DNA of 64,000 bases from an uncultured Phycisphaerales bacterium (GTDB lineage Bacteria > Planctomycetota > Phycisphaerae > Sedimentisphaerales > Anaerohalosphaeraceae): positions 1 through 64,000 of the forward strand of contig CALMLO010000037.1 in NCBI GenBank assembly GCA_937868095.1. The letters are read 5' to 3'. Positions 1-64,000 of this stretch are shown here, piece after piece. Numbering within the stretch: the stretch's first letter is position 1; every line of letters begins with the position of its first letter. The translations under genes were made by a program, and so were the position numbers. The notes beneath the pieces were generated by a model. The model worked only from the letters and a program-made list of their open reading frames with translations, made no database searches and was not told the DNA's origin.

Positions 1-66
1 TGTGCAAAATTGAACCTATAATGTGTTTAGATAATTATTCAATAGTCAATAAAAAAGGAGAAAGCA

Positions 67-609
67 ATGTATTGTAAATATATCCGATGGCGATTGGAGC
101 AAGCCGCCGAGACAGGTTCCTCGCTTCCGGCAAGGGCAGCGGAACATCTCAAACAATGCAGACGCTGTCAGATTTACTATGAAGACTTATGCAGTGTGAT
201 ATCTCATCTTCGCCGGCACAAACCGGAAATGCCGATTTTCTGCAAAACCGCCCTTCAAGAAAGAATTTTGTCTGACATTCTCGAGGAAAGCCATCCTGCT
301 CAAAAACAGCAAGGTTTCCACCGGACGCTCCGAACTGTCTGCAAGGCCGCTCTTGCCGCTTTGGTTATTCTCGGAATCAGCTGGCTTTTGTGGAATCTCA
401 GCACTCCCTCGTCGCTTCCTCCTGAGGAAAATCTCTCGAATGCTGTAATCACGGTTGATTTGTACGATTTTCACGAACAACTGCTGAAAAACACACTCTC
501 TCGGCCCTATGAGACGGAAATTGACAATCTGAATCAAGACATGAAGACGGCTATTCGTTTCGTTTCGGCCTGCCTGCCTCACACGGCCATTACAGCGGAA
601 CTTCCCTAA
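67..609 (+). CDS. Anti-sigma-factor-like membrane protein with HxxxCxxC zinc motif
   Basis: A 180-residue protein. The cytosolic N-terminus carries a zinc-finger-like HxxxCxxC motif (His27, Cys31, Cys34) typical of anti-sigma factors of the ZAS/zf-HC2 type. One hydrophobic segment follows at about residues 92-110, then an extracytoplasmic tail of about 70 residues with no domain I recognise. By family knowledge such proteins hold an ECF sigma factor inactive until an envelope signal arrives. The partner sigma factor is not in the window and could lie just upstream. The start is supported by AAAGGAG six bases before the ATG. A TATAAT lies at 17-22, so the gene may have its own promoter. The role is inferred from the motif and topology; similarity outside the motif is weak. 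Confidence 0.6.
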   Translation: MYCKYIRWRLEQAAETGSSLPARAAEHLKQCRRCQIYYEDLCSVISHLRRHKPEMPIFCKTALQERILSDILEESHPAQKQQGFHRTLRTVCKAALAALVILGISWLLWNLSTPSSLPPEENLSNAVITVDLYDFHEQLLKNTLSRPYETEIDNLNQDMKTAIRFVSACLPHTAITAELP

Positions 610-614
610 GGCCT

Positions 615-2018
615 TTACAGCAGCGGCGTAAGGATGCGGACAATGCTTTCGCACAAATGCCGTCCCAGACCCGCCTCCTCTATCCCTTCCTTGCAGCCGC
701 CGAAGAGCATTCGTATCCAGGTTTCGGCATCTTCAATCTCCGGCAAACTGTACACACACATGGCAATTTCATAATTGATCAGCAGACTGCGATAATCAAT
801 GTTCGCTGATCCGAGAATGGCCACCTGATGATCCATCAGCACCGCTTTGGCGTGAAGCATGCCGGGGGTAAAAAAGAGCACCTTGCCCCCCGCCCGCTGG
901 AGTTCCCGCAGGGGAATGCCGCGGCCTAAGTCCGCCAGCAGATGATTGGAGCGGCGCGGCAGAATAATCCTCACGTCAACACCGCGGCGGGCCGCCAGTA
1001 CAAGGGCCTGAGTAAGCGAGTCATCAGGAATAAAATACGGCGTAACGACCCAAAACCGTTCCTGGGCAGCAAAAACAGCCGTGAGGATTGCATCATAAAG
1101 AGCGTCATTGGGAACATCCGGCCCGCTGGGAACAACCTGGACAATGGCCTGTCCTTTTGTCATATCGGACAATCGTTCCGGTTTAATCTCAGGCAGCCAC
1201 TGACCGCTGGCAAAATGCCAATCATAACGAAAAACCTGCGTATAATGCTGGACAGCCGGCCCTTCGAGGGTAAAGGCCAGATCCCGCCATCGTCCTTCAT
1301 AAGGCACCGGTCCCATATATTCCCTGCCGATATTCGTTCCCCCGCTCAGAACCTTTTTTTCATCGACCACAATAATTTTGCGATGATTCCGCAAATTTGC
1401 CCGGCCGCGAAATGGACGATGAAAAACGGGCATAAAATGGGCATATTGTCCGCCAGCTTCAACGAGGGGACGGAGAAATCGTCCCCGCGTATGCAGACAG
1501 CCGACGCCGTCGAGCAGCAGACAGACCCGCACGCCGGCTCGTGCCTTTTCGGAAAGAACCTCCAGCACTTCAACGCCTCGCTTATCTTTCCGGAAAATAA
1601 AAGTCGCCAGATAGATTGACTCTTCTGCCGAATGAAGCATCTTCATCAATTCCAGATAGGTCTCCTCCCCTGTTCGGCATAAAACCAGATTATGTCCTCC
1701 CTCGGCTGGCGGGTGGCCGTAGGAGCGAAGCAGCCGTTCGATCGGCCCAAGATTTTGCTGAGGCACTTCATGCTGAATCAGACCCAGTTCGTCTTTTTTG
1801 TCGGCTTCCCGACGGATTTTCCGGCCGCCAAACATGAGATACAAAGGCACGCCAATGTAGGGAATCAGAATAACAGCCAGCAACCAGGCAATTGTGCCTG
1901 AGAAAGACCGTTTCTGAAGAAGAATATAAGCAACCAGCACCACACCCAGCAGGAATCCTGCGATGGCAACGATGTTGGTTAAAAGCCAAGCCCAAAAAGC
2001 GTGGAGGACATCTGTCAT
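615..2018 (-). CDS. cls: Cardiolipin synthase (phospholipase D superfamily)
   Basis: A 467-residue membrane enzyme that joins phosphatidyl groups to make cardiolipin at the cytoplasmic membrane. Two N-terminal transmembrane segments (about 12-32 and 42-62) precede two phospholipase D domains. Both HKD motifs are complete: HRKIIVVD with His212 and Asp219, followed by the GGTN run, and HAKAVLMD with His389, Lys391 and Asp396, followed by GSAN. Length is near that of ClsA-type enzymes. The start is preceded by AAGGAG about 11 bases upstream. It lies 49 bases downstream of the ClC gene on the same strand and is probably cotranscribed with it. Confidence 0.92.
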   Translation of the reverse strand: MTDVLHAFWAWLLTNIVAIAGFLLGVVLVAYILLQKRSFSGTIAWLLAVILIPYIGVPLYLMFGGRKIRREADKKDELGLIQHEVPQQNLGPIERLLRSYGHPPAEGGHNLVLCRTGEETYLELMKMLHSAEESIYLATFIFRKDKRGVEVLEVLSEKARAGVRVCLLLDGVGCLHTRGRFLRPLVEAGGQYAHFMPVFHRPFRGRANLRNHRKIIVVDEKKVLSGGTNIGREYMGPVPYEGRWRDLAFTLEGPAVQHYTQVFRYDWHFASGQWLPEIKPERLSDMTKGQAIVQVVPSGPDVPNDALYDAILTAVFAAQERFWVVTPYFIPDDSLTQALVLAARRGVDVRIILPRRSNHLLADLGRGIPLRELQRAGGKVLFFTPGMLHAKAVLMDHQVAILGSANIDYRSLLINYEIAMCVYSLPEIEDAETWIRMLFGGCKEGIEEAGLGRHLCESIVRILTPLL

Positions 2019-2067
2019 AATCCAAACCGCTCCTTATTCAGAACAACGCCTAGTCCTTCCCAAACAC

Positions 2068-3444
2068 TCAAGTATTTTTTCTCTTTTGCATGTATTCCCG
2101 AAAGAATCTCCAGCAGTGGGAAAAACCGCCCAGAATCGTCTTCTCGTGCTCTTTATAAGAGGGGCAAACGGAATCAATTTCCTGCCCTATCTGAACATCA
2201 AGTGAAGCAGATTTTCGCATCAAAAGAATTTGGCTTGGATAAACGCTGTGATGACCGGTCATCAGAAAGCTGAGTACAGCCGCGATGGCCGCGTAGGGAG
2301 CGATGGCCGGACCGAACATCTCCACGGCCATCATTCCGGCGCTGATTGGGGTATTGGCGGCGCCGGCCAGCAGGGCCACTAAACCGATAGAAGAAAAAAT
2401 GGACACATCCAAACCAAAAAGTCCGGCAAAACAAGCCCCTGCTGTGGAACCGACAAAGAAAACAGGCGTTACAATCCCCCCGCTGCCTCCAAATGACAAG
2501 GTGATTGAAGTAAAGACTGCTTTCAAAATAAAACTGTACCAAGGGGGACTGCTGCCATTCAGTGTATCCTGGATGGTTTCGATGCCCAGCCCCAGATAGC
2601 GAGTAGAAACGAGGAGCGTCAACCCTGCCAGCACAAGACCCGCCAGAAACGCCTTCAAAAAGGGATTAATGCTGAGTCGGGCTGAGCAATATTTTCCTGC
2701 CTGAAGGATCCCGATAAAAAGACGTGCACAAAGGCCCAAAAAGATTCCAGCAGCCGCCACCTGCAAGAAAAAAAAACCGCCGGAGGGTACCTGAGGAATT
2801 AGATGATAAAAATAAGGCACCCCAAAAGCAGCAGCTATTTTATATCCTACCAGACCTGCTACAAAAGAAGGCAGAAGCACTTCATACAAAATCGAGCCGA
2901 CAAAAAGCACCTCGACGCCGAATATCGCCCCGCTGATGGGAGTGCCGAACACGGAGGCAAAGCCGGCACTGATGCCGCAAATCACCAGTTTTTTTCGATC
3001 CTGATCGCTGAGCCGGAAGAGGTCGGCAAGTTGGGAAGCCAGGGCTGCGCCAATCTGGGCACAAGGGCCTTCTTTGCCGACCGAACCGCCAGCTGCCAGC
3101 GTAATGATCGTCGCTGCCAGTTTGACAGGCACAACGGATGCTTTAATTTTGCCGGAGCGTTTATGTATGGCCTCAATAACTTTTTCAGTCCCATGGCCCG
3201 CGGCATCCGGTTCAAAAAAACGAACTAAAAAGACACTTACAACCAAAGCGACGGGCAGAAGAAAATAATAGAATTCCCATTGGGAAGACAGGTGCTGGGC
3301 CCACAAAAGAATCTTAATAAAAACTGTGGTGGACAAGCCCACTACGACTCCCACGCCGGCTGCCGCACAAATCCACTTAAAAACGCTGACAAACAGGACC
3401 GTTTCTTCAGCCAATGATTGTTTGATAAAGGGTTCTTTGCTCAT
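2068..3444 (-). CDS. ClC-family chloride channel or H+/Cl- antiporter
   Basis: A 458-residue polytopic membrane protein of the ClC family, which moves chloride or related anions across the cytoplasmic membrane. The GKEGP motif is present at residues 123-127, giving the gating glutamate Glu125, and a later GGSGGIVTP segment matches the second anion-coordinating loop. The first selectivity loop reads GHGTEKV in place of the textbook GSGIP, so the central serine is absent here; GHG variants are common in bacterial ClC proteins. There is no C-terminal CBS pair. Transport mode and anion preference cannot be told from the sequence. It is followed on the same strand by cls. Confidence 0.88.
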   Translation of the reverse strand: MSKEPFIKQSLAEETVLFVSVFKWICAAAGVGVVVGLSTTVFIKILLWAQHLSSQWEFYYFLLPVALVVSVFLVRFFEPDAAGHGTEKVIEAIHKRSGKIKASVVPVKLAATIITLAAGGSVGKEGPCAQIGAALASQLADLFRLSDQDRKKLVICGISAGFASVFGTPISGAIFGVEVLFVGSILYEVLLPSFVAGLVGYKIAAAFGVPYFYHLIPQVPSGGFFFLQVAAAGIFLGLCARLFIGILQAGKYCSARLSINPFLKAFLAGLVLAGLTLLVSTRYLGLGIETIQDTLNGSSPPWYSFILKAVFTSITLSFGGSGGIVTPVFFVGSTAGACFAGLFGLDVSIFSSIGLVALLAGAANTPISAGMMAVEMFGPAIAPYAAIAAVLSFLMTGHHSVYPSQILLMRKSASLDVQIGQEIDSVCPSYKEHEKTILGGFSHCWRFFREYMQKRKNT

Positions 3445-3753
3445 TTTCCCTCAAGGGTGATTCTATCCGCTGCTCCAACAGCAACCCGTCAGAAAGGCCT
3501 GAAAAAGTTCAAGTACATACAAAAGGTGATTCAAATCAGAGACGTCTTGTTGTTCCTTTTGCAAAAGAAAGAAGCCATATCTCTTTCGCAATCAGTCTTC
3601 TATCCAATCCTCGTCAATTTGCACTTATACTCGAACCAAAAACGGCTGTAAAGAATTTTCTATTCTTCGGACAGAATATTACCAGTTTCAAAATCTTGAA
3701 TTGCCCTCTTGCTTTTTTCCAGCAAAACGGCTATAAAATCTCTATCATTTACC
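3445..3753. other. Intergenic region between ClC gene and tRNA-Thr
   Basis: About 310 bases without a convincing gene; short open frames here have no ribosome-binding site or recognisable product. It holds the upstream region of the minus-strand ClC gene and the tRNA promoter described separately. Two similar AT-rich elements containing AAAACGGCTGTAAA (about 3639) and AAAACGGCTATAAA (about 3724) occur in the same orientation. Confidence 0.6.
3709..3737 (+). promoter_or_regulatory. Sigma70-type promoter for tRNA-Thr/tRNA-Lys
   Basis: TTGCTT at 3709-3714 and TATAAA at 3732-3737 are separated by 17 bases. Expected transcription start is a few bases before the tRNA-Thr at 3754. Confidence 0.6.
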
Positions 3754-3825
3754 GCCGAAGTAGCTCAACGGTAGAGCACGGCTTTCGTAAAGCCGGGGTT
3801 ATGGGTTCAAATCCCATCTTCGGCT
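3754..3825 (+). tRNA. tRNA-Thr (anticodon CGT)
   Basis: A complete cloverleaf of 72 bases. The acceptor stem is GCCGAAG paired with CTTCGGC, the D arm starts TAGCTC, the anticodon loop TTCGTAA gives CGT (codon ACG), and the T loop is TTCAAAT. The 3' CCA is not encoded. A tRNA-Lys follows after 118 bases and may share the transcript. Confidence 0.95.
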
Positions 3826-3943
3826 TCAAGAGGGCGTCCAAAAAAGTCCTGCTGAAACAAGGATTTTCGGCTTTCGTGCAGGGGATATTTTGGTTGCAGA
3901 CCAATGCTTTCCACGCTACAGTGCTGGACTTTCAGCAAACAAA

Positions 3944-4016
<73 letters not shown>

Positions 4017-4026
4017 TTTAAGATGT

Positions 4027-4067
4027 AAGGCCTTGCAAATCAAAGACTTGCAAGGCCTTCTTTTTTG
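4027..4067 (+). terminator. Rho-independent terminator after tRNA-Lys
   Basis: A perfect 12-bp inverted repeat (AAGGCCTTGCAA at 4027-4038 and TTGCAAGGCCTT at 4048-4059) is followed by a run of six T on the plus strand. There is no T run on the minus strand, so it serves the tRNA transcript rather than pgi. Confidence 0.85.
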
Positions 4068-4069
4068 TT

Positions 4070-5479
4070 CTACATCAAATAGCGATAATCCGGCTCTGCA
4101 AAGGGGCGAATTTTTTCTGCCATTTCCTCATAGCCAGGCCGTCCCATCAAGGCAAATGTAGCTTCCTTGCCCAGCTCCACCGCCGGCTGATCATACGGAT
4201 TGACACGAAACAGCATTCCTGCCAGCGAGGTTGTCACTTCGTATAGATAAAGAAACTGGCCTACTGTTTCCGGGCAAATTGAATCAAAAAAGACTGTCAG
4301 ACAAGGCCGCTGGTCTTTTATGAGGGCGTATTCCGTAGCTATTTTTTCGCTATTGAGCAGTTTGGCCATCCCTGCACCGGCCAAATAAGCCAGCTCCGGG
4401 GCCTCGGTGGGACACTCACCGATTATTACATCCCGCCCAAACTCCTTCACCTGCAGGAAGGTAAAGACCTTATCATTGGGGCCTTCCCGATACAGCTGAA
4501 CCTGACTGTGCTGGTCGGTTGTTCCGAGGGCTTTAACAGGGGTCGGACCAACAAAAACCTCTTTGCCGTCTTCATCCACCCTCTTGCCGAGACTTTCCGC
4601 CCACAATTGACGATACCAGTCAGAAAGGTCTTTAAGGGCATAACTGTAAGGCATCATGACCGAAATTCGTTTGCCTTTCTGATAATAATGCCACTGAATA
4701 GCCGCATTCATAGCTGCCGGATTGGCCAAAAAGTTCGTTTGGCTAACCTTTTCATCCATCCAGCGGGCTCCCTCCAGCAAGGCCTCGATATCAATGCCGC
4801 ACACAGCCGCACTTAAAAGTCCCACAGGGCTAAGAACACTGAAGCGCCCCCCTACCCCATCGGGCACTTCCAGCGAGCGAAAGCCCGCTTTATCGGCAAT
4901 GGTTCTCAACGTGCCCTTGCGAGAATCGGTTGTAGCCACAATTTGTTTTTTGTATCCTTCCGCTCCCAGGCGTTTGAGAAGCATTTGACGGATAACCAGG
5001 AATTGAGCGGCGGTCTCCGCTGTTTGGCCTGATTTGCTGATAACATTAAATACGGTATGCTCCAATTTATCCTCAATCCAATCGAGAAAACTGGCGAACT
5101 GAACGGGGTCCACATTATCAAAAACGAACAGCCGGGGGCCTTTCCTCTGTTTCGGGTCTATATTGTACAGATAAGGATTCAGGGCTGTCTGCAAGGCGAT
5201 ATTTCCCAAGGCCGACCCGCCGATCCCGAGGACAACAAAATTCTCACACTCCTGCCGAATCTGGCGTGCCATTTCACAGACTTCTTTTGGATAATGGGGA
5301 TGATACGGCAAATCCCGATAAGGAACCTTTCTCTCTTTACGCTGGTGATTCAGGCGTTCAATGAGGGGTGTTGTTTGTTTGGCCAGCAAGTCAAACTGCT
5401 GTTTGGAAATTCCGTGCTCGAGGCCAATAACTTCTTCGCATACATTTTTATAATAAAAACTTACATTTTTCCCTACCAC
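4070..5479 (-). CDS. pgi: Glucose-6-phosphate isomerase
   Basis: A 469-residue cytosolic enzyme of glycolysis and gluconeogenesis that interconverts glucose 6-phosphate and fructose 6-phosphate. The N-terminal half holds the sugar-phosphate-binding SIS fold with the GIGGSALG loop and the ISKSGQTAET phosphate-binding segment; the C-terminal half carries the TTDQHSQVQLY region with the catalytic histidine. Length and order fit the shorter bacterial and archaeal-like Pgi group. The start is a GTG with AAAGGA eight bases upstream. It lies 36 bases after the helicase gene on the same strand and may be the last gene of that run. Confidence 0.93.
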   Translation of the reverse strand: MVGKNVSFYYKNVCEEVIGLEHGISKQQFDLLAKQTTPLIERLNHQRKERKVPYRDLPYHPHYPKEVCEMARQIRQECENFVVLGIGGSALGNIALQTALNPYLYNIDPKQRKGPRLFVFDNVDPVQFASFLDWIEDKLEHTVFNVISKSGQTAETAAQFLVIRQMLLKRLGAEGYKKQIVATTDSRKGTLRTIADKAGFRSLEVPDGVGGRFSVLSPVGLLSAAVCGIDIEALLEGARWMDEKVSQTNFLANPAAMNAAIQWHYYQKGKRISVMMPYSYALKDLSDWYRQLWAESLGKRVDEDGKEVFVGPTPVKALGTTDQHSQVQLYREGPNDKVFTFLQVKEFGRDVIIGECPTEAPELAYLAGAGMAKLLNSEKIATEYALIKDQRPCLTVFFDSICPETVGQFLYLYEVTTSLAGMLFRVNPYDQPAVELGKEATFALMGRPGYEEMAEKIRPFAEPDYRYLM

Positions 5480-5515
5480 GGCAATATTCCTTTAAAAAAT
5501 ATTTTCTCTGTCTAT

Positions 5516-7717
5516 TTACCGGAGTCGAACCAAGCCGGCGTATTTTACCATTAAAGATTTCGTTTTGCCAGAATTGAAGTGGACTACTACAATGCTGCTT
5601 TCACCAAGATCGAGAAACTCTTTCACGCGGCCGCGACCGAACTTGGAATGCTCCACCCACTCATTGACAGCGAATTTCTGTCCATTCTTGTTTTTGGGGC
5701 GAACATCCGTCTCGGTTTTTTCAAGAGGTTCAGCCCTCTCGGCCGCCCATTCCTGAGCCGCGGATTCCCCTTCAAAACCGATTTCATAGAGAAACGGCGA
5801 TGGAACGGTTCGCAGAAACTGGCCGCGAAGAACGCGATGCCTGGCATAACTAATTGTAAGCGAATCTTTTGCACGAGTCATTCCGACAAAAAAGAGCCGC
5901 CGCTCTTCTTCAAGTTCATCCGCGCCGCCTTCGAGAGCTCGTTCATGAGGGAGCATTCCCTCCTCCAGACCAATAATGAAAACATGAGAAAACTCCAATC
6001 CTTTGGCGGCGTGGAGGGTCATCAAAGATACTCGGCCTGCATTGGGGTCGAAGGCGTCCGTATCGCTGTAGAGTGCGATTGTCTGAAGATAATCAGCCAA
6101 AGACGGGTTTTCCGTATTCCGATCGTATTCGGCCGCTGCATTGATCAATTCGTTGATATTGTCAACGGCCTCTTCATCCCCGGCGGCCTTGAGAGCATCC
6201 GCCAAGCCGCTCTCCGCAAAGACACAATCCATCAGAACGGATGCTTCCTGTTCTGTTTCCTGCCGAAATCGCTCGAAAAAGCCGGCAAAATCCACCAAAC
6301 GATCACGTGTACCGGCAGGAATTGTCTCAATCCGTTTGGCATGCCTTGCGGCCTCCAGAAGCGAAAGACGATTGGCAGAAGCAAACTCCTGCAGCCGCTG
6401 AATCGTTTTATCACCGATGCCGCGGCTGCGGCTTGCCACAGCCCGCAGAAAAGCTACATCATCAGCGGGATTTACAATCAATTTCAGATAGCTGAGAAAA
6501 TCCTTGATTTCCTTTCGTGCATAAAACTCAACGCCTCGGATGACCTGATAGGGAATTTGCCGGCGGATAAAGGCCTCTTCGACGGCTCGGCTCATCGCAT
6601 TGACACGATAAAAAACAGCGATTTCCTGCGGATCGGCTCCTTTACGGAGCAGTTCGGCAATTTCAGAAGCCAGATGCTCGGCCTCCTCATTTTCGTCCTC
6701 ACAAGTGCAAATGCGGACTTCTTCGCCTTCTGAACGAGTAGGAATAAGGATTTTCGCTTTCCGCTGGCGGTTGCCCGCAATCAGCCGGTCTGCCTTTCGC
6801 AGGATATTCGCGGTGGAACGGAAATTTTCCTCCAATTTAATAACAACGGCATTGGGCCAGTCGCGTTCGAATGCAAGAATATTGCCGATGTCCGCTCCCC
6901 GCCATCGATAAATAGATTGATCGGGATCGCCGGTCACACAAATATTGCCATGGTCGGCGGCCATTCCACGGGCAATCTGATACTGGGCGTGGTTGGTATC
7001 CTGGTATTCGTCAATCAGTAAATACCGAAAATGACCGGAAAGTTCCTGGCGAATCTGGGGAAAATCCCGCATCAGCAAGGCCGTCCGCATCAGCAAATCA
7101 TCAAAATCAAGGGCCTGATTGCGGCGCAGGATTTCCTGGTATTTTGCATAAATGGATGAAACGGTTCGTCCGAAGTAATCCTCGACGCGGGCGGCAAAGG
7201 CCTGCTCGTCTTCAAGATCATTTTTCAAGCGGGAAACCATATGCAGCATTCGGGCCGGAGAAAAATTGGAGGACGAAACCCCGCAGGCGGCCACGGCCTC
7301 TTTCATACAGCGTATCTGATCAGATTCATCATAAATACTGAATGTCGGTTCAATACCGGCCGGCTGTCCGTACTGCCGCAAAATGCGCACACATAAGGAA
7401 TGAAAAGTACTGATATGGCTTCCGGCCGGCACACCGGAAGTCAGAACCCGCTGACGCATTTCTTCCGCGGCTTTGTTGGTAAAGGTGATAGCACAGATGC
7501 GGGAAGGGCGCACGCCGGAGTAAATCAGCATTGCAATCCGGCAGGTTATGACGCGCGTCTTGCCGCTGCCAGGCCCGGCCAGGACCAGCAACGGTCCTTC
7601 GCGATGCAGGACCGCCTGACGCTGCGATTCAGTAAGGCCTTGAAGTATTTTTTCCGGGTTCACTGTCTTTTTCGCTGTTTCAAATTGCTGTTTTTCTCGA
7701 GGAGGCAGTGTACGCAA
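5516..7717 (-). CDS. UvrD/PcrA/Rep-type superfamily 1 DNA helicase
   Basis: A 733-residue 3'-5' DNA helicase of the UvrD group, acting in repair or replication restart. Walker A is AGPGSGKT at residues 47-54; Walker B is LLIDEYQDTN near residue 235; motif III contains GDPDQSIYRWRGAD; late motifs include SLMTLHAAKGLEF and EEERRLFFVGMTRAK. The last 70 residues form the small C-terminal domain seen in PcrA, containing the VxHxxFGxGxV-like pattern (here VEHSKFGRGRV). The listed start is a TTG; a GTG 18 codons further in is an alternative, so the N-terminus is uncertain. It sits 68 bases after the membrane protein gene upstream and 36 bases before pgi. Whether it is PcrA, UvrD or Rep cannot be told without alignment. 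Confidence 0.9.
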   Translation of the reverse strand: MRTLPPREKQQFETAKKTVNPEKILQGLTESQRQAVLHREGPLLVLAGPGSGKTRVITCRIAMLIYSGVRPSRICAITFTNKAAEEMRQRVLTSGVPAGSHISTFHSLCVRILRQYGQPAGIEPTFSIYDESDQIRCMKEAVAACGVSSSNFSPARMLHMVSRLKNDLEDEQAFAARVEDYFGRTVSSIYAKYQEILRRNQALDFDDLLMRTALLMRDFPQIRQELSGHFRYLLIDEYQDTNHAQYQIARGMAADHGNICVTGDPDQSIYRWRGADIGNILAFERDWPNAVVIKLEENFRSTANILRKADRLIAGNRQRKAKILIPTRSEGEEVRICTCEDENEEAEHLASEIAELLRKGADPQEIAVFYRVNAMSRAVEEAFIRRQIPYQVIRGVEFYARKEIKDFLSYLKLIVNPADDVAFLRAVASRSRGIGDKTIQRLQEFASANRLSLLEAARHAKRIETIPAGTRDRLVDFAGFFERFRQETEQEASVLMDCVFAESGLADALKAAGDEEAVDNINELINAAAEYDRNTENPSLADYLQTIALYSDTDAFDPNAGRVSLMTLHAAKGLEFSHVFIIGLEEGMLPHERALEGGADELEEERRLFFVGMTRAKDSLTISYARHRVLRGQFLRTVPSPFLYEIGFEGESAAQEWAAERAEPLEKTETDVRPKNKNGQKFAVNEWVEHSKFGRGRVKEFLDLGESSIVVVHFNSGKTKSLMVKYAGLVRLR

Positions 7718-7785
7718 AAACCCTCACGGAGGCAAGAGTTTCAGCAGAAAAACTTTCCGGTCTATGGAACCGGCTGGGACGACTG

Positions 7786-9537
7786 CTACTGAAGGCGTTC
7801 GAGGAGCTGCTGCTCCTGCTGCCGAAGTTTTTCAAATAAATCCGGCCGTTCAATCTGAATCCGGGCAAGCAGACTCCTTTTGAAAGAAGGCGGGTATTCC
7901 GGGTCTTCCATAAACCCCTGAAAGGCGGTATATCGGAACAAATCCATCGGAGGAAGCCCCAGACGGCCTGGCACATCGCCCCCAATTTCGGACATGTAGT
8001 AATCATAAATCTGCTGAGCAAGTTTTTCTCTTGCATAGGCCTCGTTGTCTTCGCGGATTGCATAATAGAAATAGGCATCCTGAAGACGGAACAAGATGGC
8101 CTCGACGGCATCATCAAAGCTAAGCCCCTCCATCTCCTGACGGAAACGATACTGAACAAACTCCTCAAAGGGTTTCAGATACTCCTGGCGTATATTTCCT
8201 CCGTCATCTCGCGGATAAAGTTTCCTGAGTTCTGCGTAAATTTGGCGGGCCCTCCGCTCGTGTCCTGCCTGATACATTGACATCATGGCGTTTTCGAGGA
8301 AATTTTTATGCCCGCCTCGCACGGCTTTGGGGTTGCCCCCCTCCAGGATTTCGTATTTTTCAATAATTTTTCGCCAGGCCTGATCGCAGGATGTAAACAT
8401 TTTTGGGTCCGGGCGAATAAAAATGGCCATTTCCTTGTCTGGGCCTGTATAAAGAATGATGTTGCCGCTGCGATAAAGCTGCTGAAGACTGTGAAAGACG
8501 ATACGGTCGGTGTTTTTCTCTTCAATCCGGTACTGCTCCGGACGCGAGGCCTTCTCCAGCCCCAGCACCGCCCAATAAATAGAATGAGCGCCGGGATGCT
8601 CCCAGTTGATTGGAAAACGCTGGTTGGGGTCATCAATATCCGTCCGGCCGTACTGCTTGTTAATCCGAACCATCAGGTCCGGCTCCATTTTCCAAGTATT
8701 GCGGAGAACGAAGGCGCGGGCGAACGTATCAAATTTTTGAAGACCAGGTTTATCCCGAAAAGAATCGATCACTTCAAAAGCAGACCGGGGGAACAGGTTG
8801 GGCTGCTGACGAAGCGTTAAAAAGTTATCAACAAGAGTTTGGTGCTGCTGAAATCTCGAATCGGTCTTGCACAGTTCTTCGATAAAAAGGGCCACATCCG
8901 GATCGGCAAGAATTTCCCTAAGCTGTGTCGGAGCGGCTGCCAGCCGTTCATATTCTTCGTTGGTTTGGTCGCCCAGCAAAGGACGCATCTCCAGAAGCAG
9001 CTGCATTTTATAATAGCGATGGCAATCGTCGAGATTATCCCCGATTTTATGCCAGAAAATCCATCCGAGTGACTGATAGAGCGAGATATTCTGCGGATTG
9101 AGCGGAATGCCTCGGTCTCGAAGCAATTCGTAGCCGTTGCGAACCCATAGCCATCGTTGAGGACATTGCGTATTGGGAATGGCGACAGAAATGTTATAGG
9201 CCATATTCCATGCGTGAAAATCCCAAACCTTTGCAAAACGGGGCTGAAGAATGGTAATCCATTCAGCCAGCTGCTTGGCATCAAAAAACTTGCCCTCCTG
9301 TTTGAGGCGATCGGCCCGCATCCAAAGGACATCCACCACCAGCCCCCGAAAAGCCCCCATGGCCACCGTGGCAAAAGCCAAAGAAGGCGGGGCATTCAGC
9401 AGAGGGTCATTAAGAACCAGTCCCATTTGGGCTCGTTTCAGATGAATGGTCGGCTGGAGCCGCCAGGCCGCAATCAGCAGTCCAATCCCTATTAGCAGAC
9501 AAAACAGAACAATAATTCGGTTTTTCCAAAGCATCCG
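7786..9537 (-). CDS. Large single-anchor membrane protein of unknown function
   Basis: I do not recognise this 583-residue protein. One N-terminal hydrophobic segment (residues about 5-22, following a short basic start) anchors it, and the rest is predicted soluble and outside the membrane. The body is rich in Trp, Tyr and Arg and has helical stretches reminiscent of tetratricopeptide-type solenoids, for example around FFDAKQLAEWITILQP and the later region rich in HERRARQIYAELRKLYP. The chosen ATG lies 9 bases after the stop of the upstream ABC permease; starting further upstream would overlap that gene by over 100 bases. Its place directly behind an ABC-2 ATPase and permease suggests it works with that exporter, possibly as an extracytoplasmic accessory subunit. 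That role is inference from position only. Confidence 0.6.
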   Translation of the reverse strand, partial: RMLWKNRIIVLFCLLIGIGLLIAAWRLQPTIHLKRAQMGLVLNDPLLNAPPSLAFATVAMGAFRGLVVDVLWMRADRLKQEGKFFDAKQLAEWITILQPRFAKVWDFHAWNMAYNISVAIPNTQCPQRWLWVRNGYELLRDRGIPLNPQNISLYQSLGWIFWHKIGDNLDDCHRYYKMQLLLEMRPLLGDQTNEEYERLAAAPTQLREILADPDVALFIEELCKTDSRFQQHQTLVDNFLTLRQQPNLFPRSAFEVIDSFRDKPGLQKFDTFARAFVLRNTWKMEPDLMVRINKQYGRTDIDDPNQRFPINWEHPGAHSIYWAVLGLEKASRPEQYRIEEKNTDRIVFHSLQQLYRSGNIILYTGPDKEMAIFIRPDPKMFTSCDQAWRKIIEKYEILEGGNPKAVRGGHKNFLENAMMSMYQAGHERRARQIYAELRKLYPRDDGGNIRQEYLKPFEEFVQYRFRQEMEGLSFDDAVEAILFRLQDAYFYYAIREDNEAYAREKLAQQIYDYYMSEIGGDVPGRLGLPPMDLFRYTAFQGFMEDPEYPPSFKRSLLARIQIERPDLFEKLRQQEQQLLERLQ

Positions 9538-9548
9538 TTTCGTATCCG

Positions 9549-10919
9549 TCAGACCGTAATTTTGGCGACTTCTCGTCTGGAGAAAATCCAAATCCCAGCC
9601 GCCAGCAGCAGAAGCATCTGAAGGCCGAGTGTAATCAGGGCCGCCTTCCCCAAAAACTGCCACGAAAGAACCTCACCCGACACCAAATAATCTGTGGGGC
9701 TGTAGGGACCGTCAAATCGGGGGATTGCATACAAAAACCATTTAATTGCAAGTTGATAGAACAATGCAAGAAGGGCCTCTAATCCTTCAATGGATTCAAC
9801 AATAAAGCCGTTTATAAGGCCGGCAAAAAAAACCACCAAACTGAACAAAATCGCCACCGGAAAAGAAAGCCAGGTGCTTAAGGAAACCCCCAGGGCGGCC
9901 AGAAACACCAGACGAATCGCCATCAGCAGAACGACGCGGAAAAAGTTGACTCCAAATCCACCAACCTGATAGAGCACTTCAATCTGATCAAAAATCACCG
10001 TTGAAAAATTTGCCTCCGGCGAATTGAAAAACCCTACTGTAACCTGACCATCTTCGGCAGCCGCATCGGCAGGCACTTCAAACATATGCGGAGTACGTAC
10101 GGAATCGTAGCGTTCGACTCCATAAATGGGAGTTTTGTACTGCCGCAGCCCTGTTCGAAACTGCCGAAAATCGCCAACCCGCCATTGTCCGAATATTTCG
10201 GAGTTGGGCGGATCAGGAGCAGCCTGAAACTTGTACCGGACAAACAGCACGGAATTAGGGTCTGATGGGGGGAAAACAGACTGAAAATCCCATTCTTTGA
10301 CAGCCGCAACCTCTACGGATTTCTGAGCAATTGTTTCCTGTTCCCGCAGGGCAGCTCGAATCTCCGACATCGGCATATCCGGCAGCTGACCCTTTTTCCG
10401 CAACGTTTCAATCCGCTCTTCCACACGGCGGTTAATTTCTTCTTCGGGCACTTCCGGAGTAATGACGCGGCGGGCGGTAAAGAACTCGGTTTGGGCTTTT
10501 TTCATCTGCTCTGCAGGGGGATTCGCCCATTTCGGGATTGCCAGCGTCAGGCCGTAAATTATGCAGGAAAACCCCGCCAGCAGAAGCAGCGAGAGAATCG
10601 CCGTCCCCAGAAACTTTCCGAGGACAATCTGACAGCGGGCAATGGGCTTGGTAATCACCAAATCGAGCGTTCTGTTCTGCAAATCGCTGCTGAGCGAATA
10701 GCAGGATACCGTAATTGTCAAAAGCGACAGGAGAAATCCCACCAAACTGATGCTGTAGCTGGAAAAACTCTGCAATTTCCCCCGCAGGGTTCCATCCCCT
10801 GTCATCATTGCCGCCATAGTCGGCAGCAGCACCAGCAGCAAAAGAATCACCATTGCTGCAATCTTCATTCGGACGGCCTGGGCAATGGTATTTTTGGCTA
10901 TCGCCCAACTATTGCGCAT
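9549..10919 (-). CDS. ABC-2 type transporter permease with large extracytoplasmic domain
   Basis: A 456-residue permease. The first transmembrane segment (about 18-38) is followed by further helices near residues 60-145, then a domain of about 200 residues outside the membrane, then four or five C-terminal helices. The start used here (MRNSWAIAKNTIAQ) overlaps the end of the ATPase gene by 11 bases, a typical translationally coupled pair; a longer N-terminus would overlap far more. The N-terminus resembles that of the permease at 18614 (LFTIAKNTVFETL), so the two belong to one family. Substrate is unknown; the architecture fits an exporter of lipid, polysaccharide or peptide. Confidence 0.82.
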   Translation of the reverse strand: MRNSWAIAKNTIAQAVRMKIAAMVILLLLVLLPTMAAMMTGDGTLRGKLQSFSSYSISLVGFLLSLLTITVSCYSLSSDLQNRTLDLVITKPIARCQIVLGKFLGTAILSLLLLAGFSCIIYGLTLAIPKWANPPAEQMKKAQTEFFTARRVITPEVPEEEINRRVEERIETLRKKGQLPDMPMSEIRAALREQETIAQKSVEVAAVKEWDFQSVFPPSDPNSVLFVRYKFQAAPDPPNSEIFGQWRVGDFRQFRTGLRQYKTPIYGVERYDSVRTPHMFEVPADAAAEDGQVTVGFFNSPEANFSTVIFDQIEVLYQVGGFGVNFFRVVLLMAIRLVFLAALGVSLSTWLSFPVAILFSLVVFFAGLINGFIVESIEGLEALLALFYQLAIKWFLYAIPRFDGPYSPTDYLVSGEVLSWQFLGKAALITLGLQMLLLLAAGIWIFSRREVAKITV

Positions 10920-12171
10920 CGCTGCGCTCCTCCGAATCAGGAAGACAGGTCTTCTCTGTTGAACCATCCGGCCGTTTGCGACCCCCTGTCAGTTTTTCAA
11001 GAACGTCCTGACGCACCTGCGGTTTCGGTTCAGGAGACGGCTCTCCTGGTTTAACCGTTTCGGTCTGCATTGGGGCGGCTTTTTCAAATGGTTTTTCGGT
11101 CAGCTGTTCAAGCATCTCCCGTTTCGGCGCCGGCGGCTCCACCGACTGAGTCTTTTCCACTATGGTGGTATCGGAGATTTTTTCTGCAATCTGCTGCGGC
11201 TTTTTGGAAACAAGCTGCTCCAGCACCGATTGGGAAGGGGGCGGGGGCTGGGCTGCCAAAAATCCGTGAACACCGCTGACCGGTTGGGCTCCACTGGTAG
11301 GTTGAGTCTGCTGCGCTTTGGTAATAATGTTCACAAAGAATGTTTCCAACCTATCTACCGGCGTGCTGATTTGATACCATGTACCCTCCTGGCGGAGCAG
11401 GGTCTCAATCTTTTCGCGAGTTTCCGGCCGAAGAGGGCCGGTCAAAATCTGCATTTCATCCCGATGCTGAAGGAGTTGGCGCACCGGTCCTTCCACCTGC
11501 ATTCTGCCGCCATACATAATGCCGATACGATGGCACACATCCTCCACATCCGCCAGCAAATGGCTGCAAAGAAAGATGGTCTTGCCCCTTCGGGCCAGCT
11601 CGAGCAGCAAATCCTTAATCTGCCGTGTGCCGATGGGGTCCATTCCAGAGGTGGGCTCATCCAGTATCAGCAGGTCCGGGTCGTTAATCAGGGCCTGAGC
11701 CAGGCCGATTCTCCGCATCATTCCTTTGGAAAAAGTGCCGATGCGCCGATTGCCCATTCCCGCCAGCCCCACCATCTCCAAAAGAGTATCAATGCGGTTT
11801 TTGCGTACAGGGCCGGGCAGGCCGAAAATCCGCCCGTAAAAATCCAGGGTTTCCCGTGCCGTCAGATACCGATAAAGATAAGATTCCTCCGGCAGATAGC
11901 CAATTCGAGCGGCAATTTGAGGGTCCGTGCTTTGTCCGCCCAAGACAAACGCCCTGCCTTTGGTTGGATAAAGAAGATTCAGAAGCAGCTTGATCGTCGT
12001 CGTTTTGCCGGAACCGTTAGGGCCAAGAAAACCATAAATCTCGTTGCAGAAGACCTTCAGATTCAAATCTGCAACCGCCTTGACTTTAGGCCGGCCCCAC
12101 CAATCCGGAAAAATTTTTGTCAGGTTGATGGTTTCAATAGCATATTCAGAAGCAGATGATTCCATTGGCAT
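10909..12171 (-). CDS. ABC transporter ATPase (ABC-2/CcmA type) with repeated C-terminal tail
   Basis: A 420-residue ATPase. Residues 1-240 are a standard ABC domain: Walker A GPNGSGKT (50-57), a signature FSKGMMRRIG, Walker B LLILDEPTSGMDP and a switch histidine in LCSHLL. After a regulatory segment to about residue 290 comes a disordered Pro/Gln/Lys-rich tail of about 130 residues. In it the motif (V/M)LE(Q/K)L occurs three times at residues 316, 353 and 390, exactly 37 residues apart. Such a tail is unusual for this family and may dock partners or the membrane. The gene is 21 bases behind the P-type ATPase and overlaps its permease. Confidence 0.9.
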   Translation of the reverse strand: MPMESSASEYAIETINLTKIFPDWWGRPKVKAVADLNLKVFCNEIYGFLGPNGSGKTTTIKLLLNLLYPTKGRAFVLGGQSTDPQIAARIGYLPEESYLYRYLTARETLDFYGRIFGLPGPVRKNRIDTLLEMVGLAGMGNRRIGTFSKGMMRRIGLAQALINDPDLLILDEPTSGMDPIGTRQIKDLLLELARRGKTIFLCSHLLADVEDVCHRIGIMYGGRMQVEGPVRQLLQHRDEMQILTGPLRPETREKIETLLRQEGTWYQISTPVDRLETFFVNIITKAQQTQPTSGAQPVSGVHGFLAAQPPPPSQSVLEQLVSKKPQQIAEKISDTTIVEKTQSVEPPAPKREMLEQLTEKPFEKAAPMQTETVKPGEPSPEPKPQVRQDVLEKLTGGRKRPDGSTEKTCLPDSEERSDAQ

Positions 12172-12192
12172 TTCTTATCCAAAAAGTAGCAC

Positions 12193-14178
12193 TCAGGCAT
12201 CTTTACTTTCTGCGGCGGCGGCATGAGACTCCAAATGTTCTCCATAGCGAACGAGCCGTGCACTATTGAAAATAACCACCAGTGCCCCGACCAAGTGCAG
12301 GAAGGCCGCCAAAATCAGTTTGACCCAGCCAACCATAATGCCGAGCATGCCGAGCAGAATAAACAGAACGCCGAAAAGCAGGTTCTGCTGAATTACTGCA
12401 CGGGTTTTGCGGGACAGATGGACCAAAAACGGCAGGCGTCGAAGGTCGTCGCTCATCAAAGCAATGGAGGCCGAATTGATCGCCACATCACTGCCGGCAG
12501 CCCCCATTGCAATGCCCAAATCCCCAGCCGCCAGAGCCGGTGCATCGTTGATTCCGTCTCCGACAACCGCCACGATATGGCCTTCCTTTCGAATGGCCTC
12601 CACAACGGCGAGTTTATCTTGCGGAAGGCATTGGGCCTTGTAGTCGGTGCAGCCCAGTTCGGCGCTGACGCGATTGGCGACATCCCGACGATCCCCCGTG
12701 AGCATGGTCACGCGGCGGATTTTGGCATCAAACAATTCTTTAACGGCCTGACACGCTTCAGGGCGAGTTTTGTCCTGAAGCCCAATCCAGCCGATGCATT
12801 GGTTGTCACGGGCAACATACAGCGTGCTGAAGCCCTGCTCTTCATCGAGCGGCGGAACGGAAACCGTATGGACATCAATGCCTTTTTCCATCAGAAACGT
12901 ATCCCGTCCCACCATGACTCTGGAGCCATTGACCATGGCTGTAACGCCCTTGCCCGGGGTTTCCTGAAATTCCGTCGCGCGGGGGAAACTCACATTGGCC
13001 TCTCGGGCCAGATTCAGCACTGCTCGAGCGGCTGGATGTCTGCTCATTTCCTCCGCCGAGGCCGCCAGAGCCAGCAATTCCGCCGGCTCAACATCAGCCG
13101 CCGGCTCCAGTTTGGTTACATACAACTGACCGGTGGTGAGAGTGCCTGTTTTATCAAAAACAACCGCCGTGATTTTGCCGGCGATTTCGAGCAGAGAAAC
13201 ATTTTTGATCAGCACGCCCAGCCGTGCTGCCGCCGAAAGTGCCGCCACCATAGCCGTCGGGGTCGCCATAATAATCGGACACGGACAGGAAATCACAAGA
13301 ATGGAGATGGTCTTTTCAAAATCTTTTGTGAAGAAATAAACAATCGCGCTGATCATCAGAATCGTCGGCAGATACCATTTCACATACTGATCAATCAGCC
13401 GCATAATCGGCAGTTGGGTTTTTTCAGCAGCCATAATCAGCTGCTGGACTTTGCCGAGCGTGGTGTCCTTGCCGGCTTTGGTCACCTCAATATCAAGCAT
13501 GCCCGTCAGGTTGGTTGTTCCTGCAAAAACCTGCATTCCGACAACTTTATCGACGGGCAGCGACTCACCGGTAATCGTGGCCTCGTTGACCGAACTGAGC
13601 CCCTGCCGGACTAAGCCGTCTGCCGGGATATTGTCGCCCGGCCGGACTCGAATGATATCGCCGGGTTTCAGCTGGCTCACATTGACTTCGGTTTCTGTTC
13701 CGTCCGGATTCACCAAAACAGCCGTCGTCGGAGTCAGTTTAATGAGGGACTCAATGGCGGCACGAGCTCCGAGGGCTGTTCGCGTTTCCATCAGTTCCGC
13801 CAGCAGCATAATAAAAGCCACTACCCCTGCCTCAAAATAGCGTTCGGAGGCAAGGGCAGCAAGAATCGCCAGAGCCACCAGCTCATCCATATGGGTGTGG
13901 CCTTCCAGAAATCCCCGGACGGCATGGACAATAACCGGAAGCCCCAGCAGCACCGCCCCTATCAGCGCCACCAGCTGGCCCAAATCATTAGGACCATAGA
14001 GCCAGCGAACCTGGGCAATCGAACTGCTCAGCAGGAGAACTCCGCCCGTCAGCGTTCCCAGCACAGCCAAACTGACTCGTGTTTGTTTTTCATGCGTGCC
14101 GGCCGCTGCTGCCCCATGAGAATGACCGGCAGGACAGCCCATTTCCTGACATTTAATTCCAATATGCTGATGTCCCAT
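12193..14178 (-). CDS. Heavy-metal-translocating P1B-type ATPase
   Basis: A 661-residue metal pump of the cytoplasmic membrane. The short N-terminus has scattered His and Cys (residues 3-29) but no CxxC heavy-metal-associated domain. The order is: two helix pairs, actuator domain with TGES (203-206), the metal-site helix with CPC (298-300), the phosphorylation site DKTGT (342-346), and the GDGINDAPAL hinge. The final helix contains HLVGALVVIFNSARL, so a histidine replaces the Asp-Gly of the usual zinc pumps and the Met-Ser of copper pumps. CPC excludes the SPC cobalt class. Metal is therefore uncertain (zinc, cadmium, lead or another divalent ion). It sits 20 bases behind the third SPFH gene. 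Confidence 0.9.
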   Translation of the reverse strand: MGHQHIGIKCQEMGCPAGHSHGAAAAGTHEKQTRVSLAVLGTLTGGVLLLSSSIAQVRWLYGPNDLGQLVALIGAVLLGLPVIVHAVRGFLEGHTHMDELVALAILAALASERYFEAGVVAFIMLLAELMETRTALGARAAIESLIKLTPTTAVLVNPDGTETEVNVSQLKPGDIIRVRPGDNIPADGLVRQGLSSVNEATITGESLPVDKVVGMQVFAGTTNLTGMLDIEVTKAGKDTTLGKVQQLIMAAEKTQLPIMRLIDQYVKWYLPTILMISAIVYFFTKDFEKTISILVISCPCPIIMATPTAMVAALSAAARLGVLIKNVSLLEIAGKITAVVFDKTGTLTTGQLYVTKLEPAADVEPAELLALAASAEEMSRHPAARAVLNLAREANVSFPRATEFQETPGKGVTAMVNGSRVMVGRDTFLMEKGIDVHTVSVPPLDEEQGFSTLYVARDNQCIGWIGLQDKTRPEACQAVKELFDAKIRRVTMLTGDRRDVANRVSAELGCTDYKAQCLPQDKLAVVEAIRKEGHIVAVVGDGINDAPALAAGDLGIAMGAAGSDVAINSASIALMSDDLRRLPFLVHLSRKTRAVIQQNLLFGVLFILLGMLGIMVGWVKLILAAFLHLVGALVVIFNSARLVRYGEHLESHAAAAESKDA

Positions 14179-14198
14179 TCCAACCTCTCGAAAAGGGC

Positions 14199-15458
14199 TT
14201 ACTTCTTTTCTGACTGCTCGGCCTTGGGCCGGGCGATATCCCGATTAATCATTACGCGAATTTCACGTCCCCTGTCTTTGTAAGGCGGCACAAAAATCGT
14301 TTCATCTACTTTCTGCAGAATCTCCTCGACGGCATCCTGATAGAGTCTTTGCAAAACCAGCGCCGGCCGTTTTCGATATTCCGGCAGCAGACTTTTCAGA
14401 TAGTCCGCCGCGGCCTTGGCGTCCTGCTCCACGCGAGTCCGATAGGCCCATGCCTCCGCCAGAATCACCTGCACCTGTCCTCCCATCTGATGAACGTAGT
14501 CTTCCTGCTGCTGGTCCGTCACAGACTCGTTTCGCAAGGCCGCCAGAATTTCTTCCGCCCGCGGGCCGGCGGTATCGGTCAGAAGTTTTTCTTTGTAGGC
14601 ACGGGCATCAATAATGGCTTGCTCGCTCTTGTTGATCGCCTGGCTGGAGGCCTGGAAAGCATCATCCACCTGCAGCGGCCAATTGGTCCGATTCAGACGG
14701 ACATCATCAATATGAATGCCGCTATCCATAGCATCCAGACTGTTCTGGAGAACCATGCGAACCCGTTCGGGAATGCCGGCGGAGCTTCGCAAGGCCTCAT
14801 CCAGACTGTACCGCACCATGGTAGAAACCACCGCATCCGAAGTCAAACTTTCAATCAGCGGATTGACCGTTCGAGAGGCCACTTCCATAAATGATTCACC
14901 GGGCTTGCGGGATTCCATATACACATTTTCAAAAAATCGGACGGGCGAACTAATCGAATAGGTTACCGTCCATTTGGAATGAACAATATTGTAATCGGAC
15001 CCTTTCAGCTGCGTAATCGGCTCATTGCGGGTCAGGCAATAGCCGTCCTGCACCGGATTGAGTCCGCCGTAGGCCATTTTTTTCCCGCCGGCCAGCTTTT
15101 CCTGTTCCGTTTCAAAAAACCAGAAGGAGTCGATGGGAAGGGTGCGGACCTCTTTGACAGGAATGCGAATGATTTCGCTGATGGGGTCGGGAAAAGTCCA
15201 GTGGTATCCCGGCTGTTTAATGCGGCTTTCACCCTCGCCCTGCACCTTGCCGAAAACAAGCACAAGGGCCTGCTCATTCGGTTCGACCGTAAAAAAGCCG
15301 CTGGCTAAAAAGAGGAGCACCACGGCTGTCATAATCAATTTCAAAATCAGAAAACTCACCCGCAAGGCCTCGGCCAGCGATTGCTGTCCCGGATGAAGAA
15401 GCTGGGTTTCCGGCAAAGCCCCTTGGGCAGTATTGGAATGAGGGAGTCGTTCATTCAT
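14199..15458 (-). CDS. HflK-like SPFH/band-7 membrane protein
   Basis: A 419-residue protein. A cytosolic N-terminus of about 35 residues, one membrane helix (about 37-58) and an SPFH domain follow, beginning EPNEQALVLVFGK; a helical region with coiled-coil character (about 265-350) and a short basic end complete it. In the HflKC family such proteins form a cage around the membrane protease FtsH. No ftsH lies in the window. It is 20 bases behind the HflC-like gene. Compared with E. coli HflK it lacks the glycine-rich N-terminus and has an insert between the first SPFH strands (about residues 100-135). Confidence 0.85.
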   Translation of the reverse strand: MNERLPHSNTAQGALPETQLLHPGQQSLAEALRVSFLILKLIMTAVVLLFLASGFFTVEPNEQALVLVFGKVQGEGESRIKQPGYHWTFPDPISEIIRIPVKEVRTLPIDSFWFFETEQEKLAGGKKMAYGGLNPVQDGYCLTRNEPITQLKGSDYNIVHSKWTVTYSISSPVRFFENVYMESRKPGESFMEVASRTVNPLIESLTSDAVVSTMVRYSLDEALRSSAGIPERVRMVLQNSLDAMDSGIHIDDVRLNRTNWPLQVDDAFQASSQAINKSEQAIIDARAYKEKLLTDTAGPRAEEILAALRNESVTDQQQEDYVHQMGGQVQVILAEAWAYRTRVEQDAKAAADYLKSLLPEYRKRPALVLQRLYQDAVEEILQKVDETIFVPPYKDRGREIRVMINRDIARPKAEQSEKK

Positions 15459-15478
15459 ATCGGTTCGCTGCCCTCCGG

Positions 15479-16375
15479 TCAGGGTTGTTTGGGGTTCAGG
15501 TTCGGCCGTTCCTTCAGCAAGTGAAACGGCTCTACATCGGTTCCGAGCACCAGCGTGGTTCGTTCTTTCAGGATTTTCTTAAGCGATTCCAAATCCCGCA
15601 GGAACATAGCCAGTTCCGGATCGGCCTCCAGTTCTTTATAATAGCGTGCGGCCTCTGCATCGCCGGCCCCGCGAATGGCCTGGGCCCGGCTTTCGGCAAC
15701 GGCCAGCAGTTCCTTCTGTTTGGCTTCCGCATCACTTCGGATTCGGTCTGCTTCAGCATTGCCGGCTGCCACAATCGTATCGGTTTTGACTTTGCGGTCG
15801 GCTTTCATCCGTTCAAAAACATCCTGTGTAACCTTTTCCGGGACCATCAGGCGTTTAATACCCGCCAGCCGCACATCAACACCATAGCTGGAAGCCGCCT
15901 GCTGGTGCACCGCTGCGGCAATTTCCTGTTCAATCTCTTCGAAACGAAGCTTGGCAGGGTCGGTGTTGACAAAACTGCTGAATTCATATTTGCCTACAAC
16001 GGAGTTAGCCGCATTTTGGAGCAGTACCCGCAATTTTTCTTTGGCTCCCTCTGCATCCTGCACCGCCGTCAAAAACAGAAGCGGGTCCCCGATGCGCCAG
16101 ACCAGATAACTGACAATGATAATGGGTTCGCCGCCGGCAGTAGCGGTTTCCTGCATCTGCACTTCCAGAAGGCGGCTGCGAGAATCAAACCGATGAACTC
16201 GATGAATCGGCGCCGGCCAGCGGAAATAGAGCCCCGGCTTGGTAATCGACCGCACCGGCTCCCCAAAACAGGTTACCAGGGCACTTTCGGTCTGGCGAAC
16301 CTGAAAGGTAAAAGCCACAAATCCGAGGATTGTGAGCAGGACAATCAACAAGATAATACCCCATGCATTCTTCAT
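15479..16375 (-). CDS. hflC: HflC-like SPFH/band-7 membrane protein
   Basis: A 298-residue protein with an N-terminal helix (about 5-24), then the SPFH domain starting QTESALVTCFGEPVRSITKP, and a helical C-terminal half that contains AGNAEADRIRSDAEAKQKEL, the hallmark of HflC. Length and layout match HflC well. By family knowledge it pairs with HflK to modulate FtsH. Here it stands between two different HflK-like genes with spacers of 11 and 20 bases, so all three are almost certainly cotranscribed. Confidence 0.88.
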   Translation of the reverse strand: MKNAWGIILLIVLLTILGFVAFTFQVRQTESALVTCFGEPVRSITKPGLYFRWPAPIHRVHRFDSRSRLLEVQMQETATAGGEPIIIVSYLVWRIGDPLLFLTAVQDAEGAKEKLRVLLQNAANSVVGKYEFSSFVNTDPAKLRFEEIEQEIAAAVHQQAASSYGVDVRLAGIKRLMVPEKVTQDVFERMKADRKVKTDTIVAAGNAEADRIRSDAEAKQKELLAVAESRAQAIRGAGDAEAARYYKELEADPELAMFLRDLESLKKILKERTTLVLGTDVEPFHLLKERPNLNPKQP

Positions 16376-16386
16376 TGTTTTGATCC

Positions 16387-18447
16387 TTATTGCTTAATCA
16401 CAGAATCCAGGTTCATTTCGAGAAGACCGGTGGCCATCTTTTCTTCGAGGTCTAAGATATAAATTTCCTGATCTTCCTGACCGACCGAGACCACATATTT
16501 GCGAATCGAAGGCAGGGATTCTTCAAGAATCTGCAGCCGTCGGAACCGCTGAAAAAGCTCGCCGCCGGCCTGATTGGCTTTTACCTGTCCTGCGAAACGA
16601 AGGCCTTCCCCTTGAGCTCGTGCAACGCGTTCAAAGGCATAGGCCTCTGCCTGCCGGATGGTCAAAAACAATTTGCCCTGGGCCTGATGCACCATTTTCT
16701 CCAGTTTCTCCATCAAGGACTGGGCCAGAGCAGCATTCTGGGCCTGACTGGCCTTAGAAATCTGCCGAACAAGACTGTAAAGGTCATTGGCTTTTTCAAT
16801 AGAGCCGGCCAGTCCAGTGAGAACCTTGTTGTGTTCGGCCTGGGCCGTCAAAATCGTGGCCTGCTGCTTCTGAACCGCCGCAACCACCTCTTCATAATTG
16901 GGAGCCACCTCGGGCGGAGGATGCACCCCCACCATTCCGACAAAAACAATCTCTACCCCCAGCTGGGCCGCATCGGCTGCTTCCTGCATCCGCTGCTGAA
17001 GAACCCGGCAGCCCATTTCCTGACCGGCTCCGAGAAGACTTTTCTGCCGTTCCGGATTGGCCAGACTCTCATCCGGTTCAATCTTGGCACTGGCGGCAAA
17101 ACGGGCCAGCTCGCGATAACAAAGCGACTCGAGCATTTCTTCCGAATTTTCATGTTGGTACAGATACCGGTGCAAATCGCGGATTTTATAATGAACCGGC
17201 ACATCCACAATGATATAACTGACTGGAGCAGCTCCCTTTTCCGTTTGACCGGTCTGCCGCTGAGTTTCGACGGCTACCAGCAATTTGTATTCTTCCTTGT
17301 AATGCTTCTGTCCCCAAAGGATCGGTCTGGCGGCATCTTCCGGAGCGGGAATATAGCCGACATGAAGCATCCGAACCTTTTCCATCGGATACACATACGC
17401 CCGCTCGAACGGCCACGGCCATTTCCAGCACCACCCCGGGCCAACCTGACGCCCCCCGTCCTCGGGAGCCGCAGAGCCGAAATGTTCAATCACAGCCCCT
17501 TCGCCCGGCTGAACAATCACAACGCAGCTGAACAGATAAATAACCAGCAGCAGAAACAGCAGCAGGGGAACAATCGCCTTTTCGAGCAGCTGGTAAAACC
17601 AGGTCTGCGAGACCTTAAACCCAAACTGGTAATCCAGTGTGCTGGCTACCGTGTGGAGAATCCCGCCGGGCTCATTAATTAAACCGAGCAGCCGGCTGTC
17701 AAAACAAGCCCGGCTGTATTGGCCTGCCAGCCGGGGACGATACAGATCAAAGACAGCCGTGAGAATGGTTTCAACACCCAGCACAATCAGAAGAATCGGA
17801 ATAAACCAATTTAGAAAAATAAGGCCGAACTGATATTTGTACTGAGCAAAGGCCAGCGAAACCGCAGCCGCAAAGCCAAGAATGGAAGTGGCCAGCAAAC
17901 TGCTCCCTCCAGCCCGAAGCGGACGCCAAATCATCGCGGAACTAAGCCCTGTGGCGTATCGGCTGATAAGAAAAGAAAAAAATGAAAGCAGAACCAGAAA
18001 AGCCGCCCCCAGAAGCGGAGAGCGAAGCGTAAAATCCTTTGCCGGCCCGGAAATGAACCGAATCAGCAGAATCCCCATGATAATCTGGCCAATGGCAATC
18101 AAGACGCCGCTGATAGGTAAAAACCATTTTTCCACCCATTCTAATCGTTTCTGGGCTACTGCAAACAATTCGAGGCGTTCGTCCGTTCCTTCAAAGATTG
18201 TTTGCTTTTCCCGGGCCCTTTTCAGCTCGGCCAAGTCCAGCTTTTCCTGTTCGGCACGATACCGATGATAAAACTGAATCAGCAGCACCAGCCAAATCAG
18301 AAATGTCGATAAAACCTGCCAGCTGAAAACATATAAGGTAGGCGACGCCAGAAGAGCACCAAGAACCAGGGAGGACAGAAAGAAAATCAGACTCAGAATC
18401 AGTCCGAATAAAGAGACATAAACAGCTCGCTGGGACGAATCGGCCAT
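16387..18447 (-). CDS. Large polytopic HflK-like SPFH protein
   Basis: A 686-residue protein. The N-terminal 300 residues hold about eight hydrophobic segments in pairs (for example about 10-34, 40-58, 112-133, 144-162, 180-200 and 210-230), followed by one further helix (about 292-315) that leads into an SPFH domain starting VQPGEGAVIEHFG. A long helical region (about 500-640) with many Gln and Ala residues follows. The SPFH part resembles HflK; the polytopic front is an addition not found in E. coli HflK. It is the first gene of the minus-strand run and has a candidate promoter about 60 bases upstream. The membrane front may recruit a substrate or lipid, which is inference. Confidence 0.8.
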   Translation of the reverse strand: MADSSQRAVYVSLFGLILSLIFFLSSLVLGALLASPTLYVFSWQVLSTFLIWLVLLIQFYHRYRAEQEKLDLAELKRAREKQTIFEGTDERLELFAVAQKRLEWVEKWFLPISGVLIAIGQIIMGILLIRFISGPAKDFTLRSPLLGAAFLVLLSFFSFLISRYATGLSSAMIWRPLRAGGSSLLATSILGFAAAVSLAFAQYKYQFGLIFLNWFIPILLIVLGVETILTAVFDLYRPRLAGQYSRACFDSRLLGLINEPGGILHTVASTLDYQFGFKVSQTWFYQLLEKAIVPLLLFLLLVIYLFSCVVIVQPGEGAVIEHFGSAAPEDGGRQVGPGWCWKWPWPFERAYVYPMEKVRMLHVGYIPAPEDAARPILWGQKHYKEEYKLLVAVETQRQTGQTEKGAAPVSYIIVDVPVHYKIRDLHRYLYQHENSEEMLESLCYRELARFAASAKIEPDESLANPERQKSLLGAGQEMGCRVLQQRMQEAADAAQLGVEIVFVGMVGVHPPPEVAPNYEEVVAAVQKQQATILTAQAEHNKVLTGLAGSIEKANDLYSLVRQISKASQAQNAALAQSLMEKLEKMVHQAQGKLFLTIRQAEAYAFERVARAQGEGLRFAGQVKANQAGGELFQRFRRLQILEESLPSIRKYVVSVGQEDQEIYILDLEEKMATGLLEMNLDSVIKQ

Positions 18448-18505
18448 ATTCCTGATTCCTCTATTAGAACTTCTTTCATACGAACAACACGAAACGCTGC
18501 TTGTA

Positions 18506-18533
18506 TATATAGTAAATTTACTTGATTACGCAA
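18506..18533 (-). promoter_or_regulatory. Candidate promoter of the SPFH-ATPase-ABC operon
   Basis: On the minus strand TTGCGT (18528-18533) and TATATA (18506-18511) are 16 bases apart. The transcript would start about 50 bases before the first SPFH gene. Confidence 0.5.
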
Positions 18534-18613
18534 CAGGAGGGTTTACAAAAATACCGCTTTTTGCTTAAATTGAGACAAAAAGAAAGATAATTTTTTCTCA
18601 CAAAGGTTCGCTT

Positions 18614-19594
18614 GTGATTGGAAAACTGTTTACGATAGCCAAAAATACGGTTTTTGAAACCCTTCGCCAGCCGATCTATTTTGTCATCATCGTTTCCGCC
18701 CTTCTGCTGCTGCTTCTGGCTCCTGCCATCAGTATGTATACCCTCGATGAAGACGTCAAACTCCTGCGAGAATTGGCATTTTCTACGCTGTTCCTGGCTG
18801 GTTTGTTCATCTCCGTTTTTTCTGCCGGGGGTGCCGTGACGGAGGAAATCGAGAGCGGCACCATTACTACGGTGCTTTCCAAGCCGCTTCCTCGTCCGCT
18901 GTTTGTGGTTGGAAAGTTCTTCGGCCTTGCTTCTGCTGTCACTTTATCGCATTATTTGCTGAGCGCCGCGATGCTTATGGCTGTCCGACACGGGGTACTC
19001 GAGCGAGCTTCCGATGAACCCGACTGGCCGGTTATCACAGTCGCCGCAACTGTATTTCTTTTGACAGTTCTCATAAGTACTTTACTTAACTACTTTTATG
19101 AATGGCAATTTTCAGCAACGGCGGTAGTTTTTGGAACTATTTTGGGCTCCGCCGGTCTTTTATTTCTTGCATTTGTTGACCGAAATTGGCAGGTAAATCC
19201 ATCCCAGAATGGTTTTCACCTTTTTGACATCTATGCCTCCACTCTTCTGCTTTTTGCCGTTTTGATTATCGTGGCTTTGGCTGTTATGTTTTCGACCCGG
19301 CTGAACTTGGTGCTCACATTGCTGAGTTGTGTCGGGGTCTTTTTGGTCGGATTAATTACAGATTGGCTTTTCGGACGCTTCGCAGAAAAATATTTATGGG
19401 CCAAAGTTGGCTATATCCTGTTTCCCAATTTTCAGACATTCTGGGTCAGCGATGCCATCTATGAAAAAAATCAAGTACCTGCCGATTACCTTCTGATTGG
19501 GCTGTATTATGCCGTTCTATATATTGTCGGCATCCTTTTCCTCGCCGTCGCCCTTTTTCAAAACAAACAAGTTGGGCAAAACAGGCAATATTAG
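18614..19594 (+). CDS. ABC-2 type transporter permease, divergent from the SPFH operon
   Basis: A 326-residue membrane protein with six or more hydrophobic segments. It starts with an amphipathic LFTIAKNTVFETL stretch like the permease at 9549-10919 and has the VFSAGGAVTEEIESGTI cytosolic loop typical of ABC-2 permeases of the CcmB/NosY type. The start is a GTG with AAAGG seven bases upstream. No ATPase gene is next to it, so it may share the ATPase of the divergent operon or one elsewhere. Its 3' end overlaps the convergent acetyltransferase gene by four bases. Confidence 0.82.
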   Translation: MIGKLFTIAKNTVFETLRQPIYFVIIVSALLLLLLAPAISMYTLDEDVKLLRELAFSTLFLAGLFISVFSAGGAVTEEIESGTITTVLSKPLPRPLFVVGKFFGLASAVTLSHYLLSAAMLMAVRHGVLERASDEPDWPVITVAATVFLLTVLISTLLNYFYEWQFSATAVVFGTILGSAGLLFLAFVDRNWQVNPSQNGFHLFDIYASTLLLFAVLIIVALAVMFSTRLNLVLTLLSCVGVFLVGLITDWLFGRFAEKYLWAKVGYILFPNFQTFWVSDAIYEKNQVPADYLLIGLYYAVLYIVGILFLAVALFQNKQVGQNRQY

Positions 19595-20067
19595 ATTTGG
19601 GGATTTTTTGAAGCAGGCAAATCATTCACCAACGCCACTTCATCACACTGGTCTTGTTTCGGGCAGCGTGCGCAATCCGTCCAGACCTTCATCGGCAGCA
19701 TATTTTTATCAACACGTTTGAAACCAACTTTTTCGAAAAATCCCGGCTCCATTGTAAGCGTGAAGACCCGGTCGATACCCAATTGGCGTGCCCGTTCCAG
19801 ACAGCTGCTGACCAAGGCCCTTCCAATCCCCCTGCCGGAATAATTCTTGTCAACCGCCAGGGATTGAACTTCTGCCAGATTTGCCCAGATAACTTTCAGC
19901 GAGCAGCAGCCGACAATGGTCCCATCGACCTCAGCCACCTGAAAAATCTGGACATTTTCATAGAGGTCCGCCAAGGAGCGAAACAGCATCCTGTCCATCT
20001 CTGCATAATAGCTGATTAGTGAATGGATAGCAGGTACATCCTGAACTTTTGCATTTCGTATCAGCAT
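19591..20067 (-). CDS. GNAT-family N-acetyltransferase, short N-acetylglutamate-synthase-like
   Basis: A 158-residue acetyl-CoA-dependent acetyltransferase. The fold core is complete, with the acetyl-CoA loop SGRGIGRALV preceded by the strand VQSLAVDKNY. The end carries a Cys cluster, DCARCPKQDQC, which is a common feature of the short ArgA-like enzymes that make N-acetylglutamate in arginine synthesis and of related annotated enzymes. The chosen ATG lies inside a longer frame that would need a TTG start with no ribosome-binding site. The substrate is likely glutamate but not proven; no arg gene is nearby. Confidence 0.75.
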   Translation of the reverse strand: MLIRNAKVQDVPAIHSLISYYAEMDRMLFRSLADLYENVQIFQVAEVDGTIVGCCSLKVIWANLAEVQSLAVDKNYSGRGIGRALVSSCLERARQLGIDRVFTLTMEPGFFEKVGFKRVDKNMLPMKVWTDCARCPKQDQCDEVALVNDLPASKNPQI

Positions 20068-20229
20068 GGTGAATACTTTACCTTTTTGGCAATCATCAAT
20101 CAAGGGGTCTCTGAAAATCGGGGCTTTTCCGGTTTTTACCGTATTTCAAGGTTTGAAAGAAGGCCGAACCAGCAACTTCAGGAGGTCGGCAGGGAAGTTA
20201 TCTCGACTTAAACACGCTTTTTGAAGAAA

Positions 20230-20251
20230 GAGGGTGGTTCTCAACACCCTC
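20230..20251 (-). terminator. Hairpin, possible second terminator behind the small RNA
   Basis: GAGGGTG and CACCCTC are separated by eight bases and followed on the minus strand by TTTCTT. It lies between the small RNA and the acetyltransferase gene, so it may stop read-through. The rest of 20068-20267 shows no gene. Confidence 0.45.
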
Positions 20252-20267
20252 AGCGAAAGAGGGAAAT

Positions 20268-20396
20268 AAAAAAGGGAGGCGGGCGCCTTTATTTTCGATT
20301 CTGTTGTGGGCCGCGCTCCCTATTGCCTTGTGCCGATATTTGCACCTTCCCGCGGATGGTGCATAGGCGTTAAACCGTCGATTTGCACAGGCAATA
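20268..20396 (-). ncRNA. Candidate small structured RNA with own promoter and terminator
   Basis: No protein is encoded, but a consensus promoter (20402-20430) points into this segment on the minus strand and it ends in a terminator. The expected RNA of about 125 nucleotides folds into two domains. The 5' domain is closed by ATTGCCTGTGC (20385-20395) pairing with GCACAAGGCAAT (20322-20333) and contains an inner hairpin GCACC/GGTGC (20342-20362). The 3' domain is a GC-rich imperfect stem (arms 20309-20320 and 20274-20287) followed by six U. I compared it by eye with 6S, SRP, tmRNA and the common riboswitches and saw no match. No gene follows closely on the strand, so a trans-acting or housekeeping RNA is likelier than a leader. 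Confidence 0.6.
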
Positions 20397-20401
20397 AATA
20401 T

Positions 20402-20430
20402 ACTATAATGAACCTTTTGCCCAATGTCAA
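20402..20430 (-). promoter_or_regulatory. Near-consensus sigma70 promoter for the small RNA
   Basis: On the minus strand TTGACA (20425-20430) and TATAGT (20402-20407) are separated by exactly 17 bases. It is the strongest promoter match seen in the window. Confidence 0.75.
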
Positions 20431-20443
20431 TCAATTTCTGGAC

Positions 20444-20475
20444 AAAAAACAAAAACCCCTCTGGAAGAGGGGTTT
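20444..20475 (-). terminator. Rho-independent terminator of the 3D-domain gene
   Basis: On the minus strand AAACCCCTCT, a three-base loop and AGAGGGGTTT form a 10-bp stem followed by TTGTTTTTTG. It lies 23 bases after the 3D-domain gene and overlaps nothing else. Confidence 0.88.
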
Positions 20476-20497
20476 AGAATTGCAAAACAAAATGGTG

Positions 20498-21124
20498 TTA
20501 TTCTGCTTTGACCAGCACCTCGAGCGTTTTAACGCCCCATTTTTGGGCCTGCTGATGAGAGTGGAAAAACACATCCAGGCGATTCCCTTTAATCAGACGT
20601 CCACGGTCTTTAACCTTGATGGGCTGATTGTCGTTGTAGCCGGGAATAATCATCTCCGTTCCGAAAGCATACCGCTTATCGGCAGCAGCAAAAACATCGC
20701 CCGGTCGGATTCGGTGATTGCAGGCCGTAATCCCATCCGCATGGCGTCCGCAACACCTGCGGCAGGGACAATAGGCCGTTACCTTCATCCGAACAACCCT
20801 CCATTGACCACTTTTCTTTGGCTGAACGGCTGGCGTTCCCAAAGGAAATTCTTCGAGATTCCGAAGCATTTCAACAAGTTCTTGATCGGGGCTGGACGCA
20901 GGCAGCATCTGTTCAGCATCAAAACCAGGCACAGAGCCATCCGGCTGCATCGGCGACCAGGCACTGTGCAGCGGGATCAGCTGTCGATTTCCAAACCCAA
21001 AATAACAGACAAACACCCCCAGCAGCATTGCCATCAAAAGGCTGGATAAAAGGGCTGCCTCATACCCCCCATGTGTCGGACGACTGTAACAAACAGATTT
21101 CCCAGCTTTCTCCCATTTTGCCAA
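20498..21124 (-). CDS. Membrane-anchored 3D-domain protein (RlpA/MltA-like fold)
   Basis: About 208 residues. One membrane segment (about 23-43, LSSLLMAMLLGVFVCYFGF) is followed by a linker and a C-terminal 3D domain of about 100 residues, including TAYCPCRRCCG, a GDVFAAAD stretch and the signature VKDRGRLIKGNRLDVFF. Proteins with this double-psi barrel are found in cell-wall hydrolases and lytic transglycosylases, so action on peptidoglycan is likely. The start is uncertain: a TTG at 21124 has GGAAAGG eight bases upstream, and a TTG 15 codons earlier has a badly spaced site. The mRNA appears to have a leader of about 300 bases and ends at a strong terminator. Confidence 0.78.
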   Translation of the reverse strand: MAKWEKAGKSVCYSRPTHGGYEAALLSSLLMAMLLGVFVCYFGFGNRQLIPLHSAWSPMQPDGSVPGFDAEQMLPASSPDQELVEMLRNLEEFPLGTPAVQPKKSGQWRVVRMKVTAYCPCRRCCGRHADGITACNHRIRPGDVFAAADKRYAFGTEMIIPGYNDNQPIKVKDRGRLIKGNRLDVFFHSHQQAQKWGVKTLEVLVKAE

Positions 21125-21436
21125 TGTCTGAACCTTTCCAAACAAACCATATTCGAGGACTGAAGCCAAACCTTTCGGCCGTGTCCTATAAACAAAACCA
21201 CAGTCCTACTCTTTCATCCCTGGACTTGTTAGAAAAGGCCTTCCTTGGCAGAAAAACAAACGTTCTTTTTCCGAAATGTACCTTGGCTTACCCGTATTTT
21301 GAATCAATACAACATTTACCTTGTTCTCCTCAGGCAGCCAGAGGACAAGAACATGCAAATTTTCTCAATTCCCGTCTTACCAGAAATGACCAGAAGTTTA
21401 TCAGAAATCAACCAGAACCCATTCGATGCAGGGGTT

Positions 21437-21465
21437 AATATACGTAGTAGGTGTGAGCAAGTCAA
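21437..21465 (-). promoter_or_regulatory. Promoter of the 3D-domain gene
   Basis: On the minus strand TTGACT (21460-21465) and TATATT (21437-21442) are 17 bases apart. The start point would be near 21430, giving a leader of about 300 bases before the coding region. Confidence 0.65.
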
Positions 21466-21607
21466 GACAAAAATTAGACTGAAAGAGCGATAAAAACGAC
21501 AAACTGGAGTCTCAAATACAACTTTTGTGAAAAATCCGCGTTGTCTTCTACGTCCCTTTTTAAAAGCCCAAAGCCCCCCTATCTTCTCAGCCCTTTCTGC
21601 GATAAGC

Positions 21608-21635
21608 GAGCCGCAGGCATCCATGCCCGCGACTC
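21608..21635 (-). other. Perfect 12-bp hairpin with G-U wobble pairs on the minus strand
   Basis: Read on the minus strand, GAGTCGCGGGCA and TGCCTGCGGCTC close a four-base loop. Two of the pairs are G-U, which pair only in a minus-strand transcript and are mismatches on the plus strand. This suggests selection on a minus-strand RNA. No U run follows, so it is not a simple terminator. Confidence 0.5.
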
Positions 21636-21839
21636 AAAGCAACTCTGCTTACCTTACACCAGTCTTTTCGCCAGTGCAATGGTTTTTTGTTTCTTTGCCT
21701 TTTTCTGCAAAATCAAAAGGGCGAGTTTTTCCATAAGACATTTTATTGAAAATACTTTGAAGAACTGCTTGAAGGCACCTTTGCCGTGTCTTACACAAAA
21801 ATTTTTCTCATCAAATATCACAAAGTTGCTGTGAAGTAC

Positions 21840-21869
21840 TTGTCAACAGCTGCATCATTCCCGTATAAT
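21840..21869 (+). promoter_or_regulatory. Promoter of the nuclease-fold gene
   Basis: TTGTCA (21840-21845) and a consensus TATAAT (21864-21869) are 18 bases apart. Transcription would start near 21876, about 50 bases before the ATG. Confidence 0.7.
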
Positions 21870-21926
21870 TCCGCCTGTTTTCCGGTGTATTTCCCAACGC
21901 TGTAGGTAAAAAGAAAGGGCGAAACA

Positions 21927-22607
21927 ATGGTTCTTTGCTGCCTGTGGCTTTTTTCAGCCGGTATTTTGGGCAAGCCGGCCTCTGTCGTGATCAACCCCTC
22001 CCCCCTACCCACCTATGGACAAGCAGAAGTTTCTGAAGTAATTCAGGTTTGTGCAGATTTTCATCTGATTTGCAATATCCGCAATTATCCGCCGGTGGTG
22101 GGAGAGCAAATGCCGGTTTCTATCCGCGGTCTTGAAGCGACCGGCACAGAAAACGATGCCAAAGTACAGGCCTGTCTTCAAACGCTTTTATGCAAACAGC
22201 CCAAGGACCCAAACCAGGTTATTCTGCTTAAAAACATTCAGCGAGGCATGTCATTCTGCCTGATTGCCGATGTAGAGTTGAACGGTCAGGACCTTGGAGA
22301 TTTTCTTATAAAGAAAGGGCTGGTTGAGCGAATCCTAAAAACCCCTTCTTCTGAACAGAAACCGCAAGCGTCTTCTGCAAGGCTTGCTCAACAGCCGAAT
22401 CTTCTTCAGCCAATTGCCTCTGCAGCAGCCGCCGTCAAGGCAGGCCCGCCGCCAACACCAGGGTATGTCTCATCCAAAGGCAGCCGGATTTTTCATCGAG
22501 CGGGCTGTTCCCATGTCAAGCGCATTGCGGAAGAACAGCGGATTTATTTTCAAAGCCGCGAAGAGGCATCTTCCGGCCGCCGTCCCTGTAAAACCTGCAA
22601 TCCCTAA
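21927..22607 (+). CDS. Secreted nuclease-fold (SNase-like) protein with C-terminal Ada-like zinc site
   Basis: A 226-residue exported protein. A short signal-like hydrophobic start (residues 1-16) precedes a region of about 100 residues that has the strand pattern of staphylococcal-nuclease (OB-fold) proteins, including IRGLEATG, VILLKNIQRG and a GDFLIKKGLV helix. A Pro/Ala/Gln-rich linker (about 145-185) follows, then about 45 residues with GSRIFHRAGCSHVKRI and RRPCKTCNP: Cys residues spaced like the zinc site of the Ada protein N-terminus. Similar C-termini follow thermonuclease-like domains in other bacteria. The key arginines of active SNase are not clear, so it may bind rather than cut nucleic acid. 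The ribosome-binding site is AAAGGG. Confidence 0.6.
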   Translation: MVLCCLWLFSAGILGKPASVVINPSPLPTYGQAEVSEVIQVCADFHLICNIRNYPPVVGEQMPVSIRGLEATGTENDAKVQACLQTLLCKQPKDPNQVILLKNIQRGMSFCLIADVELNGQDLGDFLIKKGLVERILKTPSSEQKPQASSARLAQQPNLLQPIASAAAAVKAGPPPTPGYVSSKGSRIFHRAGCSHVKRIAEEQRIYFQSREEASSGRRPCKTCNP

Positions 22608-23366
22608 TCAGCTGATGACTCCCTTGATGTATTCCAATGTCTTCTGCTGAGTCGGCGTTTCAAACATCTGAGCAGCCGGGCCATGCTCAACCAGTTGTCC
22701 GCAGTAGAAAAAGGCCGCATAATCAGCCAATCGGCGGGCCTGGCGGAGAATATGAGTAACAATGACAATAGTGTAATCCTTCTTCAATTCAAGAAAACAC
22801 TCCTCAATCCGCCGGCTGGACACTGGATCCAGCGCCGAGGTCGGTTCATCCGCTAAAATAATTTCCGGCTCCACGGCCAGCCCTCGGGCCAGACAAAGCC
22901 GCTGCTGCTGGCCGATGGAGATTTGCGAGGCCGGGCAGCTGAGGCGGTCTTTGACTTCATCCCAGAGCCCCACCTGTCGCAGGCGAAACTCCACGATTTC
23001 ATCGAGTTTGCGGCGGTTTTTCAGACCGTGCACCCGCGGGCCGTAAGCTACATTATCATAGATGGACATCGGCAAAGGCCGGGGCGTTTGAGAAAGCAAA
23101 CCCATTTTCCGGCGGATATGGGTAACTTCCGCAAAGGGAGCATAAATATCCTCCCCATCCACGAGCACTTTTCCGGTCACCCTGACCCCTTCTACCAATT
23201 CAACCATTCGATTCAGAGACTTCAGAAAGGTAGTCTTGCCGCATCCGGAAGGACCGATGACGGCAATAATCTGCCGGTCCGGCAGATTGATGGAGACATC
23301 CTGGAGAGAATGCTCGTCGCCATAATAAACATTCAAGTTTTCTACACTGATGTGGTGTTGATTCAT
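22608..23366 (-). CDS. pstB: Phosphate ABC transporter ATPase PstB
   Basis: A 252-residue ATPase that powers phosphate uptake with PstSCA. Walker A is GPSGCGKTTFL, Walker B is IILADEPTSALDP, and the switch histidine lies in VIVTHIL. The signature motif reads SIGQQQR where most PstB have LSGGQQQR; this variant is known in some PstB subgroups. The N-terminus ENLNVYYGDEHSL is typical. It is seven bases behind pstA. No phoU follows. Confidence 0.9.
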   Translation of the reverse strand: MNQHHISVENLNVYYGDEHSLQDVSINLPDRQIIAVIGPSGCGKTTFLKSLNRMVELVEGVRVTGKVLVDGEDIYAPFAEVTHIRRKMGLLSQTPRPLPMSIYDNVAYGPRVHGLKNRRKLDEIVEFRLRQVGLWDEVKDRLSCPASQISIGQQQRLCLARGLAVEPEIILADEPTSALDPVSSRRIEECFLELKKDYTIVIVTHILRQARRLADYAAFFYCGQLVEHGPAAQMFETPTQQKTLEYIKGVIS

Positions 23367-23373
23367 TCTTTCC

Positions 23374-24225
23374 TCATCGTATTGAGTGTCGGGACCAACG
23401 CCGGCTTAGCCGGCGGCTAAGCAGACTGGCAGCCAAGACAATCGCCGTCAAAATCAATGCCGCCGCATAGGCCCGCTCCTGCACCTGCGGAAAAGGAGTT
23501 CCTATCTGAAAGAAAATCGCCAGCGGAAGTGTAGCCGCCGGACGCATCAGAGACTGCGGGATTTGATCGCTGAAACCCGCCGTGAACAGGACAGAAGCGG
23601 CATCGCCGATCCCCCTCCCGAAAGCAATCAGCACAGCCGTCAAAATCCCCCCGGAGGATTGCCGAAGCACTACTTTAACAGCCGTTTGAAATCGTGTAGC
23701 CCCCACAGCATAGGAGGACTCCAGCAATTCCGAGGGCACCATCCGCACCACTTCATCCATTGCCCGGCACATAATCGGCAGCACCAGAAGCGCCACTGTA
23801 ACAATTCCCCCCAGCAAAGACGCCTTCAAACCAACAGTGAGCATCAGGATAAAACCAAACGCCCCGAAGACAATTGATGGAACCCCCCACAAAACATCCA
23901 GAAGGAAACGGATTACGGCGGCAGTCCGGCAGCCGCGTCGACAAAAGACATTTAGATAAAGCACAACGGGCACCGCCAGAAGAAAAGCCAAACCCGTCGA
24001 GCCCGTCGCCAAATAAAAAGAACCCACGATAGCATTCAAAATCCCGCCTTCTTTACCCAGATAGAAGCCCCCTTGAGGAGTCTGGGTAATCATCGACCAA
24101 CTCATTGCCTTCGCCCCGCGGATAAAAATCGTCAGCAGAATCAGCAGCAGTACCGCCAGAATCAAGGCCGTCGAAGCCGCCATCAGCCCTTTCATCACCG
24201 CCTCTTCCAGACGCCGTTTATCCAT
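23374..24225 (-). CDS. pstA: Phosphate ABC transporter permease PstA
   Basis: A 283-residue permease with six membrane segments and the inner-membrane coupling loop in the MVPSELLESSYAVGATRFQTAVKVVL region. The motif GGIVTVALLVLPIMCRAMDE is typical of PstA, and the segment FGRGIGDAASVLFTAG follows the coupling loop. It lies 10 bases behind pstC and seven bases before pstB. Confidence 0.9.
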   Translation of the reverse strand: MDKRRLEEAVMKGLMAASTALILAVLLLILLTIFIRGAKAMSWSMITQTPQGGFYLGKEGGILNAIVGSFYLATGSTGLAFLLAVPVVLYLNVFCRRGCRTAAVIRFLLDVLWGVPSIVFGAFGFILMLTVGLKASLLGGIVTVALLVLPIMCRAMDEVVRMVPSELLESSYAVGATRFQTAVKVVLRQSSGGILTAVLIAFGRGIGDAASVLFTAGFSDQIPQSLMRPAATLPLAIFFQIGTPFPQVQERAYAAALILTAIVLAASLLSRRLSRRWSRHSIR

Positions 24226-24235
24226 TGTTATCTCC

Positions 24236-25138
24236 CTATTGCAGGGCCTTTTGGGCCTTCATCAGCACCAGTTTGGCCAGGATATTAAATACAAGCACGA
24301 TTCCCAACAAAATCAGGCATCCGAGCATCATCGCCGAATCATAGAGAGGAATCGACATCATCTCGCCGTAATTGTTGGCAATCAGAGCCGGCAAAGGATA
24401 CGCCGGATCCCAAACCGATGCCGGAGAATGAGCTACATTGCCGGCCACCATCAGCACGGCCATCGTCTCTCCAAAGGCCCTTGCCAACCCCAAAACAACA
24501 GCAGCCAAAATGCCCGGAAAGGCCTTTCGCAACACCACTTTTTTGGTTGTCTGCCAATGAGTAGCGCCCAGAGAAAGAGAGGCCTCCCGATATTCCCACG
24601 GTACGGCACGCAGAATTTCGACGGTCATATGAATAATTACAGGGAAAATCATCACAGCCAGAACAATAGCCGCCGACAGCACACAATAACCGGTGGTGGC
24701 CGCATTAAACCACTTGGCGGCCTGCTGAACCCACGGGACCACAACAAGGATTCCCCAAAGGCCATAGACAACCGAAGGAATCCCCGCCAGCAGGTCAATC
24801 AGCGGCCTTACGCCTTCGCGAACCAGACGGGGAGCATATTCAGCCAGATAGATAGCGGTCAGCAGGCACAGCGGAACAGCCAGCAGCATAGCCGTGCCGG
24901 TCACCCAAAGAGAGCCCATAATGAAAGGAAGAAAGCCGAATTGACCCCGAAGGGGAAACCACGACGAGGAAAACAGGAGTGTGCCGAGCGATTGACTTTT
25001 CAGAATAGGCAAGGATTTTATGAAAAGGCCGGCAGCAATCGCAACTACAATCAGGCCGGACAGCCATGCGAGCACCGCCATAATTTTGCCGGCGGCCCTG
25101 TCTATCTTTAATGAAAAATCGCTCCGTTTTAACGGCAT
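24236..25138 (-). CDS. pstC: Phosphate ABC transporter permease PstC
   Basis: A 300-residue permease with six membrane segments. The coupling loop is VPWEYREASLSLGATHWQTT, followed by ARAFGETMAVLMVAGN, both typical of PstC. The LLAGIPSVVYGLWG stretch is the family signature. It follows pstS by 12 bases. Confidence 0.92.
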   Translation of the reverse strand: MPLKRSDFSLKIDRAAGKIMAVLAWLSGLIVVAIAAGLFIKSLPILKSQSLGTLLFSSSWFPLRGQFGFLPFIMGSLWVTGTAMLLAVPLCLLTAIYLAEYAPRLVREGVRPLIDLLAGIPSVVYGLWGILVVVPWVQQAAKWFNAATTGYCVLSAAIVLAVMIFPVIIHMTVEILRAVPWEYREASLSLGATHWQTTKKVVLRKAFPGILAAVVLGLARAFGETMAVLMVAGNVAHSPASVWDPAYPLPALIANNYGEMMSIPLYDSAMMLGCLILLGIVLVFNILAKLVLMKAQKALQ

Positions 25139-25150
25139 AGCAAGTCCTTC

Positions 25151-26116
25151 TCAGGGTTCCAGTTTCTGCAATTCCTGGGCTATCGTTTCGGGAGCAAGGG
25201 GAACATAGCCGGCTTCTTCCACAAACTTTTGCCCTTCCTGCAGAATCCACCGCAAAAAAGCAGCAACTTCCGGTTTTGCCGGCTTGCCTTTCGAAACCAA
25301 ATAAAGCGGACGGGCAGGCGGAGAAGGATAACGGCCGTCCGCGATAGCTGCTGTCAGCTGCTCCCGAGTATCATAAAAAGACTCTTCAGGGTCAATCCGA
25401 CCGTTTTCATTCAAATCCAGCGGCAGCACAACCAAACCCGCCATAGGTTTTTTGGAAGCAGCATCATAAGCATAATTGACATTGTTAAACCCGATACCCA
25501 GCGGGTCTTTTCGGACGGCCTCAGCCAGCCCCGGGTCACCAAAAACACCTATTCCCTGAAGGTCTTCCTGATTTTTTCCGAGATAGTTTGCCCAGATTTC
25601 TGCGGCACCGCAGGCATCCGAGCGGGTATAGACATGAATGGGCTCGGTGTGGGGCGTATCCAGCAATTGCCCCCACGTCTTGAGACTGCCCGTAATCCAT
25701 ATATCGATGCACTGCCCGCGGGTCAATCCCCGTTTCAATAAGAACTCAAGAGCCGGATTCTGTTGGCTGGCGACAGGAACAACCGCATCCTTAGTCACCG
25801 CAATCGGCCATGCCCCTTTCTCAATCTCAGCAGGGTGAACGGCTCGGGAAAGCATGCCCAAATCCGCCGCACCGGACAGACAATCCGCCATTCCTTTGCC
25901 CGCCCCGCCCGCCGAAATGTCAATTTGAACAGCCGGATGAATTTTGCAGAATTCCTGAGCCCACAGAACTGTCATGGGATATAAAGCCCAGGCGCCGGAG
26001 ATTGAAATCGAGCCGCGAAGGTCAGAATTGGAAGATGCCGGCTTGGGTTTTCGCCCGCAGCCGAAGATGGCAAGCATTCCCGCCATCCAGACAATCCCGA
26101 GAACCCGCTTGGACAT
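25151..26116 (-). CDS. pstS: Phosphate-binding lipoprotein PstS
   Basis: A 321-residue periplasmic binding protein. A lipoprotein signal ends at the lipobox AIFGC with Cys20. The mature part begins with the GSISISGAWALYPMT strand and has the GGAGKGMADCLSGAADLGMLSR segment that binds the anion in PstS. It probably binds phosphate; another oxyanion such as tungstate is less likely given the PstS-type permeases. It follows the Rrf2 gene by 31 bases and is likely cotranscribed. Confidence 0.85.
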   Translation of the reverse strand: MSKRVLGIVWMAGMLAIFGCGRKPKPASSNSDLRGSISISGAWALYPMTVLWAQEFCKIHPAVQIDISAGGAGKGMADCLSGAADLGMLSRAVHPAEIEKGAWPIAVTKDAVVPVASQQNPALEFLLKRGLTRGQCIDIWITGSLKTWGQLLDTPHTEPIHVYTRSDACGAAEIWANYLGKNQEDLQGIGVFGDPGLAEAVRKDPLGIGFNNVNYAYDAASKKPMAGLVVLPLDLNENGRIDPEESFYDTREQLTAAIADGRYPSPPARPLYLVSKGKPAKPEVAAFLRWILQEGQKFVEEAGYVPLAPETIAQELQKLEP

Positions 26117-26147
26117 AATTCACTTTCCTTTCTTGGATTAAGGATTT

Positions 26148-26549
26148 TTACACCAAATCCGCCAGGGTTAATTTCTCCAGTCGATTGGCAATATAGTCAC
26201 GGATTTCTTTACAGACGGCCAGCATCTTGGGCTCCTGACTGAGCGGAGTAACCGAAAAAAAATACTTACTGACGGATTCTGTAGGGGCCAGAGGGCCGTC
26301 CATCAGCCGGACTATCTCGGCGATGGTGATTTGGTTTGCCGGCCGCATTAGACGATAGCCGCCGCTCGCCCCCCGCCGGGTCTGCAAATAGCGGTTTTGC
26401 CGAAGCGGCATCAGCAGAAGTTCAAGATACTTCTTGGGAATATCAAATTGGCGGCAAATTTCCTCTATTTTGACCCATACCCCTTCCGGCTGGCGAGCCA
26501 GATAAATTAGGGCCAGAATTGTATATTCACTTTTCGTAGTAAGTTTCAC
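26148..26549 (-). CDS. Rrf2-family transcriptional regulator heading the pst operon
   Basis: A 133-residue winged-helix DNA-binding protein of the Rrf2 family. The helix-turn-helix covers about residues 25-50, with the wing at QTRRGASGGYRL. IscR-type members use three clustered cysteines to hold an iron-sulfur cluster; this protein has only two, far apart (Cys32 and Cys113), so it is not an IscR and the signal is unknown. Its promoter carries a palindrome that could be its own operator. The gene is 31 bases before pstS. Control of a phosphate transporter by Rrf2 would be unusual, since PhoB is the common regulator. Confidence 0.85.
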   Translation of the reverse strand: MKLTTKSEYTILALIYLARQPEGVWVKIEEICRQFDIPKKYLELLLMPLRQNRYLQTRRGASGGYRLMRPANQITIAEIVRLMDGPLAPTESVSKYFFSVTPLSQEPKMLAVCKEIRDYIANRLEKLTLADLV

Positions 26550-26586
26550 TGTTTCTCTATCCAGATTCAGACATTATCTCTTCTAA

Positions 26587-26625
26587 GTCTATAGACATAA
26601 TAGATAAATAGAGAAAAATTGTCAA
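26587..26625 (-). promoter_or_regulatory. Promoter and palindromic operator of the Rrf2-pst operon
   Basis: On the minus strand TTGACA (26620-26625) and TATTAT (26597-26602) are 17 bases apart. Directly after the -10 box is the perfect palindrome GTCTATAGAC (26587-26596), covering the expected start point. This is where a repressor would block initiation, and the Rrf2 protein is the obvious candidate. Confidence 0.7.
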
Positions 26626-26675
26626 TGGTTTTCTTCTGCGATTGTTCCCCTGCCAGCTATTCAACTCGGTTTTTC

Positions 26676-26704
26676 TTGACCTGCTCCGGCTAAGCGGGTT
26701 TAAT
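26676..26704 (+). promoter_or_regulatory. Candidate promoter of the aspartate aminotransferase gene
   Basis: TTGACC (26676-26681) and TTTAAT (26699-26704) are 17 bases apart, about 45 bases before the ribosome-binding site GAAAGGCGAAAG. Confidence 0.5.
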
Positions 26705-26754
26705 ACCTTCTGTTTAATGTAGAAAAAATCATTTTTTCGAAAGGCGAAAGAGCA

Positions 26755-27939
26755 ATGAAAGTTTCCCGGCGTGCACAGGCAGTGGCGCCTTCTGCGACCC
26801 TTGCTGTTACTTCTCGTGCCAAAGAAATGAAAAGTCAAGGGCTGGATGTCCTCAGTTTTGGAGCGGGAGAACCGGACTTCGACACACCTCAATTTATCAA
26901 AGATGCTGCTATTGAAGCCCTCCAAAAGGGGCAAACGAAATATACCCCGGCCGCAGGTATTCTGGAACTGCGCAAAGCAATCGCTGACAAGTTATTAAAA
27001 GAAAATAACTTGCGCTATGCCCCCGAACAGATTGTCGTCAATGTGGGGGCCAAACATTCTGTTTATACGGCAATGCAGGCGGTTTTAGACCCCGGCGATG
27101 AAGTGCTGCTGCCGACCCCCTATTGGGTTACGTATCCTGAGACCATCCATTTGGCCGGCGCCAAGGCCGTTATTCTTGAAACCTCCGCCGAAACGGGCTA
27201 TAAAATCACTCCTTCTCAACTGAAAGCCGCCATTACGCCGAAAACATCTATGCTGGTGCTCAATTCACCCAATAATCCGGGCGGCTTCTGTTATACTCCG
27301 GCGGAACTGAAGGCGCTGGCTGAAGTCCTTGAGGGAACCCAGGTGGTTGTGTTGTCCGATGAAATCTATGAGCGTCTGATCTATGGGAATATGCGGTTTG
27401 CAAGTTTCGCTTCTCTCAGTCAGGACGCTTACAATCGAACGCTTACCATCAATGGACTGAGCAAATCATTCTCCATGACCGGCTGGCGGCTTGGCTACAC
27501 CGCCGGACCAGTGGAGGTCATCAAGGCAATGTCGCGTTTGCAGGATCATATGACCTCCAACGCTGTTACCTTCGTTCAGTATGCGGCAATTGCGGCTCTG
27601 AAAGATACTTCCGGCACCGTGGAGAAAATGCGCCTGGAGTTTGAAAAACGCGGCAAGGTGATGACCGAACGTCTCAATGCCGTTCCGAAAGTCCGCTGTG
27701 TGCCTGCTCAGGGCGCCTTCTACTGTTTTCCGGATGTCTCGGCCCATTACGGACGAACCATCGGCGGCGCCAAGATCAGCGACAGTATGGACTTTGCCAA
27801 AGCCCTTCTTGAACAGAAATTAGTGGCCGTGGTGCCAGGGGGACCTTTTGGTTCACCGAAAAATATACGGCTCAGTTTTGCCTGCTCGCTCGAACAAATC
27901 GAAAAAGGGATTGACCGGATTCGGGAATGGCTTTCATAA
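26755..27939 (+). CDS. aspC: Aspartate aminotransferase (class I, subgroup Ib)
   Basis: A 394-residue cytosolic PLP enzyme that transfers the amino group between aspartate and 2-oxoglutarate, possibly with prephenate as a further acceptor. The PLP lysine is Lys237 in NGLSKSFSMTGWR; the NSPNNPGG and SDEIYE motifs and the C-terminal arginine in IRLSFACS are present. Length and motifs match the thermophile-type subgroup Ib enzymes. The ATG has AAAGGCGAAAG upstream. It overlaps the next gene by 13 bases. Confidence 0.9.
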   Translation: MKVSRRAQAVAPSATLAVTSRAKEMKSQGLDVLSFGAGEPDFDTPQFIKDAAIEALQKGQTKYTPAAGILELRKAIADKLLKENNLRYAPEQIVVNVGAKHSVYTAMQAVLDPGDEVLLPTPYWVTYPETIHLAGAKAVILETSAETGYKITPSQLKAAITPKTSMLVLNSPNNPGGFCYTPAELKALAEVLEGTQVVVLSDEIYERLIYGNMRFASFASLSQDAYNRTLTINGLSKSFSMTGWRLGYTAGPVEVIKAMSRLQDHMTSNAVTFVQYAAIAALKDTSGTVEKMRLEFEKRGKVMTERLNAVPKVRCVPAQGAFYCFPDVSAHYGRTIGGAKISDSMDFAKALLEQKLVAVVPGGPFGSPKNIRLSFACSLEQIEKGIDRIREWLS

Positions 27940-30689
27940 AGGAAACCCGTTCCACTAAACAACCAGCGGACGAACAACCCGTTGATGCGAAGCATCCTTT
28001 TTGGATGCGCAGGTGGACGGGGGTCGTCATCTGCCTGGGGCTGGTTGTCTTCGGCATTTACGGTGCCACCCACATGGTTGCTGCCGGCGATACATGGGTG
28101 GCCCTGGCTTGCGGAAGGCATTTTGCCCATCACGGCGTTGATACGGTTGACCCCTTCAGCTTCAATTCTCATCCGGCAGGACCGACGGAGCAGGATATTC
28201 AAAAATGGCCCCGCTGGGCTCAAATCCTCTGCAAACCCTTCTCGCTGAAAACCATCCAAAAATGGCATCCGACCGGCTGGATTAACCAAAACTGGCTGAC
28301 CCACCTGATTTTTTACAAATTGATTACACTTTCCGGGTCGGAAGGCCCCTATCAGTACAATTTTCTTGTGTACTGGAAGTTTGCACTGTATATCCTTACC
28401 GCCTTTACCGTGTATGGGGTAGCACGAGTTCTCGGTGTCGGACGGGCTTTATCCCTGCTGGCAGCTTGCTTTTCGCTGGTGGTGGGGCGCACCTTTTTTG
28501 ACATCAGGCCAGCCGGATTTTCCAATTTTTTAACTCCAGTTTTCTTTCTTATCCTTGCGCTGGCTGTTTATAGAAACATCCGCTATATCTGGCTGCTGGT
28601 GCCGCTGGTTGTTTTTTGGGCCAACGTTCATGGCGGCTATATCTATGTTTACGCCATGCTGGTTCCCTTCCTCGGCATTCACCTGCTGGCGGCCCTGCCG
28701 AAAAAATGGAGTTTTGCATTGGGACTGCTGGGCGTCTGGTGGGTGCTCTATCTGCTCAGTCATCAGTTTCTGACCCATGAATATTATTCGATGGTCGCGA
28801 TGGCAAACGGCCAGAGTCCTCAAATCCCTTCTCTTTTGAATAATAGTTACTTTGTTTTTCTTCTGATTCTAACCGCTATCGGCATAGGGCTTACTTACCT
28901 GCCGGAGTCGATGAAGGGGGGCTTTTATCTCTATTTTATCATCGGGACAATAGCCGTCTTTTTTGCGTTCTACGTGCGAATGCAGATTTCTATCCCTTAT
29001 GAGCGAATCGCCGCTGTCTATCATGAACGGTTTCGCTTTTTCGTTCAGACCTCTCACGGCCGCTATTTCTTCGTTTTCCTGATGGGAATCCTGTACATCT
29101 GGCTAACCACCTGGAAGAAAGATCGTTTGGTCGTTTTGTCCGGAGCTCAAATTGCAGAAACAGCGGCAGCGGCAGCAGTATCCTTTGTTGCCATGATTGT
29201 GCTGAACCCCTTCCATTTGACAAATCTAACGCATACTTTTGAAATCAGTGTGAGCAAACACGCAGAATCATGGCGGCAGGTCAATGAATGGCGTCCGGCC
29301 TTCGACTGGCTGGACAAAACCCGAACCAGTCCCAATCCGGTCGGCGAGGAGGAGGCGTTTGCCGTTTTGTGCGTTCTGGCGGCTTGTGCTCTCTTAACGT
29401 GGGTGGTTTTACGTACAACAACTCCCCGTTTGGCCGATGCTAAAAGCCGTCAGAAGCGGCCTCCTTCCGCTGCCGATACGGCTGATTATCCAAAAATTGA
29501 TCTGGCTTTGTGGACGCTGGCTGCCCTTACCTTATATATGGCCATTCAATCGCGGCGATTTATTGCTATAGCCGGCCCAGGCGTATGCCCTTTTGTCGCC
29601 CATCTTCTCAGTCAGACAGGAAAGATGCTCAAAACATTTTTCAGCCGAAAAAAACCGGTCCAATTTTTTCTCCAGCCGCAAATCCATCTGTGGGGATGGT
29701 CAGTTATCAGTGCGGTGCTTGTGATTTTAAGTGTTTATTGGGGGATAAAGTTCAAACGAATTTATCTGGACCCATGGCCCAACGACCCTGTTCGCCATTC
29801 CATCTTTATGCGGATGACCGCTTCGAATGTTAAACCTTTTGAGGTCTGCGATTTTATCAACGGCAATCACATTCACGGGCGAATGTTCAATTATTGGACA
29901 GAGGGCGGGGCGATGGCCTTTGGACAAAAACCCGACGAACAAACCGGACGTATTCCTTTACAACTGTTTATGGATGGAAGGGCGCAGGCGGCCTATAACC
30001 ACGATAAATACGAATACTGGCAGCTGATTTTTTCAGGCGGGCCGGAGGCCATCAAGGCCGGCGGAAAAAATCTTAATTATGCCTCCATCGGCCAATGGAT
30101 TAGCGATGAACTGCGAAAAAATAAGGTCTGGGTAATTGTCATGCCGACACTGCAGGCCTCATCAATATTTATGCAGGGGGTTTTGCGCGCCCCAAGCTGG
30201 AAAACCGTTTATCTGGACAGCTGCCAGCAGATGGTGGTGGATATCGAAACGCCGCAGGGAAAAGAACTGGCCGATTCGATGCTGGCAGAAAAGACGTTTT
30301 TCCCCGATGATTTATCACGGCATTTGAGCACAGCCATGCTGATTTTAGAGACTCAGAATGCTCAGTATATAAACCAGATGGCTGAGCATGCCGCCAAGGC
30401 CTTCCAGGTGCGGCCCTGCGTTTCGTCCTATATGGTCATGCAAAATGCGATGCAGTGGCCGCCCTTCCGTGAACAGGGAAGACAGATTCTCAAAGACTTT
30501 TTCGAAGATGTATGCAACCGCCAAGACCAGCTCCGAAAGCAGGCAGGGTTTGCAGAACTGCTCACGGTGGCCGGATTTGCCGCAAACTATCTGGCTAAGA
30601 CAGAACCGGAACAGCGCAATCGCTATCTGCAGATTCAGGATAATTTTCGCAAAGAAGCCAACCAGTTAATGAAGCAGTCAGTCTGGTAA
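27927..30689 (+). CDS. Large polytopic membrane protein with GT-C-like N-terminal motif
   Basis: A 920-residue protein with about 12 membrane segments between residues 30 and 610 and a soluble C-terminal part of about 300 residues. The first loop reads AGDTWVALACGRHFAHHGVD, then DPFSFNSHP, then NQNWLTHLIFY. This DTW...GR...HG...DPFS...WL pattern recurs in many uncharacterised bacterial membrane proteins and resembles the first loop of GT-C glycosyltransferases, where an acidic residue is catalytic. The C-terminal half holds a TPR-like helical region. It overlaps the aminotransferase by 13 bases and is followed after two bases by a GT2 glycosyltransferase, which suggests a shared role in glycan assembly with lipid-linked sugar donors. 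The function is inferred. Confidence 0.65.
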   Translation: MAFIKETRSTKQPADEQPVDAKHPFWMRRWTGVVICLGLVVFGIYGATHMVAAGDTWVALACGRHFAHHGVDTVDPFSFNSHPAGPTEQDIQKWPRWAQILCKPFSLKTIQKWHPTGWINQNWLTHLIFYKLITLSGSEGPYQYNFLVYWKFALYILTAFTVYGVARVLGVGRALSLLAACFSLVVGRTFFDIRPAGFSNFLTPVFFLILALAVYRNIRYIWLLVPLVVFWANVHGGYIYVYAMLVPFLGIHLLAALPKKWSFALGLLGVWWVLYLLSHQFLTHEYYSMVAMANGQSPQIPSLLNNSYFVFLLILTAIGIGLTYLPESMKGGFYLYFIIGTIAVFFAFYVRMQISIPYERIAAVYHERFRFFVQTSHGRYFFVFLMGILYIWLTTWKKDRLVVLSGAQIAETAAAAAVSFVAMIVLNPFHLTNLTHTFEISVSKHAESWRQVNEWRPAFDWLDKTRTSPNPVGEEEAFAVLCVLAACALLTWVVLRTTTPRLADAKSRQKRPPSAADTADYPKIDLALWTLAALTLYMAIQSRRFIAIAGPGVCPFVAHLLSQTGKMLKTFFSRKKPVQFFLQPQIHLWGWSVISAVLVILSVYWGIKFKRIYLDPWPNDPVRHSIFMRMTASNVKPFEVCDFINGNHIHGRMFNYWTEGGAMAFGQKPDEQTGRIPLQLFMDGRAQAAYNHDKYEYWQLIFSGGPEAIKAGGKNLNYASIGQWISDELRKNKVWVIVMPTLQASSIFMQGVLRAPSWKTVYLDSCQQMVVDIETPQGKELADSMLAEKTFFPDDLSRHLSTAMLILETQNAQYINQMAEHAAKAFQVRPCVSSYMVMQNAMQWPPFREQGRQILKDFFEDVCNRQDQLRKQAGFAELLTVAGFAANYLAKTEPEQRNRYLQIQDNFRKEANQLMKQSVW

Positions 30690-30691
30690 TT

Positions 30692-31429
30692 ATGGACAAT
30701 CACCATTCCCATTCCTCGGCCGCGTCCTCGTTTCGCTCAATCAGCGTTTTCTTTCCCTGCTTTAATGAGCGGGATAATCTTGAACCGCTGGTTCAGCAGG
30801 CCGTCGAGGTTCTGGACAAGACCGGCCTCGATTATGAAATTATTGTGGTTGACGACGGCAGCACGGACGGCACAGGTGCCCTGGCGGATGCTTTCGCCGC
30901 CCAAATCCCCGTACTGAAAGTGATTCATCACCCTGTCAACAAAGGATACGGGGCCGCCCTTCAGAGCGGTTTTCGAGCCGCCTCCAAAGAACTGGTCTTT
31001 TATACGGATGGAGACCGCCAATTTGACCTGGAGGAACTGCCGCCTCTTCTGCCGCTGATGGAGCAGTATGACATTGTCAGCTGCTATCGCTTAAACCGTC
31101 AGGAGGGATGGATACGGCGACTGAATGCCTTTTGCTGGACTCGCCTGGTTTGCCGCCTCTTTCATTTGAATCTGAAAGACATTGACTGTGCCTTCAAACT
31201 GTTTAAACGAGAAATCTTTGATGGAATGCCCCTGGTAAGCACAGGAGCTTTAATCGATACGGAGATTCTGGCCCGAGCCGCAAGAAAAGGATATACTATT
31301 GTTCAAGTCGGCGTGCATCATTATCCCCGCCGGGCCGGCCGGCCCACCGGCGCAAAACCAAGTGTAATCGCCAGGGCTTTTTATGAACTGTTCAAATTAC
31401 GGAAAACGATTTTAAACCAGCAGCCATGA
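30692..31429 (+). CDS. Family 2 glycosyltransferase (polyprenyl-phosphate sugar synthase type)
   Basis: A 245-residue cytosolic or membrane-associated enzyme. The GT-A fold shows the N-terminal FPCFNERDNL, the VVDDGSTDGT nucleotide-sugar site, HPVNKGYGAALQSGF and the metal-binding YTDGDRQFD. The layout matches dolichyl/undecaprenyl-phosphate mannose or glucose synthases without the membrane tail. It likely provides a polyprenyl-phosphate sugar used by the GT-C-like protein just upstream. It overlaps alr by four bases (ATGA). Confidence 0.85.
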   Translation: MDNHHSHSSAASSFRSISVFFPCFNERDNLEPLVQQAVEVLDKTGLDYEIIVVDDGSTDGTGALADAFAAQIPVLKVIHHPVNKGYGAALQSGFRAASKELVFYTDGDRQFDLEELPPLLPLMEQYDIVSCYRLNRQEGWIRRLNAFCWTRLVCRLFHLNLKDIDCAFKLFKREIFDGMPLVSTGALIDTEILARAARKGYTIVQVGVHHYPRRAGRPTGAKPSVIARAFYELFKLRKTILNQQP

Positions 31430-32577
31430 AAGTATATCGGGACCAATCCCTCATTCGTCCGGACTTGCAGGCCCACCTCTATTCAGAACGCCTGCTGGAT
31501 AATGTCCGGGCATTGCGAAGTCTGTGCTCTCCGGCCACGCGATTCTGTGCCGTAGTCAAGGCCAATGCCTACGGACACGGTATTCGGGAAGTCGTTAACA
31601 TTCTCAAAAACGGCCCTGTGGATTTTTTTGCCGTTGCCACTTTTTATGAAGCCCTGCATATCCGGCCTTTGGTGCGCAGGCAGCCGATACTGATTCTGGA
31701 GCCGATTCATCCTGCTCAGCCGGCTGAGCAGATTCGTCTCTGTGCAGCGGCCGGCTTTCACTGTGTACTGGCCTCTTTGGAAGGATTCGAATGGGCTTGC
31801 AGGGCCTTGGCCGGCACAGAGCGAATCCTGGCGATCCACCTGAACCTTGAAACCGGAATGGGCCGCTGCGGGATGGACCCTCAGGAGGCCGCCATCCTGC
31901 TGGAACGGCTGAGCAGCCGAACCATGCTCCGGCTGGCAGGTATTTTGACTCACTATGCCACCGCCGATGAAGAAGACCTGAGCTTTGCATGGGAGCAGCA
32001 AAGACGATTTGATGATTTTCTCCAGACGCACCGGTTGAAAAACCGCCCTGACCTGCTTATTCATTCCTGCAACAGCGCTGCTGCTATTAAAATGCCCCAA
32101 GCCCATTATTCCATGGTTCGCTGCGGCATTTCAATGTACGGATATTATTCGCGTCCTGCAAGCAACCCTCCAATTGTTTTAAAACCTGTCCTGAAACTTC
32201 AGGCCCCGCTGACACTGATCAAAAAAATCAAAGCCGGCTCTTCAGTCGGATACGGAAGGACTTTTGTTGCCAAACGCGATACGCTGACGGGATTGGTGCC
32301 GCTGGGATACGCCGACGGCTATCGGCGGGTTTTTTCCAACAAAGCCGTTATGAAGCTGGGCAATTATTTTGTACCGGTCATCGGTCGGGTTTGCATGGAC
32401 CAGGTGATTGTAGATGTGACCGATGTCCCTGGTGCCGAAATCGGCCAAATGGTAACTGTGATTGATGATGAGCATCAGTCCCCATGCGGCGTCTATGCCC
32501 TGGCTGAGTTGGCTGATACCATCTGTTATGAAATTTTAACACTGATTCACGCCCACGTGAATCGAATTGTTCACTGA
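31426..32577 (+). CDS. alr: Alanine racemase
   Basis: A 383-residue cytosolic PLP enzyme that makes D-alanine for peptidoglycan. The PLP lysine is Lys45 in VVKANAYGHG; the catalytic tyrosine lies in SVGYGRTF; the MDQVIVDVTD strand and the RCGISMYGYY segment are typical. Its start overlaps the glycosyltransferase stop by four bases, so the two are translationally coupled. A peptidoglycan gene in a glycan operon makes sense for envelope assembly. Confidence 0.94.
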   Translation: MKVYRDQSLIRPDLQAHLYSERLLDNVRALRSLCSPATRFCAVVKANAYGHGIREVVNILKNGPVDFFAVATFYEALHIRPLVRRQPILILEPIHPAQPAEQIRLCAAAGFHCVLASLEGFEWACRALAGTERILAIHLNLETGMGRCGMDPQEAAILLERLSSRTMLRLAGILTHYATADEEDLSFAWEQQRRFDDFLQTHRLKNRPDLLIHSCNSAAAIKMPQAHYSMVRCGISMYGYYSRPASNPPIVLKPVLKLQAPLTLIKKIKAGSSVGYGRTFVAKRDTLTGLVPLGYADGYRRVFSNKAVMKLGNYFVPVIGRVCMDQVIVDVTDVPGAEIGQMVTVIDDEHQSPCGVYALAELADTICYEILTLIHAHVNRIVH

Positions 32578-32588
32578 AGGTTTTGTCT

Positions 32589-34562
32589 ATGGATTCATCC
32601 AGCCAAAAGGGAGCCAATTTGTTTGTTTACGGTTCGCTTCGGGAGCCGTCGATTTTTGAATCCGTCTGCGGATTGAGCTTTACCCTCAAACCATCCCAGG
32701 TGCAGCCGGAGAAGACCCTCTTTGCGGAACTGGCCATTTTAAATGGCTATCGAAGAATCAGTCCTGATAATGTGTACTTCTATGCCGTCCCGGAGCCATC
32801 GGCTAAAATCGAAGGATTTATTATTTATAATCTGCCTCAGGAGGCCCTCCAGGAAATCGACCGTTATGAAGGGAAACTGTACGATCTGGAAACAGTTACC
32901 GTCAACACAGCTGACGGCCCTGTTCAGGCCTTTGCCTATTTGGCCAGTCCGCGGTCGATGAAGAAACGATTCGGCGACCGCTTTCATGTCAATTTAATTC
33001 ACGAACTGTGGCTGCGGAAGCGAATTGAGCGATTTTTTGAGAGACATACGCGGCCAGGCGAAGAATCCATGGATGCAGACATCGAGCGGCGGGCCCGACG
33101 GCAGCTGCTTGGCACAACCGAACGCGATTTAGTCATCACCCATCTGGGGCGAGCCGCTGTGAGTGATTACTACCTTGAACAGGAACTGAGCCGGCCGATT
33201 CCTTCTATCAAGCATCTCTTCAGCAATCCGGAGGCCAAACCCTACTTTGAAAACTACATTCATTTGGCAGTAAAACAGGTTCTTCTGAACCAGTTTGAAT
33301 GGAACCTCTACCATCGATTTCGCTACGAACTGAACCGCCTGAGCCCGAATCGACGATACTATACTCGAATTCTCAGTATTTTAATTGCGCTGCGAATCAT
33401 TAATACAAACTCCGCAGTGGTCGATCTCGTCCTGCGGCGGTGTCTGGAAACACTGCCTCCCGATGGAACTTATGACCTGATTGATTATGTGAAATATGCG
33501 ATTCAGGCCGCTGACAGCATCTTTGATACGCGAGTAGCCAACAGCGAAATTGCCCGGATTCGCCAGAATCTGCAGCCGGGTCTTGTGCCAATGGGGGCAG
33601 AGATGGAGCTGAGCAATCTCGGCTATCGGGCAGTGGCGGCCCATACGGAGCACGAAGACCCTGTTTTTGACGGATTTCGGTATTTTTCTGATTTTGCTCT
33701 CGATATCCTCAGCTGGAAACTGGGAGGATATATCGATGACCATTCGGGAGAGCCAAAACCAGGCAAACGAGGGTTCCTTGAGCTGGCACCGGGTCGGCTG
33801 AACATTCTTGGCGAAGTATCCAAACCTGCCGCAGATGATCCATGGATTCTGAATCAGCTGATTCAGGAAACAGCCGCCTTTTATCCCGTTCATCCGCACA
33901 GTCTTCATCTATCTTTTCAACTTCGAAGATATCAGATTGGACGCCAAACCACCTTGCCGCTGGAAATTGTCCAGTGTCTGCTGGCTTTGGGGGGGGGCGT
34001 TCAGCAGGAAGGAAATCAAATCCGGATAAGCCGGATGGAGCATGATGAGATTATTCGATACCGCCCCAATGAAGAGCTGGTCTTTGCCCAAACCAGCCGA
34101 CGACGCTGGCGGCTGGATGATCCTTCACTGGAAGAGGGACCGTCCGCCTCCAAACCTGCTTACATCCAGCAGTACAAATTCATTCGGCTCAACCCGAAAG
34201 CCAACTATGAACCGCTGATTCTGGCATTAAAGGGGCTTCAACTGTCCATCAACCCAGGGGATTACCTGACCGCCGAGCAGCTGGCAGCCAGCCCCAAACT
34301 GCGCCAGGAATATGCGGAACTGAAGTCATGGGCGGCCCACCCAGAGGAAATAAGCTCTCAGGCCAAAGGGGCTTTTTTGAATGCAGTTTACGACGGCCTG
34401 ATGCACGAACGGCACCGGCGGCCCTATCACAAGCAGCATTATATCGAATGGGCCATCGGAGCTCTTGACCTTCAGATTCAAGCATTCAACAAACAAGTCG
34501 AACAAAGCCGAGGGTTGCCCTCTTCTTCGTCTTCTGCAGCGGAAGCTAAAGGACAGTCTTGA
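32589..34562 (+). CDS. Fusion of gamma-glutamylcyclotransferase-like and amidoligase-like domains
   Basis: A 657-residue protein. Residues about 8-125 form a GGCT/AIG2-like domain: FVYGSLRE at the start (YGSLR 14-18) and EIDRYEGKLYD with the probable catalytic Glu94. A helical middle of about 180 residues follows (about 140-320). Residues about 330-460 carry PMGAEMELSNLG (GAEME 336-340), GFLELAPGRLNI and PHSLHLSFQL (438-445). The acidic GxExE strand followed by an HxHx-type strand resembles the core of glutamate-cysteine-ligase-like amidoligases. If so, one protein both makes and cleaves a gamma-glutamyl or similar amide. The second assignment is inference from motif spacing. The ATG has GAAGG eight bases upstream. 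It ends convergent with mdh, overlapping by 17 bases. Confidence 0.6.
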   Translation: MDSSSQKGANLFVYGSLREPSIFESVCGLSFTLKPSQVQPEKTLFAELAILNGYRRISPDNVYFYAVPEPSAKIEGFIIYNLPQEALQEIDRYEGKLYDLETVTVNTADGPVQAFAYLASPRSMKKRFGDRFHVNLIHELWLRKRIERFFERHTRPGEESMDADIERRARRQLLGTTERDLVITHLGRAAVSDYYLEQELSRPIPSIKHLFSNPEAKPYFENYIHLAVKQVLLNQFEWNLYHRFRYELNRLSPNRRYYTRILSILIALRIINTNSAVVDLVLRRCLETLPPDGTYDLIDYVKYAIQAADSIFDTRVANSEIARIRQNLQPGLVPMGAEMELSNLGYRAVAAHTEHEDPVFDGFRYFSDFALDILSWKLGGYIDDHSGEPKPGKRGFLELAPGRLNILGEVSKPAADDPWILNQLIQETAAFYPVHPHSLHLSFQLRRYQIGRQTTLPLEIVQCLLALGGGVQQEGNQIRISRMEHDEIIRYRPNEELVFAQTSRRRWRLDDPSLEEGPSASKPAYIQQYKFIRLNPKANYEPLILALKGLQLSINPGDYLTAEQLAASPKLRQEYAELKSWAAHPEEISSQAKGAFLNAVYDGLMHERHRRPYHKQHYIEWAIGALDLQIQAFNKQVEQSRGLPSSSSSAAEAKGQS

Positions 34563-35475
34563 CCTTTTCAACAAGGGCTTTCACATGAGCCACCGAGATG
34601 TCCAAGGCCTTTTGTTCTTCTTCTGTCAATTCAAGTTCCACGATGCGTTCGACGCCGTCGGCTCCCAATATGGCCGGAACACCGACAAACGCACCACCGA
34701 CTCTATACTGTTTTTCACAGTACACACAGCAGCTCATCAAGACCTTCTCATCATGTAAAATCGCCTGAGCCATACGAACCGCTCCGGCGGCGGGTGCATA
34801 ATAAGCACTCGTTCCGAGATGATTTACGATTTCGATGCCGCCGTTTCGTGTCCGCTCAACCAACTGTCTAATAGTTTGAGCATCCAAAAACTCAGTCAAA
34901 GGAATCCCCCCTACCGTCGTATATCGAGGCAAGGGCACCATATCATCACCGTGTCCCCCCATCAGAACCGCCGAAACCTGGCTGATGGAAACCCCTGCCT
35001 GTTCTGCAATGAAGGCGGCAAAACGGGCCGAATCAAGCGCGCCGGCCATCCCCATAACCCGATGCATCGGGAAACCGCTAACAGCAGCAGCCGTATAAAC
35101 CATTGCATCAAGAGGGTTGCAGACAACGATGATGAAGGCGTCAGGGCTGGTGTGAACAATCTGCTTGGTTACGGAGCGGACAATTTCGGCGTTTTTAAAC
35201 AACAGGTCATCGCGGCTCATTCCGGGCTTGCGGGCAAGGCCGCTGGTGATAATCACAATATCACTGTCAGCAGCGATATCCCAATTGGTCGTTCCGGTAA
35301 CGCGGACGGAAAAAGGATAGACTCCCGCCGACTGGGCGATATCAAGGGCTTTGCCTTCTGCCAGACTGGGAACAATATCCAGCAGGACTATATGCCCCAG
35401 ATCCCGGCTGGCGGCAATAAAAGCAGCTGTAGCCCCCACATTCCCGGCACCAACAATCGTAATTTTCTTTCTCAC
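34546..35475 (-). CDS. mdh: Malate dehydrogenase
   Basis: A 309-residue cytosolic NAD-dependent enzyme of the TCA cycle. It has the Rossmann loop GAGNVGATAA, the substrate loop with ARKPGMSRDDLL, the VVCNPLDAMVY strand and the catalytic HGD in MGGHGDDMVP. The Arg-Lys-Pro loop fits malate rather than lactate. The start chosen is a GTG with AGAGGAG six bases upstream; the frame continues open another 47 codons but that extension has no homologous look and would run to a poorer site. It is of the LDH-like malate dehydrogenase group common in many bacteria. Confidence 0.93.
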   Translation of the reverse strand: MRKKITIVGAGNVGATAAFIAASRDLGHIVLLDIVPSLAEGKALDIAQSAGVYPFSVRVTGTTNWDIAADSDIVIITSGLARKPGMSRDDLLFKNAEIVRSVTKQIVHTSPDAFIIVVCNPLDAMVYTAAAVSGFPMHRVMGMAGALDSARFAAFIAEQAGVSISQVSAVLMGGHGDDMVPLPRYTTVGGIPLTEFLDAQTIRQLVERTRNGGIEIVNHLGTSAYYAPAAGAVRMAQAILHDEKVLMSCCVYCEKQYRVGGAFVGVPAILGADGVERIVELELTEEEQKALDISVAHVKALVEKVKTVL

Positions 35476-35620
35476 AATCGGCTCCTCTGGTAAACAATAA
35501 CCTTTTGAAGTATCCTTTTGGGGAATATTATCCATTTCAATGGGTGATTTTGAAGAAAAAAGTTGCAGAATCAGAAAAAATTGACCGGCAGCGAAAAACA
35601 AAAGCAGGAAAAACAATCAA

Positions 35621-36790
35621 ATGAAGAAATTCGAAGATTTCGGCCAAAAACTGGATAACCTGCGAGACAACAATTTGTTTCGCCGTTTGCGGGCAATGCT
35701 TTCGGTCCGGGGCACTGCCGTGAGGACCGCGGAAGAGCCGGAACAGGAAAAGGTGCTTTTCTGCAGCAATAATTATCTCAATCTGGCCGAGGATAAGCGG
35801 GTAGCAGAGGCCGCTGTCGAAGCAATCCATAGGTATGGCTTTGGGGCAGGTGCTTCAAGACTGATCAGCGGAACCATCCTGCCCCATACCCGGCTGGAGG
35901 AAGAGTTTGCCCGCTGGGTAGGCAAAGAAAAATCGTTGTATTTCCCCTCCGGCTGGTCGGCTAATCAGTCGATTTTGACTACCTTGCCCCAAAAGGGGGA
36001 TTTGGTGCTGATGGACCATCGAAGTCATGCCTCGATCGTAGATGCAGTGCGAAACAGCGGGGCTGATTTTCGAACCTACCGGAATGAACAGGATAAACGC
36101 CTGGCCAGACAGTTAGCAGAGCCAAAATACCGCCGTAAATATATTGTAACCGAGAGCGTCTTTTCCATGGACGGCGACTGGGCCCGCCTGGAAATTCTGG
36201 CGGAACTGAGAGAGCGATACGATGCTGTCCTGATCCTCGATGAAGCCCATGGGCTGGGCTGCTTTGGTCCGACAGGGGCGGGGCTGGCCGAGGAGATGGG
36301 ACTTCTGGAAAAAGTGGATGTCTTTACAGCCCCTCTCGGCAAAGCGGTTGGCTGTGCGGGGGCATTGGTCGCTTCAAACAGTCTGCTGATTGACTATTTG
36401 ATCAATTGTGCCCGACCATTCATTTATACAACGGCTGCCCCCCCTTCCTGTGCGGCGGGGGCTCTTGCGGCAATCCAGATTATCCAAAACGAGCCCAAAC
36501 GTCGCCGGCATCTCCAGGAAAATGCGGCCTATCTGCGGCAGCGGCTCAAGCAGATGGGACTGAATATCGGACAAACAAGCTCGCAGATTGTTCCGGTCAT
36601 CGTCGGCAGCAGCGAAAAGGCCCTGCAATGGGCACAGCAGTTGGAGGCAAAAGGATATTTCATTACAGCCATTCGTCCCCCTACAGTGCCGAGCAGCAGT
36701 GCCCGCCTTCGCATTAGTGTACAATATGGACACACAAAGGAGCAAATCGAGGGACTTTGCGCAGCGATACAGGAGTTGACGGCACAATAG
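35621..36790 (+). CDS. Alpha-oxoamine synthase (8-amino-7-oxononanoate synthase / 2-amino-3-ketobutyrate ligase type)
   Basis: A 389-residue cytosolic PLP enzyme that condenses an amino acid with an acyl-CoA. The signature ILDEAHGLGCFGPTGAG binds PLP; the lysine is in APLGKAVGCAGA, where most relatives have TLGKA; RPPTVPSSSARLRISV matches BioF. N-terminal SNNYLNLAEDKR and HRYGFGAGASRLISGT are conserved. Biotin, threonine breakdown and sphingoid-base synthesis all use this fold. No bio gene, acyl carrier protein or tdh is nearby, so the substrate is open; BioF is the best single guess. AGGAAAA precedes the ATG. Confidence 0.82.
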   Translation: MKKFEDFGQKLDNLRDNNLFRRLRAMLSVRGTAVRTAEEPEQEKVLFCSNNYLNLAEDKRVAEAAVEAIHRYGFGAGASRLISGTILPHTRLEEEFARWVGKEKSLYFPSGWSANQSILTTLPQKGDLVLMDHRSHASIVDAVRNSGADFRTYRNEQDKRLARQLAEPKYRRKYIVTESVFSMDGDWARLEILAELRERYDAVLILDEAHGLGCFGPTGAGLAEEMGLLEKVDVFTAPLGKAVGCAGALVASNSLLIDYLINCARPFIYTTAAPPSCAAGALAAIQIIQNEPKRRRHLQENAAYLRQRLKQMGLNIGQTSSQIVPVIVGSSEKALQWAQQLEAKGYFITAIRPPTVPSSSARLRISVQYGHTKEQIEGLCAAIQELTAQ

Positions 36791-36798
36791 GAATGCTG

Positions 36799-37833
36799 TT
36801 ATTTGTTTTTGCCGGCGGCCGGTTTTGGCAAAGGTGCCGCAGCCGGAAGAGGCGCCGGCTTCCAGAGGGCATACGCAATAACGAGAATGCCGGCCAGAAT
36901 CAGATACAGCGCCATATTTTGGGAAATGGTCCCGCCCCGATAGAGCAGCCAGAAACCGTGATATTCAAAAGGATTGTCATCACGCAGCATTTCAAGAAAA
37001 AACCGCGTGATGCCATAAAGAACCAGCATGACGCCCGAAGTAACGCCGGGGCGAATCCGGCCGACTTTTTTCCACAGCACAGTCAGCACGGCGGCTAAGA
37101 AAAAAGCGTTGATGCTCGAATACAGCTGGGTAGGGTGAACTTTCAGGCAGCGGTAAGGTCCTTCCGTCACTTGCTTTTGCTGTTCGGGGGTAAGTCGGTC
37201 AAAAGGTTTCAGATAAGCGCTGGTTTTTGTCGCCTCATCAACCGGCAGCCAGCCGGAACCGTCCGGAGCAGGAATGCCGAAAAAATCAGAAGGCAAGTCC
37301 AGATACGGCTTGTCACGATTCCGCTGGGGATCCGGCCGAATCTGATTTTGATACACCAGCGAACCATAAGGAAAACGAACCCCCCACGGCAAATCTGTAC
37401 ATTTGCCGTAGCAGCAGCCGCTGAGAAAGCAGCCGATGCGCCCAAAACCCAGCCCGACCATCAGGCCGATTGACAGAACATCAAAGTAAAGACGAACGGG
37501 GCGCCTTTGCTTTTTCAAATAGAACCAAAGAAACAAAAGAGCCGCCAGAACACCGCCAAGCAGCTCGACACCCCCCCGCCAAATCGCAAAGGCCTCCAGC
37601 CAGCGGCCGACAAACTGCTCGCGGTGGTGAATAACAAAAAAAAGGCGGGCACCTGCGATACCTGCGATAAGAGCATAGACAGCCGCATTGCTCAGAAAAT
37701 CCGGATCTTCTCCAAGCGGACGAATAAGTCGGCGCATCAGCCACAAAGCCGCCAAAAAACCGAGCACAACCATCACTCCCCAGCTTTTGACGGTTTGATG
37801 CAGAAACGGAATTTCAAAAAGTTCCGGATACAT
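36799..37833 (-). CDS. lgt: Prolipoprotein diacylglyceryl transferase
   Basis: A 344-residue polytopic membrane enzyme that adds diacylglycerol to the lipobox cysteine of prolipoproteins. Seven hydrophobic segments, the GLGFGRIGCFLSGCCYG signature (the widespread variant of GRIGNFING) and TRFFLEMLRDDNP near the end are present. The site equal to E. coli His103 in SFHGG reads ELLGG, so that histidine is a leucine here. It has a longer periplasmic loop than E. coli Lgt (about residues 150-235) and a C-terminal Pro/Ala/Lys tail. It lies five bases before the panD-proximal gene boundary and probably forms the end of the panD-lgt run. Confidence 0.9.
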   Translation of the reverse strand: MYPELFEIPFLHQTVKSWGVMVVLGFLAALWLMRRLIRPLGEDPDFLSNAAVYALIAGIAGARLFFVIHHREQFVGRWLEAFAIWRGGVELLGGVLAALLFLWFYLKKQRRPVRLYFDVLSIGLMVGLGFGRIGCFLSGCCYGKCTDLPWGVRFPYGSLVYQNQIRPDPQRNRDKPYLDLPSDFFGIPAPDGSGWLPVDEATKTSAYLKPFDRLTPEQQKQVTEGPYRCLKVHPTQLYSSINAFFLAAVLTVLWKKVGRIRPGVTSGVMLVLYGITRFFLEMLRDDNPFEYHGFWLLYRGGTISQNMALYLILAGILVIAYALWKPAPLPAAAPLPKPAAGKNK

Positions 37834-37838
37834 CCATT

Positions 37839-38195
37839 TCAGGACTGAAGCGAAAAATTGTTCTGTTCATCGCACAAAAGAATGCGGGGCTTATGGGTCT
37901 TGATTTCTTCCGAGGTGAAATAGCCGAAATTCATCACAATCACAATATCGCCTGGACTGAAAAAATGAGCTGCAGCCCCCAAAACCACGACGCTTCTGCT
38001 GCCGGCCGGCGCCGGCACAACATACGTTTCTACGCGGGCACCGTTGGAAACATTGGCCAGCAGAACTTCTTCATAGGGCAGAAGCCCCGCCTTTCTCATC
38101 ATTTCTTCATCAATAGCGACACTGCCGGGATAGTCAATTTTCGTCTCGGTCACCCGGGCCCGATGAATTTTACCTTTTAATACCTTGATGAGCAT
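37839..38195 (-). CDS. panD: Aspartate 1-decarboxylase proenzyme
   Basis: A 118-residue pyruvoyl enzyme that makes beta-alanine for pantothenate. The self-cleavage site Gly24-Ser25 lies in IDYPGSVAID, exactly as in E. coli. Length is usual. It is followed five bases later by lgt and preceded by panC after 39 bases, which supports its pathway role. Confidence 0.94.
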   Translation of the reverse strand: MLIKVLKGKIHRARVTETKIDYPGSVAIDEEMMRKAGLLPYEEVLLANVSNGARVETYVVPAPAGSRSVVVLGAAAHFFSPGDIVIVMNFGYFTSEEIKTHKPRILLCDEQNNFSLQS

Positions 38196-38234
38196 CCGCT
38201 CGTATCCTTTCCTGTCTAAATCAGATATTTTATC

Positions 38235-39092
38235 CTATGCCGGCGGCGGCTGCAAGTCAATCAGAAGATTGTCAATCAGGCGGGTTGTGCCCACCCGGAC
38301 CGCCGCAGCAGCAAGAACCGGACCGCTGATTTCCGTCAGCGGCTGAAGTGTGTGCGGTTCAACAATTTCAAAATATTCGAGAGACACATCGGGCTGATCG
38401 AAAAACGATTTCACCGCCAGTCGAATCTGAGCCGGCTCGCGATGGCCTGCTTCGATGAGTTCTCTGCACTTCTGAAGGGCCTGATAAAGGCAAAGGGCCT
38501 TTTTTCGGTCGGTTTTCGAGAGATACTGATTACGGCTGCTCAAAGCCAGACCATCTTTATCTCGAACCGTAGGACACACCCGAATTTCGAGAGGAAAGTT
38601 CAGGTCTTGAACCATTTTTTGAATAACAGCGGCCTGCTGAGCATCTTTCTGGCCAAAATAGGCAGCATCGGGCTGAACGATATTGAAAAGTTTGGCACAA
38701 ACCGTGGCTACTCCCCGAAAATGACCCGGCCGATGGGCCCCGCAGAGACCTTCGGTGAGTTTTTCCACATGGACCCATGTCAGCTGCTCCTGCGGATACA
38801 TCTGTTCCACCGAAGGGGCAAAAATCCAATGGGCACCCAGTTTTTCACAGTATTGGGCATCCGCCTGAAGAGTACGAGGATAACGAGCCAGGTCTTCCTG
38901 AGGGCCGAACTGGGTTGGATTCACAAAAATACTCACGACAACGATATCGCACTCTTCCACGGCCTGCCGAATGAGGGCACCATGCCCTTCATGCAAGGCG
39001 CCCATGGTGGGAACCAGCCCAATCTGCTTGGCGGCAAAACGCGCTGCTTTGACTTTTTGACGGATTTCAGAAATGGTGGTTAGAATTTCCAT
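38235..39092 (-). CDS. panC: Pantothenate synthetase
   Basis: A 285-residue cytosolic enzyme that joins pantoate and beta-alanine using ATP. The nucleotide site is VPTMGALHEGHGAL; SIFVNPTQFGPQEDL, GQKDAQQAAVI and SSRNQYLS are family motifs. The ATG used has AGGAAAA six bases upstream and overlaps the preceding gene by 26 bases; a longer frame of 26 residues would be a poor fit. panB is not in the window. Confidence 0.94.
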   Translation of the reverse strand: MEILTTISEIRQKVKAARFAAKQIGLVPTMGALHEGHGALIRQAVEECDIVVVSIFVNPTQFGPQEDLARYPRTLQADAQYCEKLGAHWIFAPSVEQMYPQEQLTWVHVEKLTEGLCGAHRPGHFRGVATVCAKLFNIVQPDAAYFGQKDAQQAAVIQKMVQDLNFPLEIRVCPTVRDKDGLALSSRNQYLSKTDRKKALCLYQALQKCRELIEAGHREPAQIRLAVKSFFDQPDVSLEYFEIVEPHTLQPLTEISGPVLAAAAVRVGTTRLIDNLLIDLQPPPA

Positions 39093-40179
39093 AGCATTTT
39101 CCTGCCAAATAATAAGAAACTTCCTTTGCCAGAGGAGGAATCTGCTCCGGCCAGACACATTCGGAGGCATCCAGCCGTATTACAGGACAGATTGTCCAGC
39201 CGGCCAGGATTTCTTCATACATCCGCTGCTGAGATTCAAGAAAATCCATCTTAATGTCCTGTTCAAACGGACGGCGGCGTCGGCGAATCCGTGCCAGACA
39301 ATTAGCCGCCGTATCCTGCAGATACAGAACAAGCACCGGCTGCTGAACTTGCTGAATCACCAAGTCATAAATCCGCCTGTATCGAGCCAACGATTCTTCA
39401 TCCAGCCATTGACGTGCATAAATAAGAGACTTAAAGAAAACATAATCGCTCACGGCAAGTCCTTCATAAAGATTGCCGTCTTTCTGAAGCTGCGCCACAC
39501 TGCTGTTCAGAAAAAAGAGCTCAGAATCCAGCGCCAAGTTGGTTTGCCCGCTGTAGACTTTTTCGAGAAAAGGATTTTTATCATATTCTTCCCGAATCAG
39601 CCGTCCGCCAAGGGCAGGTGCCAAACGTTCTGCAAGGGTGGACTTGCCGACGCCAATCAGTCCCCCTATCGAAATCAGCTGAAACCGAGCCGGGTCAAGA
39701 ACATAATTGGAATGATTAAGACGGTCGGCGAGCACGCGAAGGGGACGCTTCAGCCGCGGGCAGCAAAGATGAGGATTCAGTTCGAGAAGCCCATTCAGAA
39801 CAAAAGAACGAAAATGCATCTGAGGATGAGGGATTGTCAAATCCGGCTCATCAAGAACAAGATTTTCATATAGAAGCAAATCCAAATCGAGCGTTCGCGC
39901 TTCCCAGCGGTGATTGCGCTGACGACCGAAATGCTTTTCCGTCTCCTGAAGCAGTTCCAGCAGCCGCCGGGCAGAAGCCGTGGTAACAATTTCTGCGGCA
40001 GCATTGAGATACTCCGGCTGCTCCGGACAGCCCAGTGCCGGCCAGCGGCTCAGAGAACTGAGGCGAATAGAAAGAATCTCAGGGCTTTTCCGCAGATATT
40101 CCGCCGCCTGCCGTATTACTTTTTCCCGCTCGCCCAGATTGCTGCCCAGCCCGATATATGCTTTAGCGGCTGTCTTCAT
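39067..40179 (-). CDS. FolK-deoxynucleoside kinase fusion protein
   Basis: A 370-residue bifunctional enzyme. Residues 1-160 are 6-hydroxymethyl-7,8-dihydropterin pyrophosphokinase (folate synthesis): YIGLGSNLGER at the start, Arg-Trp-Glu-Ala-Arg-Thr-Leu-Asp-Leu-Asp with the metal-binding Asp98 and Asp100, and IPHPQMHFRSFVL. Residues 165-370 are a deoxyadenosine/deoxyguanosine kinase: P-loop GLIGVGKS (173-180), the YDKNPFLEKVY segment and the lid RRRRRPFEQDI. The two activities are unrelated in metabolism. Fusion of these domains is seen in some planctomycete-type genomes to my knowledge. It overlaps panC. Confidence 0.88.
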   Translation of the reverse strand: MKTAAKAYIGLGSNLGEREKVIRQAAEYLRKSPEILSIRLSSLSRWPALGCPEQPEYLNAAAEIVTTASARRLLELLQETEKHFGRQRNHRWEARTLDLDLLLYENLVLDEPDLTIPHPQMHFRSFVLNGLLELNPHLCCPRLKRPLRVLADRLNHSNYVLDPARFQLISIGGLIGVGKSTLAERLAPALGGRLIREEYDKNPFLEKVYSGQTNLALDSELFFLNSSVAQLQKDGNLYEGLAVSDYVFFKSLIYARQWLDEESLARYRRIYDLVIQQVQQPVLVLYLQDTAANCLARIRRRRRPFEQDIKMDFLESQQRMYEEILAGWTICPVIRLDASECVWPEQIPPLAKEVSYYLAGKCYGNSNHHF

Positions 40180-40188
40180 TTCCTTTTT

Positions 40189-41415
40189 TCAGAGCGAGGC
40201 AAAACGGTCCATCGCTTCTTGAATCTTGTTTGGATGATTGAAAGCGCTCAGCCGGAAAAATCCTTCTCCGGCGGCTCCAAAACCCGCCCCGGGTGTGCCG
40301 ACAACATGAATCTTTTCAAGCAGCAGGTCAAAGAAATCCCACGACTTCATCCCATTGGGGGTCTTCAGCCACACATAAGGCGCATTTCGCCCTCCATAAA
40401 CCGTATAACCCAGCCGGCTCAGGGAGCGGCACATCTGCTCAGCATTTCTCATATAAACAGAGATGATTTGCCGGATTTGCCGGCGGCCTTGCGGACTGTA
40501 AACGGCCTCGGCGCCGCGCTGCGTGATATAACTGACGCCGTTGAACTTGGTGCAGTGCCGGCGATTCCAGAGGGCCTTAAGCGGGACGGGCTTGTCGTCC
40601 GCCGTATAAGCGGATACCTCTTCGGGAACTACGGTAAAGGCACAACGAACCCCTGTAAAGCCGGCTGTCTTGGAAAAACTCCGAGACTCAATGGCAACTT
40701 TGCGGGCACCTTCAATTTCATAAATGGAATGAGGAATCGTTTCATCCTGAATAAACGCTTCATAAGCCGCATCAAACAGAATAACGGCTTTATGAGCAAG
40801 GGCATAATCAACCCATTTTTTCAGCTGCTGGCGTGTCGCAACCGCACCGGTTGGATTGTTGGGATAACAGAGATAGATCAAATCCGCCGGCTCGTTGGGA
40901 ACATCGGGGACAAAATTGTTTTCGGGTGTACAGGGCATATAAACAATTCCGCTGTAGCGGCCGGAATCGTCTGCCGGCCCCGTCCGTCCGGCCATCACAT
41001 TGGTATCCACATATACCGGATAGACAGGGTCAGTCACGGCAACCACATTGTCCAGGCCGAAGATTTCCTGCAAATTGCCGATGTCGCATTTGGCACCGTC
41101 GCTGATAAAAATTTCGTCCGCAGAGACCTCCGCCCCTCTTGCCTGAAAGTCGTTTTCGGCAATGGCTTTCCGCAGAAACTCATAGCCCTGTTCAGGACCA
41201 TAGCCGCGGAAGGTCTCTCGGCAGCCCATTTCCCGAACGGCCTCGTGCATGGCCTTGCAGACGGCCTCCGGCAGCGGCTCCGTAACATCGCCGATACCAA
41301 GTTTGATAAGGGAAGCATCGGGATGAGTCTTGGCAAAGGCCGTTACACGACGGCCGATTTCCGGAAACAAATAGCCGGCCCTGAGCTTTAGAAAATGTTC
41401 ATTCACTCGAATCAT
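40189..41415 (-). CDS. dapL: LL-diaminopimelate aminotransferase
   Basis: A 408-residue cytosolic PLP enzyme that makes LL-diaminopimelate directly from tetrahydrodipicolinate, for lysine and peptidoglycan. [14 protein letters not shown] at the N-terminus, [19 protein letters not shown] and YPNNPTGA are DapL marks; the PLP lysine is in [15 protein letters not shown]. This route is typical of Planctomycetota, Chlamydiota, plants and some others. It precedes folK-dNK by nine bases. Confidence 0.95.
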
Positions 41416-41432
41416 AGCAGCACCGGATTCTC

Positions 41433-42218
41433 TTAAAAATGCTCGCGGATATACCGCACAGCATTATCAAAAATCATCATTCCATCTGTGCGTCCGTCTG
41501 TTCGTTTCAGCCGAGTCCAATGGGGATGCTGCGTCCAGCGAACAAAGCGTTCTGGATGGGGCATCAAACCAAGTATCCGGCCGGTTGAATCTGTCAATGC
41601 GGCAATAGAATCCATCGAACCGTTTGGATTGATGGGAAACGGGCCGGGATTGCCGTGCGCGTCCACATAGCGAAAGGCAACATAGCCCTCTTGCCGCACT
41701 TTGTTCAGCGAGTCTTCATCTTTAGCCGCGAGTTTACCTTCGCCGTGAGCAATCGGCAAATAAATTCGCCGTCCGGGTTCCAGAAAGACACACCGCTCCG
41801 TGCCCGGCTGAAGATAGACCCAGCGGTCTTCAAATCGGCCGCTGTCATTGTCAGTCAGAGTAAACGAGGTTTGTCTGCCGCCGCTAAAGCCCGGCAGCAG
41901 ACCGGTCTTGATCAGCACCTGGAAACCATTGCAGATGCCCAGAATCAGTTTGCCGCTTTCGATAAAAGCCGTTATCGCATCCCGCAGATGATGCAGTATC
42001 TGGTTGGCCAGAATCTTGCCTGCCGCCACATCATCGCCGTAGCTGAAGCCGCCGGGCAAAACAAGCAGCTGATAATCCTCCAGCAATGACGGTTTTTTGA
42101 TTACCTGATTGATATGAATTCGCTGGGCTTCCGCACCGGCCAGCTCCAGAGCATACTGGGTTTCCAGATCGCAATTGATTCCCGCCGCCCGCAGTATAAT
42201 GGCACGAACATTTGTCAT
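41433..42218 (-). CDS. purQ: Phosphoribosylformylglycinamidine synthase, glutaminase subunit
   Basis: A 261-residue class I glutamine amidotransferase of purine synthesis that supplies ammonia to PurL. The nucleophile is Cys96 in [11 protein letters not shown]; the His and Glu of the triad are in [19 protein letters not shown] is typical. The ATG chosen lies 35 bases behind purL; a longer frame would overlap purL. It is followed after 17 bases by dapL. Confidence 0.93.
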
Positions 42219-42253
42219 ACGCCTGCAAAATCCTTTTTCAAATTTTCCATCAT

Positions 42254-45148
42254 TTAACTGAAGGCCAGCGGTTTTCTCCATGCCGCCTTCAAGGTATCAA
42301 GATCGATATCAACAGCCAGCCGATGTCGGCAGTCACGGATTCTCAGCCGCGGCTGTTCAATCACCTCTCCAATTTGTCCGAAAGGCAAATCAAGCATTCG
42401 GGTAGCAAAAGCATGGTAGGTATCGGGGCTGACTTCAACCAAATACCGCGAATTGGACTCGCTGAAGAGGTGCTGTTCTGTGCTTAGACAATCGTCGGAC
42501 ACCGGCAGTCCCTGCAAATCCACCTCCAGCCCCAGACCGCCCGCAAAAGCCATCTCTGCCAGCGCAACAGCCACCCCCCCTTCCGAGCAGTCATGACAGC
42601 TGCGAACCAGCCCTTCGGCGATGGCATCTGAAAGCCGCCGGGCTGTTTCTGCCGCCGCAGGTCCATTCAGTATCGGGACGGTTCCCCCTGTCTGTCCGTA
42701 AAGGCGGCTCAAATGAGAGCCCCCCATCTCATTTCGAGTCAGCCCCACAATAAACAGGAGATTGCCCGGCTCCTTGAGGTCCATTGTGATACACTTGTGA
42801 ATATCCTCCACAATGCCGATGGCGCTGATCAGCAGTGTCGGCGGAATAATGATGTACTGGCCGTCTTCGCAAACAAACTCATTGTTCAGCGAATCCTTGC
42901 CGGAGATAAAGGGGGCATCGAAAATCATCGCCCCGTCATAACAGCCCTGGGCGGCACGTACAAGCGAACCGAAGGTCTGCGGACGGGAACAATCCCCCCA
43001 GCAGAAATTATCCAGAAGAGCAATCCGGTCCCATCGAGCCCCTGTGCAAATAAGATTGCGAACGGCCTCGTCAATGCTCGAAAGGGCCATCCGGTATGGA
43101 TCCAAATCGCCATAACAGGGATTCATCCCGCAGCCGATGACAAGACCGCGGTTTGAATTGAATTTGGGCTGGATAACGGCTGCATCACTGGGGCCGTCGT
43201 TGGCGGCTCCCATCAGGGGTTTTCCAACACTGCCGCCCTGCACTTCATGGTCATACTGCCGGATAATCCATTCTTTGCTGGCTATATTGTACGAGGACAG
43301 CAGTGCCAGTAAATCGTCATTATAAGAATCCTTCGGCGGAAAACTCACTTGGGCCGCGGGCGACGTCTGCCAGACGGCCTTACGGCTGTATTTGCAAATG
43401 CCCTCGTGAAGAAAATCCATCTCGAGCCGGCCAACCTGAATACCGTTGTAGCGCAGCGTAAGTTTCTTGTCATCTGTAAATCGGCCGATGGCTGTTGCTT
43501 CCACATCCTCCGCCGCAAAGATTTTCATAATGGCTTCCAGGTTCTCCGGCTTGACAGCAATAACCATCCGTTCCTGAGCCTCGCTGATCCAGATTTCAGT
43601 ATAACTTAGGCCGCTGTATTTCAAGGGAACCTTTTCAAGGTCCACCTCGGCACCAAGCGAAGCTCCCATCTCACCGACGGCACTGCTTAAGCCGCCGGCC
43701 CCGCAGTCCGTGATGGCTTCATAGAGTCCGGCATCGCGTGCCTGCAGAAGTGTGTCAAGCATTTTCTTCTCGGTAATCGCATTTCCAATCTGTACGGCGT
43801 GAGAAAAAATTTCCTCGTGTTTGTGCGTCATTTGGCCGCTGGAGAAAGTGGCCCCATGAATTCCGTCTCGGCCGGTACGTCCGCCCACCACAAGAATCAG
43901 CTGGCCGGTTTGAGGATTCTTGAAGCATTTGTCGCGAGGAATCAGACCGACATTGCCGCAGAAAACCAGCGGATTGGCAATATAGCGGTGATCAAAATAG
44001 ACCGCCCCGTTGACGGTCGGAATACCCATCCGGTTGCCGTAGTCTCGCACGCCTGCCACCACACCTTTCAGAATCCGTCGTGGATGCAGGACCCCTTTGG
44101 GCACCTTTTCATGAGGAATAGCAGGAACTCCAAAGCAGAAAATATCCGTGTTGGCAATGGGTCTGGCCCCCAGGCCGGTCCCCATCGAGTCGCGAATAAC
44201 GCCGCCGATGCCGGTAGCCGCCCCGCCATACGGATCGAGAGCGGAGGGATGATTGTGCGTTTCCACTTTGAAGCAGACAGCTGAGTCTTCATCAAATTCA
44301 ATTACACCGGCATTGTCTGAAAAAACCGAAATACACCAGGGCTTGTCTAATTCCTCCGTGGCTTTGAATACAGTTTCTTTCAGCAGATTATTAAAATGGA
44401 ACAATTGCCCGTCGTGTTCAAATTCGACGCTGCTTCGAAGTGTCTTATGAACGCAGTGTTCGCTCCAGGTTTGAGCAATCGTCTCCAGCTCCACATCGGT
44501 GGGTTCCCGCCCAATTCGCCGATAATAGTCTTGAATGGTCTGCATTTCCTTCAGGTTAAGAAACAAGTCGCGCTGTCGGCTCAGCATCAGCAGCCCATCG
44601 TCGTCCAGGTCTCGGATCGGCAGTTCGATGAGTTTGAATTCATAAGGGCGTGTATGAGGGCTGGGCGGTTCGGCATCGGCGCCCATGATTACTTCTTCGA
44701 TGCAGTCATTGGCCAGCACCCGCCGAATAATGAGGTCGCGGTCTTCATCGGTCAGAGAACCAAGCAGAATATATTTGCGAGCTGTTCGGACATGAGCAAT
44801 GGTTTGCACCCCCATATCCCGCAGGGCTAAACAAACAGACTCAGCCACCGGATCGGTGACACCGCTTTTGAGGTGCACCTCCAAAATCACTGGAGGCAAG
44901 GGACCGGCGGGAATGGGGCCGCGGCCAATCACGAATTCCTGACAGACAGGGTCACAAAGAAGCTCTTCCCCTACCCGTCGGGCAAAATCTTCATCAAAAT
45001 CGGCCTCAATCAGATAGACCTTGGCCGTCATCACTTCCTGAACGGAAGAAACACCGCATTCATGAATGTCTGCCAAAACGGCCCGTCCATGAACATCCTG
45101 AAATCCCGGTTTGCTTGATACTTCAAATCGCCATAATTTCACAGTCAT
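42254..45148 (-). CDS. purL: Phosphoribosylformylglycinamidine synthase with tandem PurS domains (PurS-PurS-PurL)
   Basis: A 964-residue enzyme. Residues about 3-75 and 87-160 each look like PurS, the small subunit that normally is separate: each has a HxxxVxDxxG-like helix and an RVxKxIxLxxxD-like strand (here TAKVYLIEADFDED and TARKYILLGSLTDED). From residue 170 to the end it is PurL: QTWSEHCVHKT, FKVETHNHPSA, GPYGGAATGIGGV-like and SDCGAGGLSSAVGEMG motifs. The protein converts FGAR to FGAM with PurQ. The tandem PurS fused to PurL keeps the usual PurS dimer-like stoichiometry inside one chain. It lies 32 bases behind tyrA. Confidence 0.93.
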   Translation of the reverse strand: MTVKLWRFEVSSKPGFQDVHGRAVLADIHECGVSSVQEVMTAKVYLIEADFDEDFARRVGEELLCDPVCQEFVIGRGPIPAGPLPPVILEVHLKSGVTDPVAESVCLALRDMGVQTIAHVRTARKYILLGSLTDEDRDLIIRRVLANDCIEEVIMGADAEPPSPHTRPYEFKLIELPIRDLDDDGLLMLSRQRDLFLNLKEMQTIQDYYRRIGREPTDVELETIAQTWSEHCVHKTLRSSVEFEHDGQLFHFNNLLKETVFKATEELDKPWCISVFSDNAGVIEFDEDSAVCFKVETHNHPSALDPYGGAATGIGGVIRDSMGTGLGARPIANTDIFCFGVPAIPHEKVPKGVLHPRRILKGVVAGVRDYGNRMGIPTVNGAVYFDHRYIANPLVFCGNVGLIPRDKCFKNPQTGQLILVVGGRTGRDGIHGATFSSGQMTHKHEEIFSHAVQIGNAITEKKMLDTLLQARDAGLYEAITDCGAGGLSSAVGEMGASLGAEVDLEKVPLKYSGLSYTEIWISEAQERMVIAVKPENLEAIMKIFAAEDVEATAIGRFTDDKKLTLRYNGIQVGRLEMDFLHEGICKYSRKAVWQTSPAAQVSFPPKDSYNDDLLALLSSYNIASKEWIIRQYDHEVQGGSVGKPLMGAANDGPSDAAVIQPKFNSNRGLVIGCGMNPCYGDLDPYRMALSSIDEAVRNLICTGARWDRIALLDNFCWGDCSRPQTFGSLVRAAQGCYDGAMIFDAPFISGKDSLNNEFVCEDGQYIIIPPTLLISAIGIVEDIHKCITMDLKEPGNLLFIVGLTRNEMGGSHLSRLYGQTGGTVPILNGPAAAETARRLSDAIAEGLVRSCHDCSEGGVAVALAEMAFAGGLGLEVDLQGLPVSDDCLSTEQHLFSESNSRYLVEVSPDTYHAFATRMLDLPFGQIGEVIEQPRLRIRDCRHRLAVDIDLDTLKAAWRKPLAFS

Positions 45149-45180
45149 TGTTTGTCTGAAACTCCTGCCTGAATGGGCCG

Positions 45181-46053
45181 TTAAAAAAGTTCTTTTCGTT
45201 TGAGCTTTGCAGCAATCATCGCTTCCCTTTTGGCCCGGGCCTTTTCGAGGAAACGCTGAATCTGCTTTTCATCTTTCTGAAGAATGGCCGTGCGGATTTT
45301 TTCAAGTGTGCTGATAAGACGGTCAATCCCTTCAATGCAGTTTTTCGGATTGGTTAAGAAGATATCCGTCCAAATATTCGCCGGCCCGGATGCCAGACGG
45401 GAAGTATCCATAAATCCCTTGCCGGCATAGGGAAGCATATCGGTACTGACGGCATAGACCAGAGCAGCTGCAGTAAGATGCGGCAGATGGCTGATGTGTC
45501 CAAAAATGCGGTCATGCCGCCGGGGACTCATAATGTGAATGCGGCAGCCCAAACGTTTCCAAAACTTTTCGAGGACATTAAGAGCAGACGGCTTTGTCGA
45601 AGCGGTCCGCGTCAGTATACAGATGGCTCCGAAAAGCAGGTCATCGCGGGCAAAATCCACCCCCCTCTTTTCCGAGCCGGCAATCGGATGCGAGCCGGCA
45701 TAAGCGATGTTTGACTTGAAGATTTCCTTGGCCCATTGATGCGGCAACTGCTTGGTAGAGCCAACATCCGTCACAATACAAGAAGATTTCAAATAAGGCA
45801 GCATCTGGCTAAACAATACCGGAAATGTCCGGATAGGAGTGGCCACAATAACAAGATCTGCCTCCCGGACGCATTGGTCGAGAGAATCCGCGATTTCACC
45901 AGCTACCTGAAGGCGCCGCGCTTTTTGGCGGGTTTGCCTCCGATGGCTGAAACCGCTTACCATGGCCAAGGGAAAACTGCGGGTGGCTGCCAAGCTGATG
46001 CTGGCTCCCAATAGACCCATTCCCAGGATGCTGATTTTCTTTAACTCTTTCAT
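45181..46053 (-). CDS. tyrA: Prephenate dehydrogenase
   Basis: A 290-residue cytosolic NAD(P)-dependent enzyme of tyrosine synthesis. The Rossmann loop is GMGLLGASIS; the VTDVGSTKQ strand, GSHPIAGSEKRGVDFAR and HRMSH-like RHDRIFGHISHLPH with the catalytic His are present. There is no chorismate mutase or ACT domain. The end is basic (Lys/Arg-rich) for about 40 residues. Start of the minus-strand run ending at lgt. Confidence 0.92.
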   Translation of the reverse strand: MKELKKISILGMGLLGASISLAATRSFPLAMVSGFSHRRQTRQKARRLQVAGEIADSLDQCVREADLVIVATPIRTFPVLFSQMLPYLKSSCIVTDVGSTKQLPHQWAKEIFKSNIAYAGSHPIAGSEKRGVDFARDDLLFGAICILTRTASTKPSALNVLEKFWKRLGCRIHIMSPRRHDRIFGHISHLPHLTAAALVYAVSTDMLPYAGKGFMDTSRLASGPANIWTDIFLTNPKNCIEGIDRLISTLEKIRTAILQKDEKQIQRFLEKARAKREAMIAAKLKRKELF

Positions 46054-46272
46054 TTAGAATTAGTTATAGCAAAAACGCGAGAATTGTAATGTTTTAAGAA
46101 AGTACCGCCGCCCAGCACTAAAGTCAATTTTTTTCTTTTGTTTGAACACACAAATTGGTAATATACCTATCCAGTTTTCAAGACAAAACAGCACTGCAAA
46201 TAAAGTATCTTTATTCTCAGAAGACGCTTAAAAGATTTTTTATAGATTGGTTATAGGAGAACAATCTGGATT

Positions 46273-47352
46273 ATGAAGAGCCGGCAAGGCACCAGCCAGC
46301 CGCTTCAATATCTTCCTTTTGAAGAAGAGGTGGCCAGGATAGACCAACTGATAGCCCAACAGGGAAACGAGGATTCTCTGCATGGGAAAAATGCTTCCAA
46401 AATCCGGCAATTGCAGGTCCGTCAAACGGAGCTTCTTCAAAAGATTTACAGCAATTTGAGCCCTTGGCAAACGGTGCAGGTAGCTCGACACCCTCGTCGA
46501 CCGATTTTGAATGATTATCTCAGTTTGATGTTTAAAGATGTCCACCCTCTGCATGGCGATCGGTGTTTTGGCGATGACAAGGCCATCACAACAGCCCTGG
46601 GGCAAATCGGTCGGCACAAAGTAATGATTGTCGGCCAAAACAAGGGACGTGACATTAAAGAGAAAATTGCCTGCAACTTCGGCTGCCCTAACCCCGAAGG
46701 ATACCGGAAGGCCTTGCTGAAAATGAAATTCGCAGAGAAATTCGGCCTGCCGATTGTAACTTTAATTGACACACCAGGGGCCTATCCCGGCATTGGAGCC
46801 GAAGAACGAGGCCAGGCACAAGCCATTGCTGTGAATCTGATGGAAATGTCGCGATTACGGGTCCCCATTGTCTGTATTGTAATTGGTGAAGGCGGCTCCG
46901 GCGGAGCCCTGGGAATTGGGGTAGGTGACCGATTGGCCATGCTCGAGTTTGCCTACTATTCCGTCATTTCCCCCGAAGGATGCGCCGCCATCCTCTGGCA
47001 CGATGGCACGCAAGCACCCCGGGCCGCCGATGCCCTAAAACTTACAGCCAAAGAACTGATGCAGTTAGGGGTAATCGATGCTGTTATACCGGAACCCTTA
47101 GGTGGGGCTCATCGCAATCAGCACGATACCATTTACAATGTAGAACAGTACATCGTCCGCACACTCCATCAGCTCAAGCGGAAAAGCATAGATGAATTGC
47201 TTGAAGCCCGTTATCGAAAGCTTCGCTCAATCGGCGAAAAATGCCTCAATCTTGCAGAGATTCAACCCCAGATTCCAGAACGTCTGTCGGCAAAGGTCCA
47301 GATTGAAAAAGCCGTCCAGGAAGCCGCAGAAGCCAAAATTGAAGTTCAGTAA
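46273..47352 (+). CDS. accA: Acetyl-CoA carboxylase carboxyltransferase subunit alpha
   Basis: A 359-residue subunit of the carboxyltransferase that makes malonyl-CoA for fatty acids. Residues 1-70 are the coiled-coil front, then the crotonase-like fold with DTPGAYPGIGAEERGQ, GEGGSGGALGIG and the YYSVISPEGCAAILW segment. It is about 40 residues longer than E. coli AccA at the C-terminus. accD is not in the window. The ATG has GGAGAA 11 bases upstream. Confidence 0.94.
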   Translation: MKSRQGTSQPLQYLPFEEEVARIDQLIAQQGNEDSLHGKNASKIRQLQVRQTELLQKIYSNLSPWQTVQVARHPRRPILNDYLSLMFKDVHPLHGDRCFGDDKAITTALGQIGRHKVMIVGQNKGRDIKEKIACNFGCPNPEGYRKALLKMKFAEKFGLPIVTLIDTPGAYPGIGAEERGQAQAIAVNLMEMSRLRVPIVCIVIGEGGSGGALGIGVGDRLAMLEFAYYSVISPEGCAAILWHDGTQAPRAADALKLTAKELMQLGVIDAVIPEPLGGAHRNQHDTIYNVEQYIVRTLHQLKRKSIDELLEARYRKLRSIGEKCLNLAEIQPQIPERLSAKVQIEKAVQEAAEAKIEVQ

Positions 47353-47520
47353 AAGACCTTTTGGCCCCAAAAGCATTCCAGAAAACAGGGCTGATTTCCC
47401 TAAACATCTTTCCTCCAGAAGCAGATTCCGCTTTAAATCTTGAATTCGGCGGAAGGCCTTGAATAATACTTTCCTTTTTAGACAATTTCTGTATCCGATA
47501 TGTATTTTTCTTGTTTTTGA

Positions 47521-47550
47521 TTGCCAATAGCGACTATGGGTAGATATAAT
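47521..47550 (+). promoter_or_regulatory. Promoter of the FHA gene
   Basis: TTGCCA (47521-47526) and a consensus TATAAT (47545-47550) are 18 bases apart. The leader would be about 40 bases. Confidence 0.65.
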
Positions 47551-47597
47551 AAAGTTGCATAGTGAAGAATGACCCTCTGTTTGAAAGGAGAGCCCAG

Positions 47598-48059
47598 ATG
47601 GAGGTCAATTTGATTCTCTTCAAAAAGGACGGCGGTACCCGAACCTTCCACCTGCCCAGTACCGTAACCACCATCGGACGGAGGAAAGATTGCGACCTTT
47701 GTGTGCCTTTAATGTCGGTTTCACGAAGGCATTGCGAGCTTAATCTGGATCAAGGTCGGCTCAGTATCCGAGACCTCGGTTCGAAGAATGGCACATTTTT
47801 GAACGGTATCCGCGTTTCTGAATCCATGGTCAAGCCGGGAGATGTCCTGAAAATCGGTACCCTCTATTTCGGGGTTCAAATTGACGGGATTCCCGAAGAT
47901 ATTGAAACCATGCGTCCGCAGGAGATACCCGCCCCTGCTAAACCGCTTCAGCACAAGACCGTACCTTCTGAAGATTCTTTTGAAGAAATTATTGGTGAAT
48001 TTTCTGATTTCGACTTGAACCAGACACTCGGCGAAAGCAACTCAGGAACAGCCCCCTAA
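47598..48059 (+). CDS. FHA-domain protein
   Basis: A 153-residue protein. Residues 10-90 are one forkhead-associated domain, which binds phosphothreonine peptides: TIGRRKDCDLCVP, MSVSRRHCEL and RDLGSKNGTFLNG contain the conserved Arg, Ser, His and Asn. The rest is an acidic tail (Glu, Asp, Thr, Pro) ending at residue 153. It would link to Ser/Thr kinase signalling, but no kinase gene is nearby. The start ATG has AAAGGAG eight bases upstream; a GTG 12 codons earlier has no such site. Confidence 0.88.
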   Translation: MEVNLILFKKDGGTRTFHLPSTVTTIGRRKDCDLCVPLMSVSRRHCELNLDQGRLSIRDLGSKNGTFLNGIRVSESMVKPGDVLKIGTLYFGVQIDGIPEDIETMRPQEIPAPAKPLQHKTVPSEDSFEEIIGEFSDFDLNQTLGESNSGTAP

Positions 48060-48079
48060 ACCCGAATCTTGCTCGCCAA

Positions 48080-48108
48080 TTGATGCCTGCAGGAATTGTG
48101 GCTATAAT
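48080..48108 (+). promoter_or_regulatory. Promoter of rlmN, consistent with a leaderless transcript
   Basis: TTGATG (48080-48085) and a consensus TATAAT (48103-48108) are 17 bases apart. Transcription would start at about 48115, one base before the ATG at 48116. Confidence 0.6.
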
Positions 48109-48115
48109 TAATGGG

Positions 48116-49147
48116 ATGAGTAATGATTTAAAAAATAAACCACGAAAAGAATTAACCGATTTAGTCACTGGTTTGGGCCAAAAGCCCTATAGTGCAGACT
48201 ATGTTTTTTCCTTTATTCACCAAAAACATGTCCATAATATCGACAGCATTACTCCTTTATCTAAAACCTTTCGCAAACAGTTAAATGACTTGGGATACAC
48301 AATTTCCTCCATTTCTTTCCTCGAAAGTCAGACAGACCCCGACGGGACAGTCAAGTATCTATTTGGCCTGCCGGATGGAAACTTGATTGAAACGGTTCGG
48401 CTTAACGATAACGGCCGGTGCACCGTCTGTCTTTCAACCCAGGCAGGATGCCGGATGGGCTGCCTATTTTGTGCCACCGGCCAAATCCAATTCAAGCGGA
48501 ATCTAACGGCTGCGGAGATTGCAGACCAGGTTTACCAAATTGAAGCCGCTGCAGGTCCGATTGATAATCTGGTTTATATGGGGATGGGAGAGCCGCTTGA
48601 TAATTTTGAGGAAGTGCTCCGGTCTCTGGAGATTCTGGGCGATCCCAAAGGCCGTTTTCTTGGGATGCGGCATATTACCGTTTCCACCTGTGGATTGGCA
48701 GAGGGAATTGAGCGATTGACTCAGGCGCCGCTTCAGCCGCGACTGGCTGTTTCCCTTCACGCAGCCGATGAGCATCTTCGACGCCGACTGATGCCTGTTG
48801 CCCGCAAAGAAGCATTACCGAAATTGCTCAATGCCCTCCGCAATTACCAGAAAAAGACCGGCAAACGAATCACATTTGAATACTGCATGATGAAAGACGT
48901 CAATGATTCACCGAAGGATGCCGCCAAGCTGATTCAGCTCATCCGCGGGCTGAAAGCCAACGTAAACCTTATTGAAATGAATGATTTCCCCGGCTGTCCT
49001 TATCAAGCCAGTCCGCAGGTGCGGATAAAAACCTTTGCCGCTATTTTAGAAAAAGCAGGTATTGAAACAGTAATCCGCTTCAAGCGAGGACGCTCGATTT
49101 TGGCGGCCTGCGGACAACTGGGGGCACAGCGGCTCAAAACAATTTGA
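48116..49147 (+). CDS. rlmN: Dual-specificity RNA methyltransferase RlmN
   Basis: A 343-residue radical SAM enzyme that methylates C2 of A2503 in 23S rRNA and A37 of some tRNAs. The [4Fe-4S]-binding CxxxCxxC is in GCRMGCLFCATG; the methyl-carrier cysteine is in the C-terminal RSILAACGQL. The start at 48116 has no Shine-Dalgarno sequence; it follows the promoter above by one base, so the mRNA may be leaderless. Starts 11 or 12 codons upstream are possible but lie inside the promoter. It precedes plsY by 19 bases. Confidence 0.92.
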   Translation: MSNDLKNKPRKELTDLVTGLGQKPYSADYVFSFIHQKHVHNIDSITPLSKTFRKQLNDLGYTISSISFLESQTDPDGTVKYLFGLPDGNLIETVRLNDNGRCTVCLSTQAGCRMGCLFCATGQIQFKRNLTAAEIADQVYQIEAAAGPIDNLVYMGMGEPLDNFEEVLRSLEILGDPKGRFLGMRHITVSTCGLAEGIERLTQAPLQPRLAVSLHAADEHLRRRLMPVARKEALPKLLNALRNYQKKTGKRITFEYCMMKDVNDSPKDAAKLIQLIRGLKANVNLIEMNDFPGCPYQASPQVRIKTFAAILEKAGIETVIRFKRGRSILAACGQLGAQRLKTI

Positions 49148-49166
49148 ACAAGGGAGGTCGCAAAGC

Positions 49167-49787
49167 ATGATTTGGAGGGATGCTGCAGCGATTTTGCTCA
49201 GTTATGGGCTGGGATGCTGCGTAACCGGCTATTACCTTGTGCGATGGAAAACCGGTCAGGACATTCGAATCATCGGCAGCGGTTCAGCAGGTGCCCGCAA
49301 TGTGGGTCGCATTCTGGGGCGATGGGGGTTTTGGACTACCTTGTCCGCAGATATTCTACGGGGATGTGCAGCAAGTCTTGGAGCATACGGCTTGGGGGTT
49401 TCCGGACCGGTGAGAGTTTTGTGTGTGCTGGCGGCGGCGGGCGGGCATATCTTTCCGATTCAGCTGGGTTTTCGCGGTGGAAAGGGGATCGGTGTTTCAC
49501 TGGGAGCTCTGGCGGTCTTCGACTGGCGAATTGCGGCAGGAAGTATGCTGCTGTGTGCGGTCTTGTATTTGGTAAGCCGGCGGTATATGCTAAGCGGAAT
49601 GATTTCGGTTCTGGCGACCCCGATCGCCGCAGTGGTGCTGGGACTGCCGACGAGCAGCAGCGTCATTTTGGCGGTGTGGGCTGGTTTGATCCTGCTGGCT
49701 CATCGAAAAAATCTATTTGCTCTCTATCAAGGCAAAACCCATTCAGAGGGAGACAACCCTTATGGAGACGGGGAAAACCATGACTGA
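49167..49787 (+). CDS. plsY: Glycerol-3-phosphate acyltransferase PlsY
   Basis: A 206-residue membrane enzyme with five or six helices that acylates glycerol 3-phosphate with acyl-phosphate, the first step of phospholipid synthesis. The three loop motifs are SGSAGARNVGRILGRWG, GHIFPIQLGFRGGKGIGVSLG and a third near the end. GGGAGG precedes the ATG. plsX is absent here. Its end overlaps the next gene by 26 bases. Confidence 0.92.
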   Translation: MIWRDAAAILLSYGLGCCVTGYYLVRWKTGQDIRIIGSGSAGARNVGRILGRWGFWTTLSADILRGCAASLGAYGLGVSGPVRVLCVLAAAGGHIFPIQLGFRGGKGIGVSLGALAVFDWRIAAGSMLLCAVLYLVSRRYMLSGMISVLATPIAAVVLGLPTSSSVILAVWAGLILLAHRKNLFALYQGKTHSEGDNPYGDGENHD

Positions 49788-51357
49788 AGGATACACATTT
49801 AAGATTGCCAGCGAGCCATGGGAATTTGAACAAATTCTGTCGCTGAATTACGAAACCTTCGTCGAAGAAATCCCGCAGCATCCTGCCAACCCTCATCGAA
49901 TCCTGACAGATGCTTTCCATCATGAAAATACATACCTGATTTGCACTCGCGGGCAGGAGGTGCTGGGAATGCTGGCGGTCAGGGGCCGGCGGCCTTTTTC
50001 GCTGGATAAAAAACTGGAAAACCTGGATGCCTACCTTCCAGAGGGGCTCACACCCTGCGAAGTGCGGCTGCTGGCAGTTCGGAAAAACATCCGCCGAAGC
50101 CAAATTGTTCGCGGACTGCTGGCCCAAACCGCTGCTTATTGTCTTGAGCAAGGATATAATGCGGCTTTAATCAGCGGGTATTTAAATCAGCTGCTGCTGT
50201 ATCGGCACTTGGGATTTGTGCCGTTTGGTCCGATTGTCGGCAACGAACGGGCCCGTTTTCAGCCGATGTATTTAACTGTGGATCAGCATGCTGCCGCCAA
50301 AACTTCTTTTGTTCCGCAGACGGTTGTACCGGTCAATCTTCTTGCCGGCCCAATTGTGCTGTCCCGGTCAGTGCGGGAGGCGCTGGCGGCGGCGCCTCTG
50401 TCCCATCGGAACAGCGATTATATATTCCTGCATCGAGAGACACAGGAGCGGCTTTGTGAGCTGGTCGGTGCCCACTCGGTTCAAATCTTAACCGGTTCGG
50501 GCACGTTAGCCAACGAAGCGATTGCCGCTCAAATGACACTTCTGCCGGGCAGAGGGCTGATTTTATCTAATGGAGAATTCGGAGAACGGCTGATTCATCA
50601 GGCCCACGGTTTTGGGTTGGATTTTGACATAGTGCGGCTGCCGTGGGGAGAATCTTTCGAGGAGGAAATGCTCCGTCGAAGGATACGAGAGAGTTCCAAC
50701 CCGACGTGGATATGGGCAGTTTGCTGTGAGACGTCCACGGGAATGCTGAATGAACCGGAGATGCTGAAGGGGCTTGCGAGAGAATTCAGCCTGCATCTGT
50801 GTCTGGACTGCATCAGTGCGGTCGGGAATGTACCGCTGGATTTGCGTGATGTCTATTTGGCTTCAGGATGCAGTTCAAAAGGGCTGCGTTCGACGGCAGG
50901 GTTGGCGCTGGTCTTTTATAACCATACCATGGCGCCGCCGACAAAACCGCTGCCGGCCTATCTGGATTTGTATTCGTATGAGCAGGCCGAGGGGGTGCCG
51001 TTTACAATTGCCTCCAATTGGGTTCAGGCACTGCTGGCAGCACTTAAGGAATGCGATTATCGATGCCGCTTTTCCCAGATTGCCTCTCTGGACTGCTGGC
51101 TTCGGAAAAAATTAGCGGCTCTTGGGCTGCGGCCTCTGGTGCCGGAAGAGAAGGCCTGTCCGGGGATCCTGACTCTGCCTTTGCAGAAACCGCATAATTC
51201 CCGCACTATCGGAGACCAGATGAAGAAGGCAGGCTTTTGGGTCAGTTATGAAAGCTGCTATCTGCTGGAGAGAAACTGGATACAAATTTGCCTGATGAGT
51301 CCTGTGTCTCAAAGCCGGCTTCGTCCTCTTTTGGATGTGCTCAAGCAAATCTTATAA
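49762..51357 (+). CDS. Fusion of GNAT N-acyltransferase and class V aminotransferase
   Basis: A 531-residue protein. Residues about 5-175 are a GNAT acyltransferase; the start reads EFEQILSLNYETFVEEIPQH, which is the pattern of FeeM/autoinducer-synthase-like N-acyl amino acid synthases rather than acetyltransferases. Residues about 190-531 are a class V PLP aminotransferase of the serine-glyoxylate/phosphonate type: LTGSGTLANEAIAAQM, CCETSTGMLN, LDCISAVGNVPLD and the lysine in LASGCSSKGLRSTAG. Together they could make an amino compound and N-acylate it. It overlaps plsY, supporting a lipid role. The ATG has GAGGGAG eight bases upstream. Substrates are unknown. Confidence 0.75.
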   Translation: METGKTMTEGYTFKIASEPWEFEQILSLNYETFVEEIPQHPANPHRILTDAFHHENTYLICTRGQEVLGMLAVRGRRPFSLDKKLENLDAYLPEGLTPCEVRLLAVRKNIRRSQIVRGLLAQTAAYCLEQGYNAALISGYLNQLLLYRHLGFVPFGPIVGNERARFQPMYLTVDQHAAAKTSFVPQTVVPVNLLAGPIVLSRSVREALAAAPLSHRNSDYIFLHRETQERLCELVGAHSVQILTGSGTLANEAIAAQMTLLPGRGLILSNGEFGERLIHQAHGFGLDFDIVRLPWGESFEEEMLRRRIRESSNPTWIWAVCCETSTGMLNEPEMLKGLAREFSLHLCLDCISAVGNVPLDLRDVYLASGCSSKGLRSTAGLALVFYNHTMAPPTKPLPAYLDLYSYEQAEGVPFTIASNWVQALLAALKECDYRCRFSQIASLDCWLRKKLAALGLRPLVPEEKACPGILTLPLQKPHNSRTIGDQMKKAGFWVSYESCYLLERNWIQICLMSPVSQSRLRPLLDVLKQIL

Positions 51358-51951
51358 AGATTCCGGCTCGGAAGAGGGGTTGTTTCGATTTCGGTAAAGG
51401 GTCGGGTCCACACTGGCAGCCATCGCCTGAATGTCAAGTCCGCCGCCCAAAAACTCATTGATACGCTGCACCTGTTCGGCAGGATTTTGAATCATGGCTC
51501 GGTAGTCAACATAAAGAACAGAAAAATGGGGCTGTCGGGCAAGCCACTGCCGACAGCGGGACAATTCCGCTTCAAACAGGGCCGCCATCTGACCATCGGA
51601 GACCGGATCAGTTTTTTTTCCGCTTCGAAGCAGCATTTTCCGCTGAGAGGCCAGAATTTCCTGCATATCCCGCTGCATAAAAAGAACTCGGTATTGATAA
51701 CTGTCCGGCAAGTCGTAAAGCAGTCGATAAACCATTTTGACAGCTCGGCAGCCGGCTTGCCGGAGCCATGAGGGGTCTTCTTTGGTTTTTTTAACGGCTT
51801 CGAACTCATAATAGCCGCGAGGATTATCCTCGTCGGCTTTGCGAATATGATCCGCCAGCACAGGCAGACCCCCTGCCTCCAGGGCACGCATCATCATAGA
51901 AGTGCCGGAACGAGGCAGCCCGGAGACAATCACAACAACATTCGATTCCAT
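51352..51951 (-). CDS. Sulfotransferase-family protein
   Basis: A 199-residue protein with the 5' phosphosulfate loop GLPRSGTSMMM near the N-terminus and the 3' phosphate pocket around MQRDMQEILASQRKML. It resembles PAPS-dependent sulfotransferases of the short bacterial type, which sulfate carbohydrates or lipids. No PAPS gene is nearby. Its end overlaps the convergent GNAT-aminotransferase gene by six bases. Confidence 0.8.
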   Translation of the reverse strand: MESNVVVIVSGLPRSGTSMMMRALEAGGLPVLADHIRKADEDNPRGYYEFEAVKKTKEDPSWLRQAGCRAVKMVYRLLYDLPDSYQYRVLFMQRDMQEILASQRKMLLRSGKKTDPVSDGQMAALFEAELSRCRQWLARQPHFSVLYVDYRAMIQNPAEQVQRINEFLGGGLDIQAMAASVDPTLYRNRNNPSSEPESL

Positions 51952-52023
51952 ACCCCTGCGCCCTCAAAATAGTTTTCTTGCTCTTGCAACGGAAAGCCCT
52001 TAAATGTATAGTATATCTTCCAG

Positions 52024-52097
<74 letters not shown>

Positions 52098-52144
52098 GTT
52101 TCCCTCTTTTTACCTTGAATGTTCACTGCCTGCCGAATTTCTTT

Positions 52145-53791
52145 CTATCCCATGTAGCGGTTGGTAATCGGCATCCGCCAATCTATGCCGAACGCACAGG
52201 GGGTAATTTTAATACCAGGTGGAGACTGCCGCCGCTTGTATTCGCTGCGGGCTATCATCTTCAGCGTCCGCTCCACATCCTTCGAGGGAAGGCCGCGAGC
52301 CGTCAGTTCCTCTCGGCTGAGCTTTTCCTCAAGAAAGCCCTTCAAAATCTGATCCAGAATCGGATAGTCCGGCAGGGAATCGCTGTCTTTTTGATTCGGC
52401 CTCAGTTCAGCCGAAGGGGTCCGCTCGAGCACGCTCTGCGGAATGACTTTCCACCCTTTCATTCGATTGTAATAGTCACAAAGCTGATAGACCATCGTTT
52501 TAGGCACATCTTTTAGAACAGCAAGGCCGCCGGCTGTGTCTCCATATAAAGTCGAATAGCCGACGGCTGTCTCACTTTTGTTGCCTGTAGTCAGGACCAG
52601 ATACCCAAAATGATTGGAGAGGGTCATCAGAAGTGTGCCGCGGATACGGGCCTGAAGGTTTTCATAAGCCACACCCCGCTCATCCCACCCTTCAATCGCT
52701 TTCAAGTTTCTGCTGAAGGCCGACAGGATATCCTCAATCGGCAGCGTATGCAGCTCGATGGAAAGATTGGAAGCAACCGTTTGGGCATCCAGGCAGGTTT
52801 CAGGAGCATTAAAACGGGAAGGCATCGCAAGTCCGACTACGTTGTCTGCACCCAATGCCTCAACGGCAATCGCCGCCGTTAAAGCTGAATCCACTCCACC
52901 GCTGATTCCAAGCAGGACCTTCGAAAAGTTGTTTTTGCGAACATAATCCGCTGTGCCCAGAACCAGCGCCCGCCAAACCTCCGCCATCGGCTCTTCAGCA
53001 CCCTGTTTCCAGGGAGCGGCACAGGGACTCGTGATTTTCAGTGCGGCGTCACCCTGCTTGACACAGTCGATAATCAGCAAATCTTCCTGAAAGCCGGGGG
53101 CCTCAAACAACGTCTGTCCATTGGCATCGACAACCAGGCAGCGGCCGTCGAAGACCAGTTCATCCTGGCCGCCGACAAGATTGCAGTAAAACAACGGACA
53201 GCGAAAATGAAGGGCACATTTCGCCAGCATACTCCTGCGTTCATCAATCTTACCATGGTAAAAAGGAGAAGCCGCTATGCAGACAATAGCATCAAAGGTG
53301 CCTCGGATTCCCCCCCAAAAAGCATCCAGCTGGGACAAATCCGACGGCTCCTGGCCAATTGTCAATGCCAGAGATACCGGTCCCGCTTCAATGACAACAG
53401 CGTCCAAACCAGATTGAAAATAACGTTTTTCGTCAAATATACTTATAGGGGGGATGAATCTCTTTCGGTAATTTTGCCGGATTTTTCCCTGCTGAATAAC
53501 CGCAGCGGCGTTAAAGAGGCGGCCTTCTTCCATCTGCGGCCAGCCGATAACCAGAACCATCTGCTGAATCTGCTGTGCCAGCCGGCTGAGGGCAGAGTGA
53601 TTGTCCTGAAGAAAGCAAGGCCGATGCAGCAAATCTTCCGGGGGGCAGCCGCAAAGAAACAATTCAGGCAATATCAGCACGTCCGCATTTCTGGCCAGCG
53701 ATTTCTCTGCGAAAGCCAAGGCCTTGCGGAGATTGCCTTCCAGGTCTCCAACCACAGCGTTGGCCTGTCCCAAGGCGATTCGAACCGGCAT
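52145..53791 (-). CDS. nadE: NAD synthetase, glutamine-dependent type with altered amidotransferase site
   Basis: A 548-residue enzyme that makes NAD from deamido-NAD. Residues 1-250 are a nitrilase-fold glutaminase; residues 270-548 are the synthetase with ATP-loop SGGVDS (297-302), TLYGDTAGGLAVLKDVPKT and the C-terminal PITNRYMG. In the glutaminase domain Glu43 (LPEL) and Lys110 (YRK) are in place, but the residue 36 positions after the lysine, which is the cysteine nucleophile in relatives (ICED), is Gly146 here (TIGQEP). It may therefore need free ammonia. Cys171 lies nearby but in the following strand. The start ATG has AAAGGAAAG upstream. It lies downstream of glnN on the same strand. 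Confidence 0.9.
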   Translation of the reverse strand: MPVRIALGQANAVVGDLEGNLRKALAFAEKSLARNADVLILPELFLCGCPPEDLLHRPCFLQDNHSALSRLAQQIQQMVLVIGWPQMEEGRLFNAAAVIQQGKIRQNYRKRFIPPISIFDEKRYFQSGLDAVVIEAGPVSLALTIGQEPSDLSQLDAFWGGIRGTFDAIVCIAASPFYHGKIDERRSMLAKCALHFRCPLFYCNLVGGQDELVFDGRCLVVDANGQTLFEAPGFQEDLLIIDCVKQGDAALKITSPCAAPWKQGAEEPMAEVWRALVLGTADYVRKNNFSKVLLGISGGVDSALTAAIAVEALGADNVVGLAMPSRFNAPETCLDAQTVASNLSIELHTLPIEDILSAFSRNLKAIEGWDERGVAYENLQARIRGTLLMTLSNHFGYLVLTTGNKSETAVGYSTLYGDTAGGLAVLKDVPKTMVYQLCDYYNRMKGWKVIPQSVLERTPSAELRPNQKDSDSLPDYPILDQILKGFLEEKLSREELTARGLPSKDVERTLKMIARSEYKRRQSPPGIKITPCAFGIDWRMPITNRYMG

Positions 53792-54032
53792 AGAGTCTCT
53801 TGCTTTCCTTTCGATTTAATTTGATTTTTGCCGGCAGTTGAACGCTGGGGCTGCGTTTTGGCCTGCCGCGATTGCCTGCCCAACTCCCCTTCCATACACC
53901 AGCACCCTCATATTTTCGCAATCATTTCCTGCCTTGAAGGAGGGGCAAACCGACCTTCTCCCAAAACATTTTAGTCCGCCATCGCTTTAGAAAACGGTAG
54001 AGTTCTTTACTTCAGTAAAATTTCTTTTTTTA

Positions 54033-56126
54033 TTAGAGAAAAAGCATTTCGGCATAAGTAGGCAAAGGCCACACTTCAGCATCCACAAGCATTTCCAGGG
54101 CATCAGCGGCTTTTCGAACAGAAGCCATTGCGGGAAGAACTTCCTCTCGAGACTTTTTGGCCTCCTCAAAAGTGGACGGGGCTTTGGAAATATCGCAGAC
54201 CTTCCCTTCCAATTCGCTGATTGCCTCTCTCAGTTCATCGATAAGTTTGCAAACAATTTCCATCTGTTTGCCGAAAGAAGCGGCCTTAACGCCAACCGCC
54301 CCCAGAGAGGCCGCTGCGGCCGCCAGTTTTCCAGCATAGTTCTGACAAACCGGCAGGATTTGCCTTTTGGCAATATGCAAGGTTGTAGCGGCCTCGATGT
54401 GAACTGTCTGAATGTAATTTTCAAGAAAGATTTCAACGCGGGCTTCCTGTTCAGCTTGACTGAGCACCTGATTGCGTTCAAAAACAGCGATATTCTCCGG
54501 TTCAAGAATGGTTGCAATCGACTCCACAGCCGACGGAATATTAGGCAAACCGCGACGCGCTGCCTCCTGAATCCAGTCGGGGGAATAATTATCTCCATTA
54601 AAGACAATCCGAGCGTGCTCGGAGGCGATTTTTTGAAGGATTTTCTGCACAGTTGTCTTTACATCTGCACTTGCTTCGAGAGCGTCGGCTATTTCCCGCA
54701 GAATATCGGCCACAATCGTATTGATCACAAAAGCCGGACCAGCACAGGACTGACTGGAACCGACCATTCGAAACTCAAATTTATTGCCGGTAAAAGCAAA
54801 GGGGGAGGTACGGTTGCGGTCCGTGCAGTCCCTCGGCAAAGGAGGCAGCAAAGATGTCCCCAGCCGAAGATATCCGTTTTGCCAAGACTTTCTCCCCCCG
54901 CCAGCCGCCAATTGCTCAAAAACCTCCGTCAGCTGCTCACCCAGAAAGACCGACACAATCGCCGGAGGGGCCTCATTGGCTCCCAGACGATGTTCATTAC
55001 CCGGATTAGCAACGCTGGCACGAAGGAGTTTGGCATACTTATCCACTGCCCGGACTACGGCACACAAAAAGACCAAAAAAATCATGTTATCATGAGGGGT
55101 TTGGCCCGGATCGAGCAGGTTGATGCCGGTATCCGTCATAATTGACCAGTTGTTGTGCTTGCCGGAGCCGTTCACGCCGATAAACGGCTTTTCATGAAGA
55201 AGACAGACAAAGCCATGCCGCTGAGCTGTTTTCTGAAGTGCCTCCATTATCAGCTGATTATGGTCAGTGGCCACATTAGCCGTGGTAAAGACAGGGGCCA
55301 GCTCATACTGAGCCGGTGCCGTTTCATGATGCTGCGTCTTTGCTGAAACCCCCAATTTCCACAACTCTGTATTCACTTCCTCCATAAAGGAGGCAATCCG
55401 GTCGCGCAGAGTACCAAAATAATGGTCTTCCATTTCCTGTCCGCGAGGAGAAGGTGCCCCCAAAAGCGTCCGTCCGGTCAGCATCAAATCCAGCCGTTTT
55501 TCAAAAAAACGCCGATCAATCAGAAAATATTCTTGTTCAGGTCCCAGCGTCGCTATCACGCGATTCACGTCTGTCTTGCCAAGCGCCTTCAGAACCCGTA
55601 CGGCCTGTCGATTGAGGGCATCCATCGAACGAAGAAGCGGCGTTTTTTTATCAAGGGCCTGGCCGTTATACGAGCAAAAAGCACAGGGAATATACAGCGT
55701 TTTATTTTTAACAAAAACAGAGGAGGAACAGTCCCATGCTGTATAGCCGCGTGCCTCGAACGTAGCCCGAAGCCCCCCCGACGGGAATGAGGAGGCATCC
55801 GGTTCCCCTTTCATCAGTTCCTTGCCGCCGAATTCAATCATCGGCTTGCCTTCGAGGGTCGCAGAGATAAAAGAATCATGTTTTTCCGCCGTCAGGCCGG
55901 TCATCGGCTGAAACCAATGGCAGTAATGGGTTGCCCCCTTCTCCAGTGCCCAGTCCTTCATTGCGTTTGCAATCACATCAGCAACCGCAAGGGTCAATTC
56001 GACATCACCCCTCCGAATCTCCTGAAACCGTATATAAATGTCTTTCGGAAGCCGCTCTCTCATCAAGGCGTCATTGAAGACATTGGTTCCGAAAATTTCC
56101 AGCATTTTACAACTCAATGTTTCCAT
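54033..56126 (-). CDS. glnN: Glutamine synthetase type III
   Basis: A 697-residue cytosolic enzyme that joins ammonia and glutamate. It is of the large GSIII class: GPEQEYFLIDRR, HHETAPAQYELAP, GKHNNWS with the ATP-binding and metal residues, and the NRTSPFAFTGNKFEFRMVGSS segment near 460. The C-terminal 200 residues include the GSIII-specific helical region. A ribosome-binding site AAGGA precedes the ATG by nine bases. It is followed on the strand, after 240 bases, by nadE. Confidence 0.93.
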   Translation of the reverse strand: METLSCKMLEIFGTNVFNDALMRERLPKDIYIRFQEIRRGDVELTLAVADVIANAMKDWALEKGATHYCHWFQPMTGLTAEKHDSFISATLEGKPMIEFGGKELMKGEPDASSFPSGGLRATFEARGYTAWDCSSSVFVKNKTLYIPCAFCSYNGQALDKKTPLLRSMDALNRQAVRVLKALGKTDVNRVIATLGPEQEYFLIDRRFFEKRLDLMLTGRTLLGAPSPRGQEMEDHYFGTLRDRIASFMEEVNTELWKLGVSAKTQHHETAPAQYELAPVFTTANVATDHNQLIMEALQKTAQRHGFVCLLHEKPFIGVNGSGKHNNWSIMTDTGINLLDPGQTPHDNMIFLVFLCAVVRAVDKYAKLLRASVANPGNEHRLGANEAPPAIVSVFLGEQLTEVFEQLAAGGGRKSWQNGYLRLGTSLLPPLPRDCTDRNRTSPFAFTGNKFEFRMVGSSQSCAGPAFVINTIVADILREIADALEASADVKTTVQKILQKIASEHARIVFNGDNYSPDWIQEAARRGLPNIPSAVESIATILEPENIAVFERNQVLSQAEQEARVEIFLENYIQTVHIEAATTLHIAKRQILPVCQNYAGKLAAAAASLGAVGVKAASFGKQMEIVCKLIDELREAISELEGKVCDISKAPSTFEEAKKSREEVLPAMASVRKAADALEMLVDAEVWPLPTYAEMLFL

Positions 56127-56540
56127 GGATAAATCCTTTATCTATACAAAAGACATATCTGCTCTTTTTCTTTCTTTGCTTTGTCTCGAAACAAAGCATA
56201 CCTCTTTTTTTCTTGTCCGTCAAAAAAGGATTTGTCGGTCCTGTTTAACCGATGACCTCATACCTGCGCTGACCCATTCAAGGCTGAATACATTCCACCT
56301 TGCCCAAAATAAAAATCTTCCTATCTTCAATCTGGCATGTATGGACTGCTTCAATAATACCTTCTGCTCGCACCGCAGCAAAATATTATCATTTATGAGG
56401 AAGTACTTTTAGATACAAAATTTATTCAATACAATGCATATCTTATATCTGCATATTTGGTTCTATCTTAACTATTTAACTCCCAACCAAACAAAACAGA
56501 ATTTTCCGGAAAGTCCGCCTTCTTATCTCCAAAAAATCGG
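56127..56540. other. Intergenic region upstream of glnN
   Basis: About 410 bases without a supported gene. It holds the glnN leader, with a perfect 8-bp hairpin TGCTTTGT/ACAAAGCA at 56177-56198 (loop six bases). On the plus strand a T run follows it at a distance. I looked for a glutamine riboswitch and for a sigma54 promoter before glnN and saw neither clearly. Confidence 0.5.
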
Positions 56541-56568
56541 TTGCAACCGGACAAAAGAACGATATAAT
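56541..56568 (+). promoter_or_regulatory. Promoter of the 56620-58119 gene pair
   Basis: TTGCAA (56541-56546) and a consensus TATAAT (56563-56568) are 16 bases apart, giving a leader of about 45 bases. Confidence 0.6.
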
Positions 56569-56619
56569 CCATATTAGATAAACTGATGTTTTTACCCAGG
56601 TTAGGCAATATTAGAAAAT

Positions 56620-57060
56620 ATGGCTTCCTCGAACCTATTGCGTTTTACAGTTGGAGCAGCCGTTGGCTTGTTGGCAGCGATGCTTCTGTTCCATACACCG
56701 ATTTCGCCCTATACGGCCCAGGCGTCAGCGGATTTAGCAAGCGGTTCTTCCATCCTTGCGGTTCCCATCCAAATCAGCCGTGAAAATCAAGGAATCGCCC
56801 TTATTGACACCCGAAACAGAACCCTCTGGATTTACGAGCTTTTCGACCGGCAAACAGGGTTCAAGCAAATTCGCCTGATGGCCGCCAGAAGCTGGGAATA
56901 TGACCGCCTCCTGACCGAATGGAACAGCGCTGAACCAACGCCGCAGCAGATCCGTACTGTTCTTGAAAACATCCACCAAAAGCAAATGCTTGAATCGATC
57001 CAGCCCGCCGAGCCGGCAGGTGAAAAGACAAATCCACCCAAACCAGAACCCCCTCAATAA
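56620..57060 (+). CDS. Small membrane-anchored protein of unknown function
   Basis: I do not recognise this 146-residue protein. One hydrophobic segment near the N-terminus (about 8-24) is either an anchor or a signal peptide. A region of about 70 residues (about 40-120) with strand-rich segments such as GIALIDTRNRTLWIYELF and a helical part follows, then a Pro/Glu-rich end. It lies 15 bases before the helix-turn-helix membrane protein gene and is likely cotranscribed with it. No ribosome-binding site stands out. Confidence 0.55.
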   Translation: MASSNLLRFTVGAAVGLLAAMLLFHTPISPYTAQASADLASGSSILAVPIQISRENQGIALIDTRNRTLWIYELFDRQTGFKQIRLMAARSWEYDRLLTEWNSAEPTPQQIRTVLENIHQKQMLESIQPAEPAGEKTNPPKPEPPQ

Positions 57061-57075
57061 GGGAGGAAACACAAT

Positions 57076-58119
57076 ATGGCAGGTAAATATTACACATTGC
57101 AGGAAGTGATGGAAAAACTCGGCAAAAGCGAAGAGCAAGTCAAAGACCTCGTCAAAGAAGGTACTCTTCGCCAATATCTCGACAAGGGGCAGCCCCTTTT
57201 TGACCAAACTCAGGTGGACGCCTTGGCCGCCGGACAGCAGGGACTGCTGGACTTAACCGCGGCCGGCACTGACTTTGACCTCAAACTGGAGGAAACCGAC
57301 GAAATCAAACTCGAGCCGGACGAAGAAACGCCTCCTCCTTCCCCTCAAAAGGAAAGCGAAGGCGGATTTGGACTGAGCATGGCCGGAGAAGACAATCTAA
57401 CTTCTGACGACACCCGCGCCAGCACCACAGGCATCAACGTGCTGGATGAAAGCGACGAGGGCTACAAACTTGCTGCAGATACCAAAGGGGAAACCCGTGC
57501 CGGGGAGCTTGAAGAAATAGAAAGTCTTGATGCTGATGCCAATCTCGAAAGCGTCGGCAGCGGTTCCGGTCTGCTCGATTTGTCTCTTCAGGCCGATGAT
57601 ACTTCATTAGGAGCAGTTCTCGATGACATCCTCCCTTCTGCTGCCGAAGCACCATCTGCGGAAGAACCGCTCAAACTTGTGGAGGAAGCTCCCTTGGAAG
57701 AAGTTCAAGCAGCACCTCCTGCCATTACCCCTTCAGCAGAAGCAGGACTTCCAGAAACTGTTTTGCCGGAAACCCTCCCGGCAATGCAGCCGGTCGCCAT
57801 GGCAGCCCCTGTGGATCCGGCCACTGCAGCATGGGGGTTGGCTATGCTGGTCCCCTTTGCTTCTTTAATTATTGCAGCGATCGCCCTGGGGGCAGGACTT
57901 CGGCAAATCTGGCCAAAATTGCTAACCGTTTTGGCGGGTTCTCAGTTGATGGGAGTAGCCCTTCCTTGGTGGATTGCAGGCGGTCTTTTTCTTCTGATGC
58001 TACTGACGTTAGCTGTCTTTAACTCTCTCTTGGCCGAAAAAAAACCCGCAGCAGCAGGCGTTTATCAAAAGCCAAAAAAGGAAAAAACCCTAAAGAAAGA
58101 GAAAAAGAAGAAAAAATAA
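57076..58119 (+). CDS. Membrane-anchored protein with N-terminal excisionase-type helix-turn-helix
   Basis: A 347-residue protein. Residues about 5-50 read YYTLQEVMEKLGKSEEQVKD, then LVKEGTLRQYLDKGQPLFDQ, the layout of the MerR/excisionase-like HTH_17 domain. A long acidic, low-complexity region (about 60-245) with Glu, Asp, Ser and Pro follows, then two hydrophobic segments (about 255-280 and 295-320) and a very basic end of about 25 residues with runs of Lys. The layout, DNA-binding-like domain plus acidic linker plus membrane anchor, recurs in planctomycete proteins to my knowledge. A role tying DNA or another nucleic acid or protein to the membrane is possible but not shown. GGGAGGAAA precedes the ATG. 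Confidence 0.65.
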   Translation: MAGKYYTLQEVMEKLGKSEEQVKDLVKEGTLRQYLDKGQPLFDQTQVDALAAGQQGLLDLTAAGTDFDLKLEETDEIKLEPDEETPPPSPQKESEGGFGLSMAGEDNLTSDDTRASTTGINVLDESDEGYKLAADTKGETRAGELEEIESLDADANLESVGSGSGLLDLSLQADDTSLGAVLDDILPSAAEAPSAEEPLKLVEEAPLEEVQAAPPAITPSAEAGLPETVLPETLPAMQPVAMAAPVDPATAAWGLAMLVPFASLIIAAIALGAGLRQIWPKLLTVLAGSQLMGVALPWWIAGGLFLLMLLTLAVFNSLLAEKKPAAAGVYQKPKKEKTLKKEKKKKK

Positions 58120-58232
58120 AACAATTTGATGTTCAAAAACCGATAAAAACAGGTGGAAAATCCAATTGTATCGTCGATAAAATAGGTTGACTTGTTTATT
58201 ATGGAGATTATGGAGCAAGAAAGGGATTGAAT

Positions 58233-59012
58233 ATGAATATGGGCAAGGTACTTACCGGACTCTTTTCCTTTGCGGCAATTTTGACTCTTACCGGCTGCTA
58301 TCAGCAGGGCATGGACGAACTGCGTGCCCAAAATCGCCTCCAGCAAGAGCGTATTTCCAGCCTTGAGAACGAATTGAATCAGTGCTCTGTCAACCTCGAC
58401 CAGTGTCGTAAAGAAAAGGAGACACTGGCAGGACAAACCAATGCGGATTTAGAGGCCAAAAACGCGCTCATTTCCGCTCTTGAAGCTGACTTGGAAAAGA
58501 AAAAAGCTCTCATTGCTCAAATGCAGGCCCAATTGCTCCAAACGGGAGCCCCCCTGCCTCCAGAGTTGAACATGCGGCTCAAAGAATTTGCCAAGACCAG
58601 CGATATGATTACCTTTGATGAAAGCACCGGCATGCTTAAATTCAAAAGCGACCTGCTCTTTGACCTTGGCAGTGATAAAGTGGCTGCCGGGGCCATGGAC
58701 GCCCTTAAGCAGCTGGCAGCAATTATGAAAACCCCGGAAGCAGCCGCTTTTGATATGGTCATCGTCGGCCACACTGATGATGTTCCAATCAAAAAATCTA
58801 GTACGCTGCAGGCACATCCCACAAACTGGCACCTGTCCGTCCATCGTGCCATCTCGGTTCTGAATGTCCTTGCAAGTGAAGGCATTTCGCCGGAACGCAT
58901 GGCGGTCAAGGGATACGGCGAGTACCGTCCGGTAGAACCCAACAAACCTAACAAGGGCGGCAATCCTGCCAATCGGCGGGTCGAAATCTATATCGTCCCC
59001 AGTACTCGCTGA
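58233..59012 (+). CDS. OmpA-family outer-membrane lipoprotein
   Basis: A 259-residue lipoprotein. A signal peptide ends at the lipobox TLTGC with Cys22. Residues about 30-100 form a coiled coil with heptad-like Leu and Gln spacing. Residues about 130-255 are an OmpA/MotB-type peptidoglycan-binding domain: LFDLGSDKV, VIVGHTDDVPI, LSVHRAISVLNVLASEGISP and NRRVEIYIVP. It would tie the outer membrane to peptidoglycan. The ATG used has AAAGGG seven bases upstream. Confidence 0.88.
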   Translation: MNMGKVLTGLFSFAAILTLTGCYQQGMDELRAQNRLQQERISSLENELNQCSVNLDQCRKEKETLAGQTNADLEAKNALISALEADLEKKKALIAQMQAQLLQTGAPLPPELNMRLKEFAKTSDMITFDESTGMLKFKSDLLFDLGSDKVAAGAMDALKQLAAIMKTPEAAAFDMVIVGHTDDVPIKKSSTLQAHPTNWHLSVHRAISVLNVLASEGISPERMAVKGYGEYRPVEPNKPNKGGNPANRRVEIYIVPSTR

Positions 59013-59041
59013 GAAGGCCCTCTGAAATCCAGCGGAACACA

Positions 59042-59503
59042 ATGGCGGAACGGACCTTAATCATCCTGAAACCGGATGCTGTCCAGCGGCATAAAATAGG
59101 AGAAATTATCCAACGGTTTGAGGATAAGGGGCTTAAACTCGTTGCCGCTAAGTTTATGCAAATTCCCGAGCCGCTGGCCCGAAAGCATTACGCTGTTCAC
59201 AAAGGAAAACCCTTTTTCGAAGGGGTCGTCAAATACCTTGCCTCCTCTCCTGTCTTGATCATGGTCTGGCAAGCCGACGGCGCCATCCAGATGGCTCGAA
59301 AACTGATGGGGGCCACCTTTGGCTATGATGCAGAGCCAGGCACCATCCGCGGGGACTTCAGTTGCAGCCGCGGATACAACCTCGTTCACGGCTCCGACAG
59401 TCCCGCCTCCGCTGACTATGAAATCGGCCTCTACTTCCGGCCCGAAGAAATTTTTGACTACTCCTTCGCCGATGAACAATGGCTTTACGGCCAAAATGAT
59501 TAA
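59042..59503 (+). CDS. ndk: Nucleoside diphosphate kinase
   Basis: A 153-residue cytosolic enzyme that balances NTP pools. The start is RTLIILKPDAVQR; the active histidine lies in NLVHGSDSPASADYEI, preceded by GTIRGDF. Length is usual. It lies 29 bases behind the OmpA gene. Confidence 0.95.
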   Translation: MAERTLIILKPDAVQRHKIGEIIQRFEDKGLKLVAAKFMQIPEPLARKHYAVHKGKPFFEGVVKYLASSPVLIMVWQADGAIQMARKLMGATFGYDAEPGTIRGDFSCSRGYNLVHGSDSPASADYEIGLYFRPEEIFDYSFADEQWLYGQND

Positions 59504-59530
59504 CCGTTACCGTTTTCAGACATCGATTCC

Positions 59531-59559
59531 TTGACAAAAAGCCGTAAATCACATAAACT
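59531..59559 (+). promoter_or_regulatory. Promoter of tRNA-Ser
   Basis: TTGACA (59531-59536) and TAAACT (59554-59559) are 17 bases apart, about 60 bases before the tRNA-Ser. Confidence 0.6.
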
Positions 59560-59623
59560 TTTCTTTGCCGAGAAAGTAAAGAAATCAGGGCATAAAAATT
59601 CACAGCGTTTTTGACAATTCCCT

Positions 59624-59708
59624 GGAGGAGTGACCGAGTGGCTGAAGGTGGCGGTTTTGAAAACCGCTGTGCCGCAAGGCACCGGGGGTTCGAATCCCTC
59701 CTCCTCCG
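59624..59708 (+). tRNA. tRNA-Ser (anticodon TGA)
   Basis: A class II tRNA of 85 bases. Acceptor GGAGGAG with CTCCTCC, anticodon loop TTTGAAA giving TGA (codon TCA), a long variable arm TGCCGCAAGGCA and T loop TTCGAAT. CCA is not encoded. T-rich sequence follows, a possible terminator. Confidence 0.95.
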
Positions 59709-59863
59709 TTTTTCTTTCTTGTCCGAAAGCGGGGGTTTGCCCCCCCGCGGCATTTCTCGTCACCCTTTGGTTGGTTCCGGCCCTCGTACTGTCGCCGTAT
59801 GAAGGAGCAATGTCCGCCGACAGCACCCCCTGAACTCATCCATTGTGCAGCCAAAACACGCCC

Positions 59864-60097
59864 CCTGCTTGTTTTTTTGCGGATTCAGCAGGGTCCCATG
59901 ATATCTATTTAAATCCTCAATGAACCGCTTGTCCTGCTGAGCAATCAACAGGAAACCGTCACACCCTTGGTCCTTTAGACTACAACACAACTTATACTTG
60001 GCAGATCGATAAAGCCAACACAGATGAAAAGACAATTGAAGGTGTCCGGACTTTTACGACAGCAGCAGATGACCTTGATTGAAATGGTGAGGTACAG
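59864..60097 (+). pseudogene. Decayed fragment of a secreted protein: fibronectin-like and dockerin-like module
   Basis: On the plus strand, frame starting 59879, the translation reads ADSAGSHDIYLNPQ, stop, then TACPAEQSTGNRHTLGPLDY, NTTYTWQIDKANTDEKTIEG and VRTFTTAADDLD, stop, then NGEVQT. The LDYNTTYTWQIDKAN and TFTTA parts match the Fn3/LamG-linked modules common in planctomycete exoproteins (usually LDYNTTYYWRVDEVN...WSFTT). DLD(stop)NGEV looks like the DxDxNGEV calcium loop of a dockerin with one Gly codon (GGA) changed to TGA. There is no start codon or ribosome-binding site. The stops and the lack of a front end show a remnant. Confidence 0.65.
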
Positions 60098-60280
60098 ACC
60101 CGAACCCAGCCGCTGCCGCCATACCGGCTGACCTGATCGGCATGGACCATCAATGCTCTTCAACTTCTTGTAATTCAGAATTTTGCAGTCGGCACAGAGG
60201 GTTTTAAGGCGGCCCTAAAGCATTCTTTCCTTTGTATAAACAGGATGGACTTTTTGCCTTTTTCATAGTAGACTGCTTTT

Positions 60281-61126
60281 ATGAAGTACCCGATGAAATA
60301 CATCTTCCGGGAAGAAGTACAGGAAATTTTGGATATTTTTACAGAGTTGTTTGATATCCGAATTGCTTTTTTTTCGACAGATGGAACAGAATTAAAGGTC
60401 GGCAAGCGCAAAGGATTGTGCCGGTATTGTTTGCTATTGCGGCGTAAGCTCAATTACGAAAGCACCTGTCTGGATTTGGACCGAAAAATGCAAGCCAAAG
60501 CCGTCATGGAAAGGCGAATGATCCACTATCAATGCCATGGCGACATGACTGAAGCGATCACCCCCATCTTCATGGAACAAAGCCTGGTCGGATTTCTTAT
60601 GATTGGGCAATTTCGTACCTCAAAGCAGCAATTGAACACAAAAATCGCCAGGGCGTGGCAAAAAAAGTTCGGAACTGATGAATTGACAAAGGCGTTCCTA
60701 AGTACGCCCTGTTTTTCATCCGACCAAGCTGACAATATTCTGAAATTATTCAGTGTGCTGGTGGATCATCTTCTTTATCGTCAGATGGTGGAACTGTATG
60801 GAAGCAATTCCATTCAGCCATTGATTACATATCTGCAATCCCATTTAGAAGAACAGCTCAACATTGTGGAGGCATCCAATATCCTGCTGCAAAGTCAGTC
60901 AACCTTATCGCATAAGTTCAAAAAACTGACTGGAAAAAGTTTTAAGCAGTTTCAGATTGATCTGAAGCTGAGCAAGGCAGACGAATTTTTCAAGAAACAT
61001 CCTGAAATGCACGTCAAAGAAGTAGCCCGTCGGCTGGGATACAAAGATCAGTATTATTTCTCTCGTTTGTACAAAAAGTATCGCGGCTGCAGTCCTTCAG
61101 CAGCTCAGAAGCGGTTCAGGTCATAG
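60281..61126 (+). CDS. AraC-family regulator with PocR ligand-binding domain
   Basis: A 281-residue transcription factor. Residues about 5-165 are a PocR-type sensor with conserved cysteines (CRYCLLLRRKLNYESTC) and the HYQCHGDMTEAITPIF strand. Residues about 180-281 are two AraC helix-turn-helix units: IVEASNILLQSQSTLSHKFK and VKEVARRLGYKDQYYFSRLY. Similar regulators control carbohydrate or corrinoid-linked genes. It faces the URO-D-like gene and glycoside hydrolase downstream on the same strand and may control them. No ribosome-binding site is evident before the ATG; a weak TGGACT-N17-TAGACT pair (60246-60274) suggests a leaderless mRNA. Confidence 0.82.
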   Translation: MKYPMKYIFREEVQEILDIFTELFDIRIAFFSTDGTELKVGKRKGLCRYCLLLRRKLNYESTCLDLDRKMQAKAVMERRMIHYQCHGDMTEAITPIFMEQSLVGFLMIGQFRTSKQQLNTKIARAWQKKFGTDELTKAFLSTPCFSSDQADNILKLFSVLVDHLLYRQMVELYGSNSIQPLITYLQSHLEEQLNIVEASNILLQSQSTLSHKFKKLTGKSFKQFQIDLKLSKADEFFKKHPEMHVKEVARRLGYKDQYYFSRLYKKYRGCSPSAAQKRFRS

Positions 61127-61258
61127 ACCGTTTTCCCCCAGAACAGAATGCGGCGTATCGAATTTCAAGGCAAAAACAGGCATAGGATCACTCCAGCCTT
61201 CTTTTCGGCAATTTGTGCTAAAATTGCAAAAAATCCATCATATTTGCAGGTTTGTCTA

Positions 61259-61286
61259 TTGTTTGAAGCAGGTATAAAACTATAAT
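61259..61286 (+). promoter_or_regulatory. Candidate promoter of the URO-D-like gene
   Basis: TTGTTT (61259-61264) and a consensus TATAAT (61281-61286) are 16 bases apart. The start would be near 61293, close to the first ATG. Confidence 0.5.
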
Positions 61287-61294
61287 GCACTTTA

Positions 61295-62440
61295 ATGAGT
61301 TTTAAGTTTATCGGCTCTTTTGATGAGTCGATCGAAAGGATGAAACCTGCCGTGAATAAAAGAGAAATCGTCAAACTCGCTTTGAGCGGTCACGCCGTTC
61401 CTTACACACCGTGGTCTTTTAAGTTTACGCAGGAATCTCTCGAGCTTTTGATTGCTTATTATGGAACGAATGACATTGAAAGCGCTGTTGACAATCATAT
61501 CGTCCGTCTCGGCAGCGATATTGGTTTTTTCCGGGAAATCAAATCAAACATGTTCCAGGATGTATTTGGTGTGGTTTGGGACCGTACGATCGACAAAGAC
61601 ATCGGCATAGTGAAGGGCCAGGTATTAAAGCATCCCACGCTGGATAATTACACGTTTCCCAATCCGCTGGATTCACGGTTTTTTGACGGCATCGAGAAAA
61701 AAATATCCGCCTTTCCCCATTGTTTTCGCCTCTATGAACTCGGTTTTTCTCTGTATGAACGTGCCTGGTCGCTTCGCGGGATGGAAAATCTGATGATGGA
61801 TTTTCTTGATCATCCGGAGTTTGTCCATCAATTGATGTCCGCCATCGCAGATTACAATATTACCCAAATCAGGAAAGCACTTCAATACGACATCGATGCC
61901 GTTTATTTCGGCGATGACTGGGGGCAGCAGAACGGCCTTATCATAGGACCGTCTTTTTGGAGAGAATTTATCCTGCCGCAGCTGAAACGCATGTACGGCG
62001 TTGTGCGAAACGCCGGAAAGTACGTGTTCATTCATAGCTGCGGAGATGTGGACGAACTGTTCGATGACTTGATCGAAGCAGGCGTTCACTGCTTTAATCC
62101 ATTTCAGCCGGAGGTGATGGATGTGTATGCGCTGCTGGAGCAATATCATGGACGCTTGGCTTTTCACGGCGGGCTTTCCATTCAAAAGACATTGCCGTTT
62201 GGAACCATAGAGGAGGTTCGATCCGAATCAAACCGTTTATTGCAGGCCGGTCTGAAAGGCGGACTGATTTTTTCACCGTCGCATGCGGTGGAGGGAGACA
62301 CTCCGCTGGCCAATATGCTGGCGTTTATTCACGAAGCTCAATCGCAGCCCGGATATGACCGGAAAGGAAGAATAAAACATAAGATCGCGGAACTTATTCC
62401 GCAGACTTCACTGCAACCGACAAATGTGCGGAAGTTATAG
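61295..62440 (+). CDS. Uroporphyrinogen-decarboxylase-family protein (MtaA/CmuA-like group)
   Basis: A 381-residue protein of the URO-D superfamily with the TIM-barrel core: DAVYFGDDWGQQNGLIIGPS, VFIHSCGDVDEL and LAFHGGLSIQKTLPFGTIEE. These motifs belong to the methylcobamide:CoM methyltransferase-like branch and to many uncharacterised URO-D-like enzymes of planctomycetes, which may act on corrinoid methyl groups or sugars. It is not the heme enzyme HemE. The start is uncertain: the first ATG at 61295 lies two bases after the predicted transcript start, and a GTG at 61352, after AAAGGA, gives the N-terminus VNKREIVKLALSG that fits the family better. Confidence 0.78.
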   Translation: MSFKFIGSFDESIERMKPAVNKREIVKLALSGHAVPYTPWSFKFTQESLELLIAYYGTNDIESAVDNHIVRLGSDIGFFREIKSNMFQDVFGVVWDRTIDKDIGIVKGQVLKHPTLDNYTFPNPLDSRFFDGIEKKISAFPHCFRLYELGFSLYERAWSLRGMENLMMDFLDHPEFVHQLMSAIADYNITQIRKALQYDIDAVYFGDDWGQQNGLIIGPSFWREFILPQLKRMYGVVRNAGKYVFIHSCGDVDELFDDLIEAGVHCFNPFQPEVMDVYALLEQYHGRLAFHGGLSIQKTLPFGTIEEVRSESNRLLQAGLKGGLIFSPSHAVEGDTPLANMLAFIHEAQSQPGYDRKGRIKHKIAELIPQTSLQPTNVRKL

Positions 62441-62449
62441 TTTATAACA

Positions 62450-62468
62450 GCAGCGGGCGTTCCGCTGC
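62450..62468 (+). other. Hairpin after the URO-D-like gene
   Basis: GCAGCGG, a five-base loop and CCGCTGC form a 7-bp stem 10 bases after the stop codon. No T run follows, so it is a weak or factor-dependent terminator at best. Confidence 0.4.
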
Positions 62469-62619
62469 AAAACGATAAAAAGTACCAATGTTTTGGCTGT
62501 GCATTGCATACAAAGCGGTACCTCGCACTATATAGACGTCGGACTGTCAGACGGTCATTGAGTTGTAAATGCAGGCAATGACAGTTTTAATGAACATGAA
62601 AATGAAAGGACTCAAAGAG

Positions 62620-64000
62620 ATGACTTGTATGAAATTCTTGCCGTACCTGTTAGTCACAGCCATCCTGTTTTTATCTATCTATTCTGCAGCAGATACGCAT
62701 CCTTCCGGCATATCATCCCAATGGTCCAGGGAAAAAACGCATGCATGGTATGCTAAACAGCCTTGGCTGTGCGGGTTTAACTACATCCCGGCCAATGCCA
62801 TCAGTTATACAGAGATGTGGATGGATTATTCTTTTGACCCCAAGAGGATTGACACCGAATTGAAAATTGCAGAAGAAGTGGGCTTTAACTGTTGCAGAGT
62901 GGTCTTCTCTTATGTCGTTTGGGAACATGATCCCGAAGGATTCCACGCTCGCTTCGAACGGTTCCTCAGTATCTGCCACAAGCGAGGATTGAAAGTCATA
63001 CCGATCTTTTTTGACGATTGCGTATTCGGTCCGATTACCGATCCTGTTTACGGACGACAGCCGGAAATCGTAGAGGGCTGGTACGCAAACGGCTGGACCC
63101 CCAGCCCCGGCCACAGTATGGTCAGAAATCCCGCCTCGTGGAACCAGCTTGAAAAGTACGTAACCGATATTATGAATCGGCACAAGAACGATCTGCGAAT
63201 TCTCTGCTGGGATTTATACAATGAACCTACAAACGCAGGGTTGGGTGATGCATCGATTCCTCTGCTTGAAAAAGTATTTGAATGGGCACGGCGGGTCAAC
63301 CCGGTACAGCCGCTGACTACGGGGTGGTGGAATAATAATCCAAAACTGAATAAGGTGATTTTTGAGAATTCAGATATTATTACCTTCCATAACTATCTAT
63401 CCGCAGATCGGCTGTATAAGCAAATCAGAGAACTCCAGATGCTGGGCCGCCCCGTTATTTGTACCGAATGGCTGAACCGGGGGCTCCAGTCGGTCGTGAT
63501 TACCTGCCTGCCGATATTCTACCATACAAATGCGGGATGTATGCATTGGGGGCTGGTTAACGGTAGGACACAGACCGATCTAAACTGGGGACATCGGCCG
63601 GGCGATCCGGAACCGGCACTATGGCAGCATGATATCTATCGGCCGGACTACAAACCTTATTCGAGCGAGGAGATAGACATCTTTAAGTTTTATCTGCGAA
63701 CCGCGAAATCTTTGAAGCGGTCGCGTCTGTTGTGGGCTGATCCTGTTTTGCCCACTTCGGAACTGCTGGCTCAGCGTTGGAAATACACATTTCAAGACCC
63801 CGGTGAAAAGTGGGCCGATCCAGACTACAACGATAGTCAATGGAAGACAGGAGAGGGCGGATTCGGGACCGCTGGTACGGCAGGTTTAGCGGTCGGCTCA
63901 ATTTGGCAAACCGGTCAGATATGGCTGCGGAAAGAGTTTCAATTGGAAGATGCTTCGGTGTCCGATCTTTGCTTCCGTATTTTTCACGATGAAGATATTT
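62620..64000 (+). CDS. Secreted glycoside hydrolase, GH5-like (3' end outside window)
   Basis: The window cuts this gene after 460 codons. A signal peptide (residues about 4-24, KFLPYLLVTAILFLSIYSA) precedes a TIM-barrel glycosidase domain (about 30-370). The proton donor is Glu202 in WDLYNEP and the nucleophile is Glu283 in ICTEWLNR, the paired glutamates of the GH-A clan. After residue 385 a jelly-roll-like domain starts, with KWADPDYNDSQWKTGEGGFG, the look of a GH2-type sugar-binding domain. The target is a plant or algal polysaccharide by analogy. The ATG has AAAGGA nine bases upstream; four more ATG codons surround it. It lies next to the PocR/AraC regulator and URO-D-like gene. Confidence 0.82.
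   Translation, partial: MTCMKFLPYLLVTAILFLSIYSAADTHPSGISSQWSREKTHAWYAKQPWLCGFNYIPANAISYTEMWMDYSFDPKRIDTELKIAEEVGFNCCRVVFSYVVWEHDPEGFHARFERFLSICHKRGLKVIPIFFDDCVFGPITDPVYGRQPEIVEGWYANGWTPSPGHSMVRNPASWNQLEKYVTDIMNRHKNDLRILCWDLYNEPTNAGLGDASIPLLEKVFEWARRVNPVQPLTTGWWNNNPKLNKVIFENSDIITFHNYLSADRLYKQIRELQMLGRPVICTEWLNRGLQSVVITCLPIFYHTNAGCMHWGLVNGRTQTDLNWGHRPGDPEPALWQHDIYRPDYKPYSSEEIDIFKFYLRTAKSLKRSRLLWADPVLPTSELLAQRWKYTFQDPGEKWADPDYNDSQWKTGEGGFGTAGTAGLAVGSIWQTGQIWLRKEFQLEDASVSDLCFRIFHDEDI

Follow-up and report, generated by a model that had tools for sequence, protein, structure and literature searches.

The window, the whole stretch of 64,000 nucleotides of an uncultured Phycisphaerales bacterium that was analysed here, carries a two-domain NAD synthetase gene (nadE) in which the catalytic cysteine of the glutaminase domain is replaced by glycine. 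From sequence comparisons we consider it probable, at about 0.75, that in this lineage a glutamine-dependent NadE is no longer active as a glutaminase and uses free ammonia to convert NaAD into NAD. That a natural, predicted glutaminase-dead two-domain NadE is real, in one genome that is also without the ammonium-scavenging module, is well supported, and its dependence on ammonia is highly plausible. The gene, its domains and its catalytic positions are these:

52145-53791, minus strand: nadE, two-domain NAD synthetase of 548 aa (NF010588, 640 bits, E 2.8e-192)
53018-53791, minus strand: nitrilase-type glutaminase domain, aa 1-258, fold complete and active site degenerate (PF00795 and structure model)
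52148-53005, minus strand: NAD synthetase domain of aa 263-548, in which the SGGVDS P-loop and the other signatures are preserved (PF02540, 248 bits)
53663-53665, minus strand: codon 43, catalytic Glu, kept (alignment with relatives)
53462-53464, minus strand: codon 110, catalytic Lys, kept (alignment with relatives)
53354-53356, minus strand: codon 146, GGC (Gly), at the catalytic Cys position (alignment with relatives)

Gly146 aligns with the catalytic cysteine in the ICED motif of 4f4h and 5kha. Among 209 aligned NadE proteins with a readable site, a set taken from the order of the window bacterium and from other phyla in which some loci are redundant, Glu, Lys and Cys are present in 207, and the two with Gly are the window protein and a protein that we call P0002 (locus L221). 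The original prediction had placed glycine at exactly the nucleophile position and had Glu43 and Lys110 retained, and the alignment confirms both; of the Cys-Glu-Lys triad of NadE-Gln only the cysteine is missing. The five other genomes of the genus that were examined all have TICED or TVCED, and Gly146 is absent from them. The comparison with other planctomycetes that had been proposed finds Cys kept throughout the order-wide set apart from the window protein and P0002, and 30 relatives of P0002 keep it as well, so a clade-wide loss in planctomycetes is rejected. A literature search restricted to open-access papers found no natural Cys-less NadE, although others might exist.

The replacements in the glutaminase domain are not limited to the nucleophile. 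Residues of M. tuberculosis NadE were mapped onto the window protein by motif offset from Glu52, Lys121 and Cys176, using the roles of the M. tuberculosis and human glutamine-site residues given in PMC6946656, and with the alignment this identified four further changed positions:

53645-53647, minus strand: codon 49, TGC (Cys); Tyr in 207 of 208 relatives; equivalent to M. tuberculosis Tyr58
53444-53446, minus strand: codon 116, ATA (Ile); usually Tyr; equivalent to M. tuberculosis Tyr127, a substrate-contacting residue of the YRE loop
53351-53353, minus strand: codon 147, CAG (Gln); Glu in most relatives; equivalent to M. tuberculosis Glu177
53342-53344, minus strand: codon 150, TCG (Ser); Trp in 207 of 209 relatives; equivalent to M. 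tuberculosis Phe180 and human Trp179, the glutamine tunnel gate

Five of the 11 glutamine-site positions are thus changed (Tyr49>Cys, Tyr116>Ile, Cys146>Gly, Glu147>Gln, Trp150>Ser), while Glu43, Lys110, Phe119, Glu121, Ser175 and Pro176 are kept. No other member of the set has five changes, the next being P0002 and one Cys-containing sequence with four each. The glutamine pocket formed by Tyr58, Tyr127, Glu177 and Phe180/Trp179 is represented here by Cys49, Ile116, Gln147 and Ser150. The positions differ in weight: Tyr49, Cys146 and Trp150 are each missing in only one or two relatives, whereas some relatives that have Cys also differ at those of Glu147 and Tyr116. Joint loss of Cys and Tyr is confined within the set to the window protein and P0002, and the loss of the otherwise invariant Tyr49 in just these two Cys-less proteins is what death of the glutamine site would predict. 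Two earlier statements therefore stand in part: a single base change (TGC to GGC) accounts for codon 146 and not for the site, 5/11 of which differs, and the domain is full length in having a complete fold, with pocket and loop (Tyr49, Tyr116, Glu147, Trp150) also rewritten.

P0002 is the second NadE of a member of the same family (G083; L221:204-1796, contig C423) and has Gly at position 146 together with Tyr49>Thr, Tyr116>Gly and Phe119>Ser. Its contig has a GC content of 0.65, like that of the contig of the other, intact NadE of this genome (L132). While both P0002 and the window protein have Gly for Cys and are without Tyr49 and Tyr116, they are only 38% identical, P0002 is a paralogue beside an intact NadE, and its motif still has Glu and Trp; Cys is present in the nearest relatives of P0002, whose loss of the Cys and Tyr residues is independent of that in the window protein. 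In a further genome (L223; G138:C566:900-3900) the glutaminase and synthetase parts of NadE lie about 840 bp apart in one frame of 871 codons, the gap being possibly an inserted segment or an assembly fault.

The window protein has the fused nitrilase-type and NAD synthetase domains of NadE-Gln, and not the single-domain architecture of ammonia-dependent NadE, since a nitrilase-fold domain of about 258 aa is retained; what it has in common with the ammonia-dependent class, as far as sequence can tell, is an intact synthetase domain without a working glutaminase. It matches the dimeric glutamine-dependent enzymes (PRK13981/NF010588; 4f4h of Burkholderia thailandensis, 5kha of Acinetobacter baumannii) in architecture, length and fold, with 35-40% identity in structural alignment and the synthetase signatures intact, and differs from them in the change of Cys to Gly and in the replaced equivalents of Tyr58, Tyr127, Glu177 and Phe180/Trp179. 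Its predicted structure (mean pLDDT 84.8, pTM 0.87; built from 15 sequences, with residues 117-119 in the loop beside the pocket of low confidence) shows the nitrilase fold to be complete and aligns with 3n05, 4f4h and 5kha across almost its whole length (Z 33-36). The single-domain enzymes of the E. coli, H. pylori and M. jannaschii type use free ammonia, as is proposed here, but have no glutaminase domain, where the window protein retains one that is probably dead. The M. tuberculosis C176A variant (3sdb, 3seq, 3sez, 3szg) likewise combines a removed nucleophile with a kept fold; it is an engineered single change, whereas the present case is natural and several pocket residues are lost. Glutamine-dependent NadE enzymes also accept free ammonia (PMC6946656, PMC3376133).

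A profile search found this nadE to be the sole NAD synthetase gene of the genome, which is a single assembly in 69 contigs (99.59% complete, 0.33% contaminated). The PF02540 search for a second, intact NadE returned none in the genome, the three other matches being weak and partial (25-30 bits), of which the one in C3 overlaps the GuaA frame. As the only copy, this NadE would have to perform the last, amidating step if the organism carries it out.

The neighbourhood of the gene points to a wider change in nitrogen metabolism:

54033-56126, minus strand: glnN, glutamine synthetase type III, directly upstream of nadE (GSIII_N, Gln-synt_C; 81-82% identity to the G030, G011 and G016 copies)
53792-54032, minus strand: glnN-nadE intergenic region, 241 bp, the site of gltB-gltD in congeners; remnant not found
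51952-52144, minus strand: junction of nadE and a sulfotransferase gene, the site of carB-carA in congener G011; remnant not found
56192-56382, minus strand: glnK (PII) pseudogene upstream of glnN (45 C-terminal codons, 53% identity, with a stop)

The glutamine synthetase gene that had been noticed directly upstream is thus of type III and on the same strand. Three congeners (G030, G011 and G016) have nadE within a cluster of nitrogen genes, which in G030 has the order sigma-54 activator, porin-like protein, amtB, glnK, amtB, glnK, glnN, gltB, gltD, nadE, carB, carA; G056 agrees over the part seen. Further families of the order share the gltB-gltD-nadE-carB-carA block (L036, L039), which is therefore likely to be ancestral. 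In the window glnN is followed by nadE and then by the sulfotransferase gene that in G011 comes after carA, so that within a conserved gene order gltBD is absent from one junction and carBA from a second; no remnant of either above chance was found at these junctions. The glnK remnant stands where congeners have an intact glnK, and its similarity (68% DNA identity) continues into the glnK-glnN spacer. Both amtB genes, glnK, gltBD and carBA are gone from the cluster, leaving glnN-nadE. Whole-genome searches found no glutamate synthase (GltB), no CarA and no AmtB, each of which is present in four congeners of 98-99% completeness. In Azospirillum, PII relieves the feedback inhibition of NadE (PMC7196632). 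There are other genomes in which glnN adjoins nadE, with Cys kept.

We propose that the habitat is probably rich in ammonia, as the gene losses suggest, so that AmtB, PII, GOGAT and the channelling of glutamine would be dispensable. High-affinity ammonium uptake, the GS-GOGAT cycle and glutamine channelling would no longer pay, and the module would have been deleted or pseudogenised, the glutaminase site decaying after this loss until glutamine was presumably no longer hydrolysed. Ammonia could then reach the synthetase site from solution, either directly or via the old tunnel, and the nitrilase domain would persist as a scaffold and dimer interface; glutamate would be supplied by glutamate dehydrogenase, which is present in the genome.

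A first alternative, which is unlikely although it has some claim to attention, accepts a dead glutaminase and an ammonia-dependent NadE but attributes them to random fixation in a fast-evolving lineage, with the loss of the module coincidental. On a common topology both domains do give the window protein a long branch (glutaminase 0.44, synthetase 0.26 substitutions per site), but the protein's deviations at conserved columns (those kept in at least 90% of relatives) concentrate in the glutaminase domain and glutamine site; 11 of 56 such columns deviate in the glutaminase domain, compared with 4 of 100 for the synthetase (Fisher p=0.003). The family medians are one and two deviations respectively, and the three nearest congeners deviate at two glutaminase-domain columns and one synthetase-domain column. 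The gene losses fall in nadE's own cluster, together with the glnK remnant, which coincidence would not lead one to expect, and the nucleophile cysteines of the other amidotransferases checked are intact (TrpG, HisH, GuaA, PyrG, the GlmS/AsnB-like protein and PurF); with these six keeping Cys, genome-wide amidotransferase decay is rejected.

More in favour of random fixation is a genome with the same module loss that keeps Cys. This genome (G069, 89% complete) has the glnN-nadE arrangement of the window (L126:6821-10718), and searches of it for GltB, CarA and AmtB found none at that completeness; its NadE keeps Cys146 and has Tyr116 changed to Ser (LPNY to LSDS). It does not group with the window on the NadE tree, where support for its exact place is only 75, and the gene losses thus look independent. 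Loss of the module alone does not, then, force the change of Cys, and this one genome suggests an order of events in which the module was lost first and the active site later.

Slightly less probable again is that the domain keeps a non-catalytic role, such as ligand sensing, gating or oligomer assembly, and has been remodelled by selection and not decayed. In favour of this, the domain retains its fold and most of its structural columns, and its non-synonymous change runs well below its synonymous change (pN 0.23 and pS 0.63 against G030; 0.105 and 0.675 for the synthetase domain). The domain is thus not free of constraint, which points either to a recent loss or to a role that it still has. 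On the other side, the frame has to stay open whatever the domain does, because the synthetase lies downstream in the same polypeptide, and the known glutamine-contact positions are replaced by unrelated residues.

It is very improbable that the nucleophile has moved, with Cys49 (at the Tyr58 position) or Cys171 hydrolysing glutamine. Cys49 is new and at an active-site position, and Glu43, Lys110 and Glu121 are kept, but the pocket residues Tyr116, Glu147 and Trp150 are replaced too, the Cys-less P0002 has Thr and not Cys at position 49, and we know of no nitrilase-superfamily member that uses this position as nucleophile. Cys171, the alternative raised in the original prediction, is common to congeners and coexists with Cys146 in the closest of them; a displaced nucleophile there is rejected. 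An assembly or sequencing error is hardly credible even for a single assembly in many contigs, given that no fewer than five distinct codons of one frame are altered with no frameshift or stop, and given the consistent gene losses elsewhere in the genome.

Loss of glutaminase activity with a return to ammonia, as we prefer to read these data, would make this a natural two-domain NadE that is back on ammonia with its domain kept, the reverse of the direction drawn in evolutionary accounts, in which ammonia use is ancestral and the glutaminase was gained by subunit recruitment and fusion (PMC3376133). The window protein offers a test of nitrilase-domain roles other than glutamine hydrolysis, and through the tie to the loss of AmtB, PII, GOGAT and CarA the amide donor of essential enzymes is connected with the ammonia of the habitat in a way that can be tested. 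In function the closest parallel is CPS1, a liver urea-cycle enzyme that also needs N-acetylglutamate and is not homologous to NadE in either domain, its glutaminase being of the class I triad type and not a nitrilase and its synthetase unrelated. In human mitochondrial CPS1 the ancestral glutaminase domain is inactive, the catalytic Cys having become Ser294, and free ammonia is used (PMC4655335); an amidotransferase domain is retained but inactivated, as proposed for the window NadE.

A second CarB is kept in the window genome (L313:4025-7285, C42), upstream of the trp operon, with CarA not detected, and it may be a carbamoyl phosphate synthetase that uses ammonia. A tentative suggestion, which we put at somewhat under even odds, is that the nitrogen donor was switched at the level of the lineage, so that both NadE and the CarA-less CarB would run on free ammonia without AmtB, PII, glutamate synthase and CarA; if true, this would be a natural experiment in bacteria comparable to CPS1, and G069 a convergent earlier stage. 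Separately, a stand-alone class-I amidotransferase-like protein of 239 aa, not found in the window genome, is encoded in four congeners (L265:1369-2088 in G016, and counterparts).
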